Below are positions 1-64,000 of a stretch of DNA of 64,000 bases, piece by piece. Position 1 is the stretch's first letter. Every line of letters starts with the position of its first letter. Origin of the DNA: Actinomycetota bacterium (lineage in GTDB: Bacteria > Actinomycetota > Acidimicrobiia > Acidimicrobiales > Ilumatobacteraceae); assembly GCA_009701715.1 (NCBI GenBank), contig WLJO01000009.1, forward strand, positions 21,932 through 85,931, in the 5' to 3' direction. A program made the position numbers and the translations under genes. A model generated the notes under the pieces. The model was not told the DNA's origin and ran no database searches. It was given only the letters and a program-made list of their open reading frames with translations.

Positions 1-1
1 T

Positions 2-1018
2 GGCGAGGTGGTCGTTGACCTCGTTGGTGGCTGGCAGGACGAGGCGTGCACCATCCCTTGGCAGGCCGACACCCTGGTGAACTTCTATTCGGTCGGCAAG
101 GCGCTCGGCGCGACGCTCGTGCTGCAACTCGTCGACGAGGGGGTGCTCTCGCTCGACACACGAGTTGGCGAGTTCTGGCCCGAGTTCGCCGAGGGTGGCA
201 AGGAGGCCGTCACCGTTCGCCATGCGCTGTCGCACCAGGCGGCCGTACCGGCGATCCGCACACTGCTCACTGACGATGACCTCTGGCAGTGGGAAACCAT
301 GACCGCTGCGCTTGCAGCAACTCCTGCATGGTGGCCCATCGGCACCCGCCACGCCTATCACACGAACTCCTACGGTCACCTCGTGGGCGAGATCGTCCGG
401 CGCGTCACCGGAGAGATGCCCGGCGCCCGCTTCGCGCGCCTTCGGGCTGAGCGCGGGCTCGACGTGTGGTTCGGTGTCCCCCACGAGGAACAACTCCGTT
501 GCGCCGAGGTGATCTGGGCACCGCGTGGTGCACTCGCCCCGTCGGTGTTCGACGGTCTGGAGGGCGATCTCCTGATGAGCGCCCTTGCGCACTTCAACCC
601 GCCGGGTTACTCGTCGATCGGTCTCGTCAACACACCCGAGTGGCGGGCGAGCGGTATCCCCTCCACCAGCGGTCACGGCACGGCGAGGGGTGTGGCTGCG
701 TTCTACGCAGCACTGCTCGGCGACGATCCGCTGTTGTCCCCCGCGCTGCTGCACGAGGCATCGCACCCGCAGTCCATCGGGTACTGCCCGATGCTCAACG
801 ACGAGATGTCGTTCGGCCTCGGCTTCCAGCCCACCACAGCGCGCCGGCCCTTCAGCCCAGGCCCGAACAGCTTTGGCCACTTCGGCACCGGCGGCGCTGT
901 TGGCCTCGCCGATCCCGACACCGGTGTGGCACTCGGCTACGTGATGAACCACGTGATCCCAAGGTGGCAGAGCAGCCGCAACCGGGCGCTCATCGACACG
1001 CTCTACACCTGCCTGTAA
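2..1018 (+). CDS. Serine hydrolase, beta-lactamase/EstB-like family (5' end outside window)
   Basis: The frame is open to the left window edge (codons GGC GAG precede the first GTG), so this is the C-terminal part of a longer gene. It shows the penicillin-binding/class C beta-lactamase fold hallmarks: SxxK (S-V-G-K, about 28 residues after the first in-window GTG), which supplies the nucleophile, then a Y-H-T-N-S-Y-G stretch matching the catalytic Tyr motif of EstB/LACTB-type esterases, and HFGTGG near the C-terminus in the place of the KTG motif. Such proteins are usually esterases or peptidases rather than true beta-lactamases. No signal peptide can be judged because the N-terminus is missing. 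The substrate is unknown. Confidence 0.85.
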   Translation, partial: GEVVVDLVGGWQDEACTIPWQADTLVNFYSVGKALGATLVLQLVDEGVLSLDTRVGEFWPEFAEGGKEAVTVRHALSHQAAVPAIRTLLTDDDLWQWETMTAALAATPAWWPIGTRHAYHTNSYGHLVGEIVRRVTGEMPGARFARLRAERGLDVWFGVPHEEQLRCAEVIWAPRGALAPSVFDGLEGDLLMSALAHFNPPGYSSIGLVNTPEWRASGIPSTSGHGTARGVAAFYAALLGDDPLLSPALLHEASHPQSIGYCPMLNDEMSFGLGFQPTTARRPFSPGPNSFGHFGTGGAVGLADPDTGVALGYVMNHVIPRWQSSRNRALIDTLYTCL

Positions 1019-1033
1019 CCCCGCCGAGTTGCG

Positions 1034-1264
1034 TCAGTGGGCGCAGGCACAACCGCCGCCGCAACCACCCATCGGTCGGGGGGCGGGGGTGGGGGCAGTA
1101 CCGTACGAACCGGCCGACGCGCCGACCGAGGCAAACGCTGACAACAGCTTCACCGTGTTGGCATGACCCTGGGGGCACGGCGCAGGTGCACCGGATTCCG
1201 ACATTGAGCGGCGCACCTCGAAGGTGTTGTCGCAGTCCTTGCAGCGGTACTCGTAGAGCGGCAC
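1034..1264 (-). CDS. FmdB-family putative regulatory zinc-ribbon protein
   Basis: A 76-residue protein opening with MPLYEYRCKDC, the signature of the FmdB/CxxC_CxxC_SSSS family. The first CxxC pair is in YRCKDC and the second cysteine is in the APCPQGH segment; the C-terminal tail is rich in Gly, Ala and Cys (GGCGGGCACAH). FmdB-like proteins are small zinc ribbons of poorly known function, first linked to formamidase/amidase operons. The GTG start is supported by a TACACT hexamer 6 bases upstream, a leaderless arrangement. The gene is divergent from the DUF3039 gene. Confidence 0.85.
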   Translation of the reverse strand: MPLYEYRCKDCDNTFEVRRSMSESGAPAPCPQGHANTVKLLSAFASVGASAGSYGTAPTPAPRPMGGCGGGCACAH

Positions 1265-1270
1265 CCCTGA

Positions 1271-1276
1271 AGTGTA
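1271..1276 (-). promoter_or_regulatory. -10 box of leaderless fmdB-like gene
   Basis: TACACT on the minus strand lies exactly 6 bases before the GTG start at 1264, matching the actinobacterial leaderless pattern TANNNT-N6/7-start. No convincing -35 box is visible. Confidence 0.55.
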
Positions 1277-1308
1277 TGCCTTGTCGTCAAGGTGATTGAC
1301 TGTTGGTG

Positions 1309-1599
1309 ATGCCCCAGATCGCCACCCGCCCCGTCGAGACGGTTGAGCCCGACACCCAAGACGTCACCCAGACCGGGGAACCCGTCGTGGCGCACATCGT
1401 GAGAACCGACCCCGGCGAGAGCGCCGCAGCCAAGGTCCTCGAGGCCCGCATCTACGGAACCCCGCTGGAAGCGCTCTGTGGCCACGTCTGGGTGCCCTCC
1501 CGGGACCCGAAGCAACTGCCGCTGTGCCAGAAGTGCAAGGACGTCTACGAGATGTACCGGTCCTTCAACGAGGGCCTGCCCGACCGCCCCAACGAATAA
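1309..1599 (+). CDS. DUF3039 family protein
   Basis: A 96-residue protein whose C-terminal half (ALCGHVWVPSRDPKQLPLC followed by QKCK) is the DUF3039 signature, a cysteine-containing motif found in actinobacteria. The three cysteines (in ALCG, LPLC and QKC) may bind a metal; this is inference. The N-terminal third looks disordered. The start is uncertain: TTG 1303, GTG 1306 and ATG 1309 are consecutive codons, and an SD-like AAGGTGAT sits at 1289-1296, giving spacings of 6, 9 and 12. Function is unknown. Confidence 0.8.
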   Translation: MPQIATRPVETVEPDTQDVTQTGEPVVAHIVRTDPGESAAAKVLEARIYGTPLEALCGHVWVPSRDPKQLPLCQKCKDVYEMYRSFNEGLPDRPNE

Positions 1600-1635
1600 C
1601 CCCGCTCGTTCCCGGTACCGAGAACAACGGCGGGA

Positions 1636-4600
1636 TTAGCGAAAGTTGCGGCTGGCGGTTGCTGCTGCGAGGGAAAGGGCCTCGATGCGCTCGGCCACCA
1701 CGTTCACCACACCCTCGCTGCGCTCGAGCCTGCCGGACACGAGCAGTGCACCCGCATCACGGGCCACCGCCCGGTGCCGCTTCCAGCACCCCTTGGAGAC
1801 CACCACGTTCATCAACCCGGTCTCGTCCTCGAGGTTCATGAACGTGGTGCCCTGCGCCGTCATCGGCCGTTGCCGGTGCGTCACTACCCCGGCGATGAGC
1901 ACCTTGGACCCGGGCTCGGCAGTGCGCAACTGCTCGGCCGTGCGCACACCGCGGGCAGCGAGCGCCTCACGCACAAATCGCGTGGGATGGCCATCAGGCG
2001 ACACCCCGGTTGCCCAGAGGTCCGCTACGGCCATGGCCTGCTCGTCCATCCCTGGCAGACAGGGAGCCTGCACACCCGAGACGATGCCGGGCAGTCGTCC
2101 GGGTCTGGACTCGTTGACCGCGCCCGCTGCCCACAGTGCCTCGCGACGGGACATGCCAAAGCAGGCGAATGCACCGGCCGTGGCCAACGACTCCAGTTGC
2201 ACGAGTGTCAGCGCGGGCACGCGGCGCACGAGGTCCTCCGCGGTCGCGAACGGCTGTCCTGCCTCGATGGCCCGCGCCACCGCATGACTCACACCACGAA
2301 CCGACGACAGGGCAAGACGAACCCCAAGCCCCTGCTTGGACGGATCGGGGCCCCCTTGTGAGGCGTTGTGCGGCTCGAGTGTGGCAAGTGCCCGCGACGC
2401 GTTTACGCATGGCTGCAGCGTGACCACCCCGTGGCGACGCGCGTCTTGCACCAACGAGTGCGGCGACCAAAAGCCCATCGGTTGCGCGTTGAGCAGCGCT
2501 GCACAGAATGCAGCAGGTTCGTGATACTTGATCCACGACGATGCATAGACGAGATAGGCGAACGACACCGAGTGGCTCTCGGGAAAGCCGTAGTTCGCGA
2601 AGGCCGCCATCTTGGCGAAGATCTCGTTGGCAACCCCCGGGGTGATGCCACGTTCGTGCATGCCGTCGTAGAGACGCTCACGCAATCGCTCCATGCGCGT
2701 ACGCGAACGCTTCGACCCCATCGCCTGGCGCAACTGGTCCGCCTCGGACGGGGTGAAACCGGCGACATCGATGGCCATCTGCATCAGCTGCTCCTGGAAC
2801 AGCGGGACACCCAGTGTCTTCGCGAGCGAGTTCTCGAGCAGCGGATGCAGATAGGTAACCGGTTCGAGACCGTTGCGACGCCGGATGTAGGGGTGCACCG
2901 AGCCGCCCTGAATGGGGCCGGGACGGATGAGTGCCACCTCCACGACGAGGTCGTAGAACGTGCGCGGCTTGAGGCGGGGCAACGTGGCCATCTGTGCGCG
3001 TGACTCCACCTGGAACACGCCCACGGTGTCGGCACGGCAGAGCATGTCGTACACCTCCACCTCCTGCGGGATGCTTGCGAGGTCGATCTGGTATCCGCGG
3101 TGCTCCGCGATGAGGTCGACCGCATAATGCAGCGCGCTGAGCATGCCAAGGCCGAGCAGGTCGAACTTCACGAGTCCTGCCGCGGCGCAGTCGTCCTTGT
3201 CCCACTGCAGCACGCTGCGGCGCTCCATGCGGGCCCACTCCACCGGGCATACCTCGATGATTGGCCGGTCGCAGATGACCATGCCACCCGAATGGATACC
3301 GAGATGACGGGGGAAGTCCTCTACCTGCGCAGCGAGGTCGAGCACCGCGTCCGGGATGTCGTGGGCCGGGGTGCCATCGGGGTTCCGCTGTGCTGCCGTG
3401 GATGCCACAGATCCCCACGCATCGACCTGCTTGCTCCACGCATCCTGCTGGCCGGGGGCGAACCCGAGTGCACGCGCCATGTCCCGCACGCTCGAGCGCG
3501 ACCGGTAGGTGATGACATTGGCCACCTGTGCCGCATGGTGGCGGCCGTAGCGCGCATACGCGTACTGGATGACCTCCTCGCGACGGTCCGACTCGATGTC
3601 GATGTCAATGTCTGGCGGGCCATCACGCTCCGGCGACAGGAAGCGCTCGAAGAGCAGTCCGAGCGACACCGCATCGGCCTTGGTGATGCCGAGCGAGTAG
3701 CACACTGCAGAGTTCGCAGCGCTGCCACGGCCCTGGCAGTAGATGTTCTCCCGTCGACAGAACTCGACGAGATCCCACACCACGAGGAAGTAACCGGGAA
3801 AGCCGAGTTGCTCGACGATGCCCAGTTCACGGTCGATGGTTGCCCACGCGCGGGCGCGCAGCGACGAGGTTTCGTTCGCGAACGGTCGCTCGCCGTAGCG
3901 GCGGCGCGCGCCCTCCTCGGTGACATGGCGCAGGTACTGCATCTCGTTCATGCCGGCGGGGCACGGGTACGGGGGCAACTGCGGCGCGATGAGCGCGAGG
4001 TCGAACGCTGCGGCGCGGCCGAGGTCTGCCGCCGCCTGGACCACGCCGGGGTAGCGGGCGAAGCGTCGCGCCTGCTCCGCCCCGGAGCGGAGGTGGGCGA
4101 ACGAGGTGGCGGGCAACCACGGGTCAAGATCGTCGAGACTGCGGCGTGACCGCACCGCAGCGAGTGCGGTGGCGAGCGTGCGCCGAGAGGGTGTTGCGTA
4201 GTGCACGTTGTTGGTTGCAACTGCTGTCAACCCCTCGCGCATCGCCAGTTCCGCGAGCGCGTCGTTGCGGTGCGAGTCCATCGGGTCGCCGTGGTCCCAC
4301 AGTTCCACCGCCACGCGGTCACGGCCGAACGCGTCGATGAGTGTGTGCAGTTCGCGTCGCGCCGCACGCGGCCCGTCGCTCACGAGTGCCCGGGGCACCA
4401 CACCCTTGCGGCACCCCGTAAGTACCCACCAGTGACCCGCGCCCGTGTGGGCGAGATCCGCGAGCGAGCAGCGCGGTGCCCCCTTCTCGCCGGCGAGGTG
4501 ACCGAGGCTGAGTGCGCGCGACAGCCGTGAATAGCCCTCGGGACCGTCGGCAAGGAGCACGAGGTGTTCACCGTGAGGATCGGGCTGCGGGGTTGGGGGT

Positions 4601-5091
4601 GTTGCACCCCGGGTGACCTGGCGCTGGGTTGCTGCCTCGTCCTGGGCGAGCCGACGATGCCGGTCCAGACCCTCAACGAGCGTGACCTCAGCGCCGAACA
4701 CCGTGGGCAGGCCCACGGCCCGTGCTGCCTCCGCAAGGCGCACCGCGCCGTAGAGACCGTGATGATCGGTGAGCGCCAATGCCTCCAGCCCGAGGCGTAC
4801 GGCCTCCTCCACGAGTTCCTCGGGATGCGAGGCCCCGTCGAGGAACGAGAAGTTCGAGTGGCAGTGGAGTTCCGCATAGGGCACGGCCGGCGCCGCAAGA
4901 CCCCTGCCTGGCGTGGGGTCCGGATCAACCAGTCCCGGGTGCGGCTCGTAGGGCTGGCGCTTGCGGCTCCACGCCGGGCCATCACCACCGGCGTTCCAAC
5001 TGGGACTACCGGGGGCGCGCCCATCGGGCCGGCGACCGGACAGTTTGGTCTCGAGTTCGCTCCACGGCATGGCCGGGTTGTTGAAGCCCAT
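1636..5091 (-). CDS. dnaE2: Error-prone DNA polymerase III alpha subunit DnaE2
   Basis: A 1151-residue C-family polymerase of the DnaE2 (ImuC) type, which carries out damage-induced mutagenic translesion synthesis with ImuA'/ImuB; those partners are not in this window. The N-terminal PHP domain begins at ELHCHSNFSFLDGA. The polymerase core includes GRGSAANSAVCY and PDIDIDIESDRR, holding the catalytic aspartates. A C-terminal OB-fold (LIAGVVTHRQRPM to NLEDETG) follows. The start MGFNNPAMPW is chosen because it matches the usual DnaE2 N-terminus and lies 6 bases below a perfect leaderless promoter. The frame stays open upstream to 5145 but that would place coding sequence across the promoter. 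Two LexA boxes show SOS control. Confidence 0.96.
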   Translation of the reverse strand: MGFNNPAMPWSELETKLSGRRPDGRAPGSPSWNAGGDGPAWSRKRQPYEPHPGLVDPDPTPGRGLAAPAVPYAELHCHSNFSFLDGASHPEELVEEAVRLGLEALALTDHHGLYGAVRLAEAARAVGLPTVFGAEVTLVEGLDRHRRLAQDEAATQRQVTRGATPPTPQPDPHGEHLVLLADGPEGYSRLSRALSLGHLAGEKGAPRCSLADLAHTGAGHWWVLTGCRKGVVPRALVSDGPRAARRELHTLIDAFGRDRVAVELWDHGDPMDSHRNDALAELAMREGLTAVATNNVHYATPSRRTLATALAAVRSRRSLDDLDPWLPATSFAHLRSGAEQARRFARYPGVVQAAADLGRAAAFDLALIAPQLPPYPCPAGMNEMQYLRHVTEEGARRRYGERPFANETSSLRARAWATIDRELGIVEQLGFPGYFLVVWDLVEFCRRENIYCQGRGSAANSAVCYSLGITKADAVSLGLLFERFLSPERDGPPDIDIDIESDRREEVIQYAYARYGRHHAAQVANVITYRSRSSVRDMARALGFAPGQQDAWSKQVDAWGSVASTAAQRNPDGTPAHDIPDAVLDLAAQVEDFPRHLGIHSGGMVICDRPIIEVCPVEWARMERRSVLQWDKDDCAAAGLVKFDLLGLGMLSALHYAVDLIAEHRGYQIDLASIPQEVEVYDMLCRADTVGVFQVESRAQMATLPRLKPRTFYDLVVEVALIRPGPIQGGSVHPYIRRRNGLEPVTYLHPLLENSLAKTLGVPLFQEQLMQMAIDVAGFTPSEADQLRQAMGSKRSRTRMERLRERLYDGMHERGITPGVANEIFAKMAAFANYGFPESHSVSFAYLVYASSWIKYHEPAAFCAALLNAQPMGFWSPHSLVQDARRHGVVTLQPCVNASRALATLEPHNASQGGPDPSKQGLGVRLALSSVRGVSHAVARAIEAGQPFATAEDLVRRVPALTLVQLESLATAGAFACFGMSRREALWAAGAVNESRPGRLPGIVSGVQAPCLPGMDEQAMAVADLWATGVSPDGHPTRFVREALAARGVRTAEQLRTAEPGSKVLIAGVVTHRQRPMTAQGTTFMNLEDETGLMNVVVSKGCWKRHRAVARDAGALLVSGRLERSEGVVNVVAERIEALSLAAATASRNFR

Positions 5092-5139
5092 GATGGGAAC
5101 ATATGTTCGTACAGGGGTCTCTGTCAAGAACAAATGTTC
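5092..5139 (-). promoter_or_regulatory. SOS promoter of dnaE2: two LexA boxes, -35, -10, leaderless start
   Basis: On the minus strand, in order: LexA box GAACATTTGTTC (5128-5139), -35 TTGACA (5122-5127) directly abutting it, an 18-base spacer, -10 TATGTT (5098-5103) lying inside the second LexA box GAACATATGTTC (5097-5108), then 6 bases and the ATG at 5091. Both boxes fit the actinobacterial GAAC-N4-GTTC consensus and their centres are 31 bp apart, about three helical turns. Bound LexA would cover both promoter elements. Confidence 0.93.
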
Positions 5140-5141
5140 GG

Positions 5142-5990
5142 TCACGTTATCCCGAGGCCCTCGATCTCACGCACGGTCACCGGAGCGGTTCGCGTTGTGC
5201 GCAGCGGGCCCGCCGGGCCACCCGCCCCCGTCGATGCACGCCAGGAAACCGACCAGACAATGCTCAGCCGTGCGGTGAACGACCGACCATTCGCAGCGAT
5301 GGCGGACGAGTGAGGGTAGGCATAACTGCAGTCCGAGGGCGAGGGGACACCGTCGCCGAACGCAACGAGCCAAGGCACCCCGGGGCCCACGCACGTCACC
5401 GGTCCGCTCCCCCACGCTCCGTCACCGGGATCGAACTCCAGCCGAATGGGGACTGCCGTCGTCGTCACCCAAAGCGGTCCGGTAGGCGTGGGGATCCACG
5501 CCGTGATGCTCACCGGCCGCCACACCGTCGCGTCCGTCCAGAACCAGGTACCCACCGTCACCACAGCCCGGCTCGACGGCGGTGCCGTCCGCAGTGCCGG
5601 CCGGGGCAACCAGCGCGTCAGCAGGCTCGAACTCCATCGGTTGATGACCGTCGGCGGCACCTGCGGCACCCACACGAGCCGGTTCCCCGATGGACACACG
5701 CTGACGTACAACCGGTAGTTGACGCCGGCGATCACGCGAGGGGGCGGCTCCCCACCGGGCAGACCACCGAGGTCCGAACTGCCGAGGAAGGCGGACCACG
5801 CGCAGTCCGACCGAGTTCCCGCCCACTCTCCCCAGTAGTACGAGACACCTGCCCAGATGCCACCGGGTTCCGTCGTCCCTCCACCGCTCGTGCTCGCCCA
5901 CGCGATCACCGCCACCGGGACCACGAGCGTGATGGCCGCGAACAACGCGCAGATCGCGAGCGTTGCGAGGGTGACGGCGAGACGCGTCAC
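5142..5990 (-). CDS. Unknown membrane-anchored secreted protein
   Basis: A 282-residue protein with an N-terminal hydrophobic segment (RLAVTLATLAICALF and following, roughly residues 3-35) that would anchor or export it, then a Trp/Pro/Val-rich extracellular region with a few cysteines (SDCAWS, VSVCPSG, VTCVGP, SDCSYA). I do not recognise the family. The GTG start overlaps the stop of the upstream lipoprotein gene by four bases (GTGA), so the two are probably translated as a pair. The gene ends 3 bases before the distal dnaE2 LexA box. An open frame continues far upstream of the chosen start but there it is antisense shadow. Confidence 0.65.
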   Translation of the reverse strand: MTRLAVTLATLAICALFAAITLVVPVAVIAWASTSGGGTTEPGGIWAGVSYYWGEWAGTRSDCAWSAFLGSSDLGGLPGGEPPPRVIAGVNYRLYVSVCPSGNRLVWVPQVPPTVINRWSSSLLTRWLPRPALRTAPPSSRAVVTVGTWFWTDATVWRPVSITAWIPTPTGPLWVTTTAVPIRLEFDPGDGAWGSGPVTCVGPGVPWLVAFGDGVPSPSDCSYAYPHSSAIAANGRSFTARLSIVWSVSWRASTGAGGPAGPLRTTRTAPVTVREIEGLGIT

Positions 5991-6640
5991 ACGGCGGTGG
6001 ACGGTGGGCACCGGTTCTCCCCAGGCCAGAACTCGAGCTCGACGATCTCGCTGCGTCGCCACACACCGTCGCGCAGCACGAGCGAGTGACGGGCACGGCG
6101 TGAGACCAGCAGATCGTTCCACACGATGTCGTCGTCGGTCCGACGTGTACCCCGGCTGTCCATCTGCCAACTGCCGTCCACCTCGCAGAGCGTGATCTCG
6201 ACACGGGTTGGCGAGGCGTGAACAACCCGTTCCGGCACGACGTACGTAACCGATGGCACGATGCGCGCCACCAGTGAGTTCGACACGTAATAGCGAACGA
6301 CAGCTGCAAGGGCGCGGTAGGCCTGGGATCCTCCGGTGGCCCAGCGCGAAACGTCGCAACGGGTCGGCAGGCGCAGACACTCGTTGACACCCTGCTGAAC
6401 CTCCTGCAGCCCGACTACCACGGGGTCGGGAGGCAGCACCGACCCGGTGGCAGCGGGGGCTGCAGGGACGGAGTCGACGGAAGGAGGGATCGACTCCGGA
6501 ACATGCACGGCAACGACGGGGGGCGTCGGCCGTACGGGGGACAGGACGGGGTCCGCGCTGCTCGCGGCGCGGCCCGAACAACCGGTGAGCGCAACCCCAA
6601 CGAGAGCGACGGCCACGAGCGATACACGGTTCGGTGTCAT
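5987..6640 (-). CDS. Unknown lipoprotein
   Basis: A 217-residue protein starting MTPNRVSLVAVALVGV with a lipobox L-T-G-C at residues 18-21, so it should be lipid-anchored on the outer face of the cytoplasmic membrane. A Pro/Val/Ser-rich linker (about residues 25-75) leads to a folded C-terminal part with YYVSNSLVARIVPSVTYVV and a mixed beta pattern, possibly an NTF2-like or similar accessory fold (guess). The stop codon overlaps the GTG of the next gene, so the two form a transcriptional unit upstream of dnaE2. Function is unknown. Confidence 0.7.
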   Translation of the reverse strand: MTPNRVSLVAVALVGVALTGCSGRAASSADPVLSPVRPTPPVVAVHVPESIPPSVDSVPAAPAATGSVLPPDPVVVGLQEVQQGVNECLRLPTRCDVSRWATGGSQAYRALAAVVRYYVSNSLVARIVPSVTYVVPERVVHASPTRVEITLCEVDGSWQMDSRGTRRTDDDIVWNDLLVSRRARHSLVLRDGVWRRSEIVELEFWPGENRCPPSTAV

Positions 6641-6858
6641 GGGACGCAGCGTGGACCGTTGATCCTGCGGGGACCAGCGAACCGGCGACAAATGGGGCGG
6701 ATGACCCAGCCCGAGGCGGCAGTGATGGAGACGCTTCATACCCCCACTGGGTGCACGGGCATACCGGAACGGAAATCAGCACCCGGACGCGTAGCACCGG
6801 GGGCAGCGTGCATGTACCGGTGGGGCCGATCACGCGAGGGTTGGCTAGCGTCGCCCGC
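6641..6858. other. Intergenic region between divergent lipoprotein and glycosyltransferase genes
   Basis: No gene is supported here. The right end holds a TAGCGT hexamer (6846-6851) placed 7 bases before the glycosyltransferase ATG. I see no clear -35, operator or hairpin. Confidence 0.5.
6846..6851 (+). promoter_or_regulatory. -10 box of leaderless glycosyltransferase gene
   Basis: TAGCGT, then 7 bases, then ATG at 6859: the leaderless TANNNT-N7-start pattern. Confidence 0.5.
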
Positions 6859-8007
6859 ATGCGCGTCGCCATGCTCTCGTGGGAGTACCCGCCGCTCGTC
6901 GTAGGTGGCATCTCCGCTCACGTCGAGGGGCTGGCCCAGGCATTGGTGCGTGCCGGGCATGAGGTGGTGGTGTTCTCGCTCCATCACGCCGACGTGCCCG
7001 ACGACATCACTGTCGACGGCGTACGCGTCCTGCGCGCGCGGACCGACCTCCCGTGGATTCCCGAAGGGGACCTCGTCGCCCGGATGGCCTCGGCCAACCA
7101 CCAGATCGTGCAGCTCGCAGCACAGCTCGACACCTGGCGCCCCGACGTCGTGCACGCCCACGACTGGCTCGTTGCGTGGGCGGGCGACACCCTGCGGGCG
7201 CTGTGGGGTATTCCCCTCGTCGCAACCATCCACGCAACCGAGCGGGGTCGTCATGGCGGTCACCTCCCGCCCGGTATGCCGGCCGCCATCAACGCTGCCG
7301 AGTGGTGGCTCACCTATCAAGCACGCGAGGTCATCTGCTGTTCGCGCTTCATGGCTCGCGAGGTGGTGGACGGGTTCGACCTGCCGCTCGACAAGCTGCA
7401 CCTCGTGCCCAATGGGGTCGATCCGCGCCTGTGGGCACCAGCAGCGCCGAACGGGGCCGGCCGGGAGCCACTCGTGCTCGCGTGGGGTCGCGTGCAGTAC
7501 GAAAAGGGCTTTCAGGTGCTGGCGAGCGCAATCGCCCTCCTTCGCCAGCGCGTTCCGGGTATCCACTGCGTGATCGCCGGCCGCGGTTCGTACCTGCCGG
7601 ACCTGCAGTCCCACATCGACCTCGAGGGCGTGTCCGACATCGTGCAGCTCGCCGGCTTCGTGCCGGACACCGACCTTCGCACCCTGCTCCACCGGGCGGG
7701 CTGCGCCGTCATCCCGTCGCTCTACGAACCGTTCGGCATCGTGGCGCTCGAGGCGATGGCAGCAGGGGCGCCAACGATCGTCGCCCGTACCGGCGGCCTC
7801 GCAGAGATCCTCGACGGCACGGGCGCTGGGCTGCTGTTCGAGCCGGGCTCAGCCGAGGAACTCGCCTCGGCGATCGAGAAGGTACTCACCGATCCTGCCG
7901 CCGCAGCCGCGCTCACATCCGCATCGGCGGACCTCCTCGGTGAGCACTATTCGTGGGACGCCATCGCCGTGTCCACCCTCGCGGTGTACGCACAGGCACT
8001 GCGCTGA
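6859..8007 (+). CDS. GT4-family glycosyltransferase, glycogen synthase-like
   Basis: A 382-residue GT-B glycosyltransferase of family GT4. The N-terminal Rossmann domain opens MRVAMLSWEYPPLVVGGISAHV with the glycine-rich loop; the C-terminal domain has WGRVQYEKGFQVL and the donor-binding E-x7-E motif in PSLYEPFGIVALEAMAAG. Actinobacterial GT4 enzymes of this type (GlgA/GlgM) use ADP-glucose to extend alpha-glucan or make maltose-1-phosphate. The immediate downstream alpha-glucan phosphorylase, 23 bases away, supports a role in glycogen or storage-glucan metabolism. The exact acceptor cannot be read from sequence. ATG 6859 is chosen because the motif starts there and a -10 box sits 7 bases upstream. 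Confidence 0.85.
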   Translation: MRVAMLSWEYPPLVVGGISAHVEGLAQALVRAGHEVVVFSLHHADVPDDITVDGVRVLRARTDLPWIPEGDLVARMASANHQIVQLAAQLDTWRPDVVHAHDWLVAWAGDTLRALWGIPLVATIHATERGRHGGHLPPGMPAAINAAEWWLTYQAREVICCSRFMAREVVDGFDLPLDKLHLVPNGVDPRLWAPAAPNGAGREPLVLAWGRVQYEKGFQVLASAIALLRQRVPGIHCVIAGRGSYLPDLQSHIDLEGVSDIVQLAGFVPDTDLRTLLHRAGCAVIPSLYEPFGIVALEAMAAGAPTIVARTGGLAEILDGTGAGLLFEPGSAEELASAIEKVLTDPAAAAALTSASADLLGEHYSWDAIAVSTLAVYAQALR

Positions 8008-8030
8008 GCGGCGATACCGTTCGGGTTTCC

Positions 8031-10469
8031 ATGCAGGCAACTCACCGCTTCTTCGTCGCCCCGAGCATCCCGATCCCACTCGCTGGCCTCACCCGGCTCG
8101 CCGCGAACCTGCACTGGACATGGGACGCCCCCACCCAGGACCTCTTCGCGCGCTTGGACCCCAAGGTGTGGGCGGCAACCGCCGGTAACCCGGTTGAGTT
8201 CCTCCAACGGGTCAGCCCGCAGCGATGGGCCGAACTGGCAGACGATCGGTCGGTGGTGGCAGAGGTGGCAGCACGCGCCGATGTGCTCGAGGCAGCCATC
8301 CACCGCCCGGGCTGGTTCTCCCACCGGGCGGAGTCGCCGTTGCGCCTCATTGCGTACTTCTCGCCCGAGTTCGGCCTCTCCGAGACGCTGCCGCAGTACT
8401 CGGGTGGGCTCGGCGTGCTCGCCGGCGATCACCTGAAGGCTGCATCGGACCTCGGCATCCCGCTGGTCGCGGTCGGTCTGCTCTACCGGCAGGGCTACTT
8501 CCGCCAGCGGCTCGACGCAGAGGGCTGGCAGCGGGAGAACTTCCCGCAGCTAGATCCCCGGGCGATGGCGCTCACCGATACGGGCATCACGGTTCCGGTC
8601 CGCGTGGCGGGCTCGCACGTTGAGGTTGCCGTCTGGCGGGTCGACGTCGGGCGTATTCCGCTGTACCTGCTCGACACCGATGTCGAGGGCAACACACCCG
8701 AAGACCGGCTCATCACCGACCGCCTCTACGGCGGCGACGTGGACCACCGACTCCGTCAGGAGACCGTGCTCGGCATCGGTGGAGTGCGCGCACTGCGGGC
8801 ACTCGGCCTTTCGCCGCAGGTGTTCCACACCAACGAGGGACACGCCGGCTTCCTCGCGCTTGAGCGCATCCGCGAGCACGTGGCAGCGGGTCTGCCCTTT
8901 GCCCATGCCGTGGAGGCGGTCCGTGCCGGGGGCCTGTTCACCACGCACACCCCGATCCCGGCTGGGATCGACCGCTATGCGCCGGAGCTCATGAACAAGT
9001 TCTTCGGCGAGTTCTGCGGCGAGCTCGGCTGCTCGTTCGACGAGCTCATGGCGCTCGGGAGGGACGGCGAGACACCCGAGGCGCCGCGGTTCAACATGGC
9101 AGCGCTCGGCCTGCGGATGTCGGCGCGCTCGAACGCCGTCGCCTCGCTCCACGGGGACGTGAGCCGCCGGATGTTCGCGAACCTCTGGCCGGGTGCGCTC
9201 GAGCAGGAGACGCCGATCACCTCGGTCACCAACGGCATCCACTCCAAGACGTGGGTGTCGCCCCGCATCGACGCGCTGCTCTCGCGCAGCGTCAACCCGA
9301 TCTGGGACGGTGCCGACGCCGCCGTGTGGTCCCGTGTGCACCACATGGATGAGCGCGAGCTCTGGGAGGCGCGTCGTCACGGGCGCAACGAACTGGTCGG
9401 CTTCGTTCGCGACCGCCTGCAAGCAGATGTCCTCGACCCGGATGCCCTCACCATCGGGTTCGCGCGCCGCTTCGCCACGTACAAGCGCGCCACGCTGTTG
9501 CTCTCGCAGCCCGACCGGCTGCGCAGGATGCTGCTGTCTCAGGAGCGGCCCGTGCAGTTCGTCTTCGCGGGCAAGGCGCACCCCGCCGACGAGCCGGGCA
9601 AGACAATGATCCAAGCGATCGAGCAGTTCGCCCGCGAACTGGATGTTGCGCACCGCTTCGTCTTCGTGCAGGACTACGACATGCACGTTGCCCGCATGAT
9701 GTATCAGGGCTGCGACGTTTGGCTCAACACACCGCGACGGCCGCTCGAGGCGTGCGGAACGTCCGGTATGAAAGCAGCGATGAACGGGGCCCTCAACTGC
9801 TCCATCGCTGATGGCTGGTGGGCCGAGTGCGCCGACGGCCTCAACGGCTGGGTGATCACCTCGGCCGACGAGGACCCGGACCCAGCGCGACGCGACCTGC
9901 GCGAGGGGTTGAACCTGTTCAACATCCTCGAGGGTGACGTTGTGCCGACCTTCTACGACGGCACTCCCCCTTCACGCTGGATCGCCAGGATGAAACACGC
10001 GTGGGCAACGCTCGGGCCGTTCGTGACCGCCTCACGCATGGTGAAGGACTACACCACCGGGCTGTACGAACCCGCTGCCGCGCAGTCGGACCGCTTCACC
10101 GCCAACCGCGCCGAGGTGGCATCCTCCGTTGCCGACTGGAAGGCCAACGTGGCGCGGCAGTGGTCAGCGGTGCGCATCACGGCGTTCGAGGCAGAGCACG
10201 GCAAGGCGTCGGCCGATGTCCACCTCGGCGTGCTCGATACCGACGACGTCTCCTGCGAGCTCGTGCACGGTCCGGTGGACGCGAACGGAACCCTGCTGCA
10301 CGCCACGGTCGAGCGCCTCGGTCTCGTCGACGTGCAGAACGGCGCCGCCCGCTTCGCGGGAACCTTCGGCCCGACCGCCGCGGGTTCCTACGGCGTGAGC
10401 GTCCGGGTTCGCGCGCACCACGAGGAGCTCACCAACCCGGTTGAGACGGGCCTCATCACCTACCGGTGA
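8031..10469 (+). CDS. glgP: Alpha-glucan (glycogen/maltodextrin) phosphorylase, GT35
   Basis: An 812-residue cytoplasmic PLP-dependent phosphorylase that releases glucose-1-phosphate from alpha-1,4-glucans. Family features: N-terminal LHWTWDAPTQDLF (DUF3417-type cap of the short bacterial/archaeal class), AYFSPEFGLSETLPQYSGGLGVLAGDH, the HTNEGHAGF segment, and the PLP-site EACGTSGMKAAMNG. A C-terminal beta-rich extension (from about residue 710) follows. The start ATG gives MQATHRFFV. It lies 23 bases after the GT4 gene in the same direction, so the two are likely one operon for glycogen turnover. Its 3' end overlaps the convergent enoyl-CoA hydratase gene by 14 bases. Confidence 0.93.
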   Translation: MQATHRFFVAPSIPIPLAGLTRLAANLHWTWDAPTQDLFARLDPKVWAATAGNPVEFLQRVSPQRWAELADDRSVVAEVAARADVLEAAIHRPGWFSHRAESPLRLIAYFSPEFGLSETLPQYSGGLGVLAGDHLKAASDLGIPLVAVGLLYRQGYFRQRLDAEGWQRENFPQLDPRAMALTDTGITVPVRVAGSHVEVAVWRVDVGRIPLYLLDTDVEGNTPEDRLITDRLYGGDVDHRLRQETVLGIGGVRALRALGLSPQVFHTNEGHAGFLALERIREHVAAGLPFAHAVEAVRAGGLFTTHTPIPAGIDRYAPELMNKFFGEFCGELGCSFDELMALGRDGETPEAPRFNMAALGLRMSARSNAVASLHGDVSRRMFANLWPGALEQETPITSVTNGIHSKTWVSPRIDALLSRSVNPIWDGADAAVWSRVHHMDERELWEARRHGRNELVGFVRDRLQADVLDPDALTIGFARRFATYKRATLLLSQPDRLRRMLLSQERPVQFVFAGKAHPADEPGKTMIQAIEQFARELDVAHRFVFVQDYDMHVARMMYQGCDVWLNTPRRPLEACGTSGMKAAMNGALNCSIADGWWAECADGLNGWVITSADEDPDPARRDLREGLNLFNILEGDVVPTFYDGTPPSRWIARMKHAWATLGPFVTASRMVKDYTTGLYEPAAAQSDRFTANRAEVASSVADWKANVARQWSAVRITAFEAEHGKASADVHLGVLDTDDVSCELVHGPVDANGTLLHATVERLGLVDVQNGAARFAGTFGPTAAGSYGVSVRVRAHHEELTNPVETGLITYR

Positions 10470-11229
10470 AGCCGGCCTTGCCCGGTCCGCTCTCGAGGAA
10501 GCTCTTCACGCCGATCTTGCTGTCCTGCGTGCGGAACGACTCCACGAAGAGCCGTTGCTCGAGGAGCAGACCGTCTGCCAGCGACAGCGAGAGCCCCTGG
10601 TCGATCGCCTGCTTGCAGTAGGCGCCCGCCACGAGTGCTCCCTTGGCCACCTCGGCGGCAAGGCCGAGCGCACGCTCGTGCAACTGCTCGTTCGCCACGA
10701 CCTCGTCGGCGAGTCCGATACGGAGTGCCTCGTCAGCCTTCACCTGACGGCCAGTGATGCACAGTTCCTTGGCCCGGGAGGCGCCCACCGCGCGTGCGAG
10801 CCGCTGCGTGCCACCACCTCCGGGGATGATGCCGAGCAGGATCTCGGGCTGGCCGAATACCGCACGCTCGCCGGCGATGCGATAGTCGCAAGACAGCGCG
10901 AGTTCGCAGCCGCCGCCCAGCGCGTACCCACTCACCGCAGCGATGACGAACCGCGGGATCGCAGCGACCGCGTCGAGGGCCCTGTGGAAGCGCGCCGTGA
11001 TCGGACCGGCCTCGTCCGGACCACCGAACTCGGAGATGTCCGCGCCCGCAGCGAAGATCCGCTCGCCGCCGGTGACGACCACGGCACCCGGGGGGTTGAC
11101 CGTGAGATCGAGGGCTGCTGCGTGGATCTGGTCCAGCAGGTCGGCCTTCAGCGCGTTGACCTTCGGATTGTTGAGGGTGAGGACGGCAACCCCGTCGGGT
11201 CGGCGCTCGAGATGGACCAGTTCGCTCAT
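10456..11229 (-). CDS. Enoyl-CoA hydratase/isomerase family protein
   Basis: A 257-residue crotonase-fold enzyme. It carries the oxyanion-hole segments (AAGADISEF and SGYALGGGCELALSCDYRIA) and the catalytic glutamate region GQPEILLGIIPGGGGTQRL, where both active-site glutamates of classical enoyl-CoA hydratases appear to be present. It probably hydrates trans-2-enoyl-CoA in fatty acid or related degradation. Start ATG 11229 (MSELVHLERR) has a -10 box TAGTCT 7 bases upstream. It lies 10 bases downstream of the meaB gene on the same strand. Confidence 0.9.
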   Translation of the reverse strand: MSELVHLERRPDGVAVLTLNNPKVNALKADLLDQIHAAALDLTVNPPGAVVVTGGERIFAAGADISEFGGPDEAGPITARFHRALDAVAAIPRFVIAAVSGYALGGGCELALSCDYRIAGERAVFGQPEILLGIIPGGGGTQRLARAVGASRAKELCITGRQVKADEALRIGLADEVVANEQLHERALGLAAEVAKGALVAGAYCKQAIDQGLSLSLADGLLLEQRLFVESFRTQDSKIGVKSFLESGPGKAGFTGR

Positions 11230-11236
11230 GGAAGCG

Positions 11237-11242
11237 AGACTA
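11237..11242 (-). promoter_or_regulatory. -10 box of leaderless enoyl-CoA hydratase gene
   Basis: TAGTCT on the minus strand, 7 bases before the ATG at 11229. It overlaps the 3' end of the upstream meaB gene, suggesting the hydratase can be transcribed on its own. Confidence 0.5.
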
Positions 11243-12196
11243 CGCGCCCACGCCCCGCAGCATCTCGTCCGCCGCTCCCCACGGGTCCAACTGACGGGCC
11301 GCAACACCGTCCTCCAGACGGTCCCAACGGTCGCCCGTGCAGATCTCCCGGGCGCGCAGCTCGAGCCGACGGACGATGATCTCGCGCAGCTCGTCCCGGA
11401 GCCGGCGCTGGCGACGCTTCTGCAGTTCCCCGCTCGCCGTGATGTGCTCGCGGTGCTCGGTGACAGCCGCCCAGAACGTCTCGATCCCGTCGTTCTGCGA
11501 GGCGACCGTCGGGATGATGGGCGGACGCCAGTCCCCCAGTTGCGACAGCTCCAGCATCTGCTCGAGGTCCCGACGGGTCTCGTCGACCCCCTTGCGGTCC
11601 GCCTTGTTGATCACGAAGATGTCCGCGATCTCCATGAGCCCGGCCTTGTTCGCCTGCACGGAATCGCCCCAACCCGGGTTCACGACCACCACAGTCGTGT
11701 CGGCCTTACCGGCGATCTCCACCTCGACCTGACCGACACCGACGGTCTCGATGAGCACGAGTTCGTGGCCGAGTGCATCGAGCAGTCGGACCGCCTCGGG
11801 CGTGGCGAGCGACAGGCCGCCGAGGTGACCACGTGTGGCCATCGAGCGGATGAACACGCCGGGATCGGTTGCGTGGTCCTGCATGCGCACGCGGTCCCCG
11901 AGGATCGCCCCGCCGCTGAACGGCGAGGACGGGTCGATGGCGAGCACCGCTACCTCGCGGTCAAGTGAACGGATGTGGCCGATCGTTGCGCTGGTGAGCG
12001 TGGACTTGCCCGCACCCGGCGCTCCGGTGAGCCCCACCGTGTAGGCGTTTCCGCCGAGGGGGTACGACAGCCGTCCAACCTCGCGAGCACTCTCGCCGCC
12101 CCGCTCGATCAGCGACAGCAACCTCGCCATGGCGGCGCGATCACCTGCCCGTGCGGCGTCGAACAACTCCTGGGGTGACCGGTCCTTGCGTGCCAT
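11240..12196 (-). CDS. meaB: Methylmalonyl-CoA mutase-associated GTPase MeaB
   Basis: A 318-residue G3E-type P-loop GTPase (ArgK/MeaB). Walker A is GAPGAGKST, switch/Walker B regions are LAIDPSSPFSGGAILGDRVRM and LIETVGVGQVEVEI, and the base-recognition motif is NKAD. MeaB protects and reloads B12-dependent methylmalonyl-CoA mutase. No mutase gene is in the window, so its partner must be elsewhere. ATG 12196 gives MARKDRSPQELFDAARAGDRAAMARLLSLIE, typical for the N-terminal helical domain (quoted in part). The Nfu gene is 8 bases upstream on the same strand. Confidence 0.93.
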   Translation of the reverse strand: MARKDRSPQELFDAARAGDRAAMARLLSLIERGGESAREVGRLSYPLGGNAYTVGLTGAPGAGKSTLTSATIGHIRSLDREVAVLAIDPSSPFSGGAILGDRVRMQDHATDPGVFIRSMATRGHLGGLSLATPEAVRLLDALGHELVLIETVGVGQVEVEIAGKADTTVVVVNPGWGDSVQANKAGLMEIADIFVINKADRKGVDETRRDLEQMLELSQLGDWRPPIIPTVASQNDGIETFWAAVTEHREHITASGELQKRRQRRLRDELREIIVRRLELRAREICTGDRWDRLEDGVAARQLDPWGAADEMLRGVGA

Positions 12197-12204
12197 AAGG
12201 ACGC

Positions 12205-12429
12205 TCAGACTGCCACGACTTCGGTGACGCCATCGACTCGGTCGCGCATGATGCGCTCGACACCGGCCTTGAGCGTCTGCGAGGACGCAGGGCAGGAAAC
12301 GCACGCCCCGACGAGGCTGACCGACACCACCCCGGTTACCTCATCCACGTCACGCAGCACGATGTCGCCGCCGTCTGCCTGAAGAGCAGGGCGAATGGCT
12401 TCGATCGTCTCTTCGACTTGCTGGCGCAT
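12205..12429 (-). CDS. NifU C-terminal domain (Nfu) iron-sulfur scaffold protein
   Basis: A 74-residue stand-alone Nfu domain: ETIEAIRPALQADGGDI, then the CxxC motif in GACVSCPASS, which binds a transferable [4Fe-4S] cluster as a dimer. It should act as a cytoplasmic Fe-S carrier. An in-frame TTG at 12438 is an alternative start; ATG 12429 (MRQQVEETIEAIRP) fits family N-termini better. A TACCCT hexamer lies 9 bases upstream of the ATG. meaB follows 8 bases later. Confidence 0.88.
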   Translation of the reverse strand: MRQQVEETIEAIRPALQADGGDIVLRDVDEVTGVVSVSLVGACVSCPASSQTLKAGVERIMRDRVDGVTEVVAV

Positions 12430-12484
12430 GGGAAGCAAAGGGTAGCGGTCCAGAGGACGACTGCGATGCTGGCCTGCGTGTCCC

Positions 12485-12490
12485 TAGATT
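12485..12490 (+). promoter_or_regulatory. -10 box of leaderless 55-codon membrane ORF
   Basis: TAGATT, then GAGCCC, then ATG at 12497: TANNNT-N6-start. This is the main evidence that the small ORF is expressed. Confidence 0.5.
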
Positions 12491-12496
12491 GAGCCC

Positions 12497-12664
12497 ATGA
12501 TTGCCCATGCAGGGAAGTTCACCTGGGACGAGATTCTCATCGTCCTAGCCCCGCTCATCGTGATTGCGGCCCTGCTCTGGCGGGCCCGACGGCGAGTCAG
12601 GGATCAGCGGATGCGTTCAATGTCGGCGCCCAAGGACGCCAACCTGCCCACCAAGTCGTCGTAG
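12497..12664 (+). CDS. Small single-pass membrane protein (55 aa)
   Basis: A 55-residue ORF: N-terminal [12 protein letters not shown], a hydrophobic segment [16 protein letters not shown] (about residues 13-28), then a basic stop-transfer stretch [10 protein letters not shown]. The pattern matches small N-out, C-in membrane proteins common in actinobacteria. A leaderless promoter signal (TAGATT-N6-ATG) supports it. Its last 20 codons overlap the 3' end of the convergent murA gene by 61 bases, so only the first 35 codons are free of overlap. Function is unknown. Confidence 0.55.
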
Positions 12665-13905
12665 CCGCGGTCCACGTGGTGGACGTCGCTGATCAGCGTC
12701 TCGCCCACCGCCGCCAATCCGGCCACGACGAGCGCTGCGCCGGCGCGGATGTCCGGTGCGCGGACGGGCGCACCCTCGAGTGCGGTCACCCCACGGACCA
12801 CAGCGTGATGCCCATCGGTGCGGATATCCGCACCGAGTCGCTGAAGCTCCTCCACGTAGCGGAAGCGGCCCGGGTACAGGTTCTCGGTAACGATGCCGAC
12901 GCCGTCGGCGACGGTGAGCAGCGTGACCATGAGCGGCTTGTAGTCGGTGGCGAACCCCGGGTACGGCAGTGTCTGCACGTCGAGCGAGCGCAGCCGACGG
13001 CTGTCTGCGTACACGAGGATGCCGTCCTGCTGGGGCGTGGCCTGGACACCCATCTCGCGGAGTCGGCGGAGGTACATCTCCATGTGCTCGGCCCTCGCGC
13101 CGCGCACCACCACCTCACCCTGACAGACCGCCACGGCCGCCAGATAGGTGGCGGCCTGTACACGGTCGGCCACCACGGCGTGGTTTGCCGCGGACAGATC
13201 GCCCTGGGGAACCCCGTGCACATACAGCGTGGGCGACCCGACGCCCTCGATGGACGCACCCATGGAGTTGAGGAAGTTGCAGAGGTCTGCCACCTCGGGT
13301 TCGCGGGCGGCGTTGTCGATCACCGTCGCTCCCTTGGCCACGACGGCCGCCATCAAGATGTTCTCGGTGGCCCCGACGCTCGGGAAGTCGAGCGTGATAT
13401 CGGCTCCGTGTAGTCCCTCTGTCCGCGCCTCGATGTATCCACGGCGCAGTTCGAACGTGGCGCCGAGCGCCTCGAGCCCCTTTAGGTGCATGTCGATCGG
13501 TCGCTTGCCGAAGTCGTCGCCGCCCGGCATCGATACCCGCGCCACACCGCACCGCGCAAGCAGCGGGCCAAGCACCACGATCGACGCCCGGATGCGCTCG
13601 ACGAGTTCGTACGGCGCCTCCGGCGTGATCGAGCCGCTGTTCTCCATCACGAGCACGCCCGGGCGGGCGGGGTCGAGGTAACTGGTGACACCGAGCGCAG
13701 CGAGCAACTCGCCCATCGTTGCGACGTCGTCGATACCTGGCACGTTCGAGATCTCGTACCGACCGTTGGTCAGCAGGGTTGCCGCCATGAGCTTGAGCAC
13801 CGAATTCTTGGCGCCCGGCACGGTGACCTCGCCCTCGAGGGGTCCGCTGCGTCGGGCGACGATGTACCCGGGAGAGCGGGACATATGTGACGAATCGGTT
13901 ACCAC
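12604..13905 (-). CDS. murA: UDP-N-acetylglucosamine 1-carboxyvinyltransferase MurA (Asp-type, fosfomycin-resistant form)
   Basis: A 433-residue EPT-fold enzyme catalysing the first committed step of peptidoglycan synthesis, transferring enolpyruvate from PEP to UDP-GlcNAc. Family motifs: [21 protein letters not shown] with the catalytic Lys-Asn, and [13 protein letters not shown] near the C-terminal active site. The loop equivalent to E. coli PGGCTIG reads MPGGDDFG: the Cys115 position is Asp130 (GTG-start numbering). Asp here is known from Mycobacterium, Chlamydia and Borrelia and abolishes fosfomycin alkylation. The GTG at 13905 is chosen over ATG 13884 because a TACTCT -10 box lies exactly 6 bases before it. 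Confidence 0.95.
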
Positions 13906-13911
13906 TGGCCC

Positions 13912-13921
13912 AGAGTATGCT
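13912..13921. promoter_or_regulatory. Overlapping divergent -10 boxes for murA and MFS gene
   Basis: The minus-strand hexamer TACTCT (13912-13917) lies 6 bases before murA GTG 13905. The plus-strand hexamer TATGCT (13916-13921) lies 6 bases before the MFS GTG 13928. The hexamers share two base pairs (TA at 13916-13917), so only one RNA polymerase could open this site at a time. The two start codons are separated by 22 bases. Confidence 0.65.
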
Positions 13922-13927
13922 CTACCC

Positions 13928-15478
13928 GTGCGGTCTCGCGCTGGACGCCCCCTCGTTCAGCACCTGAGCCCGGGTTCCGCGGGGCTTGAACAGGCCCTTC
14001 AACCTCGGGACGACCTGCTTCTCGAGCGTGAGACCGAGCAGGGAGTGTTCGTGCAGGCCCACGGCCCGTTCGTTCACTACCAGCGCACTGTCACCATCAG
14101 CGGCGACGGCGCCACACAGGTCATCCGTTATCGGCTTCGCCTGCCTTGGTTCGGCTGGTTCTACGGACCGTTGGTTCGCCGTGCCCTGAAGCACCGACCG
14201 ACCGCCGACCGGCCCGCCGGGCTCCAGCCGTGGTGGGCCCCGGGGGACCGACTCGACCAGCGTCAGGTGCTCGTGCTCGGCCTGCTCGCCGCCGCGTCGA
14301 TGTGCAGCACATTCACCAACACCATTTTCACGCAGTTCGCCCACAAGGCCACCGATGCGTTCGGGGTCGGGAGCACGGGGCAGGGCGTGGCCGGCGCGAT
14401 CGTCCGGGCCGGCGTGGTGATCGTGCTCCCGTTCGCGTTCCGGGCGGATCACATCGGTCGACGCCGCGTGATGCGCTGGCTCGTCGTTGCTGCGCCCGTT
14501 GTCTGTTCACTCGGCGCGCTCGCACCGAACTTCCCGAGCCTCGTCGTCACCCAAACGATCGGTCGTCCGCTCGGGCTCGCTCTCGACCTGCTCATCGCGG
14601 TCGTCGCCGCCGAAGAGGTACCGAGGAACAGCCGGGCCTACGTGGTGAGCGTAATCGCGATGGCGGGAGGCATCGGCGCCGGGTTATGTGTCTGGATGCT
14701 CCCGCTCGCGGGACTCGGCACATGGGGCTGGCGCATCCCCTTCGCGGCGACGCTCATCTGGCTCGCTGTTGCGGTCTCGATCCGCAGGCACCTGCCCGAG
14801 ACAGTTCGTTTCGTCGCCGTACATGCCGAGGCACCAAGACTTCGCACACCGCGCCTCAGCACCATCTCGCTCATCGCGTTCCTCACCAACCTCTTCCTCG
14901 CACCGGCATCGTTCTTCCAGAACCGATTCCTCGAGCAGGAACGTGGCTACTCCAATCTCGGTGTCACGCTCTTCACGGTGTTCACGGCGATGCCGTCGGG
15001 CATCGGTCTCCTCATCGGCGGTGCACTGGCGGACCGGCACGGCCGGCGCGGGATCGGCGCGGCCGGCATCCTGGTCGGGGCGCTGCTCATCCAGTCCTCG
15101 TTCATGATCGCGGGCGCACCGATGTGGGGTACGGCGCTCCTCGGTGGCATCTGTCTCGGGATCGCGGTTCCTGCACTCATGGTGTACCGGACCGAGCTGT
15201 TCCCCACGGGGAACCGGGGACGGGCCGGGGGGATCGTCACAACATCCAGCCTGCTCGGCGGGAGCATCGGGCTCGTCGTTACCGGACAGTTCCTCGACCG
15301 CGGGCACTCGTACGGCTCTGTGCTCGGTGTGCTGTCGCTCTCACAGATCGTTGTGGCCCTGCTCATCATCCGACGACTGCCGGAATCCGCACACCGTGAA
15401 CTCGAGGACCTCAACCCCGAAGACCTCAATCCGGTTCGGCTGGCGCCGGGCGGCGCAGCCGGGTCCGTTACGGGCTGA
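13928..15478 (+). CDS. MFS transporter with N-terminal cytoplasmic extension
   Basis: A 516-residue protein. The first 110 or so residues are soluble and contain [19 protein letters not shown], a segment I do not assign to a known domain. Then come about 12 hydrophobic segments, with the MFS loop-2-like motif [14 protein letters not shown] and the loop-8 counterpart [14 protein letters not shown]. The C-terminal tail is polar with a duplicated EDLNP. Substrate is unknown; a drug or metabolite/H+ transporter is most likely. GTG 13928 is supported by the TATGCT box 6 bases upstream. The 3' end overlaps the convergent J-domain gene by 11 bases. Confidence 0.85.
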
Positions 15479-16160
15479 GGATCCTTCGCGCCTCGCCGAG
15501 GTCCGAGATCAGCTTCGCCGCAACCGCCGAGTCGCCGCCCGCATCGGGGTGCGCGTCCCGCACGCGGAGCCGGAAGCGTGACGTCACTTCCTTCTTCGGC
15601 GGCTTCACGGTCCCGGGTGGGAACCCGAGCAGGTCGAGTGCCCACGCAGTGGGATTGGTGACGGCCGTGAACGAACCGGAGGCACCACCGAGGAACGACG
15701 AGATGAATGCCTCGCCGAGCGGCCCCCTCCACCGATAGGCGCGACGCAGCGACGGCGCAACGACGCGGCGTGCGGTGGCATCGAGTCGCTCGAGCGCGTA
15801 GATCGCCCCGAGCACCTGCTGGAGCGGGGACCCCTGCCCGCGGAACTCGAAACTCAGTTGATCGCCGTCACTGATTAGCGAGTGCAGCGAGCGGGCCAAG
15901 CCATGACGGTCCGCCTGATACCGGTGGCGGAGGCGGGGCTGGGCGACGCGTTCCCCGCGCTCCACCTCGGCGAGCAGTCGGTGCACGTCAGGAGCAAGGT
16001 CGTCGTCGATGTCTGGCGCGTGGGCCGCGACCACGGCTCCAAGCAGCAGCCCGCCGACTCCCGGGGCCGGGTCTGCCGGAAGGACGAGGTGGCCGAGGGA
16101 GACCCGACGTGTCGGCGCAATCGGTCGGGAGTGCCACACTTCGAGCTCGGCCAGCAGCAC
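15468..16160 (-). CDS. C-terminal J-domain protein
   Basis: A 230-residue protein with an N-terminal region starting LLAELEVWHSRPIAPTRRVSLG and a C-terminal DnaJ-like domain: WALDLLGFPPGT, basic helix KPPKKEVTSRFRLRVRDA, then the invariant HPD (about residues 204-206) and helix [15 protein letters not shown] domain stimulates the ATPase of an Hsp70; having it at the C-terminus without the Gly/Phe or zinc-finger regions makes this a class III J protein with unknown client. The start is uncertain: the family-like frame (IAFGVVLLAELE) continues a few codons upstream of the GTG without another good start codon. Confidence 0.75.
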   Translation of the reverse strand: MLLAELEVWHSRPIAPTRRVSLGHLVLPADPAPGVGGLLLGAVVAAHAPDIDDDLAPDVHRLLAEVERGERVAQPRLRHRYQADRHGLARSLHSLISDGDQLSFEFRGQGSPLQQVLGAIYALERLDATARRVVAPSLRRAYRWRGPLGEAFISSFLGGASGSFTAVTNPTAWALDLLGFPPGTVKPPKKEVTSRFRLRVRDAHPDAGGDSAVAAKLISDLGEARRILSP

Positions 16161-16217
16161 GACGCCAAACGCTATCGGTCCGTTTCGGGTGACCGCTCCG
16201 CCCGTTCGGCGGGTCGA

Positions 16218-17246
16218 TCAGCGGCGCACGATGTCCCGGGCCACCTCGCCGAGACGCTCGTAGTCCCGAGGGTTTCGGTCGAACATCGCCGCCCCGTAGT
16301 AGAGGACCACACGGGACGCAACGCCTGCATACCGGTCGACGAGGGTGTCTGCCAGATCGTCCCACGTGGCGGTGACGATGAAGTGATCGAGGAGGTCATC
16401 GGTCACCACGTCTGCCATGCCCTGCACGTCGCCGGCCTTCTGGCGCTCGCGGATCCTCGCCGTGGTGTCCGGGTGACCGATCTGCTCGAAGATGAACGCG
16501 TAGTTCGGCGTCGAGCCGTAGAACGACACCTGCTGGCGGGCCATCTCCCGCCAGCGCTGCTGCTCCTCGCGCGAGTCGCCCACCACTGTGAACGTCGGCA
16601 CGATCAGCTGCACCGAGCCCGGTGCGCGGCCCGCCTCGGCGAGCCCGGCGGCGACGGTGTCGACCACCGTCCCACGCAGGTACGCGTCCGTGTTGATCGG
16701 GTGTACGTGAACGCCGTCAGCGACCCGGCCCGCCATGCGCAGCATCCACGGGCCAACGGCCGCAACGTCGATCGCGGGGTCGGGCAGGCCGATTGGGCCG
16801 GGTGACCAGGCCTTGGGCAACAGCGACATCTTCGTGAAGCGACCCTCGAAGTTGAACGGCTCGCCACGAAATCCCGCAAAGCAGGCCCGCACGGCCTGCA
16901 CGTAGTCCTCGAGACGCGGACCGGGCGGATCGAAAGGAACGCCGAAGCGTCGTTCCACGTGCGCTCGCACCTGCGTACCGAGCCCGAGGCGGAAGCGGCC
17001 ACCACATGCCTCCGCAATCTCCCACGCCGTGGACGCCGTGATCATCGGACTGCGCGGGAACGCCACCGCGACACCGGTGGCGAGATCCAGTTCCGGCTCG
17101 GCGAGGGCCGACGCGGCGCACGCAAGGTATGCCGTCCGGCCGGTCTCGGTGAGCACGAGTCCAGAAAAACCGGCCGCCTTGGTTGCCCTTGCGAAGTCCT
17201 GCATCGAGCGCAGCGACCTGCCCCCGGTCATCACATCGACCTGCAT
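16218..17246 (-). CDS. LLM-class flavin (F420)-dependent oxidoreductase
   Basis: A 342-residue luciferase-like monooxygenase-family TIM barrel: MQVDVMTGGRSLRSM, the segment AWEIAEACGGRFRLGLGTQVRAHVERRFGVPF, and a substrate/cofactor-binding C-terminal part. The pattern is that of actinobacterial F420-dependent enzymes. The substrate is unknown. The ATG start has a good Shine-Dalgarno AAGGAGG a few bases upstream (17249-17258), so it is a leadered mRNA, unlike many neighbours. Confidence 0.88.
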   Translation of the reverse strand: MQVDVMTGGRSLRSMQDFARATKAAGFSGLVLTETGRTAYLACAASALAEPELDLATGVAVAFPRSPMITASTAWEIAEACGGRFRLGLGTQVRAHVERRFGVPFDPPGPRLEDYVQAVRACFAGFRGEPFNFEGRFTKMSLLPKAWSPGPIGLPDPAIDVAAVGPWMLRMAGRVADGVHVHPINTDAYLRGTVVDTVAAGLAEAGRAPGSVQLIVPTFTVVGDSREEQQRWREMARQQVSFYGSTPNYAFIFEQIGHPDTTARIRERQKAGDVQGMADVVTDDLLDHFIVTATWDDLADTLVDRYAGVASRVVLYYGAAMFDRNPRDYERLGEVARDIVRR

Positions 17247-17295
17247 ATCCCCTCCTTGGTCCGTCCTCAGCCTGCCAGATGCCGGCAGGTGGGGT

Positions 17296-18138
17296 TCAGA
17301 TCAACGGGCGCAGGAGCGCGTAAAGGTTGGACGCGACCTCCTCGATCTCGTCGGTGTCCTCCGCCACCGCATCGGCGAGGTCTTCGCCCAGTTCGAGCAT
17401 CTGCATCCACAGGTTCGGGTCCACTCCGAACGGCGGTTGCGCAGGCTCTGCGGCGTCGAGGGCCTCGAGCAACTCGGCGTACTTCGTGGCATCCACCTTG
17501 CCCTTGCGCATGCGTTCCGCCGTGAGGAAGAGCACCGAGGCGATATCGGCTGGATCGATGTGGTGAGACGATTCCGAACGTGGCTCGACGCCGTCCATTT
17601 CGTCGAGGATGGCCTCTACGTCTTCGTCACGGTCGGTCGGCACCACGAGCAACTCACCCTCCCAGCGGTGCGCGATCCCTATCTCCACGAGCCGTTCGAC
17701 GAGTTCCATTCGTCGCGAAGAGTCCCATCCATCGAGCGAGAACTCGGTGTCGCCGCCGGAGGTGTCGCCGACCGACTCGGGGTCCGCCGACTCGGCGTCC
17801 TCCTCGGCGAGCATCTCACGCTCCTCTTCCTCCACCAGATCGAACTGGTCCTCGATTCGCTCGAGCATGCGGTCCGCCGATTCCTCGTGGACCTCGGGGA
17901 TGATCAAGTCGGTGCCGTCCCACAGGTGGGGCAGACCAGACTCGGCGAACGCGATTGCGGTCTCGGTCTGGGCGTCGATCGGCCAAGCCGACAGGTCGTA
18001 CACGACCTGCTCATCCTCGTCGAGGAGCCGAATGTCGATGTCCTCGCCGGGTTCCACGAGTGCAACACCGCAGTGGTTGCAGGACTCCTTGAAGTCGAGG
18101 TACTCCGCACTACAGAGCGGACACACGCGGATGGACAT
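17296..18138 (-). CDS. Acidic zinc-ribbon protein with internal duplication
   Basis: A 280-residue protein with an N-terminal treble-clef-like ribbon (C6, C9, C20, C23). Two similar segments follow, residues about 46-95 and 132-182, sharing the pattern L-x-x-W-x(7)-E-x-A/L-x-E-x-G-I/L-x-H-x-W-x-G-x-x-L-x-V/I-P. They are separated by a strongly acidic linker (EEEEREMLAEEDAESADPE). The C-terminal 90 residues are helical. It resembles DUF2007-type duplicated signal-transducing domains only loosely, so I do not name the family. A TAGTGT -10 box lies 7 bases before the ATG. Confidence 0.7.
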   Translation of the reverse strand: MSIRVCPLCSAEYLDFKESCNHCGVALVEPGEDIDIRLLDEDEQVVYDLSAWPIDAQTETAIAFAESGLPHLWDGTDLIIPEVHEESADRMLERIEDQFDLVEEEEREMLAEEDAESADPESVGDTSGGDTEFSLDGWDSSRRMELVERLVEIGIAHRWEGELLVVPTDRDEDVEAILDEMDGVEPRSESSHHIDPADIASVLFLTAERMRKGKVDATKYAELLEALDAAEPAQPPFGVDPNLWMQMLELGEDLADAVAEDTDEIEEVASNLYALLRPLI

Positions 18139-18145
18139 GCAAAGG

Positions 18146-18151
18146 ACACTA
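18146..18151 (-). promoter_or_regulatory. -10 box of leaderless zinc-ribbon gene
   Basis: TAGTGT on the minus strand, 7 bases before the ATG at 18138. Confidence 0.5.
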
Positions 18152-18187
18152 CCCCTCGCGTCAATCAGGTCACCGCTGCAGTGGCAA

Positions 18188-19954
18188 TCACACGATGCGT
18201 GCGACGAACTGCTCGGTGAGCGCGTACTCTGCCGCCTGATTCACCGGCTGACGGAACCCGTGCCCCTCGCCCTCGAACACGTGAAGCTCCACATCGCGGT
18301 GCAGTTCCGCCGCCCGCCGCGCGAACTCGATGCTGTTCGCAACCGGCACCACCGGATCGCTGTCGCCGTGCAGAATGAGCACGGGCCGGGCGATGAGCGC
18401 GGGGTCGACCACCACAGGCTCGTCGCCCACGAGCGTGTCGTTGTAGTGCGCTTCGAACCGGTGCGTGGCCCCGGCCAGCACCGCGGGGTCGGTCACCGGG
18501 TACACAACAGCCGCGCCCGCAGCGAGTTCGGGGTTCGCAATCAGCACGTTGAGCGCTGTGTAACCGCCCGCCGAGCCGCCCATGAGAACGGTCCGCTCCC
18601 TCGTCCCCCACCCGAGTGCCTGTGCGTACGCAATGGTGGCCGCCACGTCGGCCGTATCGACACTCCCCCATCGACCCCGCATCGCCTGCTGGAATGCGCG
18701 ACCGTGCCCGGTGGAGCCACGGTGATCGGGCACGAGCACTGTCCACCCGCGTGACACCCAGAACGTGACGCGCGGCATGAACGTCACCTGCCACTGGTCG
18801 GTCGGGCCACCGTGCACCCAGCAGATGAGACGACCCTCGGCGCGGGCCACCGGGTCCGCAGGTCGGTAGGCACGCGCGGGTACGCGGGCCCCCTGGTAGG
18901 TGCTCACCTCGATGAGTTCGGGCTCGACGAGGTGTTCCTCCACCTGCGACCACTCGGCGACGGGGCCGACGGCAAGCGTGGTACGAAACCACGCAGCCCC
19001 GTCCGCGTTTGTATCGTATGCAACAGCCTGCGTCGGCGTGCGCCCGCCCGTGCGCAGTGCCGTTACGCGGTAACCGACCCACCTCAACTGGCCGTGAACG
19101 CCCTTGGCCACCTCCGTCACCGCACCGGTCGACACGTCCACCACCACGAGGCGGCCGAACCCGGACTCGTTGCGGTTGAGCACCACGCGCGCACCGTCGG
19201 GAGACACCGCGAACGAGCGCTGGCCCGGGCCCCAACCGGGTCCGGCATGCTCGTGTCGCTCGTCGAGCACGGTCCTGCCGTCGCGACGGATGTTGAGCCA
19301 CCCGGTCGAGTCGGAAACGTCCCAGAGCGCACCGTCGGTCGAGAAGCGGGGCTGCTGCACCTGCTGCGGCGCTGTCGGGGGGACCCGTTCGGGCTGGGTG
19401 CCCGACAGTGGTGACCAACGAACGGTGAACGACTCGTCCCAAGACATGTTCGGGACGTCCCACCCCTGCCACACCAGTTCACGGCCATCCGGCGACCACG
19501 CGGGGTCGGTGACGAAATCGGATCCGTCTGCAACCAACAGGTCCGCATCACCGCCGTCGACACGAACCACGTGGACCGCCGCGAGGTCGACAACGAACGC
19601 AACACTGCACCCGTCCGGCGAGACGGCCGGTGAGGTGACCTCGTGCCCGGTGTCGAGCGCGGAGAGGGCACGGCGTTCGCCGGTGAGTAGGTGCAGCCAG
19701 ACCTGTCCATCGACGGCTGCGTACACGAATCCCGACGAGTCGGGCAGCCAGTCGGCGCACCCGCCACCGAGGCCACGCGCGAGCACGGGCCCAGGATTGA
19801 CCGAGAGCACCCGCTCCGGGCCCCCGTGCGACGGCACCAGCAGCATCCCGCTCCGGCCGGCAGTGCGCACACCGATGAGGACCGACTGACCGTCTGGGGA
19901 AGGACACGGTTCGGAAAGCTCCCTACCGGAGAGGCACAGATTCACGTTGATCAT
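18188..19954 (-). CDS. S9-family prolyl oligopeptidase-like peptidase
   Basis: A 588-residue serine peptidase. The N-terminal two thirds form a beta-propeller of repeated S-P-D-G-x blades ([40 protein letters not shown]). The C-terminal alpha/beta-hydrolase domain has the nucleophile elbow GGSAGGYT (Ser461), Asp533 in HGDSDPVVP and His565 in GEGHGF. Such enzymes are acylaminoacyl or dipeptidyl peptidases. No signal peptide is seen, so a cytoplasmic role in peptide turnover is likely. It is divergent from glpX, with start codons 41 bases apart. Confidence 0.92.
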
Positions 19955-19983
19955 CGGAGGGCACCGTAGCGACCGTGCGGTGT

Positions 19984-19989
19984 TACGTT
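19984..19989 (+). promoter_or_regulatory. -10 box of leaderless glpX
   Basis: TACGTT, then 6 bases, then GTG 19996. This favours GTG 19996 over the in-frame GTG 19975, which precedes the box. Confidence 0.55.
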
Positions 19990-19995
19990 CTTGTC

Positions 19996-20988
19996 GTGCC
20001 CGAACGTGAATCCCCCAGCCGGAACCTCGCCCTCGAACTCGTCCGTGTTACCGAGTCGGCGGCTCTCGCAGCGTCACGCTGGATGGGCCGCGGTGACAAG
20101 AACGGCGCTGATGGTGCTGCCGTCGAGGCGATGCGCACGGTGCTGTCCACCGTGGCGATGGACGGCATCGTGGTGATTGGTGAAGGCGAAAAGGACGAGG
20201 CGCCGATGCTCTACAACGGCGAGATGGTCGGCGACGGCACGTCACCCAAGTGCGACGTGGCAGTGGACCCGATCGATGGCACCACGCTCACCTCACTCGG
20301 CCGGGGCAACGCGCTCGCGGTGATCGCCGTGTCGGACCGCGGCACGATGTTCAACCCCGGCCCGTGCGTGTACATGGAGAAGATCGCTGTCGGGCCGGAG
20401 GCCGCCGGCGCGATCGACGTCACCGCGTCACCCACGCAGAACCTCCGCTGGATCGCGAAGGCCAAGGGCACCCAGGTTCGGGACCTCACCGCAGTGGTTC
20501 TCGACCGCCCGCGGCACAGCGAACTGATTGAGGAGATCCGCGAGGCGGGCGCGCGGATCCGGCTGATCACCGACGGCGACATCTACGGAGCCATCGCCAC
20601 CTGCTGGCCCCGTGCCGGCGCAGACGTGCTCTTCGGCATCGGCGGAACTCCGGAGGGCGTCACCGCCGCCGCGGCGCTGAAGTGCATGGGCGGCGAGATC
20701 CAGGGCAGACTCTGGCCGCGCAACGACAGCGAGCGCCAGGCCGCGATCGAGGCCGGTTACGACCTCGATCGCATCCTCACCACCGATGACCTCGTGCAGG
20801 GCGACAACTGTTTCTTCGCCGCCACCGGCGTCACCGACGGCGAACTGCTCCAAGGCGTCCACTTCGAGGGCCGCATCGCCACCACGCAGTCCCTCGTCAT
20901 GCGCTCGAAGTCCGGCACGGTCCGCCTCATCACGTCTCGCCACCGACTCGACAAGCTGAAGGACTTCGCGTCCGTCGACTACGCCTGA
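19996..20988 (+). CDS. glpX: Class II fructose-1,6-bisphosphatase GlpX
   Basis: A 330-residue sugar phosphatase of the Li+-sensitive superfamily. Motifs: [32 protein letters not shown] and the metal-binding [27 protein letters not shown] is typical of GlpX. It hydrolyses fructose-1,6-bisphosphate in gluconeogenesis and is the usual FBPase of actinobacteria. The start GTG gives [20 protein letters not shown] and is placed by the leaderless -10 box. Confidence 0.95.
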
Positions 20989-20992
20989 TCGA

Positions 20993-22057
20993 CTAGCCCT
21001 CGCAGGCCACCCCATCGCGATCCCGGTCGAGGCCCGTGCGATAGCCCGGTTCCCCCTCGCGCAGTGGCGCGGCACCCGCGGCCCGTGCGGCAGCACAGTT
21101 CGCGAAGTACACATCGCCACCACCCACCCCGGCATCGTTCGTCGGCACGCTGTCGACGGCACCACCCGAGCCTGCCGCAGGCACGTCCACCGGCGGTGCG
21201 GTCGGTGCGGGCACCCGCAGTCCCGGACACTGCGAGGTCAACAGGTTGCGCACCCGCCCGAACTCACTCTGATCCATTGAGAGGTTCCAGCGAACCTTGA
21301 TGGACACCCAATCACCGAGATAGGTACACACGAACGACGACATAGGTAACCAGTTCGACGGGTCCTTGTCACTCTTGGCCCGGTTGGAGTTGTCGCTCAC
21401 CGCCCTCAACGTTCGAGGATCGGTGAGGTCGTTCGCGTACAGGCGCCGGGCGGTCGGCGACCAGTCCCAAGCACCCGAATCCCACGCCTCCTTGAGGGCG
21501 ACAACGTGATCGATGTCGATCTCGGAAGGGAGGGTCTCCTGCCAACCGTCGTAGACCGAGTACCAGTCCCCCTCCACCACCCGGCAGCGGTACGGGTCGC
21601 GCTGCACCAGGGACGACGAGTCGCGTGTCAACACTTCGGCACGGGTATCACAGCCGTCTCCGTCGAGGTCCACCCAGTGCTCGAATAGGCTCCGCTGGTA
21701 GCCGGCACCGTGTTCGTTCTCCACCACGATCCCAGCGAGCAGATCGAGCACCAGCACCGTCCCGTCCGGGGCATCGGTGCTCGAGGTTGCCTGCTGACCC
21801 GTCGGCGAGGGTGCTGTGGAGGGCCGGGTGGACGACGACTGCGTGACACGCGTGGAAGCCACCGCCACGGTCGTGCTGGGGGCCGTATCGGGCCCGCCCG
21901 GCGCAAGGGTGGCGAGGACCGTGCCGCTGGCGACCGTGCTGGTTGCAGCCCTGCCGCCGGAACACGAAACGAGCACGGCCGAAGCGAGCGCGAGCGCGAC
22001 GCGGATCAGTCGGCGCTCCAGCACGGGCGCGCGGAGCGGGCCCCTCGTGATCGACAT
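20993..22057 (-). CDS. Secreted lipoprotein HNH nuclease with excalibur domain
   Basis: A 354-residue exported protein. A basic N-terminus and hydrophobic segment end in a lipobox L-V-S-C (Cys32). A long Thr/Ser/Pro-rich linker leads to a GmrSD/DUF1524-like HNH nuclease domain: EIDIDHVVALKEAW, then DNSNRAKSDKDPSNWLP with the Asn and Lys typical of this group. A second linker leads to a C-terminal excalibur calcium-binding motif, YFANCAAARAAGAAP followed by GLDRDRDGVACEG. It likely degrades extracellular DNA for nutrients or defence; that role is inferred. The gene's end lies 4 bases after glpX stops, convergently. Confidence 0.9.
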   Translation of the reverse strand: MSITRGPLRAPVLERRLIRVALALASAVLVSCSGGRAATSTVASGTVLATLAPGGPDTAPSTTVAVASTRVTQSSSTRPSTAPSPTGQQATSSTDAPDGTVLVLDLLAGIVVENEHGAGYQRSLFEHWVDLDGDGCDTRAEVLTRDSSSLVQRDPYRCRVVEGDWYSVYDGWQETLPSEIDIDHVVALKEAWDSGAWDWSPTARRLYANDLTDPRTLRAVSDNSNRAKSDKDPSNWLPMSSFVCTYLGDWVSIKVRWNLSMDQSEFGRVRNLLTSQCPGLRVPAPTAPPVDVPAAGSGGAVDSVPTNDAGVGGGDVYFANCAAARAAGAAPLREGEPGYRTGLDRDRDGVACEG

Positions 22058-22070
22058 CGGGTGGGGCGCG

Positions 22071-22451
22071 TCAGTCCAGTCTCACGCCGACGCAGTCCGA
22101 GCCGCACGACCCTGCTTCCGGCGACCCGGCGTCGGCGGGTGCCGGTCGGTGCAGCACCGCCTTTGTCGGCCGCACCTCAACAACCTCGCCTGACGCGCTT
22201 GCGGCCCCATCGGCGATGAGGCTGTACCCGCCCGCCTCGGCAGGGGGCCACACGAGGCTCACGCCGTTCGGTCGCGCCGAAGCGTTCGACGCTGTGCGCC
22301 GACCCACTGTTGCGCGCAGAACGCCGTTCACGAACACCGGGGTGACGGCGACAGCGTGCGGTCGGCCGTCATCGCTCACGGTGAGGAGATAGGCGTAGGG
22401 ACGTTCGGCCATCGCCTCGGCGAGACCCTCAACCGGTACCGGGATGCTCAT
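22071..22451 (-). CDS. PPOX-fold flavin/F420-binding protein
   Basis: A 126-residue split-barrel protein: LTVSDDGRPHAVAVTPVFVNGVLRATVGRRTASNA matches the pyridoxamine-5'-phosphate-oxidase-like/F420 fold, and the last 25 residues carry three cysteines (in SCGSDCV). The ATG has a strong SD, GGAGGAG, 7 bases upstream. The substrate is unknown. It sits 14 bases upstream of the HNH nuclease gene on the same strand and divergent from the methyltransferase. Confidence 0.8.
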   Translation of the reverse strand: MSIPVPVEGLAEAMAERPYAYLLTVSDDGRPHAVAVTPVFVNGVLRATVGRRTASNASARPNGVSLVWPPAEAGGYSLIADGAASASGEVVEVRPTKAVLHRPAPADAGSPEAGSCGSDCVGVRLD

Positions 22452-22529
22452 CGCTCTGCTCCTCCAACGCCGTCGTCGGAAAGGCCGACGTCGCCCCCAC
22501 GACTGTAGGCGCTTACTGTCGTGGGCACC

Positions 22530-23324
22530 ATGCGTCCCGAACCTGTTGCACACTGGGTCGACGCACTCGAGACCTGGGGCATCCCGACGGAGATCCTCGA
22601 GCAGGCCCCGCAGTCGCCGTGGATCCACCCCGTACAGACCTTCCGGCCGGAGGGAAACCTGTACGTCAACACCCCGTCTCGACTCCGCGCGCTCGAGGCC
22701 CTCGACCGCCTGCCTCCCGGTGCGGAGCGGTCCGTACTCGATGTTGGCTGCGGCGGCGGGCGCGCCGCATTCGGCCTCACCCCACCGGCGACGCGCGTCA
22801 TCGGTGTCGATCATCAGCAGGGGATGCTCGACGTGTTCGCTGCCGAGGCGGAACGGCGCGCCGTTGCGTGCTCGACGGTGCTCGGCGACTGGCCAGAGGT
22901 CGAGCAACAGACGCCGGCCTGCCCGGTCGTTACCTGCCACCACGTCGTGTACAACGTCGCGCCACTCACCCCGTTCGTTGAGGCACTCAACCGACACGCC
23001 ACCGCCCGGGTGGTGATGGAACTGCCGCAGCAGCACCCCCTCGCCGTGCTCTCGCCGATGTGGCTGCACTTCTGGGGCCTCGAACGGCCCACATCACCGA
23101 CAGCGGAGGACGCTCTCAACGTGGTGCGCTCGCTCGGGCACGACGCTCACCTCGAGCAGTTTGAGGTACCGGTCGGTCACCGGTCGGTTACCGACGAAGG
23201 CGTGCAGTTCACGCGCATTCGTCTCTGCCTACCCGCCGCACGCGACGCGGAGATCCGCGAGTACCTGCTCACCCACCCGGCAGGCAGCCGATCGCTCGCC
23301 ACGATCTGGTGGGATGCCCACTAG
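22530..23324 (+). CDS. Class I SAM-dependent methyltransferase
   Basis: A 264-residue protein. The SAM-binding motif I is SVLDVGCGGGRAAFGL, followed by VIGVDHQQGMLDVF (motif II acidic residue) and the PVVTCHHVVYNVAPL motif IV region. The remaining C-terminal part has no recognisable substrate domain. ATG 22530 (MRPEPVAHW) is chosen; an in-frame GTG 9 bases upstream is possible. The target molecule is unknown. The 3' end overlaps the convergent LLM gene by 4 bases. Confidence 0.85.
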   Translation: MRPEPVAHWVDALETWGIPTEILEQAPQSPWIHPVQTFRPEGNLYVNTPSRLRALEALDRLPPGAERSVLDVGCGGGRAAFGLTPPATRVIGVDHQQGMLDVFAAEAERRAVACSTVLGDWPEVEQQTPACPVVTCHHVVYNVAPLTPFVEALNRHATARVVMELPQQHPLAVLSPMWLHFWGLERPTSPTAEDALNVVRSLGHDAHLEQFEVPVGHRSVTDEGVQFTRIRLCLPAARDAEIREYLLTHPAGSRSLATIWWDAH

Positions 23325-24349
23325 GCCCGGGCGGCCTCGACACGGGCGCGCACCTGCGGCACCACCTCGCGGGTGTACCGCAACAGGTTCGGGGTGATCG
23401 AGTGCGGCAGGATCCCCGGCGCCGAGCCCCACGAGACCACGTCGGTGAACCCGTTGTCGAGGATGAACGAGGTGAGTTCCTCCACGCAGGTCGCCACGTC
23501 ACCAATAATCGGTCGCTGCGGGATGCGCTCCTTACCGGTCAGGTTCCCCGCCGAATCCGGTCCCGCCTCCTCGCCGAGTTTCGCGTACACCGCCACGCGG
23601 TAACGCTCGGCCTGACGCAGCGGGGGCCAGTCGCGCTCGGGGTCGTCGGTGACGAGCACGCTGCGGATGATCCCGACGCGCCGGTCGTCGGGCTGTTGGC
23701 CAGCCGCGAGTGACGCAGCACGCCATTCGTCGAGCACCACGCTCGCGTCGCCCTGCGGCAACACGTTCACACCAAAGCGAACGGCGCGAGCCACACTCGC
23801 GGCACTCGTGGTGGCGAGCCAGATCGGCGGTCCACCTGGTTGGACCGTGTGCGGCGTGATGTGCACGTCGTCGAACTGGTAGCGCTTGCCGCGGAACGAG
23901 AACCGCTCACCACTCCACGCCAACTGCAGGATCTGCACCATCTCCTCGGTGAGCGACACGCGGTTCTTCAGCGGGATACCGAAGGCACGGAACTCGTGCG
24001 GTGCGTACGCAAGCCCGAGGCCGATCTCCATCCGGCCGTTCGAGATTTGGTCGAGCACTGCAACGTCCTCCGCGAACCGCAGGGGGTGCTGGAACGGGGC
24101 CAGCGCGACGTCGGTGGAGATGCGCATGCGCTTGGTGATCGCTGCCACCGCGCCGGCAACGGGCACCACGCTGGGCAGATACCCATCGTCCATGAAGTGG
24201 TGCTCGCTGAACCAGGTCATGTCGAGGCCGGCCTCGTCGAGCATCGCGACCTGTTCGAGCGTCTCGCGGTAGACGTCCTGCATGGTGTGCGCGCTGCCGG
24301 GCGGACAACGAAAGTCGTGGACTACTCCGAAACGGACGGGCGGTGTCAT
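23321..24349 (-). CDS. LLM-class flavin-dependent oxidoreductase
   Basis: A 342-residue luciferase-like TIM-barrel enzyme: RFGVVHDFRCPPGSAHTMQDVYRETLEQVAMLDEAGLDMTWFSEHHF (quoted only as landmark start RFGVVHDF and WFSEHHF), then VAVLDQISNGRMEIGLGLAY and GGPPIWLATTSAASVARA. This layout is that of bacterial luciferase-like monooxygenases and F420-dependent dehydrogenases. Substrate unknown. A TACTGT box 6 bases before the ATG indicates a leaderless transcript. Confidence 0.88.
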   Translation of the reverse strand: MTPPVRFGVVHDFRCPPGSAHTMQDVYRETLEQVAMLDEAGLDMTWFSEHHFMDDGYLPSVVPVAGAVAAITKRMRISTDVALAPFQHPLRFAEDVAVLDQISNGRMEIGLGLAYAPHEFRAFGIPLKNRVSLTEEMVQILQLAWSGERFSFRGKRYQFDDVHITPHTVQPGGPPIWLATTSAASVARAVRFGVNVLPQGDASVVLDEWRAASLAAGQQPDDRRVGIIRSVLVTDDPERDWPPLRQAERYRVAVYAKLGEEAGPDSAGNLTGKERIPQRPIIGDVATCVEELTSFILDNGFTDVVSWGSAPGILPHSITPNLLRYTREVVPQVRARVEAARA

Positions 24350-24355
24350 GACCAG

Positions 24356-24361
24356 ACAGTA
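24356..24361 (-). promoter_or_regulatory. -10 box of leaderless LLM oxidoreductase gene
   Basis: TACTGT on the minus strand, 6 bases before the ATG at 24349. Confidence 0.5.
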
Positions 24362-24406
24362 CGCGGCGCCACGCCTCGGGAAAGGGGGCGCGCACGGGGG
24401 TAATTC

Positions 24407-24423
24407 CCGACCAATTTTGTCGG
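24407..24423. promoter_or_regulatory. Candidate operator upstream of peroxiredoxin gene
   Basis: A 17-bp near-palindrome, CCGAC-CAATTTT-GTCGG, with 5-bp perfect arms and symmetric AA/TT inside. It is about 80 bases before the peroxiredoxin start. The regulator is unknown; a redox or Fe-S regulator is a guess. Confidence 0.4.
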
Positions 24424-24503
24424 CTTTTCGGGTTTCCCCGGATAGAACGGGGTTGTATCCCGTCGGTCTTCACGGACCGCGGGCACCTCAAGGAGACCTC
24501 TTC

Positions 24504-25139
24504 ATGGCAATTCGACTGGGCGACGAAGCACCCGATTTCACGGCGGACACCACGCAGGGGACGATCCACTTCCACGACTGGCTCGGCGACTCGTGGGGTG
24601 TGTTGTTCAGCCACCCGAAGGACTTCACGCCGGTGTGTACCACCGAACTGGGCTACGTCGCGAGGATCAAGCCCGAATTCGACCGACGGAACGTGAAAGT
24701 GATCGGGCTCTCGGTGGACGCTGTGGACTCCCACGTCAAGTGGGAGCAGGACATCGCCGAGACCCAGGGCACGGCGGTCAACTTCCCCATGATCGGTGAC
24801 CCGGACCGCACGGTGTCCAATCTCTACGACATGATCCACCCGAACGCGAGCGACAGCTTCACCGTTCGCTCGGTATTCGTGATCGGGCCCGACAAGAAGG
24901 TGAAGCTGACGATCACCTACCCGGCATCGACCGGTCGCAATTTCGACGAGATCCTGCGGGTGATCGACTCGCTGCAGCTCACCGCGAAGTTCAAGGTGGC
25001 AACCCCTGCGAACTGGCACGACGGTGACGACGTGATCATCGGTGCTGTCGTGTCCGACGACGATGCGAAGAAGCTGTTCCCGCAGGGCTGGACCGCCGTG
25101 AAGCCGTACCTGCGCATGGTCAAGCAGCCGGGCAGGTAG
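24504..25139 (+). CDS. 1-Cys (Prx6-type) peroxiredoxin
   Basis: A 211-residue thiol peroxidase. The peroxidatic motif HPKDFTPVCTTELG places the catalytic Cys at residue 45 (PxxxTxxC). Only one other redox-relevant position is apparent and no classical resolving Cys is seen, and the long C-terminal domain (residues 150-211) is typical of Prx6. It reduces H2O2 and organic peroxides in the cytoplasm. A strong SD AAGGAGA (24490-24496) lies 7 bases before the ATG. A palindrome at 24407-24423 may regulate it. Confidence 0.93.
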   Translation: MAIRLGDEAPDFTADTTQGTIHFHDWLGDSWGVLFSHPKDFTPVCTTELGYVARIKPEFDRRNVKVIGLSVDAVDSHVKWEQDIAETQGTAVNFPMIGDPDRTVSNLYDMIHPNASDSFTVRSVFVIGPDKKVKLTITYPASTGRNFDEILRVIDSLQLTAKFKVATPANWHDGDDVIIGAVVSDDDAKKLFPQGWTAVKPYLRMVKQPGR

Positions 25140-25161
25140 CACCCGGGGGGAACCGGACGGG

Positions 25162-25665
25162 CTACGCCTTCACCCAGTTCTCCTCCACCCAGGCGCGCAC
25201 AGCGGGGGCGAGGTATGAGAGGTACTCGCCCGGGTACTCCCGGATGAGCGTCGCCGAGATGGGCACCGCGCTGCGGTCCGGGTCCACCACCACCGCCTCT
25301 GCGCCGAGGCGCCGAGCCAACTCGTCGATATAGAAGTCGGACGAGAACACGGCGTGCGGCCCGTCATCGGGGAACGGCCACTTGGAGCGGAACAGGTCGA
25401 TCCACTGGGCCCACAGTTCCTCGTCGTCGAAGTTCGTCTCGAGGTTGTGGTGCACCTCCACGACGGTTGCCTCGGGGGTCATGTCCTGGAGCCACTGCGC
25501 GCGTAGGGCGCCGGGCACCACCTCACCGTCCCGTGTGTTCACGAACACGACCAGGCGCTCGCAGCGCTGTGCCGCCCAGCCGATCACGAAGCGGTGGCCG
25601 AGGTGTGGTGGGCAGAAGCGGCCGACAATCAGGCCGGTTCGATAGCGGTCGTCGATCTCAGACAT
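25162..25665 (-). CDS. NadR/NMNAT-like nucleotidyltransferase
   Basis: A 167-residue cytidylyltransferase-superfamily protein with GRFCPPHLGHRFVI, the (H/T)xGH adenylylation motif, and ISATLIREYP, the ISxTxxR motif of NMN adenylyltransferases. It most resembles the NadR adenylyltransferase domain, without a kinase domain, so it probably makes NAD from NMN plus ATP or a related dinucleotide. Its SD GGAGGGG is buried in an 18-bp hairpin (25668-25714) that directly follows the upstream selenoprotein gene. Confidence 0.82.
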   Translation of the reverse strand: MSEIDDRYRTGLIVGRFCPPHLGHRFVIGWAAQRCERLVVFVNTRDGEVVPGALRAQWLQDMTPEATVVEVHHNLETNFDDEELWAQWIDLFRSKWPFPDDGPHAVFSSDFYIDELARRLGAEAVVVDPDRSAVPISATLIREYPGEYLSYLAPAVRAWVEENWVKA

Positions 25666-25667
25666 GG

Positions 25668-25714
25668 CCCCTCCATGATTGCCGATCGGTCCTGCCCGAT
25701 CGGCGATGGAGGGG
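25668..25714 (-). promoter_or_regulatory. Strong hairpin between selenoprotein gene and NadR-like gene
   Basis: Two paired blocks of 9 bp each: CCCCTCCAT (25668-25676) with ATGGAGGGG (25706-25714), and GCCGATCGG (25681-25689) with CCGATCGGC (25696-25704), around a 6-base loop with a small asymmetric bulge. On the minus strand it begins 1 base after the selenoprotein stop and its 3' arm contains the SD of the NadR-like gene. There is no U tract. It may act as terminator, RNA end, or translational switch. Confidence 0.7.
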
Positions 25715-25715
25715 A

Positions 25716-26216
25716 CTAGCTACCGGGAGAGGGGATGACTGTGACATCCATCTGCTCGGGCTCGAGACCGAGCACGATCAACACCTTCGAGAGCCCGTGC
25801 ACGAGTGCGAGCCCCACGCCGATCTCCACAATCTCGGGCTCGGAGAACTCCGCCCGCAGCGCTGCCTGCTGCTCGGGGGACGGGGCACCCGTCTCGTTGA
25901 GATACGCATCGGCGAGGATCAGGGCCCGCTTATGACGCTCCGGGAGTCCGCTGTCGGCCCACTGATCGGTGATCTGCTCGACGAGCTCCTCCGTGAGCCC
26001 TTCTTGCCTCGCGACCGCGAAGCGCAGCTTCTTTCAAAGACCGCAATCGGTGATGGTGGCGTTGCGCAGTCGCGCAACCTCCTTGATGGACTGCTCGACG
26101 AGGCCGTGGCTCCAGAAGTGTCCGTAGAGGTCACCGTAGGGCGTGCTGGAGAAGTACTCCGCTACGGCATTGATCGGCTTGCCGTCGGCGTCCCGAAGAC
26201 GGGGCGAGGTGGACAT
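25716..26216 (-). CDS. AhpD/carboxymuconolactone-decarboxylase-like selenoprotein (CxxU, in-frame TGA at codon 61)
   Basis: A 166-residue protein if the TGA at 26034-26036 is read as selenocysteine. Upstream is the family helix HGLVEQSIKEVARLRNA, then TDC(58)GL-U61. Downstream, in the same frame, is KKLRFAVARQEGLTEELVEQI, then HKRALILADAYLNETGAPS and VGLALVHGLSKVLIVLG, ending at TAG. Relatives have C-x-x-C here, so Sec replaces the second redox Cys. A hairpin 12 bases after the TGA has a bulged U and GGUC loop, like the E. coli fdhF SECIS. AhpD-like proteins act as peroxidase or disulfide reductase partners; the substrate is unknown. The start ATG overlaps the upstream stop (TGATG). Standard gene calling truncates this at 60 codons. 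A nonsense mutation is the alternative. Confidence 0.88.
26006..26025 (-). promoter_or_regulatory. Candidate bacterial SECIS element
   Basis: Minus-strand core CTTCGCGGTCGCGAG (26022 down to 26008): C-G, U-A, bulged U, then C-G, G-C, C-G closing a GGUC tetraloop (26016-26013). Counting the U of UGA as 1, the loop is at 21-24, against 22-25 in E. coli fdhF, where the bulged U17 and loop G23/U24 bind SelB. Two further pairs (G26025-C26006, C26024-G26007) can extend the stem past one unpaired base. Confidence 0.8.
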
Positions 26217-26650
26217 CAGATTCCTTCCACTGCGAAAACCCGGCGGAACTTGGTGAATCCGTCGAGCATGGCGATGTTCATGAGGAGGGCAACGGTTCCC
26301 TGTTCGCCGAGCAGGTGCTGGAGGCGAAGGATCTGGTCGTCGGTGATCGAGTGGTGATCGATGAGGAAGGCCTCACACACCTCGATCGAGGTGCGCTCCA
26401 CGTCGGACAGTGCAGCGTGCGAGTACCAGTTGGTTGCCTGGTCCACGAGTTCCGGATCCGCGGATGCCACGTACCCCTCGTTGCGGAGCAACTGGGCTGC
26501 GCGGATCTCCAGCAGCGTGCGCAGCCGGGGCCCAATGCTCGCTGCGGCGTGCGAGTCGAACGCCTCGAGATGCCCGGCGAGGTCCGGGCGCAATGCCAGA
26601 AGACTCTCGGCCGACGAGTCCGCAGCCGCGTTGATCCACGTTCCCCCCAT
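26216..26650 (-). CDS. AhpD/CMD-like protein, partner of the selenoprotein
   Basis: A 144-residue all-helical protein resembling carboxymuconolactone decarboxylase/AhpD folds: GPRLRTLLEIRAAQLLRNEGY, then DVERTSIEVCEAFLIDHHSI and GTVALLMNIAMLDGFTKFRRV. It lacks the CxxC motif, so it is probably a structural or substrate-binding partner of the selenoprotein encoded next, whose ATG overlaps its stop (TGATG). ATG 26650 is chosen because TACGCT lies 6 bases upstream (leaderless); the open frame upstream to 26755 runs into tag. Function is inferred from family resemblance only. Confidence 0.78.
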   Translation of the reverse strand: MGGTWINAAADSSAESLLALRPDLAGHLEAFDSHAAASIGPRLRTLLEIRAAQLLRNEGYVASADPELVDQATNWYSHAALSDVERTSIEVCEAFLIDHHSITDDQILRLQHLLGEQGTVALLMNIAMLDGFTKFRRVFAVEGI

Positions 26651-26656
26651 GTCCGG

Positions 26657-26662
26657 AGCGTA
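26657..26662 (-). promoter_or_regulatory. -10 box of leaderless AhpD-like/selenoprotein operon
   Basis: TACGCT on the minus strand, 6 bases before the ATG at 26650. It lies between the end of tag (26682) and the AhpD-like pair, suggesting the pair has its own promoter. Confidence 0.55.
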
Positions 26663-26681
26663 CCGAATCGGGCGGCCGCCG

Positions 26682-27302
26682 TCAGCCGGGGGGCACAAGC
26701 GCCACACGGGCGTCCAGACAGGCCTGACGCACGCAGCAACCCTCGAAATGATCATTGGTGAGCCCCATGGCCTGCATGAACGCGTACACCGTGGTTGGTC
26801 CCACGAACGACCAACCGCGCTTCTTCAGGTCCTTGGACATCGCTGTCGAGGCCGGGGAGACCGAAGGGATGGGGAACGCGCCCCCGGCAGGACGGTACGG
26901 CTCGGCCTCGAAGCGCCACACGTAGGCCGCCAGCGACCCGAACTCCTCGGCGAGCGCAATCACCCGGCGGGCGTTGTTGATCGTCGACTCGATCTTGCCG
27001 CGGTGGCGGACGATCCCGGCGTCGCCGAGGAGGCGCTCGACATCGTGCCCACCGAAGTTCGCCACTGCGAGTGCATCGAAGCCGGCAAAGGCGGACCGGA
27101 AGTTCTCGCGCTTGCGCAGGATCGTGAGCCACGACAGGCCCGACTGGAAGCCCTCGAGACACAGTTTCTCGAACAGCCTGCGGTCATTGAGCACCGGACG
27201 ACCCCACTCCGTGTCGTGGTAGTCGCGGTACTGCGCGTCCGGACCGGCGCCCCAGGTGCAGCGCTCGAGCCCATCCTCAGCCGCCCTGAGCCAGTCGCTC
27301 AC
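26682..27302 (-). CDS. tag: DNA-3-methyladenine glycosylase I (Tag)
   Basis: A 206-residue Tag-family glycosylase that removes 3-methyladenine from alkylated DNA. Hallmarks: RCTWGAGPDAQYRDYHDTEWG near the N-terminus with zinc-ligand Cys and His, LCLEGFQSGLSWLTILRKRENF, and a C-terminal HFEGCCVRQ with the other zinc ligands. The GTG start overlaps the TGA of the upstream cyclase gene (GTGA), so the two are translationally coupled. A longer reading to 27338 would run 12 codons into the cyclase gene. Confidence 0.94.
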   Translation of the reverse strand: MSDWLRAAEDGLERCTWGAGPDAQYRDYHDTEWGRPVLNDRRLFEKLCLEGFQSGLSWLTILRKRENFRSAFAGFDALAVANFGGHDVERLLGDAGIVRHRGKIESTINNARRVIALAEEFGSLAAYVWRFEAEPYRPAGGAFPIPSVSPASTAMSKDLKKRGWSFVGPTTVYAFMQAMGLTNDHFEGCCVRQACLDARVALVPPG

Positions 27303-30300
27303 GACTGCGTCATCGTCGACTCGAAAACGCGTCGCCACCCGTGCAGCGGGACGTCGAGCTCGAGACCCTGCCCGGCCTCGCGCTCAGGATCGACGATCGA
27401 GCGGGCAAGTGCGATAACTGCCTTCGCCACGACATCCCCGGTGCGCACCGCTATCGCATCCGCGCGGTCCAGCGCGTTGACGGCGGCGCGCGGTGATCCG
27501 GTGCGAGCGTGCGCGAGCGCAGCACCGACTCCCGCGTACACGTGATCGAGGTAGCTGGCTCCGTAATCGGCCGACACGGCAGCCGAACGCGCCAGCGCCG
27601 CGTCGAACTCTCCGAGGCTCACGTCCACGAGCACCCGTACCGATGTGAGGTACGCGTACGCCACACCGGCTACCGCGGTTTCCGCCTGCTCAAGGCAGCG
27701 CAGCGCATCGTCGGGACGGCCGAGCTGTACCAGACCGAGTGCCCTCGCTACCCACGCCTCGCTGGTGAACCCGATACGGGCGCGGTCGTTGTCGACGGCG
27801 AGCTCGGCGGCGCGGACTGCCCGGTCCGACTCGCCCAACTGCGCAGCGCTCGCCGCCTCGGTGAGCAGCACGAGCCCCTGCATCTGGTACACATCGCCGA
27901 GGAGGTGCATCTCCTCCACCGTACGTTGGTGCGCCGAGGCCCGGCCGAGCGCTGCCGTCGCCCTGGTGAGCGGGGCGAGCGCGAGCAGTTCACCGAAACC
28001 ATCGCCCATGCGCTTGAACCGCGTCCGCGCCGTCTCGCCCTGCTTGAGTGCGTCCTCGGTACGCCCGCGCCAGAGCCAGAGGTTCGCCTGGAGGGACTGC
28101 ATCATCCCCGCCGCCCAGTCGTCACCGCGATCGAGTGCTTCCTCGAGCACCCGGTCCGCCAGTTCACTCGCCTCGTCGGTACGGCCTTGGTAGTAACGGA
28201 CATAAGCCAGCAGACCCTGCACCCAGCCGAGACCACCGCGATCGCCCATGGCCGTCATGCTGCGCTGAGCGAGGTCGAGGCGCGCCTCGGCCTGCACAAG
28301 GTCGCCCGAGATGAACGACAGCCATGCCCGGTGCCACTCCACCCAGGCGAGCCCGATCGCGTCCGCACCACCTTGGGTAAGCCGCTCCGCCTCGTCGAGC
28401 AACTGCTCCGCGAGGTGAAGATCCCCGCCAAGGAGTTCGACGAACGCTCGGTCACGCAGTGCCCGCGCGAGCCGCAGCGGCTTGCCGACCTCACGGAACA
28501 GCCGTACTGCCTCGGAGAACTCGCCGCGCGCGCCGGGCAGGTTCCCGCTGAGGCGCACGACCGTTCCGAGGATCCGTCGGGCCTCGGCCTCGGACTCGAG
28601 GTCCCCGAGCAGTGCGCTGGAACGCAGCACCCGGTCGAGGTCCGCCCGTGCGCGTGCGATATTTCGCTGCTCGGCGTGCGACGCCGCCCGGATCAGGCAG
28701 AGGCGGAGCATCGACGGCACCCTCGCATCGTCGACCTCCTCGCCAAGCAGGTCGAGACCCCGTGTGGCGAGACGGACGGCAGACCGCATGTAGTGCTGCT
28801 CGGACGCGCGCTCCGCGGCGAGGGTCAACCACCTCACGGCTCGGTCGACGACGTCGCCCGGCACGCCCGACACGGGCCCGAGTTCCGCGACCAGTTCGGC
28901 AGTGGTGGCGTAGTGGTGTGCGATCTCGTCCCGGTTGGCCGTGCCCTCCCGTGTTGTCTCGTTCGGGCCGCCCGATCCCGAGAGCAACACGAAGCGCTCG
29001 TAGATCATTGCGAGCGACTCCGCGATCCCGTAGTGCCGGACGGCGCGAACTGCCTTGGTGAGTGTGTTGTACGCGACGTCCCTCACGGACTGCGAACGGA
29101 AGCTCCAGCGCCGGCCTTCACGCGCGAGCAACCCGGCGTCCACGAGCGCATCAAGCGTCGAGCTGTCTCCGTGCTGCCCGAGTGCCTCCGCGAAGCGGAG
29201 CAGTGCCGTCAGCGAACCGGAGGCGCCAAGCACCGCTGCGTTGTCGAGCATCGCCCGCTGGTCCGAGGTCAACTGGTCCAGGCGGGCCGACACCAGTGTT
29301 CGCAGGGAGTCCGGCAGGTCGCCGACGTGCCCACCGTCCGCCACGAGCGTTGCGAGTTCCTCAAGGAACAGTGGATTGCCGCCACTCCGGTCATACAGCG
29401 AGGCAACGATTGCCGAATCGGCCGAGTCGCCGAGGATTGCTGCTGCGAGCTGTTCGGTGGACGATCGGTCAAGGGGCTCGAGCCTCAGGTGGAGCGACGT
29501 GAACAGCGGGCTCATCGGGGGCCACGCAACCTCCACGTCGGGGCGCGCCGTTGTGAGCAGCACGAACGGCAGGTTGGCGAGGTTGGTGAGTAACTGCTCC
29601 AGCAGGTTGAGCACCACCGTGTCCGCCCAGTGGACGTCCGCGATAGCGAGGAGCAGCGGGCCCCGGTTGCACCGGGCGTGCAGCACCGTGATGAGGGCAC
29701 GAGTGAGTTCCTCACGTGCCCGAACGGCATCGAGACGGTCGAGGGCCGAGGGCTGTCCGACGAGGTGGAGGAACGCGTCGCCGATCCGCACGATCTCCGG
29801 ATCGTCGTCGGAGCGACCGAGCAGTTCCGCCGCGCGCTGCATGCCCGTGCGCCGGACGCCCTCCGCCTCCATGTCACCGAGACCGAGCGCATCGCTGAGC
29901 GCCGTTGCGATCGGCCACCACACGTTTGCCTCGCCGTACGCAACGCACGCCCCGACGAGCACGGAAAGCCCGTGGGCCTCGCGAGCGGTTCGCACAATCT
30001 CCTCCGCCAGACGGCTCTTGCCGACGCCACCCTCACCGTCAATCGCCACGAGCAGCGCCTTCTGGCGTGCCACCGCATACGCAACACCGGAGAGCAGCAG
30101 TTGCGTCTCCTCGGCACGGCCGATCATTGGGGTGGAGCGCTCCCGGCGGCGGCGCCCGGGCCGCAGGCTCACCTCCTCCGCGAGCCACGCGTCGATCGAC
30201 TGCTCGCGCCCGCGTGGGGTGAGGGACTCGAACCACGAGTAGCGGATGGGACGGTCCGTGAGCACCTTGGTGGGCTGGCCGACGAGCACTCGACCGGGTG

Positions 30301-30799
30301 GCGCCTCGGACTGCAGCCGGGATGCGGTGTTCACCACGTCGCCCATCGCCGTGTAGGCACCGCCCGCGCGGAAGGCGCCGACGAGCACCTCCCCGGTATT
30401 GATGCCGATGCGCATCTGCAGACCGGAGACCGCCTCACGGTTGTGATCGCTCAGCGTTTGCTGCATCTTCAGCGCGGCGCGGACGGCCCGCTCGGCATCG
30501 TCGTCGTGCGTGATCGGCGCACCGAAGAGCGCAACGATGCAGTCGCCGATGATCTTGTCCACGTGCCCGCCGAAAAGGACCACGTCCTCCACCATCTTCT
30601 GGAAGATGCCGTCCACGAGTCGCTTCACCTGCTCAGGGTCTGCGTGCTCGGACAGTGTGGTGAACCCGACGATGTCCGCGAATAGGACCGTGACAACGCG
30701 CCGTTCCTCACCGAGCGCACTGCTCACCTCTGCACCGCAGCCCGGACAGAAGCGGGCACCGTCTGGCGCGAACGCCGAGCAGGAAGTGCAGGTCAACAT
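27299..30799 (-). CDS. Class III adenylyl cyclase - AAA ATPase - TPR regulator
   Basis: A 1166-residue multidomain protein. Residues 1-24: zinc ribbon (CTSC and CPGC). About 33-190: class III nucleotide cyclase domain with metal Asp42 (FADIVGFT) and Asp86 (GDCIVALFG), purine-selecting Lys82 and Asp154, and transition-state Asn157 and Arg161, so ATP-cyclising activity is expected. About 240-560: AAA_16-type ATPase with Walker A GEGGVGKS and Walker B LLLAIADVHWAD. The rest is TPR-like helical repeats. No HTH is seen. Such proteins are common in actinobacteria as signal-integrating ATPases. tag overlaps its stop by four bases. Confidence 0.92.
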   Translation of the reverse strand: MLTCTSCSAFAPDGARFCPGCGAEVSSALGEERRVVTVLFADIVGFTTLSEHADPEQVKRLVDGIFQKMVEDVVLFGGHVDKIIGDCIVALFGAPITHDDDAERAVRAALKMQQTLSDHNREAVSGLQMRIGINTGEVLVGAFRAGGAYTAMGDVVNTASRLQSEAPPGRVLVGQPTKVLTDRPIRYSWFESLTPRGREQSIDAWLAEEVSLRPGRRRRERSTPMIGRAEETQLLLSGVAYAVARQKALLVAIDGEGGVGKSRLAEEIVRTAREAHGLSVLVGACVAYGEANVWWPIATALSDALGLGDMEAEGVRRTGMQRAAELLGRSDDDPEIVRIGDAFLHLVGQPSALDRLDAVRAREELTRALITVLHARCNRGPLLLAIADVHWADTVVLNLLEQLLTNLANLPFVLLTTARPDVEVAWPPMSPLFTSLHLRLEPLDRSSTEQLAAAILGDSADSAIVASLYDRSGGNPLFLEELATLVADGGHVGDLPDSLRTLVSARLDQLTSDQRAMLDNAAVLGASGSLTALLRFAEALGQHGDSSTLDALVDAGLLAREGRRWSFRSQSVRDVAYNTLTKAVRAVRHYGIAESLAMIYERFVLLSGSGGPNETTREGTANRDEIAHHYATTAELVAELGPVSGVPGDVVDRAVRWLTLAAERASEQHYMRSAVRLATRGLDLLGEEVDDARVPSMLRLCLIRAASHAEQRNIARARADLDRVLRSSALLGDLESEAEARRILGTVVRLSGNLPGARGEFSEAVRLFREVGKPLRLARALRDRAFVELLGGDLHLAEQLLDEAERLTQGGADAIGLAWVEWHRAWLSFISGDLVQAEARLDLAQRSMTAMGDRGGLGWVQGLLAYVRYYQGRTDEASELADRVLEEALDRGDDWAAGMMQSLQANLWLWRGRTEDALKQGETARTRFKRMGDGFGELLALAPLTRATAALGRASAHQRTVEEMHLLGDVYQMQGLVLLTEAASAAQLGESDRAVRAAELAVDNDRARIGFTSEAWVARALGLVQLGRPDDALRCLEQAETAVAGVAYAYLTSVRVLVDVSLGEFDAALARSAAVSADYGASYLDHVYAGVGAALAHARTGSPRAAVNALDRADAIAVRTGDVVAKAVIALARSIVDPEREAGQGLELDVPLHGWRRVFESTMTQS

Positions 30800-30949
30800 G
30801 CTTGCGACCGCCAGTCACCTGCCGTGGCAGCCGGGGGGCGGAGATCCGGATGCATGAGCGCGATCGTACGCTGCCGGCCGCCCGCGGCGGGGATTGAAAT
30901 ATTGGGTCGCAGCGGATGGAGTCAGGCAGACCGGGGCGAGACTGTACGC

Positions 30950-31702
30950 ATGTCCACCCCCACTTCCCAACCGGTTGCTACCGCCGCCGCTGGCTCCGTC
31001 GATGCCGTGAAGGTGTACGGCAAGGGTGGTACCGAGGTCCGGGCGCTCGACGGGGTCACCGTGTCGTTCGAGCGCGGCCGCTTCACCGCCATCATGGGCC
31101 CGTCCGGGTCCGGCAAGTCCACCCTGATGCACTGCCTCGCCGGGCTCGATCGGCTCAGCGGCGGCAAGGCCTACATCGGTGACGTCGATGTCTCCGGCCT
31201 GAACGACAAGCAACTAACCATGCTGCGCCGGGACCAGGTCGGGTTCGTCTTCCAGTCGTTCAACCTCGTGCCCACGCTCACCGCACTCGAGAACATCACG
31301 CTGCCGCTGGCGCTCGGCGGCCGCAAGCCAGATCAGCAGTGGCTCGACCGTGTGATCGATGCCGTCAGCCTGCGCCCCAGGCTCTCGCACAAGCCGAGCG
31401 AGCTCTCCGGCGGGCAGCAGCAGCGGGTTGCCGTAGCCCGGGCGCTCGTGACCCGTCCGCAGATCATCTTCGCCGACGAGCCCACCGGCAACCTGGACTC
31501 GCACTCGAGTACGGAGATTCTCGAGTTCATGCGGCATGCGGTGGACGAATTCGGCCAGACGATCGTGATGGTCACCCACGACCCGAGCGCCGCCAGTCAT
31601 GCCGACCGCGTGGTGTTCCTCGCCGACGGGCGCGTGGTCGACGAGATGGAGTCCCCCACCGCCGAGCGAATCCTGGACCACCTCAAGCGCCTGGGCGGCT
31701 GA
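30950..31702 (+). CDS. ABC transporter ATP-binding protein, MacB/LolD type
   Basis: A 250-residue ATPase: Walker [11 protein letters not shown]-loop [17 protein letters not shown], signature [15 protein letters not shown], Walker [15 protein letters not shown]-loop MVTHDP. The ENI..PLALGG and EPTGNLDS features are those of the MacB/LolD/FtsE subfamily. It pairs with the permease that starts 2 bases after its stop. The start ATG 30950 is chosen by homology; the frame is open upstream but lacks family sequence. Confidence 0.94.
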
Positions 31703-31704
31703 CC

Positions 31705-34254
31705 ATGCTCCGAATCGCCCTGAAGGGCGTGCTCGCCCGCAAGACGCGCCTGTTGCTCACATCGCTCGCCGTCATGCTCGGCACCGCGTTCCTCACCGGG
31801 ACCACCGTGTTCACCGACACGATCAAGGGCACGTTCGACAACCTCTTCTCGAGCGTCTTCGCGAATGTCGATGCATACGTCCGGTCCAGCGACGTCATCG
31901 AACAGGACTTCGGCGACGCACAGCGCGGCAAGATCTCCGGAACGCTCGTCGAGCAGATCCGCGAGGTCCCCGGCGTCCTCGCTGCAGAGGCCTCCGTCCA
32001 GCAGTTCGCGGTCATCATCGACAAGCAGGGCAAGCCGGTCGGTAAGCCGGGCGGCGGTCCACCGACCTTCGGCGCCACGGTCGGCAGCGACACCATCGGC
32101 TTCTGGCGCTTCGAGACCGGACGTGCCCCGCGCGACGGCACCGAGATGGCCGTCGACGTCAACTCCTTCGGGCGCGGCAAGTTCGCTATCGGCGACCGCA
32201 TCAAGGTCACTGCCGTGGGAGGCACCCGGGAGTTCACCCTCGTCGGGGCGGCACACTTCGGCACTGTCGACTCGCCGGGGGGTGCAACGTTCGCCCTTTT
32301 CGACGACCGGACGGCCGCAGAGTTCCTCAACGGCAAGCAGGATTCGTACGACGCGATCGTCGTCCGGGGCGACGGCAGCGTGTCGGAGACTGAACTCGTC
32401 GACCGGATCCGGCAGACGATCGGGACCACCGGGGTCGAGACCATCACCGGCAAGGCGATTGAGGAAGAGAACAAGAGCGATATCCAGAAGGGACTCAGCT
32501 TCTTCTCGGTGTTCCTCACCGTGTTTGCGTTCATCGCGCTGTTCGTCGCCACGTTCGTCATCTACAACCTGTTCTCGATCACCGTCGCGCAGCGCCGACG
32601 CGAGAACGCGCTGCTGCGCGCCGTCGGCGCCAGCCGCAGGCAGGTCACCTTTGCACTGCTGGTCGAGGCATTCGTGATCGGCCTCGTCGGCTCCCTGATC
32701 GGGCTCGTCTCGGGAGTTGGCCTCGCTGTCGGTCTCCGCAGTCTGCTCAGTGCGGCGGGGGTGGATCTGCCGTCCACCGGCGTGAGCCTGCGCGGCAGCA
32801 CCGTGGTCACCACACTGTGCGTCGGTTTGCTCGTCACCGCAGCGTCGGCGCTCCTGCCGGCGATCCGGTCGAGCAAGGTGCCGCCCGTCGCCGCACTCCG
32901 GGACGAGGCGATCGAACCTGACGCGTGGTCCCGCTCACGCCTCATCTGGGGCGTGCTCCTCCTCGGTGTCGGTATCGCGGGCGTCATGGGTGCCCTGTTC
33001 GGCGGCAAGCTCGTACTCCTGGGCCCAGGTGCACTCGGGCTCTTCACGGGGCTCTTCGTGCTCGGACCCCTCGTTGCCGGTCCACTCGCACGCCTCGCAG
33101 GGATCCCCTTGCGCTCGCTGCGCGGGATCACCGGCCAGATGGGCGCCGAGAACGCTGCGCGGAACCCGAAACGTACGGCCCGGACGGCTGCTGCCCTCCT
33201 CGTCGGGGCGGCCCTCGTTGCAGCCGTGACCGTCATGGCCAGCTCCATCAAGACCTCAGTCCGGGCGATCTTCGCCGATCAGTTCCAGGGGGACCTCACG
33301 GTTACCGTCAAGTCCTTCGGCTTCGGCGGCCTCCCGATCACCCTCGCCCCGGCGTTGGGTCAACTCCCCGAGATCGAGGTGGCAACCGGGGTCGGCATTG
33401 CCGTCGCAAAGCTGCCCGAACGCTCCAAGGGCACCACCGTCACCGTGGTGGATCCGTCCACCGTGTCGGCGCTGTTCGACCTGAAAGTCGTTCAGGGCTC
33501 GCTCACCGACCTCGACCGTGCCTCCATCGCGTTGAGCAGGAAGAAGTCCGAGTCCTTAGGCAAGGGGATCGGCTCCACCATCACCTTCTCGTCGCTCGGG
33601 GGCGCCCAGCGTGACCTCCGGGTTGTCGCCGTGTACGAGGAGGACACGCTCGCTGGCGGGTTCACCGTGTCCCGGGAGGTGTTCGATGGCGCTGACGACA
33701 ACCTCTTCGACTTCGGCGTGTACATGCTGAAGAAGGACGGCTTCAGCGACACCGCTGCGAAGTCCGCTGTCGACGCGGTGGTACAGGAGCTTGCGCCAAT
33801 CGGGACCACCAAGACCCGGGTGGAGTACATCGACAGCCAGGCCAAGCAGGTCGACCCGCTGCTCAACCTCATCTACGGATTGCTTGCGCTGTCCGTTGTG
33901 ATCGCGGCGATCGGCATCGTCATCACGCTGCTGCTGTCTGTCTACGAACGGCGCAGGGAACTCGGCCTCCTGCGGGCCATCGGGATGACACGTTCCCAAG
34001 TCCGCTCGAGTATCCGCTGGGAGGCACTCATCGTCACCCTCATCGGAGCGGTCGAGGGCGTTGCAATCGGGCTCGCCCTCGGGTTCGCCGTCGTCGCGGC
34101 ACTGAAGGACCAGGGCCTCAACCAGTTCTCCGTGCCGATCATCCGCATGGCATCGATCTTCGTCATCGCCATCGTGCTCGGTGTGCTGGCCGCAATCATC
34201 CCGGCACGGCGCGCCACGAAGGTCAACGTGCTCGAGGCCATCTCCACCAACTGA
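31705..34254 (+). CDS. ABC transporter permease with duplicated FtsX domain
   Basis: An 849-residue membrane protein with about eight to ten transmembrane segments: an N-terminal one (LLLTSLAVMLGTAFLTGTTVF), a large extracellular MacB-PCD-like domain, an FtsX core (VFLTVFAFIALFVATFVIYNLF and following), a middle pair, a second extracellular domain and a C-terminal FtsX core (LLALSVVIAAIGIVITLLLSVYERRRELGLLRAIGMTR in part). The ERRRELGLLRAIG motif is diagnostic. It likely exports lipids, lipoproteins or antimicrobial molecules or acts as a mechanotransmitter with the adjacent ATPase. Confidence 0.92.
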   Translation: MLRIALKGVLARKTRLLLTSLAVMLGTAFLTGTTVFTDTIKGTFDNLFSSVFANVDAYVRSSDVIEQDFGDAQRGKISGTLVEQIREVPGVLAAEASVQQFAVIIDKQGKPVGKPGGGPPTFGATVGSDTIGFWRFETGRAPRDGTEMAVDVNSFGRGKFAIGDRIKVTAVGGTREFTLVGAAHFGTVDSPGGATFALFDDRTAAEFLNGKQDSYDAIVVRGDGSVSETELVDRIRQTIGTTGVETITGKAIEEENKSDIQKGLSFFSVFLTVFAFIALFVATFVIYNLFSITVAQRRRENALLRAVGASRRQVTFALLVEAFVIGLVGSLIGLVSGVGLAVGLRSLLSAAGVDLPSTGVSLRGSTVVTTLCVGLLVTAASALLPAIRSSKVPPVAALRDEAIEPDAWSRSRLIWGVLLLGVGIAGVMGALFGGKLVLLGPGALGLFTGLFVLGPLVAGPLARLAGIPLRSLRGITGQMGAENAARNPKRTARTAAALLVGAALVAAVTVMASSIKTSVRAIFADQFQGDLTVTVKSFGFGGLPITLAPALGQLPEIEVATGVGIAVAKLPERSKGTTVTVVDPSTVSALFDLKVVQGSLTDLDRASIALSRKKSESLGKGIGSTITFSSLGGAQRDLRVVAVYEEDTLAGGFTVSREVFDGADDNLFDFGVYMLKKDGFSDTAAKSAVDAVVQELAPIGTTKTRVEYIDSQAKQVDPLLNLIYGLLALSVVIAAIGIVITLLLSVYERRRELGLLRAIGMTRSQVRSSIRWEALIVTLIGAVEGVAIGLALGFAVVAALKDQGLNQFSVPIIRMASIFVIAIVLGVLAAIIPARRATKVNVLEAISTN

Positions 34255-34276
34255 CGCGTGCAAACGGCAGCCGCAC

Positions 34277-34282
34277 TACGTT
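34277..34282 (+). promoter_or_regulatory. -10 box of leaderless PPOX gene
   Basis: TACGTT, then 7 bases, then ATG 34290. Confidence 0.5.
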
Positions 34283-34289
34283 CGACAGC

Positions 34290-34682
34290 ATGCCCTACGA
34301 CCCGAAGAACCTCCCCGAGGAGGTGGTCGCGTTTCTCAACGAGCGCCACCTGGCCACGCTCACCACGATGCGACCCGACGGCTCCCCCCACGTCGTCCCG
34401 GTGGGTTTCGCCTGGGATGACCGCGTCGGCCTCGTGCGGATCATCACGTTCGCCCCCTCGATCAAGGCAAGAAACGTGCTACGGGGTGGGACGCGTGCCG
34501 CAGTATCACAGGTGGACGGCGGCCGATGGCTCACCCTCGAGGGCGTTGCCCGCCTGACCGATGACCCCGCCGACGTTGCCGCAGCGGTGGCCGGGTATGC
34601 GGCCCGCTACCGCCAGCCGAGCGAGCGCATCGACCGCGTCGCGATCGAGATCGGCGTGGATCGCGTGCTCGGTCGCGCCTGA
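34290..34682 (+). CDS. PPOX-class F420-dependent oxidoreductase
   Basis: A 130-residue split-barrel protein: FLNERHLATLTTMRPDGSPHVVPVGFAWDD is the classic N-terminus of actinobacterial PPOX/Rv-type F420-dependent reductases, followed by ARNVLRGGTRAAVSQVDGGRWLTLEG. It should bind F420 or FMN as a dimer; substrate unknown (biliverdin or quinone-like molecules are known for relatives). Its last 76 bases overlap the 3' end of the convergent Nei-type glycosylase gene. Confidence 0.88.
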   Translation: MPYDPKNLPEEVVAFLNERHLATLTTMRPDGSPHVVPVGFAWDDRVGLVRIITFAPSIKARNVLRGGTRAAVSQVDGGRWLTLEGVARLTDDPADVAAAVAGYAARYRQPSERIDRVAIEIGVDRVLGRA

Positions 34683-35602
34683 TGCTCGTGCTGCCCGGAG
34701 CGTGACCAGCGCTGGTCACGCTCGTCAAGGTACAGCTCGGCTGCTTCCTGTTCTGCGTCCATAGCGCGCGGCCGCACGAGCCCGGTGGGTGTCACCTCGG
34801 TCAGCATCGCCGACTTCGGCGCCGCCTGACACGTTGGGCACCAATAGGTTGCGCGCATGTGCTCCCCGGTGCGTTGCACCTTCACCGCAGCGTTGCAGCG
34901 CGGGCACGGCAGCCCGTTGCGGCCGTACACCGCGAGACCGCCGGGTGTATCGGGGGCAGTGACGCGTCGCGTGCGCATACGATTTTCCTGCAGCATCCGT
35001 GCAGCCGTCTCGATTGCCATGCGACGGGTTGCGAGGTCCACGTCCCTGATAGCCCGGAACGGGCTGATGCCGCAGTGCCAGAGCACCTCACTCTTGTACA
35101 CGTTGCCTACACCGCAGGCGATCCGTTGGTCCAGCAGCACTTCGGCGATCGGCTCGTTGCTGTCGGCAAAGCGATCGATCCGGTCGAGGCACCCATCGAT
35201 GTTCGGAGCATCCTTGGTCAGGTCGGGGCCAAGGTGACCGAACCCCGGGTGACGCCGCTTGTCGAAACTGCGGTAGCACTCGACGGTCGGTGCGTTGAAG
35301 CACACGGCCTGCCACTGGTCCACGCCTATGGCCACCACCATCTCCCGCTGCGGCCTGCGCCAGCGTTCGCCCGGGTGGTAGAGGTGCCACGAGCCGGTCA
35401 TGCGCATGTGGGTGTGCAGCACGACCCCGTCGTCCCAGGCGAACTCGAGGTGCTTGCCGAAGCTCTCGATCTCCTCGATGACCCGACCCACCTGCGGCTG
35501 CACGCCATCGAGACTCTGGGAGTCGAACGACAGCATGGGCCGACCGACCAGCGCCGTACGGAGAGCCGCTGCAGCGCGGTAGATGGTGTCACCCTCGGGC
35601 AT
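34607..35602 (-). CDS. Nei2-like/Fpg-family DNA glycosylase-AP lyase
   Basis: A 331-residue helix-two-turn-helix glycosylase. It starts MPEGDTIYRAAAAL: Pro2 and Glu3 are the catalytic residues and MPEGDT marks the Nei rather than the Fpg (MPELPE) branch. The H2TH region CGVGNVYKSEVLW and the C-terminal zinc finger (CPRC and CPTC) are intact. It excises oxidised pyrimidines. After the finger there is an unusual tail of about 60 residues that overlaps the PPOX gene antisense. A TACGCT box lies 7 bases before the ATG. Confidence 0.92.
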   Translation of the reverse strand: MPEGDTIYRAAAALRTALVGRPMLSFDSQSLDGVQPQVGRVIEEIESFGKHLEFAWDDGVVLHTHMRMTGSWHLYHPGERWRRPQREMVVAIGVDQWQAVCFNAPTVECYRSFDKRRHPGFGHLGPDLTKDAPNIDGCLDRIDRFADSNEPIAEVLLDQRIACGVGNVYKSEVLWHCGISPFRAIRDVDLATRRMAIETAARMLQENRMRTRRVTAPDTPGGLAVYGRNGLPCPRCNAAVKVQRTGEHMRATYWCPTCQAAPKSAMLTEVTPTGLVRPRAMDAEQEAAELYLDERDQRWSRSGQHEHQARPSTRSTPISIATRSMRSLGWR

Positions 35603-35609
35603 TGGTGGC

Positions 35610-35615
35610 AGCGTA
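35610..35615 (-). promoter_or_regulatory. -10 box of leaderless Nei-type glycosylase gene
   Basis: TACGCT on the minus strand, 7 bases before the ATG at 35602. Confidence 0.5.
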
Positions 35616-35669
35616 GATCAATGCTCAGTTCAGGTGGTGAACCCCATCCGTTCACGAGATGATGAGCAC

Positions 35670-36284
35670 ATGATCTCGTGGCGTGCTCCCTCCCCGTCAC
35701 AGATGGATCGCTTCGTGCGCAAGTGCTCGGCAACCGGTTTCAACACCCCCCTCGGCCTCACCGACGGCACCGAGCCAGCACGCTGGTTCGTCGACGACGT
35801 CGACGCAATCCTCGGGGTCGGCCCGGAAGCGTTCGCGGCGGCTTCCGATGCGATGCGCTCGTGGGCGCAGATGGACCTTCCGTGGTTCCGTGTCCACCAC
35901 CCGGAGTCCATACCGCTCGAGCCCGGAGTGGTGGTTGCCTACGCAATCCGAGTTGCCGGCCTCTGGATGCCGTTCGCCTGCCGGATCGTGTCGGTCACCG
36001 ACGAGACCGGGCCCGACGGCTCCCGACGCTTCGGTTTCGTGTACGCCACCATCGGTTCTCACGCAGCACAGGGCGAGGAGCGATTCCTCGTGACGTTCAA
36101 CCCCCGGTCCGGTGAGGTCCACGGCTCCATCCGAGCCGTGTCGCGCCCGGCTCGCTGGTTCGTCTGGATCGGTCTGCCTGTAGCCCGCAGGGCACAACGG
36201 CTGTTCAAGCCCGAGGCACTGGCGGCGCTCGCCGCGTCAGTGCGCCACCGGTTGGCTCAGGACCGCAGCACCAGACCGCGATAA
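35670..36284 (+). CDS. DUF1990-family protein
   Basis: A 204-residue protein. The run RSWAQMDLPWFRVHHPESIPLEPGVVVAYAIRVAGLWMPFACRIV, seen here as the landmarks LPWFRVH, EPGVVVAY and CRIV, then RFGFVYATIGSHAAQGEERFLV, is the DUF1990 core (a SRPBCC-like fold is predicted for the family). Function is unknown; plant and actinobacterial members exist. ATG 35670 (MISWRAPSPSQ) is chosen; an in-frame start at 35583 is also possible but lies over the glycosylase promoter. The 3' end overlaps lhr by 28 bases, convergent. Confidence 0.8.
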   Translation: MISWRAPSPSQMDRFVRKCSATGFNTPLGLTDGTEPARWFVDDVDAILGVGPEAFAAASDAMRSWAQMDLPWFRVHHPESIPLEPGVVVAYAIRVAGLWMPFACRIVSVTDETGPDGSRRFGFVYATIGSHAAQGEERFLVTFNPRSGEVHGSIRAVSRPARWFVWIGLPVARRAQRLFKPEALAALAASVRHRLAQDRSTRPR

Positions 36285-39200
36285 CCGTCCACGAAGCCCA
36301 CCCGCTTGAGCGGGGCCACCACCTCGGGCCCGGTCTCAGCGATGGTCTGCCCGTCCACCTTGCGGATCTCGAGGCTGCGGAGGCGCCCGTCCTTCACGAG
36401 CGAGGCGAGCGCGTCCGCCCAGCGCTCGTCGTTGCGCGCAGCGCCGAACACCACCAGGTGGTGCCCCCGCCGGTCGTACCACGCCTGCGGCAACCCGTCA
36501 GCTAGGACCACCATCGCGCCGGCACTGCGCGTCGGCCGTCCGCTGTTGTCGGGCCACGACAGTGCTGCTCCGTATGGCTGCGCCGGATCGGTTGCGGCGA
36601 GCACGAGCGGGCCCGATGGTGCCTCGGGTTCGCGGAGCGAGCGCAGTCGGTCCACCGCGCCGGGCAGCGCGAACTGGGCAGCACCGAGGCCGGCGACGAA
36701 ATAGCCGCGCCTCACCTGGCCGCGCTCCTCGAGCACCTTGAGGATGCCGTATACCGCGGCGAATCCGCCCGCTGCACCCTCGGCAATTACGGCCTCCCGG
36801 GTGACGATGCCGTGGCGCTCCAGCAGTTGCAGGGCGTTCGCGTGGGACGCAGCCGTCGGGGTAGGAACGGGCTCGAGAAGCGGCGCAACGAGCGACCAGC
36901 GACCGGCCCCAGAAGCGGGCCCGATCGACGACAGGCGTCCGGGCCGGGGGCGACCGCGGAAGCGCAATCCCGGCGCCTGGGAGCGTGAAGGCGCCTTGCG
37001 CGCCTTGCCGGCGAGGAACGAGCGCAGCGGTGTCATCGAGTCGTTGGTGACCTCTCCGGCCCACACGAGGTCCCAGAGCGCCGTGAGTACCTCAGCCTCG
37101 GTGGCCGGTGCCGTACCGGCACGTAGCTGCGACCAGAAGCTCGCCCCCTGCTGCGCGAGAACGGAACGGACGGCGTCGTGCACAACCCCAGCGGGCGGGT
37201 CGACGGGTTCGAGCCCGGCACCGAGCAGCGCAAGCTGATCGCGGAAATACACGCGCACGCGGCCGTCTGATGCCCCGATCGCACCTGCCCCGAGCCAGAC
37301 CACCTCCCCAGCGGCACACAACTCGTCGAGGTCGGAGGGTCGGAATCCCCGTACCCGCGCCGGGAGTACCTCGGTCTCGAGCACCGTGGCAGGTAGTGCC
37401 GCCCCCTGCAGCAGCCCAAGCGCCTCCACGAGTCGGTCGAGGCTCGTGCCGCCACCGCGGGCGCTGTCGTTGGCCCGGATCCCGTGCCACTCGGGGAGAA
37501 AGCGTGCGAACACCTCCTGCTCGACGGGCTCCACCTCACGGCGCAGCGCTGCCAGCGAGCGTCGCCGGAGCTGACGCAACACCTCAGCATCGCACCACTC
37601 CCGCTCATGCCCCTCGGGCCGGAACTCGCCCCGGACCAACCGGTCCTGCGCCTCGAGCGCACGGAGCGCTCCCACCACGCGCTCCACGGGGACCGCGAGG
37701 CGACGGGATACGCCGTCCGCGAGGAACGGGCCGTGCGTGCGCGCATAGCGGCCCACGAGGTCCTCGAGCGGGTGCACCACCGGGTCCGTGAACGCGACCG
37801 GTAGGCCCATCGGCAGCGCGCAGCCGAGCGCGTCGCGGTACCTCGCCGCATCCTCGGCAGCGACGAAGCGTTCCTCGCCGCCGATCCGTACCGCGATCGC
37901 CCGTCGCTCCCGGAGCAGCGTCGCGAGCCACGGTGCCCCGTCACCCTCGCAGCGCACGTCTACCTCCGCTGCCGACAGGTCCCCGACCTTGCGGAGCACG
38001 TCGTGCAACTCGTCGGCGCTGCGCGCCCTGCGGCCGTCCACGAGGCACTGCAGCTCCAGCTCGAGGTCTGCGAGTACCCCCGGATCCAGCAGTTCCCGCA
38101 GTTCCTCGGCGCCGAGCAGTTCCCGTAACAGGTCGCGGTCGAGCGCGAGGGCTGCGGCACGTCGCTCGGCGAGCGGCGCGTCCCCCTCGTACATGTACGC
38201 AGCGATCCAGTTGAACAGCAGGCTCTGGCTGAACGGCGAGGCCCTCGGCGTGTCGACCGAGACGACACGGAGCGCCCGGCTGCGCAACTGACCGAGCACC
38301 TCCCGCAGCGCAGGCACGTCGAACACGTCCTGCAGGCACTCGCGGCTCGTCTCGAGCAGGATCGGGAACGTCGGGTACTTGGCAGCCACTGCAAGCAGGT
38401 CCGCCGCACGCTGCCGCTGCTGCCACAGCGGGGTGCGTTGGTCCGGGCGCCGGCGCGGCAGCAGCAGGGCACGCCCCGCACACTCCCGGAACCGGGCGGC
38501 GAACAGCGACGTGGTGGGCAGCGTGGACACCACCAGTTCGTCGATGTCGTCGGGGTCGATCAGCAGTTCACCGAGCGGCACGTCCTCGGCGGACTCCGGG
38601 AGACGGATGACGATCCCGTCGTCGCCCCACATCGTCTCCACAGGCATGTCGAAGCGCTCCGCGAGGCGGCGCTCGATCGCCATCGCCCACGGGGCGTGGA
38701 CGGGTGTGCCGAACGGCGACAGGATGCACACGCGCCAGTCGCCGATCTCGTCCTTGAAGCGCTCCACCACGACGGTGCGGTCGTCGGGCACGGCTCCGGC
38801 GGCCTCCTGCTGCTCCCGGAGGTACAGCACCACATTGCTCGCCGCGAGCGCGTCGAGGAAGTAGTGCTCGCGGAGCCGCTGCAGCGCGGCGGCATCGGGA
38901 AGGTCGCGAATCTCCCGAATGAACGCTCCGAGTGCACGACCGAGCTCGAGCGGTCGACCGGGCCGGTCCCCGCGCCAGAAGGGCATCTTTCCCGGCTGGC
39001 CCGGCGCTGGGGTGACGACAACGCGCTCGAACGAGATGTCCTCGATGCGCCACGTGCTCGCGCCGAGCAGGAAGGTCTCGCCCGGCCTGCTCTCGTACAC
39101 CATTTCCTCATCGAGTTCACCCACCCGGGTGCCGTCGGGCAGGAACACGCCGAACAACCCCCGGTCGGGGATGGTGCCGCCGTTGGTGACGGCGAGTCGC

Positions 39201-40771
39201 TTCGAGCCGTCGCGCGCACGGATGACGTCACCGATGCGGTCCCACACGATGCGAGGCCTCAGCTCACTGAACTCCTCGCTCGGGTAGCGGCCGGCAAGGA
39301 GGTCCAGAACGTTGTTGAGCAGCTCATCGCTCAACTCCGCGAAGCACGCGCAGCGGCGCACCAGCGCGGCGAGGTCCGCCGTGGCGCAGTCCCCCATCGA
39401 GACGTGTGCGACGATCTGCTGAGCAAGTACGTCCAACGGGTTGCGCAGGTACCGGGTGTGCTCGATGAGCCCGTCGTGCATGCGGCGCACCACAATCGCC
39501 GCCTCGAGCAAGTCGCCGCGGTGCTTCGGGAAGATCGTCCCCTTCGACGGCTCGCCAACCGAGTGACCCGCACGTCCGATGCGCTGCAGGCCCCGGCTCA
39601 CCGCGCCGGGAGACTCCACCTGCACCACGAGGTCAACCGCCCCCATATCGATGCCGAGCTCGAGGCTCGACGTTGCCACGAGCGCTCGCAGGCGCCCGCT
39701 CTTCAGGTCATCCTCAATGATGACCCGTTGTTCACGGGCCAGCGAGCCGTGGTGTGCCTTCACCAGGTCACCGGCCGCACCACCAGAGAGTCCCTGCTCC
39801 TCGGCAAGCTCGTTCAGCCTCGCTGCGAGCCGCTCCGCCTGACGCCTCGCATTACAGAAGATGATGGTGGAGCGATGCGTCTGGATGAGTTCGAGGATGC
39901 GCGGGTAGATGCTCGGCCAGATGGACGTGCGCGTGGTGGACAGCGCACTGGTTGCCGGCCCCGAGCGCAGTTCGGTGACCTCCTTGCCGAGTGCGCCCAT
40001 GTCCTCCACCGGCACCACGATGTCGATCTCGAGCGCCTTGCGCACACCGGCATCCACGATGGCCACCGGGCGTGCAGTGCCCGGCGCGGAGAACCCGCCA
40101 AGGAAGGCTGCGGTCTCCTCCAGCGGTCGCTGCGTTGCTGAGAGGCCGATGCGCTGCGGAGGGCGTGCGGTGATCAGTTCCAGTCGCTCGAGGCTAAGGG
40201 CGAGGTGTGCACCGCGTTTGGTGGGGGCGAGTGCGTGGATCTCGTCGAGGATCACCCACTCGACGTTCGCCAGCGTCTCGCGCGCAGATGACGTGAGCAG
40301 CAGGTACAAGCTCTCCGGTGTCGTGATCAACAGGTCGGGCGGGTTGCGCAGCATGCGCTGGCGGTCCCTCGCGGGCGTGTCGCCCGTGCGCAGGCCCACG
40401 GTCGGCTCGATGAACGGCACCCCGAGGCGCTCGGCGGCAAGCTTGATCCCCTGCAGGGGCGCCCTCAGGTTTTTCTCGATATCGAACGCGAGCGCCCGCA
40501 GCGGCGAGATGTACAGCACGCGGGTGCGCGCCCTGGTGTCGGGGGCCGGGGTGGTGACGAGCCGGTCGATTGCACCGAGGAACGCAGTGAGTGTCTTGCC
40601 CGAACCCGTCGGGGCACAGATGAGTGTGTGCTCGCCCGCCATGATCCGCGGCCAGCCCTGCACCTGGGCCGCAGTGGGCTCGGGGAACGATGTTGCGAAC
40701 CAAGTGCCCACAGCCGCTGAGAACGCCCCGAGTACCGGGTGTCGCGGCGGCGTGGGATCGGGGCGCTCCAT
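36257..40771 (-). CDS. lhr: Lhr-type ATP-dependent DNA helicase
   Basis: A 1504-residue SF2 helicase, close to the length of mycobacterial full-length Lhr. The RecA-like core has motif I APTGSGKT (Gly-Lys-Thr at 58-60), motif II DEIH in VILDEIHALAPTKRGAH, SATQRPLEE (motif III) and QRIGRAGHSVGEPSKG (motif VI). Winged-helix and Lhr-core domains follow, then the long Lhr-C domain. Lhr is a 3'-to-5' translocase that unwinds RNA:DNA hybrids and is induced by mitomycin in mycobacteria. TAGCCT lies 6 bases before the ATG; no LexA box is seen. Confidence 0.95.
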   Translation of the reverse strand: MERPDPTPPRHPVLGAFSAAVGTWFATSFPEPTAAQVQGWPRIMAGEHTLICAPTGSGKTLTAFLGAIDRLVTTPAPDTRARTRVLYISPLRALAFDIEKNLRAPLQGIKLAAERLGVPFIEPTVGLRTGDTPARDRQRMLRNPPDLLITTPESLYLLLTSSARETLANVEWVILDEIHALAPTKRGAHLALSLERLELITARPPQRIGLSATQRPLEETAAFLGGFSAPGTARPVAIVDAGVRKALEIDIVVPVEDMGALGKEVTELRSGPATSALSTTRTSIWPSIYPRILELIQTHRSTIIFCNARRQAERLAARLNELAEEQGLSGGAAGDLVKAHHGSLAREQRVIIEDDLKSGRLRALVATSSLELGIDMGAVDLVVQVESPGAVSRGLQRIGRAGHSVGEPSKGTIFPKHRGDLLEAAIVVRRMHDGLIEHTRYLRNPLDVLAQQIVAHVSMGDCATADLAALVRRCACFAELSDELLNNVLDLLAGRYPSEEFSELRPRIVWDRIGDVIRARDGSKRLAVTNGGTIPDRGLFGVFLPDGTRVGELDEEMVYESRPGETFLLGASTWRIEDISFERVVVTPAPGQPGKMPFWRGDRPGRPLELGRALGAFIREIRDLPDAAALQRLREHYFLDALAASNVVLYLREQQEAAGAVPDDRTVVVERFKDEIGDWRVCILSPFGTPVHAPWAMAIERRLAERFDMPVETMWGDDGIVIRLPESAEDVPLGELLIDPDDIDELVVSTLPTTSLFAARFRECAGRALLLPRRRPDQRTPLWQQRQRAADLLAVAAKYPTFPILLETSRECLQDVFDVPALREVLGQLRSRALRVVSVDTPRASPFSQSLLFNWIAAYMYEGDAPLAERRAAALALDRDLLRELLGAEELRELLDPGVLADLELELQCLVDGRRARSADELHDVLRKVGDLSAAEVDVRCEGDGAPWLATLLRERRAIAVRIGGEERFVAAEDAARYRDALGCALPMGLPVAFTDPVVHPLEDLVGRYARTHGPFLADGVSRRLAVPVERVVGALRALEAQDRLVRGEFRPEGHEREWCDAEVLRQLRRRSLAALRREVEPVEQEVFARFLPEWHGIRANDSARGGGTSLDRLVEALGLLQGAALPATVLETEVLPARVRGFRPSDLDELCAAGEVVWLGAGAIGASDGRVRVYFRDQLALLGAGLEPVDPPAGVVHDAVRSVLAQQGASFWSQLRAGTAPATEAEVLTALWDLVWAGEVTNDSMTPLRSFLAGKARKAPSRSQAPGLRFRGRPRPGRLSSIGPASGAGRWSLVAPLLEPVPTPTAASHANALQLLERHGIVTREAVIAEGAAGGFAAVYGILKVLEERGQVRRGYFVAGLGAAQFALPGAVDRLRSLREPEAPSGPLVLAATDPAQPYGAALSWPDNSGRPTRSAGAMVVLADGLPQAWYDRRGHHLVVFGAARNDERWADALASLVKDGRLRSLEIRKVDGQTIAETGPEVVAPLKRVGFVDGYRGLVLRS

Positions 40772-40777
40772 GTCTGC

Positions 40778-40783
40778 AGGCTA
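40778..40783 (-). promoter_or_regulatory. -10 box of leaderless lhr
   Basis: TAGCCT on the minus strand, 6 bases before the ATG at 40771. Confidence 0.5.
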
Positions 40784-41000
40784 TGACTCAGGTGTGGCGG
40801 AGATCCCCGGAGGCTCGCCCTTCCCGAGGCCCCACTCGGCGCCGGTGGCGTGCAGATAGGAGAGGACGGCGCTCGCCCGGAGGGGAGAGAGCGACGAGTC
40901 CGGCCCGAACGCCAACATTTGCGACGACCCGATCAGCGCGCACACCATCAGAGGGCCAATCGTCCCCCGGCGGGTCTGTGAGCGGGGACACCCGCTCGGG

Positions 41001-41006
41001 TACCTT
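41001..41006 (+). promoter_or_regulatory. -10 box of leaderless DUF1295 gene
   Basis: TACCTT, then 7 bases, then GTG 41014. It fixes the start of this gene. Confidence 0.5.
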
Positions 41007-41013
41007 CGATCCC

Positions 41014-41892
41014 GTGAACACCAAGGCGAAGTCGATGCTCGGCGTGCTGCTCCTCTACGTCATTGCCGTCGGTGCGGGAATCGCCACCTTCGCTGGCCTG
41101 CGCGACCTCCACCCGCTCGTATCGGTACTGATTGCTGACCTCGCGGCGACCGTGGTGGTCTTCCTTGGGTCCGTCGTCGCACGGAACTCGAGCATGTACG
41201 ACGCCTACTGGTCGGTGATCCCGCCGTTCATCGCCTGGGCCTTCGCCGTGGAGGGTCAGCACATCCCCGTCGGCCGCACGGTCCTGCTCATGGTTGCCCT
41301 GAACATCTGGGCCGTTCGCCTTACGGCCAACTGGGGCCGGGGCTGGTCCGGGCTCCGGCACGAGGACTGGCGCTACGTCATGCTGCGCAAGGACGCCAAA
41401 GTTCCCGGCTGGATCATCGACCTCAGCGCAGTACACCTGTACCCCACGCTGCAGGTGTGGGTTGCGTGCTTCGGGATGTACGCAGCGCTCTCGCTCGGCA
41501 CCGAGACGCTCAATGCGCTCGACTGGATCGCCGCGATCGTGGTCGCACTCGCCGCCCTGCTCCAGTTCGTCGCCGACGAACAGATGCGCAAGCACCGGCG
41601 CACCAACCCGACGGTCCCCTGTCGGTCCGGGCTGTGGGGTATGTCACGCCACCCCAATTACTTCGGCGAGGCCACCGTCTGGTGGGGGATCTGGCTCTTC
41701 GGTGTTGCGGGGAACCCGGCCAGCTGGTGGTGGACGTTGATCGGTCCGGTCTCCATGAGCGGCCTGCTCCGCGGGGCGTCCACGCCGATGATGGACAAGC
41801 GCTCGATCGAGCGCAGGCCCGGGTACGAGGTGCTCATGCGGGAACTCCCCGCGATGGCACCGATCGGGCGCCGCCTCTTTGTGCGACACTGA
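41014..41892 (+). CDS. DUF1295/steroid 5-alpha-reductase-like membrane protein
   Basis: A 292-residue polytopic membrane protein. The motifs YDAYWSVIPPFIAW, RLTANWGRGWSGLRHEDWRY, GLWGMSRHPNYFGE and WGIWLFG are those of DUF1295, a relative of steroid 5-alpha reductases and isoprenylcysteine methyltransferases. The SRHPNYFGE block probably binds a nucleotide cofactor. It is often found with lipid or carotenoid genes, but here it stands alone, 28 bases before the GYD gene. Substrate unknown. Confidence 0.87.
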   Translation: MNTKAKSMLGVLLLYVIAVGAGIATFAGLRDLHPLVSVLIADLAATVVVFLGSVVARNSSMYDAYWSVIPPFIAWAFAVEGQHIPVGRTVLLMVALNIWAVRLTANWGRGWSGLRHEDWRYVMLRKDAKVPGWIIDLSAVHLYPTLQVWVACFGMYAALSLGTETLNALDWIAAIVVALAALLQFVADEQMRKHRRTNPTVPCRSGLWGMSRHPNYFGEATVWWGIWLFGVAGNPASWWWTLIGPVSMSGLLRGASTPMMDKRSIERRPGYEVLMRELPAMAPIGRRLFVRH

Positions 41893-41920
41893 GTTCCACC
41901 ATCATCCCGAAGGATCTGTC

Positions 41921-42250
41921 ATGCCCCGATTCATGCTCAATGGCACGTACACGCAAGCCGGTATCTCCGGAACCATTTCCGAGACGCTCACCGCACGCAC
42001 CAAGGCCGTGAAGAAGCACGTCGAGGTACTCGGCGGAAAACTGCTGGGCATGTACTGGAGTACTGGCTCACGTGACAGCGTCGTCATCGTCGAGTTCCCC
42101 GATGCGTCGGGCGCGGTCGCCCTCGCCACCACGGTCAAGGCAGCCGGAGCGTGTGACTTCGAGATCGTGCGCCTCATGGACGGCACCGAGTTCGATGCCG
42201 CACAGGCGATGGCAGCGAAGAAACTGAAGTACCGGGCACCCGGCCAGTAG
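41921..42250 (+). CDS. GYD-domain protein
   Basis: A 109-residue single-domain protein: MPRFMLNGTYTQAGISG, KKHVEVLGGKLLGMYWSTGSRD, and VEFPDASGAVALATTVKAAG match the GYD family (named for a Gly-Tyr-Asp motif, here MYWSTGSRD), ferredoxin-like small proteins of unknown function. It has an SD-like AAGGAT before the ATG and lies 28 bases downstream of the DUF1295 gene. Confidence 0.85.
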   Translation: MPRFMLNGTYTQAGISGTISETLTARTKAVKKHVEVLGGKLLGMYWSTGSRDSVVIVEFPDASGAVALATTVKAAGACDFEIVRLMDGTEFDAAQAMAAKKLKYRAPGQ

Positions 42251-42265
42251 ATCGGGGCCCCGCCT

Positions 42266-42298
42266 TGGCCCGCCCGTCTCGGACAGTCACGCGGGCCA
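42266..42298. terminator. Bidirectional hairpin terminator
   Basis: TGGCCCGC (42266-42273) pairs perfectly with GCGGGCCA (42291-42298) across a 17-base loop, in the 55-base gap between the convergent GYD and peroxiredoxin genes. No U tract, as usual in high-GC actinobacteria. Confidence 0.6.
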
Positions 42299-42305
42299 TG
42301 GTGTT

Positions 42306-42785
42306 TCAGACCTTCTTGAGCATCACTTCGCACGCACTGACGTCCACGCCGGCGCCGGCCTCGACGTTCAGTTCCTTGACGATCCCGTTCTCAAGCAGGG
42401 CCGAGTACCGCTGTGAGCGGATCCCGAGACCAAAGCCGGATCCGTCGAAGGTGAGGCCCATCGCCTCGGTGAAGGTTCCGGACCCGTCGCCGAGCATCAC
42501 GATGTCGGACGCGCCCTGTGACTCGGCCCAGGCGTCCATCGTCCACGCATCGTTCACGCTGATGCAGACGATCTTGTCGACACCCTTGGCCTTCAGTTCT
42601 GCACCGTGCTGCACGTAGCCGGGGAGGTGCACCTTCGAGCAACCGGGCGTGAACGCGCCGGGAACCGCAAAGAGCACCACTCTGCCGCTTCCGAGCACCC
42701 CGGCGGTGCTGACGGGCTTGGGCATGCCGTTCTCGAGCACGTGGACCTGAACGTCCGGGATGCGATCTCCGACCTTGATGCTCAT
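42306..42785 (-). CDS. Prx5-type atypical 2-Cys peroxiredoxin
   Basis: A 159-residue redoxin: PGAFTPGCSKVHLPGY places the peroxidatic Cys at 49 and the C-terminal SACEVML a possible resolving Cys at 152, the arrangement of Prx5/AhpC-TSA type II enzymes. It detoxifies peroxides using a thiol donor such as glutaredoxin, thioredoxin or mycothiol. A strong SD (GGAGGAAG) precedes the ATG. A perfect-arm 16-bp palindrome and a TTGACA lie upstream, suggesting repressor control. Confidence 0.92.
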   Translation of the reverse strand: MSIKVGDRIPDVQVHVLENGMPKPVSTAGVLGSGRVVLFAVPGAFTPGCSKVHLPGYVQHGAELKAKGVDKIVCISVNDAWTMDAWAESQGASDIVMLGDGSGTFTEAMGLTFDGSGFGLGIRSQRYSALLENGIVKELNVEAGAGVDVSACEVMLKKV

Positions 42786-42813
42786 AACTCTTCCTCCGGG
42801 TGGCGAACTGGTC

Positions 42814-42842
42814 GGTCACGAACGTGACCAACCACGTGTCAA
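42814..42842 (-). promoter_or_regulatory. Palindromic operator and -35 box upstream of Prx5 gene
   Basis: GGTCACG-AA-CGTGACC (42814-42829) is a 7+7-bp perfect inverted repeat with a 2-base centre. A minus-strand TTGACA -35 lies at 42837-42842 upstream of it, so the palindrome falls in the -35/-10 spacer. Two further ACGT-containing half-sites follow (near 42834 and 42845). I see no good -10 hexamer. Confidence 0.5.
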
Positions 42843-42960
42843 ACCACGTTCACCCGGCAGATATTCCGTACGCGGGCCACGAGCCACGAACATCTCTAGA
42901 TATTTTCCCTACCCGGTCTCACGGGCACCCGGAAGTCCATACGGCATGGGGGGACGAAAG

Positions 42961-42966
42961 TACATT
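42961..42966 (+). promoter_or_regulatory. -10 box of leaderless adenosine-deaminase-like gene
   Basis: TACATT, then 7 bases, then ATG 42974. Confidence 0.5.
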
Positions 42967-42973
42967 CGGTCGC

Positions 42974-43999
42974 ATGAATACGCACGAGTTCCTGAAGGCA
43001 ATCCCGAAGGTGAGCCTGCACGTTCACCTCATGGGCTCGATCCAAGCCCGCACCGTGGTCGAGCTCGCCGCCAAGCACGGCGTGAAGCTCCCCGACTTCA
43101 ACGAGCCGGAGGACCTGTACCAGTACCCCGACATCTACAAGTTCCTGCACATGTACGACAACAGTGCGCTCGCGATCCAAGGCCGCGACGATTTCGCCCG
43201 CATCGCCTACGAGACGCTCTCCGAGGCAGCCGCCCACAACGTCCGGTACCGAGAGATGTCGTTCAATCCCACCACGCACATGGCTGCGGGTGCGAGCTAC
43301 CAGACGTGCGTCGACGGGCTCATCGACGGGATCAACGCGGCACGCAATGACCATGGCATCGAGTGCCGGCTCATCGCCGCTGTCAATCGCATGGAATCCC
43401 CCGAGCTAGCAGTCGCGATGGTGGAGACCCTGCTCGAGAACCCGCGTGAGGAGGTCATCGGCATCGGGATGGACTACGCAGAGGCCGAGTTCCCGCCCGA
43501 GCGCTTCTGGAAGGCATACCGGATGGCGGAGCAGGCCGGGCTCCGGCTCACGGCGCACCAGTCCGAAGACGCACCTCCGCGCAATATCGAGACCTGTCTG
43601 GATCTCCTCGGGTGCGAGCGGGTCGATCACGGGTACCACGTGGTCGAGAGCGAGGCCATCATGCGGCGTGTCCGCGACGAAGGCGTGGTGTTCACCTGCA
43701 CTCCGGTCTCCACTGCCTGGGTGTACTTCGGTGAGGACCTCTCGAACCACCCCATCCGGATGATGAAAGAGTTCGGGATCAAGTTGATGATCGACTGTGA
43801 TGACCCGCCGATGTTCCAGACGGACCCCACCAAGGACTACATCGTGTGCGCCGAGCACATGGGGTTCAGCACCGAGGACTTCCGCAACTGCATGCTGAAC
43901 GGCATCGACGGCTCGTTCCTCGACGAACCGACGAAGCGGACGATGCGCCGTCAGTTCGCCACGGAGTTCGATGCGCTCGCATCACAACTGAGCAAGTAG
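42974..43999 (+). CDS. Adenosine deaminase-like aminohydrolase
   Basis: A 341-residue TIM-barrel metal-dependent deaminase. Zinc ligands H16 and H18 (SLHVHLMGS), the HQSE segment at the place of HAGE (proton-shuttling Glu retained), DHGYHVVE and the metal Asp in MIDCDDPPMF are present. The usual HLDG aspartate that contacts the ribose 5'-OH in adenosine deaminase is Met here, and HAGE is HQSE, so the substrate may not be plain adenosine. It belongs broadly to the ADA/AMP-deaminase family. A leaderless promoter precedes it. Confidence 0.85.
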   Translation: MNTHEFLKAIPKVSLHVHLMGSIQARTVVELAAKHGVKLPDFNEPEDLYQYPDIYKFLHMYDNSALAIQGRDDFARIAYETLSEAAAHNVRYREMSFNPTTHMAAGASYQTCVDGLIDGINAARNDHGIECRLIAAVNRMESPELAVAMVETLLENPREEVIGIGMDYAEAEFPPERFWKAYRMAEQAGLRLTAHQSEDAPPRNIETCLDLLGCERVDHGYHVVESEAIMRRVRDEGVVFTCTPVSTAWVYFGEDLSNHPIRMMKEFGIKLMIDCDDPPMFQTDPTKDYIVCAEHMGFSTEDFRNCMLNGIDGSFLDEPTKRTMRRQFATEFDALASQLSK

Positions 44000-44011
44000 G
44001 CGCTGCGATCC

Positions 44012-44542
44012 CTACGCCCGAAGCGCGGCAAGGTGGTCCACGAGCGCTCGTTGCGCACCGACTTCCGGCCCGGCCATGGGGCGGTGCCCCGCAACGTGGG
44101 CCAGCGCCTCGTCCCGGGCCATGCCGAGCTCCATGAGGAGGCACACCCCGATGGTTCCCGCCCTGCCGATGCCGGCCGCGCAGTGGACGAGGAGGTGCTC
44201 CCCGGCGTGGACGCGGCGCACCATCTCGCCGAGCAGCGGACGCACCGTGTCGAGCGAGGGGGCGTGCAGATCCTGGACCGGAAACCAGAGGGCAGACACA
44301 CCGGCGTTCAGTCGGAGCCAGTCGACGTACTCCGGGTAGCGATCCTGTAGTTCGTGCTCCTCGACGAGGCACACCACGGTGTTCGCTCCCGAACGACGGA
44401 GTGCTCGCTCAGGATCCGGGCAGATGGCGTGCTTGCCGCACAGCGAGAGGCCGCCGAGCGGTACCGGCAGCGGGACCCGGTCGATCCCACCGTCGCGTCC
44501 ACGTTCGCCGAGCCAACCCAGACCGTCATCGACGTCGTTCAT
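44012..44542 (-). CDS. Dual-specificity/tyrosine phosphatase-like protein
   Basis: A 176-residue cysteine phosphatase. The signature HCAAGIGRAGT carries the nucleophile Cys121 and Arg127 (HCx5R), with a likely general acid Asp91 in PVQDLHAP. The preceding RYPEYVDWLRLNAGV region fits the dual-specificity/PTP fold. No signal peptide is visible, so it is likely cytoplasmic. The protein or small-molecule substrate is unknown. ATG 44542 (MNDVDDGLG) is chosen; the frame is open upstream but without family sequence. Confidence 0.85.
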   Translation of the reverse strand: MNDVDDGLGWLGERGRDGGIDRVPLPVPLGGLSLCGKHAICPDPERALRRSGANTVVCLVEEHELQDRYPEYVDWLRLNAGVSALWFPVQDLHAPSLDTVRPLLGEMVRRVHAGEHLLVHCAAGIGRAGTIGVCLLMELGMARDEALAHVAGHRPMAGPEVGAQRALVDHLAALRA

Positions 44543-44632
44543 CGCCGGAACTGCGGGAGTGGGAGGTACCTCACGCCTTCGGAGCGTAGCGACAGGTGCA
44601 TGCGGGACCGAAGCAGCCGGGAGCCAAGGCAA

Positions 44633-44683
44633 CTGGGAGCACCCACACGGACGAGGGGCCGTTGTCCGCACGGGTGCTCCCAG
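44633..44683. terminator. Long hairpin, likely terminator or RNA element
   Basis: CTGGGAGCACCC (44633-44644) pairs perfectly over 12 bp with GGGTGCTCCCAG (44672-44683). Inside, CGGAC (44648-44652) pairs with GTCCG (44664-44668), separated from the outer stem by 3-base internal loops. There is no U tract on either strand. Confidence 0.65.
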
Positions 44684-44703
44684 GCACTTCTAGCAGTAAA
44701 ACC

Positions 44704-44728
44704 GATTCTTGGCACAGTCGCCAGAATC
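44704..44728. terminator. Second hairpin next to the long one
   Basis: GATTCTTGGC (44704-44713) pairs with GCCAGAATC (44720-44728) over 9 bp with one bulged base and a 6-base loop. It lies 20 bases from the longer hairpin. Whether it is a second terminator or part of a structured RNA cannot be told. Confidence 0.45.
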
Positions 44729-44892
44729 CTCCGTACTGCGGTGCCAGTATTTCCATACCGCGATTCAAGCCGATGGCACACTTGCTGCGAGCGACCAGGT
44801 CACCTGACCGTTGCGGATCACGTACGAGCGCTCGGTGTAGCAGTTGTTCGGTCCTGAGCGCGCTCGGATCCCGGGATCAAGGGCGAGGTGGG

Positions 44893-45537
44893 TCAGTTCC
44901 CCTCGGCGAGCACGCGGGCGACGAATACCGCCAACTGCGTCCGGTTTTCCTTGCTGAAGCGATTGAGGAGTCTCGACACGCGGTTACGGACCGTTTGCAC
45001 GCTGAGGAACACCGATTCAGCAATCTGCTTATCGCTGCGACCATCGGCAAGCAGCCGCAGGATCTGGCGATCCGTCTCGTCGAGCTTCTCCATCAGCGAG
45101 GCCCCGTTCGCCCGGATACGTGCGAGTGCGTCCCTCACCGCCACCGGGTTGATGAAGCAGAGCCCCATGGCCGCGCCCCGCACCGCACTGACGAGCTCGT
45201 CGGCATTGCCGGTCTTGAACATGAAGGCTGCAGCACCCGCCTCGAAGGAGCTGACGAGCGCCGCATCCGACTCAAACGAGGTGAGCATCACAATCTTGCA
45301 CTCGGGATGGTCCACACGGACCCGCTGGGCAAGCTCCACCCCGGATTCGTCCTGCAGACGGACATCAAGGATCACCACCTCGGGCTGGGTCTTCTCGACC
45401 AGGGAGAGGAGTTCGGTTCCGGTAGCGACAGAGCCGACAATCTCGATGTCTGGCTCGCGATCCAGCACCATGGCGAGCGCGTTGCGGACCATTGCGTGGT
45501 CGTCGCACATCGCAACCTTGATGGAGGTATCAGGCAT
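44893..45537 (-). CDS. NarL/LuxR-family response regulator
   Basis: A 214-residue two-component regulator. The receiver domain has acidic pocket CDDH (Asp12, Asp13), phospho-acceptor Asp58 (VVILDVR) and Lys108 (AFMFKTG). The C-terminal LuxR-type helix-turn-helix is LDETDRQILRLLADGRSDKQIAESVFLSVQTVRNRVSRLL (landmarks DRQILRLLADG and SVQTVRNRVSRL). Its ATG overlaps the stop of the ancestral kinase frame by one base (TGATG), so kinase and regulator were translationally coupled. Its partner kinase is frameshifted. Confidence 0.92.
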   Translation of the reverse strand: MPDTSIKVAMCDDHAMVRNALAMVLDREPDIEIVGSVATGTELLSLVEKTQPEVVILDVRLQDESGVELAQRVRVDHPECKIVMLTSFESDAALVSSFEAGAAAFMFKTGNADELVSAVRGAAMGLCFINPVAVRDALARIRANGASLMEKLDETDRQILRLLADGRSDKQIAESVFLSVQTVRNRVSRLLNRFSKENRTQLAVFVARVLAEGN

Positions 45538-45594
45538 CAGTTCTCTGCTCCTGTTGGTAGCGGTACTTTCCACGTGACCACGGTTCCGCCGCCA

Positions 45595-46509
45595 TCACGC
45601 GGCCTCACGGTCATTGACCCGCCGAGGGGATCGAGCCCGGCCGCGCAAGTTACTCAGCCCGCTCGAGGCGGAGGGCTCGTCGGGCATGCCCACTCCGTCA
45701 TCCGCGATGTAAACAATGACGTGGTAGCCGGAGCGGACGACAGAAATGGTGATGTTCTCCGCGTGCCCGTGCTTCACGGCATTCGTGGCCGATTCGCGGA
45801 CGACGGCGCGTATGTTCGAGCGGATTTCGCCGTCGCAGCGCACATCGTCGGCAATGTCCACGACGAAGCGGGTGGCTGTCGCGCCGACGAGGAAGCCGAC
45901 TACGTCCCGCAGTTCCATCTCCAGCGAGGACGGAATGGTCTCGCGGACGTGCAGGATGCACTCACGGATCTCCGTGATCACCTGCGAGAGAGTCTCGGCG
46001 ACGCGCTGTGTTGCCTGCGCGCAGTCGGGGCTCGACGAGTTGCCAGCAAGCGAATTGAGGAGGAGCACCGAGGCGAAGAGTTGCTGGATCACCGAGTCGT
46101 GCAGATCGCGAGCAATTCGCTCGCGTTCTTGGGCGACGATACGCGCCTGCATCGCGGTTGCGGACGCCGATTCGTGGTCCTTTAACTGCATCTGCAGCAT
46201 GCGTACCTCGGTCAGGTCGTTACCGACCTCAACGACATAGTCGCCGACTCGCTGCCAGAGCACATTGAAGTACGCAACAGCACCGTCTGGGCGGTAGCGA
46301 TCCCGCGTCGCGGGTGTGAGTTCGAAGACCTGTTGGGCGCTTCCCGCGCGCCAGGCCCGACTCACGAAGTCGATGGCGATCTCCGGGGCGAAGTACGTGT
46401 CCCGAACTGATTGGTGCATCGCCACCGGCTTCGTGCGGAGTTCCTCGTAGGCAAGATTCCATGCGCGCAGACGGGCATCGACAACATCGCCGAATTGGTC
46501 AAGTTCCAC
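45595..46509 (-). CDS. NarL-type sensor histidine kinase, frameshifted at 3' end
   Basis: A PAS-like sensor (ARLRAWNLAYEELR to DYVVEVGNDLTEV) is followed by HisKA_3 dimerisation (ERIARDLHDSVIQQLF, phospho-His) and a GHKL ATPase (N box VRESATNAVKHGHAENI, G1 DDGVGMP, G2 GLSNLRGRA). After RGRARS the frame goes off and stops at 45595. In the +1 frame the expected ending continues: LGGSMTVRPRDGGGTVVTWKV, stopping with TGA overlapping the regulator ATG. One extra C in the CCCC run (GGGG at 45626-45629, plus strand) explains it. The N-terminus begins right at an ISL3 element end; GTG 46509 is the last plausible start. Probably a damaged gene or a sequencing error. Confidence 0.75.
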   Translation of the reverse strand: MELDQFGDVVDARLRAWNLAYEELRTKPVAMHQSVRDTYFAPEIAIDFVSRAWRAGSAQQVFELTPATRDRYRPDGAVAYFNVLWQRVGDYVVEVGNDLTEVRMLQMQLKDHESASATAMQARIVAQERERIARDLHDSVIQQLFASVLLLNSLAGNSSSPDCAQATQRVAETLSQVITEIRECILHVRETIPSSLEMELRDVVGFLVGATATRFVVDIADDVRCDGEIRSNIRAVVRESATNAVKHGHAENITISVVRSGYHVIVYIADDGVGMPDEPSASSGLSNLRGRARSPRRVNDREAA

Positions 46510-46529
46510 ACCATGCACACAGACATAGT

Positions 46530-46559
46530 GGCGCTTCGGAAATGAGCGGGGTGTGAGGG
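46530..46559 (+). repeat. Left terminal inverted repeat of ISL3-family element
   Basis: 30-base repeat from GGCGCTTCGGA to GGTGTGAGGG, 26/30 identical to the right end. Confidence 0.8.
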
Positions 46560-46575
46560 GTCGCTGACGCGGTAC

Positions 46576-46627
46576 AGGGGCTCTGCGAATCTGGTGGTTC
46601 TCTACGCCAACCGGATTCGGAGCCCCT
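46576..46627 (+). promoter_or_regulatory. Hairpin abutting the transposase start codon
   Basis: AGGGGCTC, then GAATC, on the 5' side pair with GATTC, then GAGCCCCT, on the 3' side, which ends at base 46627, directly before the GTG start at 46628. A 2-base bulge and one mismatch interrupt it. It would hide the ribosome entry site. Confidence 0.6.
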
Positions 46628-47920
46628 GTGGAAGTTGACGCTACTCGCATGTGCGAGCTGCTTGTCGGGTTGCCCGACGTGAACGTGTTGGGTGTCGTTG
46701 ACATCGTTGACGGCCTGTTGGAGGTCGTGATCGAGCAACGCGGGGCACGTCCGTCGTGTCGGTTGTGTCGGGGTCCGGCGGTCGCCAAGGATCGTGCCGA
46801 GGTGATGTTGGCGGATCTGGCGTGTTTCGGTCGGCGGACCCGGTTGCGGTGGCGTAAGCATCGCTGGTGCTGTCCGACCGCGGATTGTGGGGTGGGGTCC
46901 TGGACTGGTGAGGACTCGCGGATCGCGGCGCCGCGGATGGCGTTGACGGATCGGGCTGGGCGGTGGGCGACGTTGCAGGTCGGCAAACATGGTCGGGCGG
47001 TGTCCGAAGTCGCTGAAGATCTCGGGTGTGATTGGCACACCGTGAACGACGCTGTCATCGCTTACGGCAGTGTGCTCGTTGATGATCCTGCCCGGTTCGG
47101 TGTCGTGGCAGCGGTCGGGTTGGATGAGACGCTCTACAAGCGTGAGGGCCGCTACCGCAAGCAGTGCTGGTCAACACAGATCGTTGACGTACAACGCGGT
47201 CAGCTACTCGATGTCGTGGCGGGCAGGGAAGCTGTCACGTGTTGCGCCTGGTTCGCCGAGCGGTCCCAGGCGTGGCGCGACGGCATCCGGTGGGCGACGT
47301 TGGATCTGTCGTCGTCGTATCGGGTGGTGCTCGACACGATGCTCCCCGACGCCACCCAGGTCGCTGACCCGTATCACGTCGTGCATTTGGCGAACGTGGC
47401 GTTGGACGAGTGCCGACGCCGGGTCCAGAACGAAACCGTCGGTCATCGGGGTCGCAAACATGATCTGCTCTACCGGGCCCGGCGCCGATTGGTGATGGCC
47501 CGCGAACGCCTGACCGTCGATGGTCGCGAACAGTTGATGGGTCTCCTCGCCGCGGGTGACCCGCACCGTGAGGTGTGGTTCGCGTGGAACGCGAAAGAAG
47601 TTGTCCGTCAGATCTACGACCACACCGACCCCGAACTCGCACGCGAGTGGGTTGATGAGATCGTGCGCGACTTCACCGACACCGAGATGCCCTTCGAAGT
47701 TCGCCGTCTCGGCCGCACGATCGGCAGATGGAAAGACCAGATCGTCGCCTGGCACCAGGCCCACGTATCGAACGGCCCGACCGAAGCGATCAACAACCTG
47801 ATCAACCGCGTCAAACGGACCGCGTTCGGGTTCCGACGTTTTGAGCACTGCCGCATCCGCGCCCTGCTCTACGCCGGCAAACCGAACTGGGAGCTACTCG
47901 CCACCCTCACACCCCGCTGA
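46628..47920 (+). CDS. ISL3-family transposase
   Basis: A 430-residue DDE transposase. The N-terminal zinc-ribbon-like cysteines (RPSCRLCRGP and HRWCCPTADC) and the linker HTVNDAV belong to the ISL3 zinc-finger and HTH part. The catalytic domain holds VGLDETLYKR (first Asp), DLSSSYRVV and DATQVADPYHVV (second Asp), and SNGPTEAINNLINRVKRTAFGFRRFEHCRIRAL (third acidic residue and the characteristic NxxKRxxxGFR, quoted as GPTEAINNLI and FGFRRFEHC). It appears intact. The GTG start sits at the base of a hairpin, which may limit expression. Confidence 0.95.
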   Translation: MEVDATRMCELLVGLPDVNVLGVVDIVDGLLEVVIEQRGARPSCRLCRGPAVAKDRAEVMLADLACFGRRTRLRWRKHRWCCPTADCGVGSWTGEDSRIAAPRMALTDRAGRWATLQVGKHGRAVSEVAEDLGCDWHTVNDAVIAYGSVLVDDPARFGVVAAVGLDETLYKREGRYRKQCWSTQIVDVQRGQLLDVVAGREAVTCCAWFAERSQAWRDGIRWATLDLSSSYRVVLDTMLPDATQVADPYHVVHLANVALDECRRRVQNETVGHRGRKHDLLYRARRRLVMARERLTVDGREQLMGLLAAGDPHREVWFAWNAKEVVRQIYDHTDPELAREWVDEIVRDFTDTEMPFEVRRLGRTIGRWKDQIVAWHQAHVSNGPTEAINNLINRVKRTAFGFRRFEHCRIRALLYAGKPNWELLATLTPR

Positions 47921-47933
47921 AATCCGAAGAGCC
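47904..47933 (-). repeat. Right terminal inverted repeat of ISL3-family element
   Basis: Reverse-complement match to the left end (26/30); it contains the transposase stop codon. Confidence 0.8.
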
Positions 47934-48038
47934 CGATTACCCAGGGTCTTTGCCGAGCCCTTTCACGGGTGCCACAATTCACGGCAGCGCCACGGGTGGC
48001 CCCTGTCGGCCGTGTGTCCGAGCACATCAGGAGCACCA
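47934..48038. other. Flank between IS and RraA-like gene
   Basis: 105 bases without a gene. A Shine-Dalgarno AGGAG (48029-48033) precedes the ATG of the next gene. No part of the missing kinase N-terminus could be recognised on the minus strand. Confidence 0.45.
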
Positions 48039-48764
48039 ATGAGCGATATCCCCGACGTACTGACCGACGAACTGCGCGATCAGTTGCGCACCGTCTCGAC
48101 CGCCACGCTGGCCCACCAACTCCAGATGCGCGGGATCCGAGGCACCTTCCTCACGGGGTTGAAGCCCACCCACCCGGAGATGCGCATGATCGGGCGTGCG
48201 CGCACACTTCGGTACGTGGCACTGCGCGAGGACCAGGTCCAGCGCTTCCAGAAGGGCGTGAACGCACAGAAGCGGGCGGCCGAGGGGATCGAGCCCGGTG
48301 ACATCTTGGTGATCGAGGCACGCAATGTTCCCGACGCAGGAACGATTGGCGACATTTACGTGAGCCGGGTCCACGCACGAGGCGGTGTAGGCGTGATCAC
48401 CGACGGCGCACTGCGGGACACGCCCGCTATCGCCAGCATCCCGATCTCCGTGTATCACCAGAGCTCGCACGCCTCAACCTACGGCCGCCACCACATGCCG
48501 TACTCCACGGACGATTGCATCACTTGCGCTGGCGTTTTCGTCGAACCCGGTGACGTGATCGTCGGTGACGCCGAGGGTGCCGTGGTGATTCCCATGGCCC
48601 TCGTGGCGGAGGTCGTCAGGGCTGCTTTGGCCCAGGAGGACGTTGAGGCGTTCGCTATCGAGCGCGTTGCCGCGGGTGAATCCACCTTGGACTTGTTCCC
48701 ACTGGCGGAGTCCCGCAGGGCGGAGTACGAGGCATGGCGCACCGCTCACGGAAGGACGAACTGA
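48039..48764 (+). CDS. RraA/HMG-aldolase-family protein
   Basis: A 241-residue member of the RraA fold: TATLAHQLQMRGIRG, GDILVIEARNVPDAGTIGD, GGVGVITDGALRDTP (active-site Arg-Asp of the family) and YSTDDCITCAGVFVEPGD. Relatives include 4-hydroxy-4-methyl-2-oxoglutarate/4-carboxy-4-hydroxy-2-oxoadipate aldolase and oxaloacetate decarboxylase, and RNase E inhibitor RraA. Being first in a cluster with a RidA and a 2-keto-4-pentenoate hydratase-like gene, an aldolase or decarboxylase role in 2-oxo-acid catabolism is more likely than RNase control. The ATG of the next gene starts 2 bases after its stop. Confidence 0.82.
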   Translation: MSDIPDVLTDELRDQLRTVSTATLAHQLQMRGIRGTFLTGLKPTHPEMRMIGRARTLRYVALREDQVQRFQKGVNAQKRAAEGIEPGDILVIEARNVPDAGTIGDIYVSRVHARGGVGVITDGALRDTPAIASIPISVYHQSSHASTYGRHHMPYSTDDCITCAGVFVEPGDVIVGDAEGAVVIPMALVAEVVRAALAQEDVEAFAIERVAAGESTLDLFPLAESRRAEYEAWRTAHGRTN

Positions 48765-48765
48765 T

Positions 48766-49146
48766 ATGACGGGGAGAACGTCGATCACTGTCGATGGCCT
48801 GAGCCACCTCACGGCAATCCCGCTTGCCACCCGGATCGGTCCGCTCGTGGTGTCAAGTGTCATCGCGCCGTTCCGGCCCGGCAGCAGGGAGCACTCCCCG
48901 GATGCCGCAGGGCAGATCGAGCAGATCTTCGAGAGCGCAGGCCGGATGCTCGAGGCGGCCGGAGCCACGTGGGCGGATGTAGCCAAGATGAATTTCTGGC
49001 TCGCCGATGCCGCAGACCGTCCGGCCCTCGAACCGGTCTGGTTGCGTTACTTTCCCGTAGAGGGCTCCCGGCCCGCTCGCCACACCCACATCTCCAAGGG
49101 CGCGCCGTTCGTCACCGGCGACTTCCTCGCCTACATCATTGGCTGA
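48766..49146 (+). CDS. RidA-family (YjgF) protein
   Basis: A 126-residue trimeric-fold protein: LATRIGPLVVSSVIAPFRPGS and IFESAGRMLEAAGATWADVAKMNFWLAD, plus RHTHISKG, match the RidA/YER057c/UK114 superfamily. Classical RidA hydrolyses reactive enamine/imine intermediates; some family members are 2-aminomuconate deaminases in aromatic degradation. The Arg that binds 2-iminoacid carboxylate in E. coli RidA is a candidate near the RP/RH segment. Its place between an RraA-like and a hydratase-like gene hints at a catabolic use. Confidence 0.84.
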   Translation: MTGRTSITVDGLSHLTAIPLATRIGPLVVSSVIAPFRPGSREHSPDAAGQIEQIFESAGRMLEAAGATWADVAKMNFWLADAADRPALEPVWLRYFPVEGSRPARHTHISKGAPFVTGDFLAYIIG

Positions 49147-49198
49147 TGGCAGACACCCCATCGCCTCACCCGCTCACCGGCAAGCCGAAGGAACTCCC

Positions 49199-49990
49199 AT
49201 GCTCACCGACACCCAGATCCTCGAATGCGCCAAGGACCTCTACGAGGCTGAGCTCAGCGGGATCTGGACCGAACCCATTTCCAACCGTTATGAGCACGCC
49301 GAGATCGAGGATGCGTACGCCATTGCGATCAAGGTCTGCGAGCTGAAGCTTGCCGCCGGCCGGACGGTGAAGGGGCACAAGGTTGGCCTCACCTCCAAGG
49401 CGATGCGAACGCTCACCGGTGCCAGCGAGCCCGACTACGGCTTCATGTTCGACAACTGGTTCGTGCCCGAGGGGAGCAGGGTGAGCCGCTCAAAGATGAA
49501 CCGCCCACTCGTCGAGGTGGAGTTGGCATTCGTGCTCAAGGCGCCGCTGCGCGGTCCCTCGGTCAACGCCGCCGACGTGATCCGCGCAACCGACTTTGTG
49601 CTGCCTGCGCTGGAGATCGTCGACAGCCGGTACAACGGGCGGGGCAAGAAGATGCTCGTCGACAGCATCTCTGACGCCGCTGCGTGTGGGCTGGTCGTGC
49701 TCGGCGGGCGACCGGTGAGACTTACCGATATCGACGTGCGACGGGTCAGCGCGTCACTGCTCATCAACGGGGACACGATGGAGTCCGGTTCAGCTCAGGC
49801 CGTCATGGGCAACCCAATCAATGCCGTTGCCTGGCTCGCCAACAAGCTCCACGAGTTCGGGGTGAGCATGGAGCCGGGAAATGTCATCCTCTCGGGCTCG
49901 TTCATCAAGGCGATCCCGTTCGAGGCGGGCGACTCGATCGTCGCACTGTTCGACCAGCTCGGCGAAGTAACCCTCATGGTGGGCGACTGA
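49199..49990 (+). CDS. 2-keto-4-pentenoate hydratase/4-oxalocrotonate decarboxylase family protein
   Basis: A 263-residue fumarylacetoacetate-hydrolase-fold enzyme of the MhpD/DmpE/DmpH group: GHKVGLTSKAMRTLTG, YGFMFDNWFVPEGS, LVEVELAFVL, a central PALEIVDSRYNGRG and a C-terminal GDSIVALFDQLGEVTL. The EVE metal-binding block is present (RPLVEVELAF). Family members either hydrate 2-hydroxypenta-2,4-dienoate or decarboxylate 4-oxalocrotonate; sequence alone does not separate them. Downstream of RraA-like and RidA genes, it suggests a meta-cleavage or 2-aminomuconate-type branch. Confidence 0.85.
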   Translation: MLTDTQILECAKDLYEAELSGIWTEPISNRYEHAEIEDAYAIAIKVCELKLAAGRTVKGHKVGLTSKAMRTLTGASEPDYGFMFDNWFVPEGSRVSRSKMNRPLVEVELAFVLKAPLRGPSVNAADVIRATDFVLPALEIVDSRYNGRGKKMLVDSISDAAACGLVVLGGRPVRLTDIDVRRVSASLLINGDTMESGSAQAVMGNPINAVAWLANKLHEFGVSMEPGNVILSGSFIKAIPFEAGDSIVALFDQLGEVTLMVGD

Positions 49991-50017
49991 TTCGTGCAGG
50001 TCGGGGCTACGGCCCAG

Positions 50018-50350
50018 CTAGGAGCGACCCGTCGCTACGACCGCCCGAGCACTTCCGTCGAGCGATAGAGCAACCGGGGCAATGCTCGGCTCCACACTGT
50101 TGGCAGCAGGTGACTCCGCATTAGATGGTCCCGTTGGGGCAATGCGTGACCCGTGGGTGGAACCACCGGGTGACCAGAACGCCGCGAGACACGAGATCAC
50201 GACGGCCGCTACCGCCGGCAGGATCAGATCAACGGCCTTCACGCCCCTTGCTTGTTGGATCCGGTGCACTCTGCCCGCAGCGATCCCCGCGCCTCGGGCC
50301 ACAGCAGAACGCCGCTCCGGAGTGGCCCGGCCACTCGTCGTGATCATCAT
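50018..50350 (-). CDS. Small membrane protein with Ser/Ala-rich tail (hypothetical)
   Basis: A 110-residue ORF with a basic N-terminus, one hydrophobic segment (VDLILPAVAAVVISCLAAFW, about residues 40-59) and a Gly/Ser/Pro-rich tail. It lies between two better-supported genes on the opposite or same strand. The ATG has only a weak AGGA motif upstream and the sequence shows no recognised family, so it may or may not be real. Confidence 0.4.
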   Translation of the reverse strand: MMITTSGRATPERRSAVARGAGIAAGRVHRIQQARGVKAVDLILPAVAAVVISCLAAFWSPGGSTHGSRIAPTGPSNAESPAANSVEPSIAPVALSLDGSARAVVATGRS

Positions 50351-50436
50351 GAGTCCTAGTAGACCCCTCAGACCACGCCCCTGCGTGCGGTAGCCGTACC
50401 GCATGGGGAGTATGGAACTACCGATCCGGGTGCCGA

Positions 50437-51303
50437 TTACTCCGTGTACAGCGGCGACGCGGCCTTGATGATGCGAAAGAGGTGGCGGATGCGCACGACC
50501 TCGGCGCCGGCCTCGTCGAAGGCCGAGGCATCCCACCAGACGTATTCGGTCTTCGGGCTCTGCCCGACCCCTACCACCTCACCACGAACGGTGTAGGGCC
50601 GGTCGAGAAACATCGGCCCGTTGATGAAGGCGAGTTCCATGGCACCGAACATCGATGCTGTGTCACCGATCGCCGGGTTGAGCTGAGGGAAATACGTGCC
50701 GTCATCCGCGTTGGCCATTCGCAGCATCATGAACGCAACGTGGCTGGGGCACGCGATCGGGTCGCCCCACGGCGATGCCTCCGAGTACCACGGGAGCGGC
50801 GTATTCACTCCGCCAGTCCGCAGGGCAGCCGACTGCGCCTCCGACGACACGGTCCGCGTCATCTCCCCGAGCGGGCGGCCCGGCATCACCCCCTTGAGGA
50901 GGCGGAGCGCCGATGGGTCGCAGAGGCGTATGTCACGGGTCCGAAGCTCGGACTGCGGATCGAACCCCATCGACGCGCTGCCCTGCGTGACGACGAACCC
51001 GGGCTCGCCGATCCGCTGCGCGTGCACGTTGACGCGCGGGTCGCCGTCACGCGGACGGTGCACGACAGACTCAACCTGTTCTCCGGACACGATGATGTTC
51101 TCGAAGTACAGCGAGATGGACCCACGCTCGAACCACGGCTGCCCGAAGGCCTCGAGCAACGGTGGGACGAAACAGTCCAGGTGGACCACCCCGGCAACGG
51201 CAGACCCGCGAAAGCCGAGGCGAAGTGCGGCCTCGGCATCGTGAATGCTCGCGTCGCTCTCGTTCAGGGCAACCCGCGGCGCCCCCATGATGACCTCGGA
51301 CAT
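50437..51303 (-). CDS. MaoC/hotdog-fold-like protein
   Basis: A 288-residue protein. IHDAEAALRLGFRGSAVAGVVHLD, then GSISLYFENIIVSGEQVESVV, resemble a hotdog/MaoC-like hydratase half, and the C-terminal half (MELAFINGPMFLDRPYTVRGEVVGVGQSP to TEYVWWDASAFDEAG, landmarks FINGPMFLDRPY and VRGEVVGV) could be a second copy. Such double-hotdog proteins hydrate enoyl-CoAs. The catalytic His and Asp of MaoC could not be placed with confidence. It is divergent from the acyl-CoA ligase gene, 151 bases away, and has an SD-like GGGGGAG. Confidence 0.6.
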   Translation of the reverse strand: MSEVIMGAPRVALNESDASIHDAEAALRLGFRGSAVAGVVHLDCFVPPLLEAFGQPWFERGSISLYFENIIVSGEQVESVVHRPRDGDPRVNVHAQRIGEPGFVVTQGSASMGFDPQSELRTRDIRLCDPSALRLLKGVMPGRPLGEMTRTVSSEAQSAALRTGGVNTPLPWYSEASPWGDPIACPSHVAFMMLRMANADDGTYFPQLNPAIGDTASMFGAMELAFINGPMFLDRPYTVRGEVVGVGQSPKTEYVWWDASAFDEAGAEVVRIRHLFRIIKAASPLYTE

Positions 51304-51454
51304 CGCTCTCCCCCGCTCGTCGTTTCCCCCAGAACTTGCGCCCCGGTACTCGACGGACCCTACCGAACGACGAATCCCCGCGCTGACCCCCAAGCACTCC
51401 CTGCCAGCGGCGACGGAGGTAGCGTCGAGACACTTCCAGGAACCGGGGCCCCGC

Positions 51455-52981
51455 ATGAATACTGACTACTACTCGTCTGTCGTTGACATTGTTCGGGCGA
51501 GACGCTCCAGCGACCGACCGGCGATCGTCGACGGCGACCACCGCCTCAGCTATTCCGAACTCGATACGAGTTCGAACCGCGTGGCGCAGATGCTCCTGTC
51601 GCTCGGCATCGGATCGGGGGACCGGGTTGGCTTCCTCGGCAGGAACTGTGCCGAGTTCTTCGAACTGCTCTTCGGCGCCGCGAAATTGGGTGCCGTGGTG
51701 TGCGCCGTCAACTGGCGACTCTCCGCGGAGGAAGTTGCCTACGTGCTCGGCGACTCCGGGGCGGCAACGGTGATCGCACACGCAGAGTTTCTCCACGCGG
51801 TGCCGGCAGGCCTGCAGATCGTCGTGCTCGACGGCGAGGGCAACGACTCGTATCCCGCCCTACGGGATGCGGCACCGAACCTTGATCCCAACGGCACCCC
51901 TGCACCCGACGACACCTGGCTGCAGCTGTACTCGTCTGGCACCACGGGCCACCCCAAGGGCGTACTCATCACCTACGGCAACCTTGCGGCCTTCCTCGAC
52001 GCGGGCCTCGACGTAAACCACCTCGCACCAGAATCAGTGAGCCTGGTGGCACTGCCCGTCTTCCACATCGGCGGCACCGGATGGGCGATGCAAGGCCTCG
52101 CCAGCGGCGCGACGATCGTGCTGATGCGGGAGATGACGCCTGCGGGTGCGCTCCGTCTCGTCGGGCAACACCGGGTCACCCATTCGCTCTGGGTACCGAC
52201 GATGGTCCAGATGATCACCGTGTGCGATGAGCCCGCAGATGTCTCATCGATCGAGTTGATCATGTACGGGGCTGCACCGATCTCTGACACCACGCTCATC
52301 GAGGCGATCGAGCGCTTCGGCAATGTCTTTGTCGGTGCATACGGCCTCACCGAAACCTGCGGCCCTCTGGTGTTCCTTGCCGCGCAGGATCACGACCCGA
52401 GTGGTCCGCGGAGCCACCTCCTGCGCTCAGCAGGCCGGCCGGCTCTCAACACAGAACTGAAGGTGGTGGACCCAGCGACGCTGGAGGAACTACCCGACGG
52501 TACCGATGGCGAGATCCTCATCCGGAGCCCCCAGGTGATGGCTGGCTACTGGGGACTGTCGGGAGCCACTGCCTCGAGCATGGTCGATGACTGGCTCCGC
52601 ACGGGTGACATCGGCAACCTGCAGGACGGATACCTCTACGTGAACGACCGTCTGAAGGACATGATCATCAGCGGCGGCGAGAACGTGTACCCCGCAGAGG
52701 TGGAGAACGTCGTTGCGGCGCACCCTGCCGTTCTGGAGGTCGCGATCATCGGCGTGCCTCACGAGAAGTGGGGCGAGACCCCGATCGCGTTCGTGGTACT
52801 CCGCGCCGGCGAGACGGTCACCGAGGGGGAGTTCATCGCCTTCGGCCGGGAACGCCTCGCAGGCTTCAAGTGCCCGACAGCGGTGGTGTTCTGCGACGCA
52901 CTCCCGCGGAACGCGAGCGGCAAACTGCTCAAGCGTGAGCTGCGCGCCCCGTATTGGGAGGGGCTCACCCGCCGGGTATAG
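51455..52981 (+). CDS. AMP-dependent acyl-CoA synthetase/ligase
   Basis: A 508-residue ANL-superfamily enzyme that activates a carboxylic acid as its acyl-adenylate and then CoA thioester. Motifs: P-loop YSSGTTGHPKG, VGAYGLTETCGP (A5 region), DWLRTGDIGNLQDGYLYVNDRLKDMIISGGENVYPAEVE and the C-terminal NASGKLLKREL with the catalytic Lys. Its length fits medium- or long-chain fatty acid-CoA ligases and aryl-CoA ligases. It sits in a catabolic cluster; the acid is unknown. ATG 51455 (MNTDYYSSVVD) is chosen because the family sequence starts there. Confidence 0.93.
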   Translation: MNTDYYSSVVDIVRARRSSDRPAIVDGDHRLSYSELDTSSNRVAQMLLSLGIGSGDRVGFLGRNCAEFFELLFGAAKLGAVVCAVNWRLSAEEVAYVLGDSGAATVIAHAEFLHAVPAGLQIVVLDGEGNDSYPALRDAAPNLDPNGTPAPDDTWLQLYSSGTTGHPKGVLITYGNLAAFLDAGLDVNHLAPESVSLVALPVFHIGGTGWAMQGLASGATIVLMREMTPAGALRLVGQHRVTHSLWVPTMVQMITVCDEPADVSSIELIMYGAAPISDTTLIEAIERFGNVFVGAYGLTETCGPLVFLAAQDHDPSGPRSHLLRSAGRPALNTELKVVDPATLEELPDGTDGEILIRSPQVMAGYWGLSGATASSMVDDWLRTGDIGNLQDGYLYVNDRLKDMIISGGENVYPAEVENVVAAHPAVLEVAIIGVPHEKWGETPIAFVVLRAGETVTEGEFIAFGRERLAGFKCPTAVVFCDALPRNASGKLLKRELRAPYWEGLTRRV

Positions 52982-53004
52982 CCCCCGGACTTCGAGGGGC
53001 AGCG

Positions 53005-53466
53005 CTACTCCTGAGGAGCCGCCCGCGCGAGGTTCTCTAGCGTGACCTCCATGTTGCCACGGTTGTGCGTTGCGCGATCGGGAACACCGGAAATTACCCC
53101 GCCGATGACGCCGGCGAACTTGCCCCGGTGGTCTATCCAGGAGTGCGTCACGACACAGCCCGTTGCGGTCGGCTCGATGTCGTACACCCAGTCGCACCAG
53201 TTCTTCCCGAGCCCCATGAGGGCGAACGAGAAGGTACGGGGTGAGTCACACACCGTCACCTTGACCGAGGAGGACCACGACCGGCGACCGTTCCGGTTCT
53301 TTCCCTTGAACCGAGCGCCTACGGCAGGCCCGGCCGCGCCGCCGGTCCACACGCCCCCCTGATTCTCCGGGGACCACTCGCCCATGCGCGGGAGGTCGGT
53401 CACCATCGCCCACACCCGTTCCGGGGAGGCTGCGATTTCTCGGGTCACGGATACGGGGTTCGTCAT
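53005..53466 (-). CDS. SRPBCC (START-like) family protein
   Basis: A 153-residue protein with VTREIAASPERVWAMVTDLPRMGEWSPE, WTGGAAGPAVGARFKGKNRNG and the C-terminal GNMEVTLENLARAA, the layout of actinobacterial polyketide-cyclase/dehydratase-like START domains. These bind hydrophobic ligands; a specific role cannot be read. It is convergent with the acyl-CoA ligase gene and divergent from the DUF3556 gene. Confidence 0.85.
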   Translation of the reverse strand: MTNPVSVTREIAASPERVWAMVTDLPRMGEWSPENQGGVWTGGAAGPAVGARFKGKNRNGRRSWSSSVKVTVCDSPRTFSFALMGLGKNWCDWVYDIEPTATGCVVTHSWIDHRGKFAGVIGGVISGVPDRATHNRGNMEVTLENLARAAPQE

Positions 53467-53587
53467 TCGCGCAGTGTGTCGCACCCAGCGCGCCCGCGCT
53501 GGCCGACCCGGCCGGAACCACGGGTATGTGCCCCTCGTCACAGCCTCCGGACTAGGGTTCGGACCACAAGTCATCGGAGGGGCCACC

Positions 53588-55357
53588 ATGGGATTCAAGA
53601 CACCCGACTTTCCGCCGGTCGACCCGGCGACGTTCGGTCAGCAACCGAGGATGGAGCGCCTGCGACAGCTGACGCTCCACTGGGTGGACTACGGCTTCGG
53701 GACGCCGAAGATCGTCCACACGATCTACATCGCGAAACTCGTCGTTCTGCACGGCCTGCTGGGCGCATTCCTCGCGTGGATAACGTCCGACATCGGGTCG
53801 CTCGGCGACATCGCAACCTGGTGGCGCGAACCGATCTTCTACCAAAAGCTCGTCCTCTGGACCGTCTTCCTCGAGGCCCTCGGCATCGCCGGGGCATGGG
53901 GCATCCTCTGTGGCCACTTCAAACCGCAGACCGGTGCGTTCAAGTACTGGCTCAAGCCCGGAACGATCCGCCTGAATCCCTTCAAGTGGGTGCCCGGTAC
54001 GAACGGTGACAGCCGTACCGCGTTCGACGTATTTCTGTACGCGGGCATCCTCATCACTGCAGTGCTCTGTGTGGTCCTCCCCGGGGCACACAACGGTGAG
54101 CTCGCCGATACGTTCGCCCGGTACGGGTGGTCCACCCACGGCACGCTCATCTCGCCTGTGCTGCTCATCATCATGATGGCGTTCCTCGTCGTTGCCGGGC
54201 TGCGTGACAAGACGCTGTTCCTCGCAGCGCGCGGCGAGCAGTACGTGCCAGTGATGTTCTTCAGTGTGGTGTTCGGAACGATGGACATGATCGTCGCTCT
54301 GAAACTGCTGATCGTCCTCGTATGGGTCGGCGCCGCCATCTCCAAGATTGGCTACCACTTCAGCAACGTGGTCTCGCCGATGTTCAGCAATGCGCCCATC
54401 GTGGTATCGAGGCGCTTCAAGCGGAAGATGTACCGGAGCTTTCCCGAGGACCTCCGTCCGTCACACCTCACCAGCTTCTTTGCCCACATTGGCGGGAGCA
54501 TGCTCGAGTGTGGCGGCGCGTTGGTGCTGCTGTTCTCGACGAACCGCACGGTGACCATCATCGCAATCATCGCGATGCTCACCTTCCACCTCGTGATCAT
54601 CGGGATGTTCGCCCTCGCATCGCCTAACGAGTGGAACCTTCTGTTCGGGTTCACCACGGCCACGCTGTTCTGGAACTTCCCGGCCGAGAAGGGGTTCGGC
54701 ATCGGCGACATGTCGTCGTGGTGGGTGACGGTGCTCGTTATCGGCGGGCTGCTGTTCTTCCCGATTCTCGGCAACCTTGTTCCCGACAAGGTCTCGTTCC
54801 TCCCGTCGATGCGCCAGTACGCCGGCAACTGGGCATCGGCACAGTGGGCGTTTGCGCCCGGAGCCGAGGCGAAGATCGACGAGTTCATCGTGAAGGACTC
54901 GCCGCAGCAGCTCAAGCAACTCGAGGCCACCTATCCAACTGCTGTTGCCGAGATCGTCCTCGACCAAACGCTTGCGTGGCGCTCCATGCACAGCCAGGGT
55001 CGGGCGCTGTTCTCGCTCACCATGCGTCACCTTGGCGACAAGTGGGAGTCGTACAGCATTCGTGAGGCCGAGTTCGCCAACAACGCGGTGATCGGCTGGA
55101 ACTTCGGCGACGGCCACCTCCACCGCGAGGACCTCGTTGCCGCCATCCAGAAGCGATGCAACTTCGAGCCCGGAGAGTTCGTCGTGGCTTGGATCGAGTC
55201 CCAGGCAATCTTCTCGAAGGTGCAGAAGTACCGCATCATCGACGCAGCACTCGGCGTCGTAGAGCGCGGCTCCTACAAGGTGAAAGATGCCGTCAACGCG
55301 CAGCCATGGTTGCCCAACGGCCCGATCCCGATCAATGTGGAGTGGACCCGCTCCTGA
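53588..55357 (+). CDS. DUF3556 polytopic membrane protein
   Basis: A 589-residue protein with about ten hydrophobic segments in residues 45-400 (for example IYIAKLVVLHGLLGAFLAWIT and ILITAVLCVVLPGA) and a soluble C-terminal 200 residues. MGFKTPDFPPVDP and the HWVDYGFGTPKI start, plus RQYAGNWASAQWAF, are DUF3556 landmarks, a family largely confined to actinobacteria. A strong SD, GGAGGGG, precedes the ATG. Its position next to a SRPBCC protein and an acyl-CoA dehydrogenase suggests lipid or steroid metabolism, which is only an inference. Confidence 0.85.
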   Translation: MGFKTPDFPPVDPATFGQQPRMERLRQLTLHWVDYGFGTPKIVHTIYIAKLVVLHGLLGAFLAWITSDIGSLGDIATWWREPIFYQKLVLWTVFLEALGIAGAWGILCGHFKPQTGAFKYWLKPGTIRLNPFKWVPGTNGDSRTAFDVFLYAGILITAVLCVVLPGAHNGELADTFARYGWSTHGTLISPVLLIIMMAFLVVAGLRDKTLFLAARGEQYVPVMFFSVVFGTMDMIVALKLLIVLVWVGAAISKIGYHFSNVVSPMFSNAPIVVSRRFKRKMYRSFPEDLRPSHLTSFFAHIGGSMLECGGALVLLFSTNRTVTIIAIIAMLTFHLVIIGMFALASPNEWNLLFGFTTATLFWNFPAEKGFGIGDMSSWWVTVLVIGGLLFFPILGNLVPDKVSFLPSMRQYAGNWASAQWAFAPGAEAKIDEFIVKDSPQQLKQLEATYPTAVAEIVLDQTLAWRSMHSQGRALFSLTMRHLGDKWESYSIREAEFANNAVIGWNFGDGHLHREDLVAAIQKRCNFEPGEFVVAWIESQAIFSKVQKYRIIDAALGVVERGSYKVKDAVNAQPWLPNGPIPINVEWTRS

Positions 55358-55358
55358 G

Positions 55359-56573
55359 CTACTCGATGCGAAGGCCGGAGATCGCACGGGCGATCACCAA
55401 CTGCTGGATCTCCGATGTCCCTTCGAAGATCGTGTGGATCTTCGCGTCACGGTGCCAGCGCTCCACGGGGTATTCACGGGTGTAGCCGTTGCCGCCGAGG
55501 ATCTGAATGGCTTCCTGCGTGACCCACACGGCTACTTCGCTCGCCTTGTACTTGCTCATCGAACCTTCACCGTTCTTGTACCCGCCATTGCGCGCCAGCC
55601 ACGCAGCGCGCCAGATGAGCAGACGGCTGGCGTCGATCTCGGTGATCATGTTGGCGAGCTTGAAGGCAATGGACTGGTTCATGATGATCGGCTTGCCGAA
55701 GGCCACGCGCTCCTTGGCGTACTCGAGCGAGTACTCGTAGGCGGCACGGGCGATACCAATCGCCTGCGCGCCCACAGCCGGTCGTGTGGCCTCGAACGTT
55801 GCCATGGCCGGCTGCTTACCACCGCTGTGACCGGCCTCTTTGGCGCGCGCGAGCTTGGCATCGAGCTTCTCCTTGCCACCGAGCAGGCAGCGACCGGGGA
55901 TGCGGACATCGTCCAGGACCACTTCGCTGGTGTGCGATGCCTTGATGCCGTGCTTGGCGTACTTCTGCCCCATCGACAGTCCCTTCGTGCCCGGTGGCAC
56001 GACAAACGATGCCTGCCCGCGACCCTTCAGCGAAGGATCGACCGCAGCAACCACCACGTGGATATTGGCGATGCCGCCGTTGGTGATCCACGCCTTCGTA
56101 CCGTTGATCACCCACTCATCGTTGGCCTCGTCGTACACCGCACGTGTGCGCAGCGAGGACACGTCGGACCCGGCATCAGGCTCGCTCACGCAGAAGGCCC
56201 CGAGCCGAACGTCGTCCGCCGTGCCGTAGCACTGTGGCACCCACTCCATGATCTGCTCGGGCGTGCCGTTGCCCGAGATACCGGCCGCAGCAAGGCCGGA
56301 CCCCATGATGGCCATGCCGATCCCCGCATCACCCCAGAACAGTTCCTCGATCGCTACCGGGAGCGTGAGGCCGCTCTTGTCGCCGATGGCGTTCAGCATG
56401 AACTCGAAGCCGTACAGACCGATCTTGGCGGCCTCCTGGACGATCGGCCAAGGGAACTCCTCACGCTCGTCCCACTCGTGAGCGGCCGGCCGGATCACCT
56501 CCGCGGCAAACGTGTGGACCCAGTCCTGGATCTGCTGCTGGTCGTCATTCAGGGTGAGCGAGAACTCTGCCAT
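55359..56573 (-). CDS. Acyl-CoA dehydrogenase
   Basis: A 404-residue flavoenzyme of the ACAD fold. Landmarks: LTLNDDQQQIQDWVHTFAAEVIRP, FCVSEPDAGSDVSSL, WVINGTKAWITNGG, GQAIGIARAAYEYSLEYAKERVAFGKPI (in AVGAQAIGIARAA), and the C-terminal IFEGTSEIQQLVIARAI. It oxidises acyl-CoA to enoyl-CoA with FAD. TAACTT lies 6 bases before the ATG. It is convergent with the DUF3556 gene, with a 1-base gap. Confidence 0.94.
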   Translation of the reverse strand: MAEFSLTLNDDQQQIQDWVHTFAAEVIRPAAHEWDEREEFPWPIVQEAAKIGLYGFEFMLNAIGDKSGLTLPVAIEELFWGDAGIGMAIMGSGLAAAGISGNGTPEQIMEWVPQCYGTADDVRLGAFCVSEPDAGSDVSSLRTRAVYDEANDEWVINGTKAWITNGGIANIHVVVAAVDPSLKGRGQASFVVPPGTKGLSMGQKYAKHGIKASHTSEVVLDDVRIPGRCLLGGKEKLDAKLARAKEAGHSGGKQPAMATFEATRPAVGAQAIGIARAAYEYSLEYAKERVAFGKPIIMNQSIAFKLANMITEIDASRLLIWRAAWLARNGGYKNGEGSMSKYKASEVAVWVTQEAIQILGGNGYTREYPVERWHRDAKIHTIFEGTSEIQQLVIARAISGLRIE

Positions 56574-56579
56574 GCCCAG

Positions 56580-56585
56580 AAGTTA
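56580..56585 (-). promoter_or_regulatory. -10 box of leaderless acyl-CoA dehydrogenase gene
   Basis: TAACTT on the minus strand, 6 bases before the ATG at 56573. Confidence 0.5.
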
Positions 56586-56620
56586 CCGCCGGGTAGGTTC
56601 AACGCCACCCGGGTCCGGGA

Positions 56621-58819
56621 TCACTTGCGCGGACGCTTGGCGTGCTGCGCGGCGTCGACCGGAATGGCGAGCAACTGGTCCTTGATTGCGTCGTAGACGA
56701 TCTGCGCGCCCTGAGGCGTGTAGTGCACGCCGTCGTAGCGCAGCCACCAGTTCTTCGCGACCTTCTCGTCCGTACACCACACCTGCGGACCGTTGATGAA
56801 CGTGACGTTTGCCGGGTCCGCGGCAGCAACCTCGCGGAGCAGGTCATTGAGGCGGCGGGTGCGCGCGTCGTCGCCGCGCTCGGGGAACTCGAACGTTCCG
56901 GGCCCACCCGTGAAGTGCGGTCGGTAACAGGGCACCTCCAGCAGTGCGACCTTGGCACCCGTGGCGATCAGCGCGTCGATGCCCGAACGGAGGTTGCTCT
57001 TGAACGTCGAGTTGAACTCGGAACTCGCGAACACCACCGTGTCCTTGCCGTAGTCGATGTCGAACACATCCCACGCACCGAGGACAACGAGCGCGATCTC
57101 GGCCGCAGCCTTGCTGGCCTTGGTCGCCCAGCGGTTTGCCCAGTTCTTGCAGACGCGGAAGTCCCGTCCGGTCTTGCGCACCCCGACCGCAACACCGCGA
57201 CTGTTGATGCTGCACCCGCTCAACTGCCCGTCCACGAACCGCAGGGTCTTGCGGACGTTGCGAGGCGCGTTGCGCGCGAACGCGCCGGCCGTCGAGTCCC
57301 CGACGGCGATAACCCGGCGCGGCAGGGCCGGGAGCGTTGTGGTGGGTGCCGGTTCAGTGGTTGACACCGTGGGATCAGACCCGGCCGGCACCGACGTGGT
57401 CTGCGTTGCCCCCGAGGTGGTCGGCTCCGGTGGTTCCGACACAGCGGTGTCGGTGTCGGTTTCGAGCTCCGTCTCCGGATCGAGGGCGTCATCGGTGATC
57501 TCCGTGTCCGCGCCCGCTGCGGCAGCCCCGCCGGGACCGCCGACCCCGGGTGCCCGCACCACCACGAGCGCCACCACGAGAGCGGATAGGGCGAGTACCG
57601 AGCCGACCGTCGTGAGGGCCGCCCGTCGACGCAGCCGCGACAACAACCAGCCGGTGCGCACAGGGGTTTCGACGAAGCGGTAGCAGAGCTCTGACACCAA
57701 CGCCGTGGCCGGGATGCCGATGGCGAGCCGTACCAGGGTGGACCGACCCTCGAGGGGCCCGACAAAGATCGGCCAGTGCCAGATGTACAGGCCGTACGAG
57801 CGACGTCCGATGGCCGCCATCACCCGGTTGCCGAACAGTGCGCGCATGGCGCAAGCGCCAGGATGGACCGATGCAGCGATCGCGATCGCGCTGAGCACTG
57901 AAACGGCCGTGAGCCCACCACGGTAGAGGAACGCCGACTCGTTCGACAGCACGAGAGAGGCCACGACCACACCCGCCGTCGCGAGGAGCCCGAGCGCGTC
58001 GACCCGCGCCGAGCGCACCGGCTCCGCACCCTGCGCGTGTCGTCGCCACGGCGACCACACGATGGCAAGTCCTACCCCAATGAGGATGCCGCCCACACGG
58101 GTCACCGTGCTGAGGTAGGCCCAGTTCTGCCGGAGATCGTCGAGTTGAGCGCCCGTCTCGCCGAGGCGCTCGACCGGCCGATGCCAGACGATGACGAGCG
58201 CCACGACCGATGCAATCGCAGCGGGCAGCACCAGCCCGAGAAGCCGGCGGCGCTCCGGAGAACGACGGAGCACGAGCATCAGGAGCGGCGGGAACAGGAG
58301 GTAAAAGTGCTCCTCGACCGCCAGCGACCAAAGGTGTCGAAGCAGGTGGGGCACACCCTCGAAATAGCTGACCTTGCGGAACAGTTGTTGGAAGTTTGAG
58401 GTGTACGACACGGCGAACGGAATGTCGTGGCGCAGGTCCGAGAGATAGGCACGGCCCCACACCATCGCCCACACGGACGCAACAACAATCATCACCCAGA
58501 GGGCAGGGATGAGCCTGCGGAACCGTCGTCCCCAGAACTTGCCGAGCGCAATCGTTCCCGTGCGCTCCCGCTCCTCGAGCAGCAGTGTGGTGATCAGATA
58601 GCCCGAGACGACGAAGAACACCTCGACACCGAGGAAGCCACCATTGAAGAACCACGGCTTGGGAACCCCTGACGGAAGTGCGGCGTTGTGCACGACGCCC
58701 GCGTGATACAGGATCACCAGGGCAACACTGAGTGCCCGTAGACCGTCGAGTGAGGGCTGGTAGCCCATCCCGCGCGTGCTGCTGCCGGACGGAGCCGTGG
58801 TGCGTCCTGCGTCGCTCAT
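56621..58819 (-). CDS. Acyltransferase 3 (OafA-like) with C-terminal SGNH domain
   Basis: A 732-residue protein. The N-terminal half has about 10 transmembrane segments and the acyltransferase-3 motif GYQPSLDGLRALSVALVILYHAG, plus FFVVSGYLIT and SLAVEEHFYLLFP. A Thr/Pro/Glu-rich linker (EPEPTTSGATQTT-like, here around residues 450-500) leads to an extracellular SGNH hydrolase domain with GDST (nucleophile Ser) and DGVHYTPQG (catalytic Asp-x-x-His). OafA/YrhL-type enzymes O-acetylate cell-surface glycans. The substrate is unknown. Confidence 0.93.
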   Translation of the reverse strand: MSDAGRTTAPSGSSTRGMGYQPSLDGLRALSVALVILYHAGVVHNAALPSGVPKPWFFNGGFLGVEVFFVVSGYLITTLLLEERERTGTIALGKFWGRRFRRLIPALWVMIVVASVWAMVWGRAYLSDLRHDIPFAVSYTSNFQQLFRKVSYFEGVPHLLRHLWSLAVEEHFYLLFPPLLMLVLRRSPERRRLLGLVLPAAIASVVALVIVWHRPVERLGETGAQLDDLRQNWAYLSTVTRVGGILIGVGLAIVWSPWRRHAQGAEPVRSARVDALGLLATAGVVVASLVLSNESAFLYRGGLTAVSVLSAIAIAASVHPGACAMRALFGNRVMAAIGRRSYGLYIWHWPIFVGPLEGRSTLVRLAIGIPATALVSELCYRFVETPVRTGWLLSRLRRRAALTTVGSVLALSALVVALVVVRAPGVGGPGGAAAAGADTEITDDALDPETELETDTDTAVSEPPEPTTSGATQTTSVPAGSDPTVSTTEPAPTTTLPALPRRVIAVGDSTAGAFARNAPRNVRKTLRFVDGQLSGCSINSRGVAVGVRKTGRDFRVCKNWANRWATKASKAAAEIALVVLGAWDVFDIDYGKDTVVFASSEFNSTFKSNLRSGIDALIATGAKVALLEVPCYRPHFTGGPGTFEFPERGDDARTRRLNDLLREVAAADPANVTFINGPQVWCTDEKVAKNWWLRYDGVHYTPQGAQIVYDAIKDQLLAIPVDAAQHAKRPRK

Positions 58820-58826
58820 CCGACGG

Positions 58827-60041
58827 TCAGTTTGTCACCGGCACGTCTGCAGCACCGAGTGTGTGCTTGCGACTGCCACCGGGCTGTCCCAGCATCACCA
58901 CGAGTGCCACCGTGCACAGACCGGCACCGACGAGATACGGCGACGGGATCGCCACGTGCTCGAAGAGCACTCCGGCCATCACCGGCCCGATCACGCGGGC
59001 CACTGCCGAGATCCCCTGCTGGAACCCCAATGCCTCGCCCCGCTGGTGGTCCGGCACCCGACCGGTCACCACCAGGCTCAGGCTCGGCGTAACGAGGCCC
59101 TGTCCGACGGTGAGCAGGGCGAGCGCCGGCACGAGCACGGCCCACGACTCGGCAACGGCCAGCACGAGCAGGCCGAGGCCGTTGAGCAGCAGTCCGGTCT
59201 GGAGTGTCCGCGTCGAACCGAGCGCCCTCGTGACCGGCCGGACCATCGCACCCTGCACGACCGTGAGCAACAACCCGATCCCGATGAAGACGGTGGCAAC
59301 ACCGCCCTCCTTCAGCCCAAAGCGCTGCTTCGTGAGCAGGGCGAAGGTGGCCTCGAAGCCGGCGAAGGCGCACACCGCCACGAACGTCGCGAGCGCGATC
59401 CCCCACAGACGGTTCGCCCGCGCATCGCGCGGCGGGCGCTCGGTACGAACCGACCTCGGGCGCGTTTCGGGTACCCGTCGGATCGCGATCAGCGCGTTGA
59501 GCAGTGCAAGCCCGCCGGCCACGTAGAACGGAACGTGAGGCCCGCCAAGCGAGGCGAGGCCGCCAAGCGCGGGTCCGACGATAAAGCCGATCCCGAACGC
59601 CGCCCCGATCAAGCCAAGCGCTCTCGGTCGTTCCTCCGGCTCGACCATGTCGGTCACCGCACCCTGAGCGACAGCCACGCTCGCACCGCTCGCGCCGTCA
59701 AGTACCCGCGCGAGGAAGAGCAACCAGAGCACGTTCGCAGCACCCGTGAGAAAACTCGCTGCGGCGGTTCCGAACAACGAGAGGAGCAGAACCGGCTTGC
59801 GGCCGATGCGGTCCGACAGACGGCCGAGCAACGGGGCGCACACAAACTGAGCGAGCGAGAACGAGGCAAAGAGGAGCCCGACAGCGACACCGCCGGCCCC
59901 GAAGCGCTCGGCGTAACGCCCGAGGATCGGCACCACGATCCCGAAGCCGACGAGGTCGAGCGCGACCGTGCTCCAGATCACCCAGAATCCACGGGGAAGG
60001 GGTACGCGCTCTCGGCGCTCGGGTCGGTCTCGGCGGGGCAC
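58827..60041 (-). CDS. MFS transporter, TCR/Tet-like
   Basis: A 404-residue protein with 12 hydrophobic segments: STVALDLVGFGIVVPILGRYAERFG (helix 1), the motif A loop GRLSDRIGRKPVLLLSLFGT, and the helix 5 motif C-like GPALGGLASLGGPH. The pattern is that of tetracycline/multidrug exporters (DHA1). GTG 60041 (MPRRDRPERRERVPLP) is chosen because it lies 11 bases after the cysS stop. The longer reading frame runs into cysS and is shadow. The final tail is polar. Function as drug exporter is only likely. Confidence 0.9.
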   Translation of the reverse strand: MPRRDRPERRERVPLPRGFWVIWSTVALDLVGFGIVVPILGRYAERFGAGGVAVGLLFASFSLAQFVCAPLLGRLSDRIGRKPVLLLSLFGTAAASFLTGAANVLWLLFLARVLDGASGASVAVAQGAVTDMVEPEERPRALGLIGAAFGIGFIVGPALGGLASLGGPHVPFYVAGGLALLNALIAIRRVPETRPRSVRTERPPRDARANRLWGIALATFVAVCAFAGFEATFALLTKQRFGLKEGGVATVFIGIGLLLTVVQGAMVRPVTRALGSTRTLQTGLLLNGLGLLVLAVAESWAVLVPALALLTVGQGLVTPSLSLVVTGRVPDHQRGEALGFQQGISAVARVIGPVMAGVLFEHVAIPSPYLVGAGLCTVALVVMLGQPGGSRKHTLGAADVPVTN

Positions 60042-60052
60042 AGTGTCAGCGA

Positions 60053-61414
60053 TCAGCGGCGAACCGTAGTGCCCAGCTTGGTGGTCTCGACGATCCAGCC
60101 CCCAGCCTGCAGTTCGCCCCGCAGCGCGTCCGCGGCAGCAAAATCCTTCGCGGCCCTCGCAGCGTCGAGCGCCGCCGCCTTGGCAGTGATGTCCTCCGGC
60201 ACGTCCCCCGCAGCCTTGAGCACGAGGCCCACCGCTGAGCACATCTCCTGAACCGACGTGGCAAGGGCACCGGCAAGGCCGGCGTCGCCTGCATCCAGGG
60301 CAGCGTTGCCGCGTCGCACCGAGTCGAACAGGACAGCCATTGCCGTAGGGCTGTCAAGGTCGTTGTCCATGCGCTCGCGGAACTGCTCGATCACGGCTTG
60401 ATCCGGTGCAGCACCCAACGCAGCGCTCGCGGTACGTGCGGCGAACGAGTCAAGACCCGCGAGCGCGTTGACTGCTGCGTCGATGTTGTCCTGGCTGACG
60501 CGCACGGGCGACCGATAGTGCGTCTGCAGGAGGACCATTCGGTAGGCGCGGGGGTCGTAATGGTCGGTGAGGTCGAGGAGGTTCTCCACGTTGCCGATGC
60601 TCTTCGACATCTTCTCGCCCTCCGTGTCCACCACGAAGCCGTTGTGCATCCAGTGGTTCGCGAACCGCTTCCCGAGAGCAACAGCCTGCGCCCGCTCGTT
60701 CTCATGGTGCGGAAACTGGAGATCCTGGCCTCCGCAGTGCAGGTCGAAACCCTCTCCGAGCAGTTCGAGCGACATTACGACGCACTCACTGTGCCAACCC
60801 GGTCGTCCGTCGCCCCACGGTGAGGGCCAATTCGGTTCGCCCGGCTTCGCGAACTTCCACAGGGCAAAGTCCGCCGGGTTCCGCTTCTGTGCCGCGCCGA
60901 GCACCTCGCGCTCGCCACCACCGACCAGCATGTCCTCGAGCGACTGGTGGGCGAGCAGCCCGTAGTCCGGCACCGCCGACACCGCGAGGTAGACCCCGTC
61001 GTCGGTCGCGTAGGCGGCATCCTTCGCAACGAGCTCGGCGATCATCGCCACCATGGCGCCGACGAACTCGGTGGCGTGGGGGATGTCGGTCGGCCGCTCA
61101 ACGTTCAACGTCTCCATCGCCTTGAACCAGATGTTCTCGCACTTATGCGTGATCTCCTCCCACGGCCGGCCCTCCCGGGCGGCGCGGTCGATGATCTTGT
61201 CGTCGATGTCGGTGATGTTCGACACGAGCCGGACCGAGAGCCCTGTCCACTCGAGGTAGCGACGCAGGACGTCGTAGACGATCGTCGCCCGGCCGTGGCC
61301 GAGGTGCGGGGGGCCGTAGACGGTCGGCCCGCAAAGATAGATGCTCACCAGTCCGGGTTGGCGGAGTGCGAGTTCGCGCACCTCCTGGGTGGCGCTGTCG
61401 TACAGATGGAGCAC
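60053..61414 (-). CDS. cysS: Cysteinyl-tRNA synthetase
   Basis: A 453-residue class I aminoacyl-tRNA synthetase. The start GTG (LHLYDSATQEVREL) matches usual CysS N-termini; Cys28 (LCGPTVYG) is a zinc ligand, HLGH (37-40) is the HIGH motif, SNITDIDDKII is next, the zinc-binding LHCGGQDLQFPHHENE is present and KMSKS appears in EGEKMSKSIGN. A TAACCT box lies 7 bases before the GTG, supporting this start over ATG 61459, which would nearly touch the divergent valS start. The MFS gene follows 11 bases later. Confidence 0.95.
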   Translation of the reverse strand: MLHLYDSATQEVRELALRQPGLVSIYLCGPTVYGPPHLGHGRATIVYDVLRRYLEWTGLSVRLVSNITDIDDKIIDRAAREGRPWEEITHKCENIWFKAMETLNVERPTDIPHATEFVGAMVAMIAELVAKDAAYATDDGVYLAVSAVPDYGLLAHQSLEDMLVGGGEREVLGAAQKRNPADFALWKFAKPGEPNWPSPWGDGRPGWHSECVVMSLELLGEGFDLHCGGQDLQFPHHENERAQAVALGKRFANHWMHNGFVVDTEGEKMSKSIGNVENLLDLTDHYDPRAYRMVLLQTHYRSPVRVSQDNIDAAVNALAGLDSFAARTASAALGAAPDQAVIEQFRERMDNDLDSPTAMAVLFDSVRRGNAALDAGDAGLAGALATSVQEMCSAVGLVLKAAGDVPEDITAKAAALDAARAAKDFAAADALRGELQAGGWIVETTKLGTTVRR

Positions 61415-61421
61415 GTCGGAC

Positions 61422-61427
61422 AGGTTA
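61422..61427 (-). promoter_or_regulatory. -10 box of leaderless cysS
   Basis: TAACCT on the minus strand, 7 bases before GTG 61414. It lies inside the 51-base gap to valS. Confidence 0.5.
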
Positions 61428-61465
61428 GGGCCACGAGCCCCACCGGCCGATAACTTCATCTTCCT

Positions 61466-63997
61466 ATGGTGAACGTTCCGGAGAAGCCGTCGATCGACGG
61501 TATCGAGGCCCGCTGGATGCAGCAGTGGGATACCGAGGGCACCTATCGCTTCGACAGGTCGGCCGGGCGTGACGAGGTTTTCGCCATCGACACGCCCCCG
61601 CCCACGGTTTCGGGCAGCCTGCACATCGGTCACGTGTTCTCCTACACCCACACCGACACCATCGCCCGGTACCACCGCATGCGGGGCAAGCAGGTCTTCT
61701 ATCCCATTGGCTGGGACGACAACGGTCTGGCGACCGAACGACGTGTGCAGAACGTCACTGGTGTGCGCTGTGACCCCTCGCTGCCCTTCGAGCCGGGTTT
61801 TGCGGCCCCCTTCAACGGAGACGTCCCCAAGGACCACCGAGCCGTCCCCGTGAGCCGGCCGAACTTCGTGGACCTCTGCAGGACTATCACCCACATCGAC
61901 GAGCAGGCCTTCGAGGACCTCTTCCGGCGCCTCGGGCTGTCGGTGGACTGGTCGCTGCTCTACACGACGATCGGCGAGACCGCCAGGCGCACGAGCCAGC
62001 GCGCGTTCGTGCGTAACCTCGCGCGCGGCGAGGCGTATCAGCAGGACGCCCCGACGCTCTACGACATCGACGAGCGCACCGCCGTCGCCCAGGCCGAGAT
62101 GGAGGACCGGGACATGCCCGGCGCCTACCACCGCCTCGCCTTTCACCGAGAGGGCGGCGCCGAGGACCTGCTCATCGACACCACCCGGCCCGAACTGCTC
62201 GCGTCGTGCGTTGCCCTCGTGGCGCACCCCGATGACGCGAGGTACCAACCGCTGTTCGGCACCACCGTCACCACACCGCTCTACGGCGTGGCGGTTCCCG
62301 TGCTCGCCCACCGTCTGGCGGACCCCGAAAAGGGCACCGGCATCGCGATGATCTGTACGTTCGGCGATGTCACCGACGTGACGTGGTGGAGAGAACTGAA
62401 CCTCACCAACCGGGCGCTCATCGGTTTCGACGGTGTGTTCGCCGGGGAGACCCCCGAGTGGATCGCATCGGCAACGGGCGCCACCAACTATGAGCAGATC
62501 GCCGGCAGGGCCCCCAAGCAGGCCCAGCGACTCGTCGTCGAGCAGTTGCGGGCGTCCGGCGAGATGATCGGCGAGCCGAGGGCAATCACCCACCCGGTGA
62601 AGTTCTACGAACGCGGCAGCCGACCCCTCGAGATCGTCGCCACCCGGCAGTGGTACATCCGCAACGGTGGTCGGGACCAGCAGTTGCGAGACGCGCTCGT
62701 CCGGCGCGGTTCGGAACTCGCGTGGCACCCGACGTTCATGCAGCACCGCTACGACAACTGGGTCGGCGGCCTCAATGGCGACTGGCTAATCAGCCGCCAG
62801 CGCTACTTCGGCGTGCCGCTGCCCCTGTGGTACCGGCTCGACGCCGAGGGCAACACGGATTACTCCCAGGTGCTCGTACCCACCGAGGACCGCCTGCCCG
62901 TCGATCCCTCGACGGACTGTCCGGCCGGCTTCGACGACTCCCAGCGCGGCGTGCCCGGCGGCTTCGTCGGCGATCCCGATGTGATGGACACCTGGGCTAC
63001 GTCGTCGCTCACGCCCCAGATCGCCGGGAAGTGGGAGGACGATGCCGATCTGTTCGCGCGCGTGTTCCCGATGGACGTTCGCCCGCAGGGTCACGACATC
63101 ATCCGCACCTGGCTGTTCTCCACCGTGGTGCGCAGCCACCACGAGCACGGCTGCGTTCCTTGGCGCAACGCTTCGCTGAGCGGCTGGATCCTCGACCCGG
63201 ATCGCAAGAAGATGTCCAAGTCCAAGGGCAACGTGGTCACCCCGATGCACTTGCTCGAGCAGTACGGCACGGACGCCGTTCGCTACTGGGCAGCCTCCGG
63301 CCGTCCCGGTGTGGACACGGCCTTCGACGAGGGCCAAATGAAGATCGGCCGCAAACTGGCCACGAAGCTGCTAAACGCGACCAAGTTCGTGCTCGGCTTC
63401 GACGAGAGCGCCGCTGGCGAACCCACCTCGCCGCTTGACCTGCTCATGCTCGAGCGGGTGAACGCTGTTGCCGCCGAAGCCACCGCAGCCTTCGAGGAGT
63501 TCGACTACGCCCGGGCGCTCGAGCGCACAGAGTCGGTGTTCTGGTGGTTCTGCGACGACTACGTCGAACTCGTAAAGGGCCGCGCGTACGCCGGAGATCC
63601 GTCGTCGGTCGGTGCACTGCGCCTCGCCCTCAGCGTATTCCAGCGACTCTTCGCCCCGTTCCTCCCCTTCGCCACGGAAGAGGTCTGGAGTTGGTGGCAG
63701 TCCGGTTCGGTGCACAGCCAGCCGTGGCCCGCTGAGCTGCTTACCGGCGCGGACCTCACGGCACTCGACACGACCTGCGAAGTGCTCGCTGCAATCAGGC
63801 GCACGAAGACCGAGGCCAAGACGTCCCAGCGGTCCGAGGTGGCGGTACTCACGGTGGGCGGGCCGGCATCCCTGCTCGAGGCCCTTTCCGTCGGCGTGGC
63901 CGACCTCTGCACCGCCGGCTCGGTGAGGGATTTCCGTCTCGAGTCTGGCGCGCCGGCACTCGAGATCCGGGTGGAACTCGCCCCCATCGAGGCCTGA
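61466..63997 (+). CDS. valS: Valyl-tRNA synthetase
   Basis: An 843-residue class I synthetase. HIGH motif HIGH at 53-56 (SGSLHIGHVFSYT), RYDNWVGGLNGDWLISRQRYFG in the catalytic core, KMSKS at 582-586 (DRKKMSKSKGN), and an editing (CP1) domain with LIDTTRPELLASCVALVAHPDD. It ends soon after the anticodon-binding region, with only a short tail instead of the long C-terminal coiled coil of E. coli ValS, which fits the shorter ValS type. ATG 61466 is followed by an in-frame GTG; a TAACTT hexamer lies 9 bases upstream. The gene is complete in the window. Confidence 0.95.
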   Translation: MVNVPEKPSIDGIEARWMQQWDTEGTYRFDRSAGRDEVFAIDTPPPTVSGSLHIGHVFSYTHTDTIARYHRMRGKQVFYPIGWDDNGLATERRVQNVTGVRCDPSLPFEPGFAAPFNGDVPKDHRAVPVSRPNFVDLCRTITHIDEQAFEDLFRRLGLSVDWSLLYTTIGETARRTSQRAFVRNLARGEAYQQDAPTLYDIDERTAVAQAEMEDRDMPGAYHRLAFHREGGAEDLLIDTTRPELLASCVALVAHPDDARYQPLFGTTVTTPLYGVAVPVLAHRLADPEKGTGIAMICTFGDVTDVTWWRELNLTNRALIGFDGVFAGETPEWIASATGATNYEQIAGRAPKQAQRLVVEQLRASGEMIGEPRAITHPVKFYERGSRPLEIVATRQWYIRNGGRDQQLRDALVRRGSELAWHPTFMQHRYDNWVGGLNGDWLISRQRYFGVPLPLWYRLDAEGNTDYSQVLVPTEDRLPVDPSTDCPAGFDDSQRGVPGGFVGDPDVMDTWATSSLTPQIAGKWEDDADLFARVFPMDVRPQGHDIIRTWLFSTVVRSHHEHGCVPWRNASLSGWILDPDRKKMSKSKGNVVTPMHLLEQYGTDAVRYWAASGRPGVDTAFDEGQMKIGRKLATKLLNATKFVLGFDESAAGEPTSPLDLLMLERVNAVAAEATAAFEEFDYARALERTESVFWWFCDDYVELVKGRAYAGDPSSVGALRLALSVFQRLFAPFLPFATEEVWSWWQSGSVHSQPWPAELLTGADLTALDTTCEVLAAIRRTKTEAKTSQRSEVAVLTVGGPASLLEALSVGVADLCTAGSVRDFRLESGAPALEIRVELAPIEA

Positions 63998-64000
63998 CGC

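Follow-up and report, generated by a model that had tools for sequence, protein, structure and literature searches.

A predicted selenocysteine-containing AhpD-like protein encoded next to a twin without the CxxC motif

Background

One gene in the window (the whole stretch of 64,000 nucleotides analysed here) is interrupted by a TGA at codon 61, and the question is whether the gene is broken or the TGA is decoded as selenocysteine (Sec). The original prediction, made from the sequence alone, described a selenoprotein of AhpD-like type with a CxxU motif; the comparison of homologues supports this predicted identity. It was also right that the class is already present in metagenome surveys: AhpD-like (COG2128/YciW, CxxU) and CMD (PF02627, CxxU) selenoproteins have been predicted, according to the available parts of PMC1088965, PMC2398784, PMC9312934 and PMC13188914. 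Gene calling that treats TGA as a stop splits such a gene into two fragments, so that the enzyme is easily missed.

We consider it quite probable that the TGA is decoded as Sec in an AhpD-like C-x-x-U redox protein, which is likely the catalytic member of a pseudo-symmetric complex whose other half is a CxxC-lacking twin encoded directly upstream.

Results

The gene and its in-frame TGA

The features are as follows (window positions).
25716..26216, minus strand: gene of the predicted Sec-containing AhpD-like/CMD protein, 166 residues with U61; ATG at 26216, TAG ending at 25716
26034..26036, minus strand: in-frame TGA, codon 61, predicted Sec; TGA in 87 of 95 distinct loci, a Cys codon in 8
26043..26045, minus strand: codon of Cys58, first residue of C-x-x-U, invariant across the 20 rows of alignment A1
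26006..26023, minus strand: hairpin predicted to be a bacterial SECIS, with a stem of 7 bp and the loop GGUC (26016-26013) separated from the TGA by 17 nt
26216..26650, minus strand: partner, a predicted AhpD-fold paralogue without CxxC, 144 residues from ATG 26650; an earlier in-frame ATG is at 26755
25162..25665, minus strand: cytidylyltransferase-like gene, next in the same direction, outside the proposed complex

The positions 25716..26216 of the original prediction stand, with the strand corrected to minus. The frame consists of 60 codons, the TGA, 105 codons and a TAG. That it remains open for 105 codons after the TGA is borne out by the translation and by purifying selection: between the window gene and that of the same-genus genome G001, dN is 0.046 and dS 0.760 after the TGA, similar to the values before it (0.071 and 0.549). 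The same frame continues into conserved sequence, so a frameshift was correctly denied. In the motif TDCGL-U-KKLRF the TGA encodes the last residue of C58-G-L-U61, and the core conserved over the 20 rows of A1 is K45-E46-x2-R49-x-R51-N-A-x4-C58-x2-U61-x3-R65-F; it varies in the distant loci L044-L049.

Exchange of Sec and Cys among homologues

The read-through protein was searched against 199 genomes (the host and relatives) and matched in 80. Among the best 30 ranked loci, 23 of the top 24 contain one in-frame TGA each and one contains none. Many of the weaker rows differ; 55 match rows of this search, some of them partner-like paralogues, have no in-frame stop. A TGA recorded inside a match of this search may be the gene's own end; the counts below are therefore taken only from loci aligned at the site. 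In a second survey, GTDB species genomes were scanned with the 20-row alignment, and the best 80 of 98 confirmed stretches were used; they belong to Acidimicrobiia, other Actinomycetota, Chloroflexota, Gammaproteobacteria and Myxococcia. The peptide pattern of the scan, R-[LIM]-R-N-A-[RT]-x-[TV]-D-C, stops at the first Cys and hence does not select for TGA.

At the aligned site, 110 loci have TGA (101), TGC (8) or TGT (1); after removal of 15 duplicates the 95 distinct loci have 87, 7 and 1, respectively. This is the Cys/Sec exchange at codon 61 for which the original prediction proposed to look, and it places the TGA, as claimed, at the second Cys of C-x-x-C, since all eight other loci have a Cys codon there. 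The hosts of the Cys form include the cultured Desertimonas flava (L108) and Frankia nepalensis (L142). TGG or other codons, named in advance as contrary evidence, were not seen in these 95 loci, where Cys is the only alternative. With the site masked, a quick tree gives five changes between Sec and Cys, at least four of them on well-supported branches. A changed genetic code with TGA read as Trp was rejected: the partner gene itself ends in TGA, and none of the eight exceptions is Trp.

Several observations stand apart. A second group of Sec-AhpD proteins, divergent and with an upstream partner of its own, is found in L044, L045, L046, L047 and L049 (e.g., RYHDCKTULSVRL), and three of the 199 genomes (G029, G045 and G115) have matches of both groups. 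The loci L085 and L137 come from MAG records titled "Bifidobacterium breve" and "Klebsiella pneumoniae"; their genes cluster with the window's Acidimicrobiia relatives and with MAGs of Gammaproteobacteria, and the titles look doubtful. A distant homologue (G074:C8:95-457) has an in-frame TAG.

The hairpin after the TGA

The published description of a bacterial SECIS includes a loop of 3-9 nt with G in its first two positions, a stem of 4-16 bp, a spacing of 16-37 nt and a minimum free energy of at most -7.5 (PMC13188914, section 5). The window hairpin, GCUUCGC-GGUC-GCGAGGC, falls within these ranges, with the GGUC loop, a plain continuous stem of 7 bp, a spacing of 17 nt and -10.2 kcal/mol. 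As sole evidence, its energy is weak: the 51-nt region is not more stable than its shuffled versions (z 0.44), and among 200 synonymous resamples 49 reach the same stability or exceed it; all seven pairs occur in 3.9% of such resamples. Rfam at gathering thresholds gave no match in the window. The support for the hairpin comes from the comparison among relatives and not from the folding energy in the window.

After the TGA the alignment is free of gaps, and the predicted hairpin occurs in two registers: a 7-bp stem at bases 11-28 after the TGA (register 1, which includes the window) or a 7-bp stem with the loop CGUGN at bases 18-36 (register 2). At least six of the seven pairs form in 64 of 87 TGA loci versus none of the eight Cys loci. 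The 23 TGA loci without six pairs in either register comprise 11 with five pairs in register 2, 11 of another shape (the Chloroflexota loci and L078) and L111. The paired fraction, 98.8% of cells in register 1 (27 rows, 24 distinct) and 97.1% in register 2 (37 rows, 35 distinct), is favoured by the selection of rows with at least six of seven pairs; stem versions slid along the alignment pair in 31-63% of cells. Four of seven pairs are changed on both sides in register 1, which 9 of 500 shuffles reach; in register 2 the number is three of seven, reached by 350 of 500 and thus not above shuffles. None of 500 shuffles reaches the covariation score or the count of doubly changed cells in either register, and the number of pair types exceeds shuffles in neither. 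The double changes and the contrast with the Cys loci are better evidence for this predicted hairpin than the percentage paired.

Relative to synonymous resampling, energies are lowered only modestly in TGA loci (mean z -0.79) and not in Cys loci (+0.06), with 14 of 87 TGA loci and none of eight Cys loci among the best 5%. A tree-based test of TGA against hairpin on independent pairs had too few pairs (4; median p 0.5). The second loop position is G in all rows of both registers, and the loops include GGUC, AGUU, AGGU and CGUG.

The SECIS of fdhF has a GGUC apical loop and a bulged U below a 3-bp upper stem. The original prediction ascribed the same type to the window, with the hairpin starting 12 bases after the TGA. 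Conservation of a hairpin among homologues, a check that it proposed, is indeed found in the 24 distinct register-1 sequences, and the GGUC loop and spacing do resemble fdhF; the start, however, is at base 11, the loop varies among relatives, and the bulged U is neither needed nor conserved. The fold with a bulged U would require a C-G pair that becomes C-A in relatives with A at base 26, whereas the pair of the plain stem at the same C covaries (C-G in 20 of 24, U-A in 4), so covariation favours the continuous stem. Two SECIS registers in one family together with repeated Sec/Cys switches offer a natural experiment on the gain and loss of Sec.

Selenocysteine machinery in the host

The original prediction proposed to search the host for selA, selB, selC and selD and regarded a genome with no selA/selB/selC as contrary evidence. 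The first two and selD are present (393.5 bits for selA, 271.3 for selB and 348.9 for selD, all above cut-offs), with selA adjoining selB; selC (tRNA-Sec) was not found in the host assembly. All 12 Infernal matches there are below cut-off; eight have a locus and are ordinary tRNAs by ARAGORN (Cys, Ser, Arg, Leu, Met), and four have none. It is likewise absent from two 20-kb stretches around selA/selB and selD, and a pattern search of the host was empty.

Both same-genus genomes, G001 and G002, have tRNA-Sec. In G001 it occupies 577-672 of a contig of 3694 bases, of which only the last 569 match the host, at 275-843 of host contig C66; the rest has no match in the host assembly. Counted back from this match, the start of C66 falls some 2.2 kb short of the syntenic place of tRNA-Sec. 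Hence, the literal lack of selC is likelier to reflect an assembly gap than gene loss, judging from this synteny. In a search of 61 genomes, 43 (the host not among them) have a match of at least 58 bits; 47 exceed the 47-bit cut-off, some of these matches being ordinary-sized tRNAs.

Separately, the host selD (L018:1501-2445, host contig C34) has one in-frame TGA at GAG-U-ACK and is probably a selenoprotein gene itself.

The twin and the fused forms

The partner ends in a TGA stop that shares bases with the start codon ATG of the Sec gene (TGATG). The original prediction noted an operon partner and did not recognise it as a degenerate AhpD-like twin. The AhpD fold of the twin is predicted; Foldseek gave no match at E ≤ 0.001 for either predicted model (best 7.0e-3 and 1.2e-3), and the structural matches include Bmp8, a debrominase of the same fold. 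The twin adjoins the enzyme or is fused to it in 92 of 95 distinct loci, in Acidimicrobiia, Chloroflexota, Gammaproteobacteria and Myxococcia. It accompanies seven of the eight Cys forms, the eighth (L048) starting at a contig edge; L120 has no partner within the sequence stretch examined.

Enzyme and twin form one chain in one clade of nine genes, the active domain being N-terminal. In the alignment used for the fused model, separate partners were placed on the N-terminal half, so that the C-terminal half rests on nine rows; a search of 395 class genomes with it gave matches in 62, which nearly always covered the N-terminal half; the 95 loci do not include them. Eight of the nine fused genes stand behind a leuS or leuS-like frame. 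These Sec genes (L036, L041, L098, L107, L109, L110, L112 and L128) lie 27-39 bases downstream of it, the leuS identity being given by NCBIfam for L128 and L036 only.

Discussion

Proposed mechanism

We presume that SelA, SelD and tRNA-Sec would make Sec-tRNA and that SelB would bind the hairpin, whose loop starts 17 nt downstream of the UGA; the UGA that ends the twin, some 60 codons earlier, would act as an ordinary stop. The twin may fill the second half of an AhpD-like dimer of predicted fold, where it could contribute to the shape of the substrate pocket or offer a binding site for a ligand or protein, like the dead second domain of Sestrin.

The AhpD proton relay is Glu118, Cys130, His132, Cys133 and His137, with His132 not absolutely conserved (PMC3141380, available text). 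It maps to E46, C58, L60, U61 and R65, so that both histidines are absent (L60, R65). By analogy with AhpD, U61 would attack, C58 would resolve the selenenyl intermediate through an Se-S bond, E46 would serve as the base with R65 at a histidine position, and a dithiol donor would reset the enzyme. M. tuberculosis AhpD is reduced via lipoamide and Lpd, and this agrees with the Chloroflexota locus L088, where the pair stands in a tight run with a dihydrolipoyl dehydrogenase gene (TIGR01350, 561.5 bits), a short gene lacking a Pfam match and a Rieske oxygenase gene. Clustering assigns this dehydrogenase family to nine such loci; its active-site motif was found only in L088 and L089 among 11 loci checked. 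A 182-residue protein with no Pfam match (L088:1403-1951) is encoded between the dehydrogenase and the partner.

Alternative explanations

The same selenoenzyme might act on a substrate other than a peroxide, reducing or dehalogenating an acyl-CoA, aromatic or steroid breakdown intermediate; we regard this as possible, though somewhat improbable. Acyl-CoA dehydrogenase and a luciferase-like oxygenase type are recurrent neighbours in Gammaproteobacteria and suggest such an intermediate. The recurrent neighbour families in other phyla are acyl-CoA dehydrogenase, luciferase-like monooxygenase, Rieske ring-hydroxylating oxygenase, acetyl-CoA hydrolase/transferase and an AMP-binding enzyme (Pfam, one representative each), and the likeness to the debrominase points the same way. 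However, such neighbours are clade-specific, and the window pair instead adjoins the cytidylyltransferase-like gene, with a similar frame following in L021, L023, L025, L026 and L030, and a convergent peroxiredoxin gene. The latter (24504-25139, plus strand; PRK13189 model, 213.3 bits against 211) possibly encodes a redox partner of the Sec operon.

It is unlikely that the protein is an ordinary AhpD-like/CMD selenoprotein of the kind already listed (in the available text of the four papers cited in the Background), with the twin merely co-inherited and acting elsewhere. The twinless L120 would agree with this, but adjacency or fusion in nearly all distinct loci across several phyla, including all Cys forms except the one at the contig edge, argues against it.

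A single-genome nonsense mutation or pseudogene, which the literal in-frame stop and the missing host tRNA-Sec might suggest, is ruled out by the TGA kept across several phyla with Cys as sole alternative, by the purifying selection after it and by the presence of selA, selB and selD.

Relation to Sestrins

It is tempting to see in the pair a bacterial equivalent of Sestrin, in which an AhpD domain armed with selenium is held together with a dead, ligand-sensing twin; we consider this unlikely. Two AhpD-like domains in one chain, the first active and the second dead, are seen in models of the fused relatives only; the window has two genes. By sequence there is no match to Sestrin: PF04636 matched in none of six genomes and in none of the four fused proteins scanned with Pfam, and no Sestrin is among the PDB sequence hits. 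Human Sestrin2 has 10% identity; of the two redox positions, it retains Cys at the first (Cys125) but has Leu128 at the second (available description), where the window protein has Sec, and its HSEKVH and DDYDY motifs were not seen by eye in alignment A6. By analogy with the domain order of Sestrin and given the leuS neighbours, the dead domain might respond to leucine or to the charging of tRNA and link this to redox state, much as Sestrin2 acts as a leucine sensor in animals. If the Sestrin reading were true, Sestrins could have arisen by way of this lineage. The pairing and its fusion in one clade would provide a bacterial active-plus-dead architecture testable in vitro, including ligand binding by the dead half.

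Comparison with known systems

Against Pfam CMD (PF02627) the window protein scores 21.7 with a gathering cut-off of 23, and four fused relatives exceed it (23.3-32.5). No NCBIfam model is over its cut-off for the window Sec protein. More Sec proteins (17 of 20, E 0.001) and more partners (33 of 47, E 0.01) match NF053654, a YciW-related (seleno)protein, than any other NCBIfam model; the window protein is not a member (31 bits, cut-off 310). Among solved structures, those closest in sequence are AhpD-like proteins from Agrobacterium and Pseudomonas.

The original prediction called the operon undescribed. A literature search, with most subscription journals outside it, found no recognised description of a Sec protein with a dead twin or of their fusion; the Sec protein itself is near the published AhpD-like/CMD families, as far as their available descriptions go. 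What appears new in the literature searched is the dead twin, its near-constant presence and the fusion, while CxxU AhpD-like/CMD selenoproteins are already known by prediction. The selenoproteins of the metagenome surveys share with the window CxxU, Cys homologues and, for AhpD-like ones, a predicted SECIS; the available text, on which this comparison is based, mentions no dead twin or fusion (PMC1088965, PMC2398784, PMC9312934).

M. tuberculosis AhpD shares the all-helical fold, a Glu 12 residues before the first Cys and redox residues three apart; its relay residues His132 and His137 are replaced by L60 and R65 in the window protein (PMC3141380, available text). The two-domain AhpD proteins of Corynebacterium ureicelerivorans and Comamonas aquatica also combine an AhpD-like and a cysteine-less domain in one chain; in the available part of PMC11429811 no Sec is mentioned and their active domain is C-terminal, whereas the fused selenoproteins carry it at the N terminus, like Sestrin.
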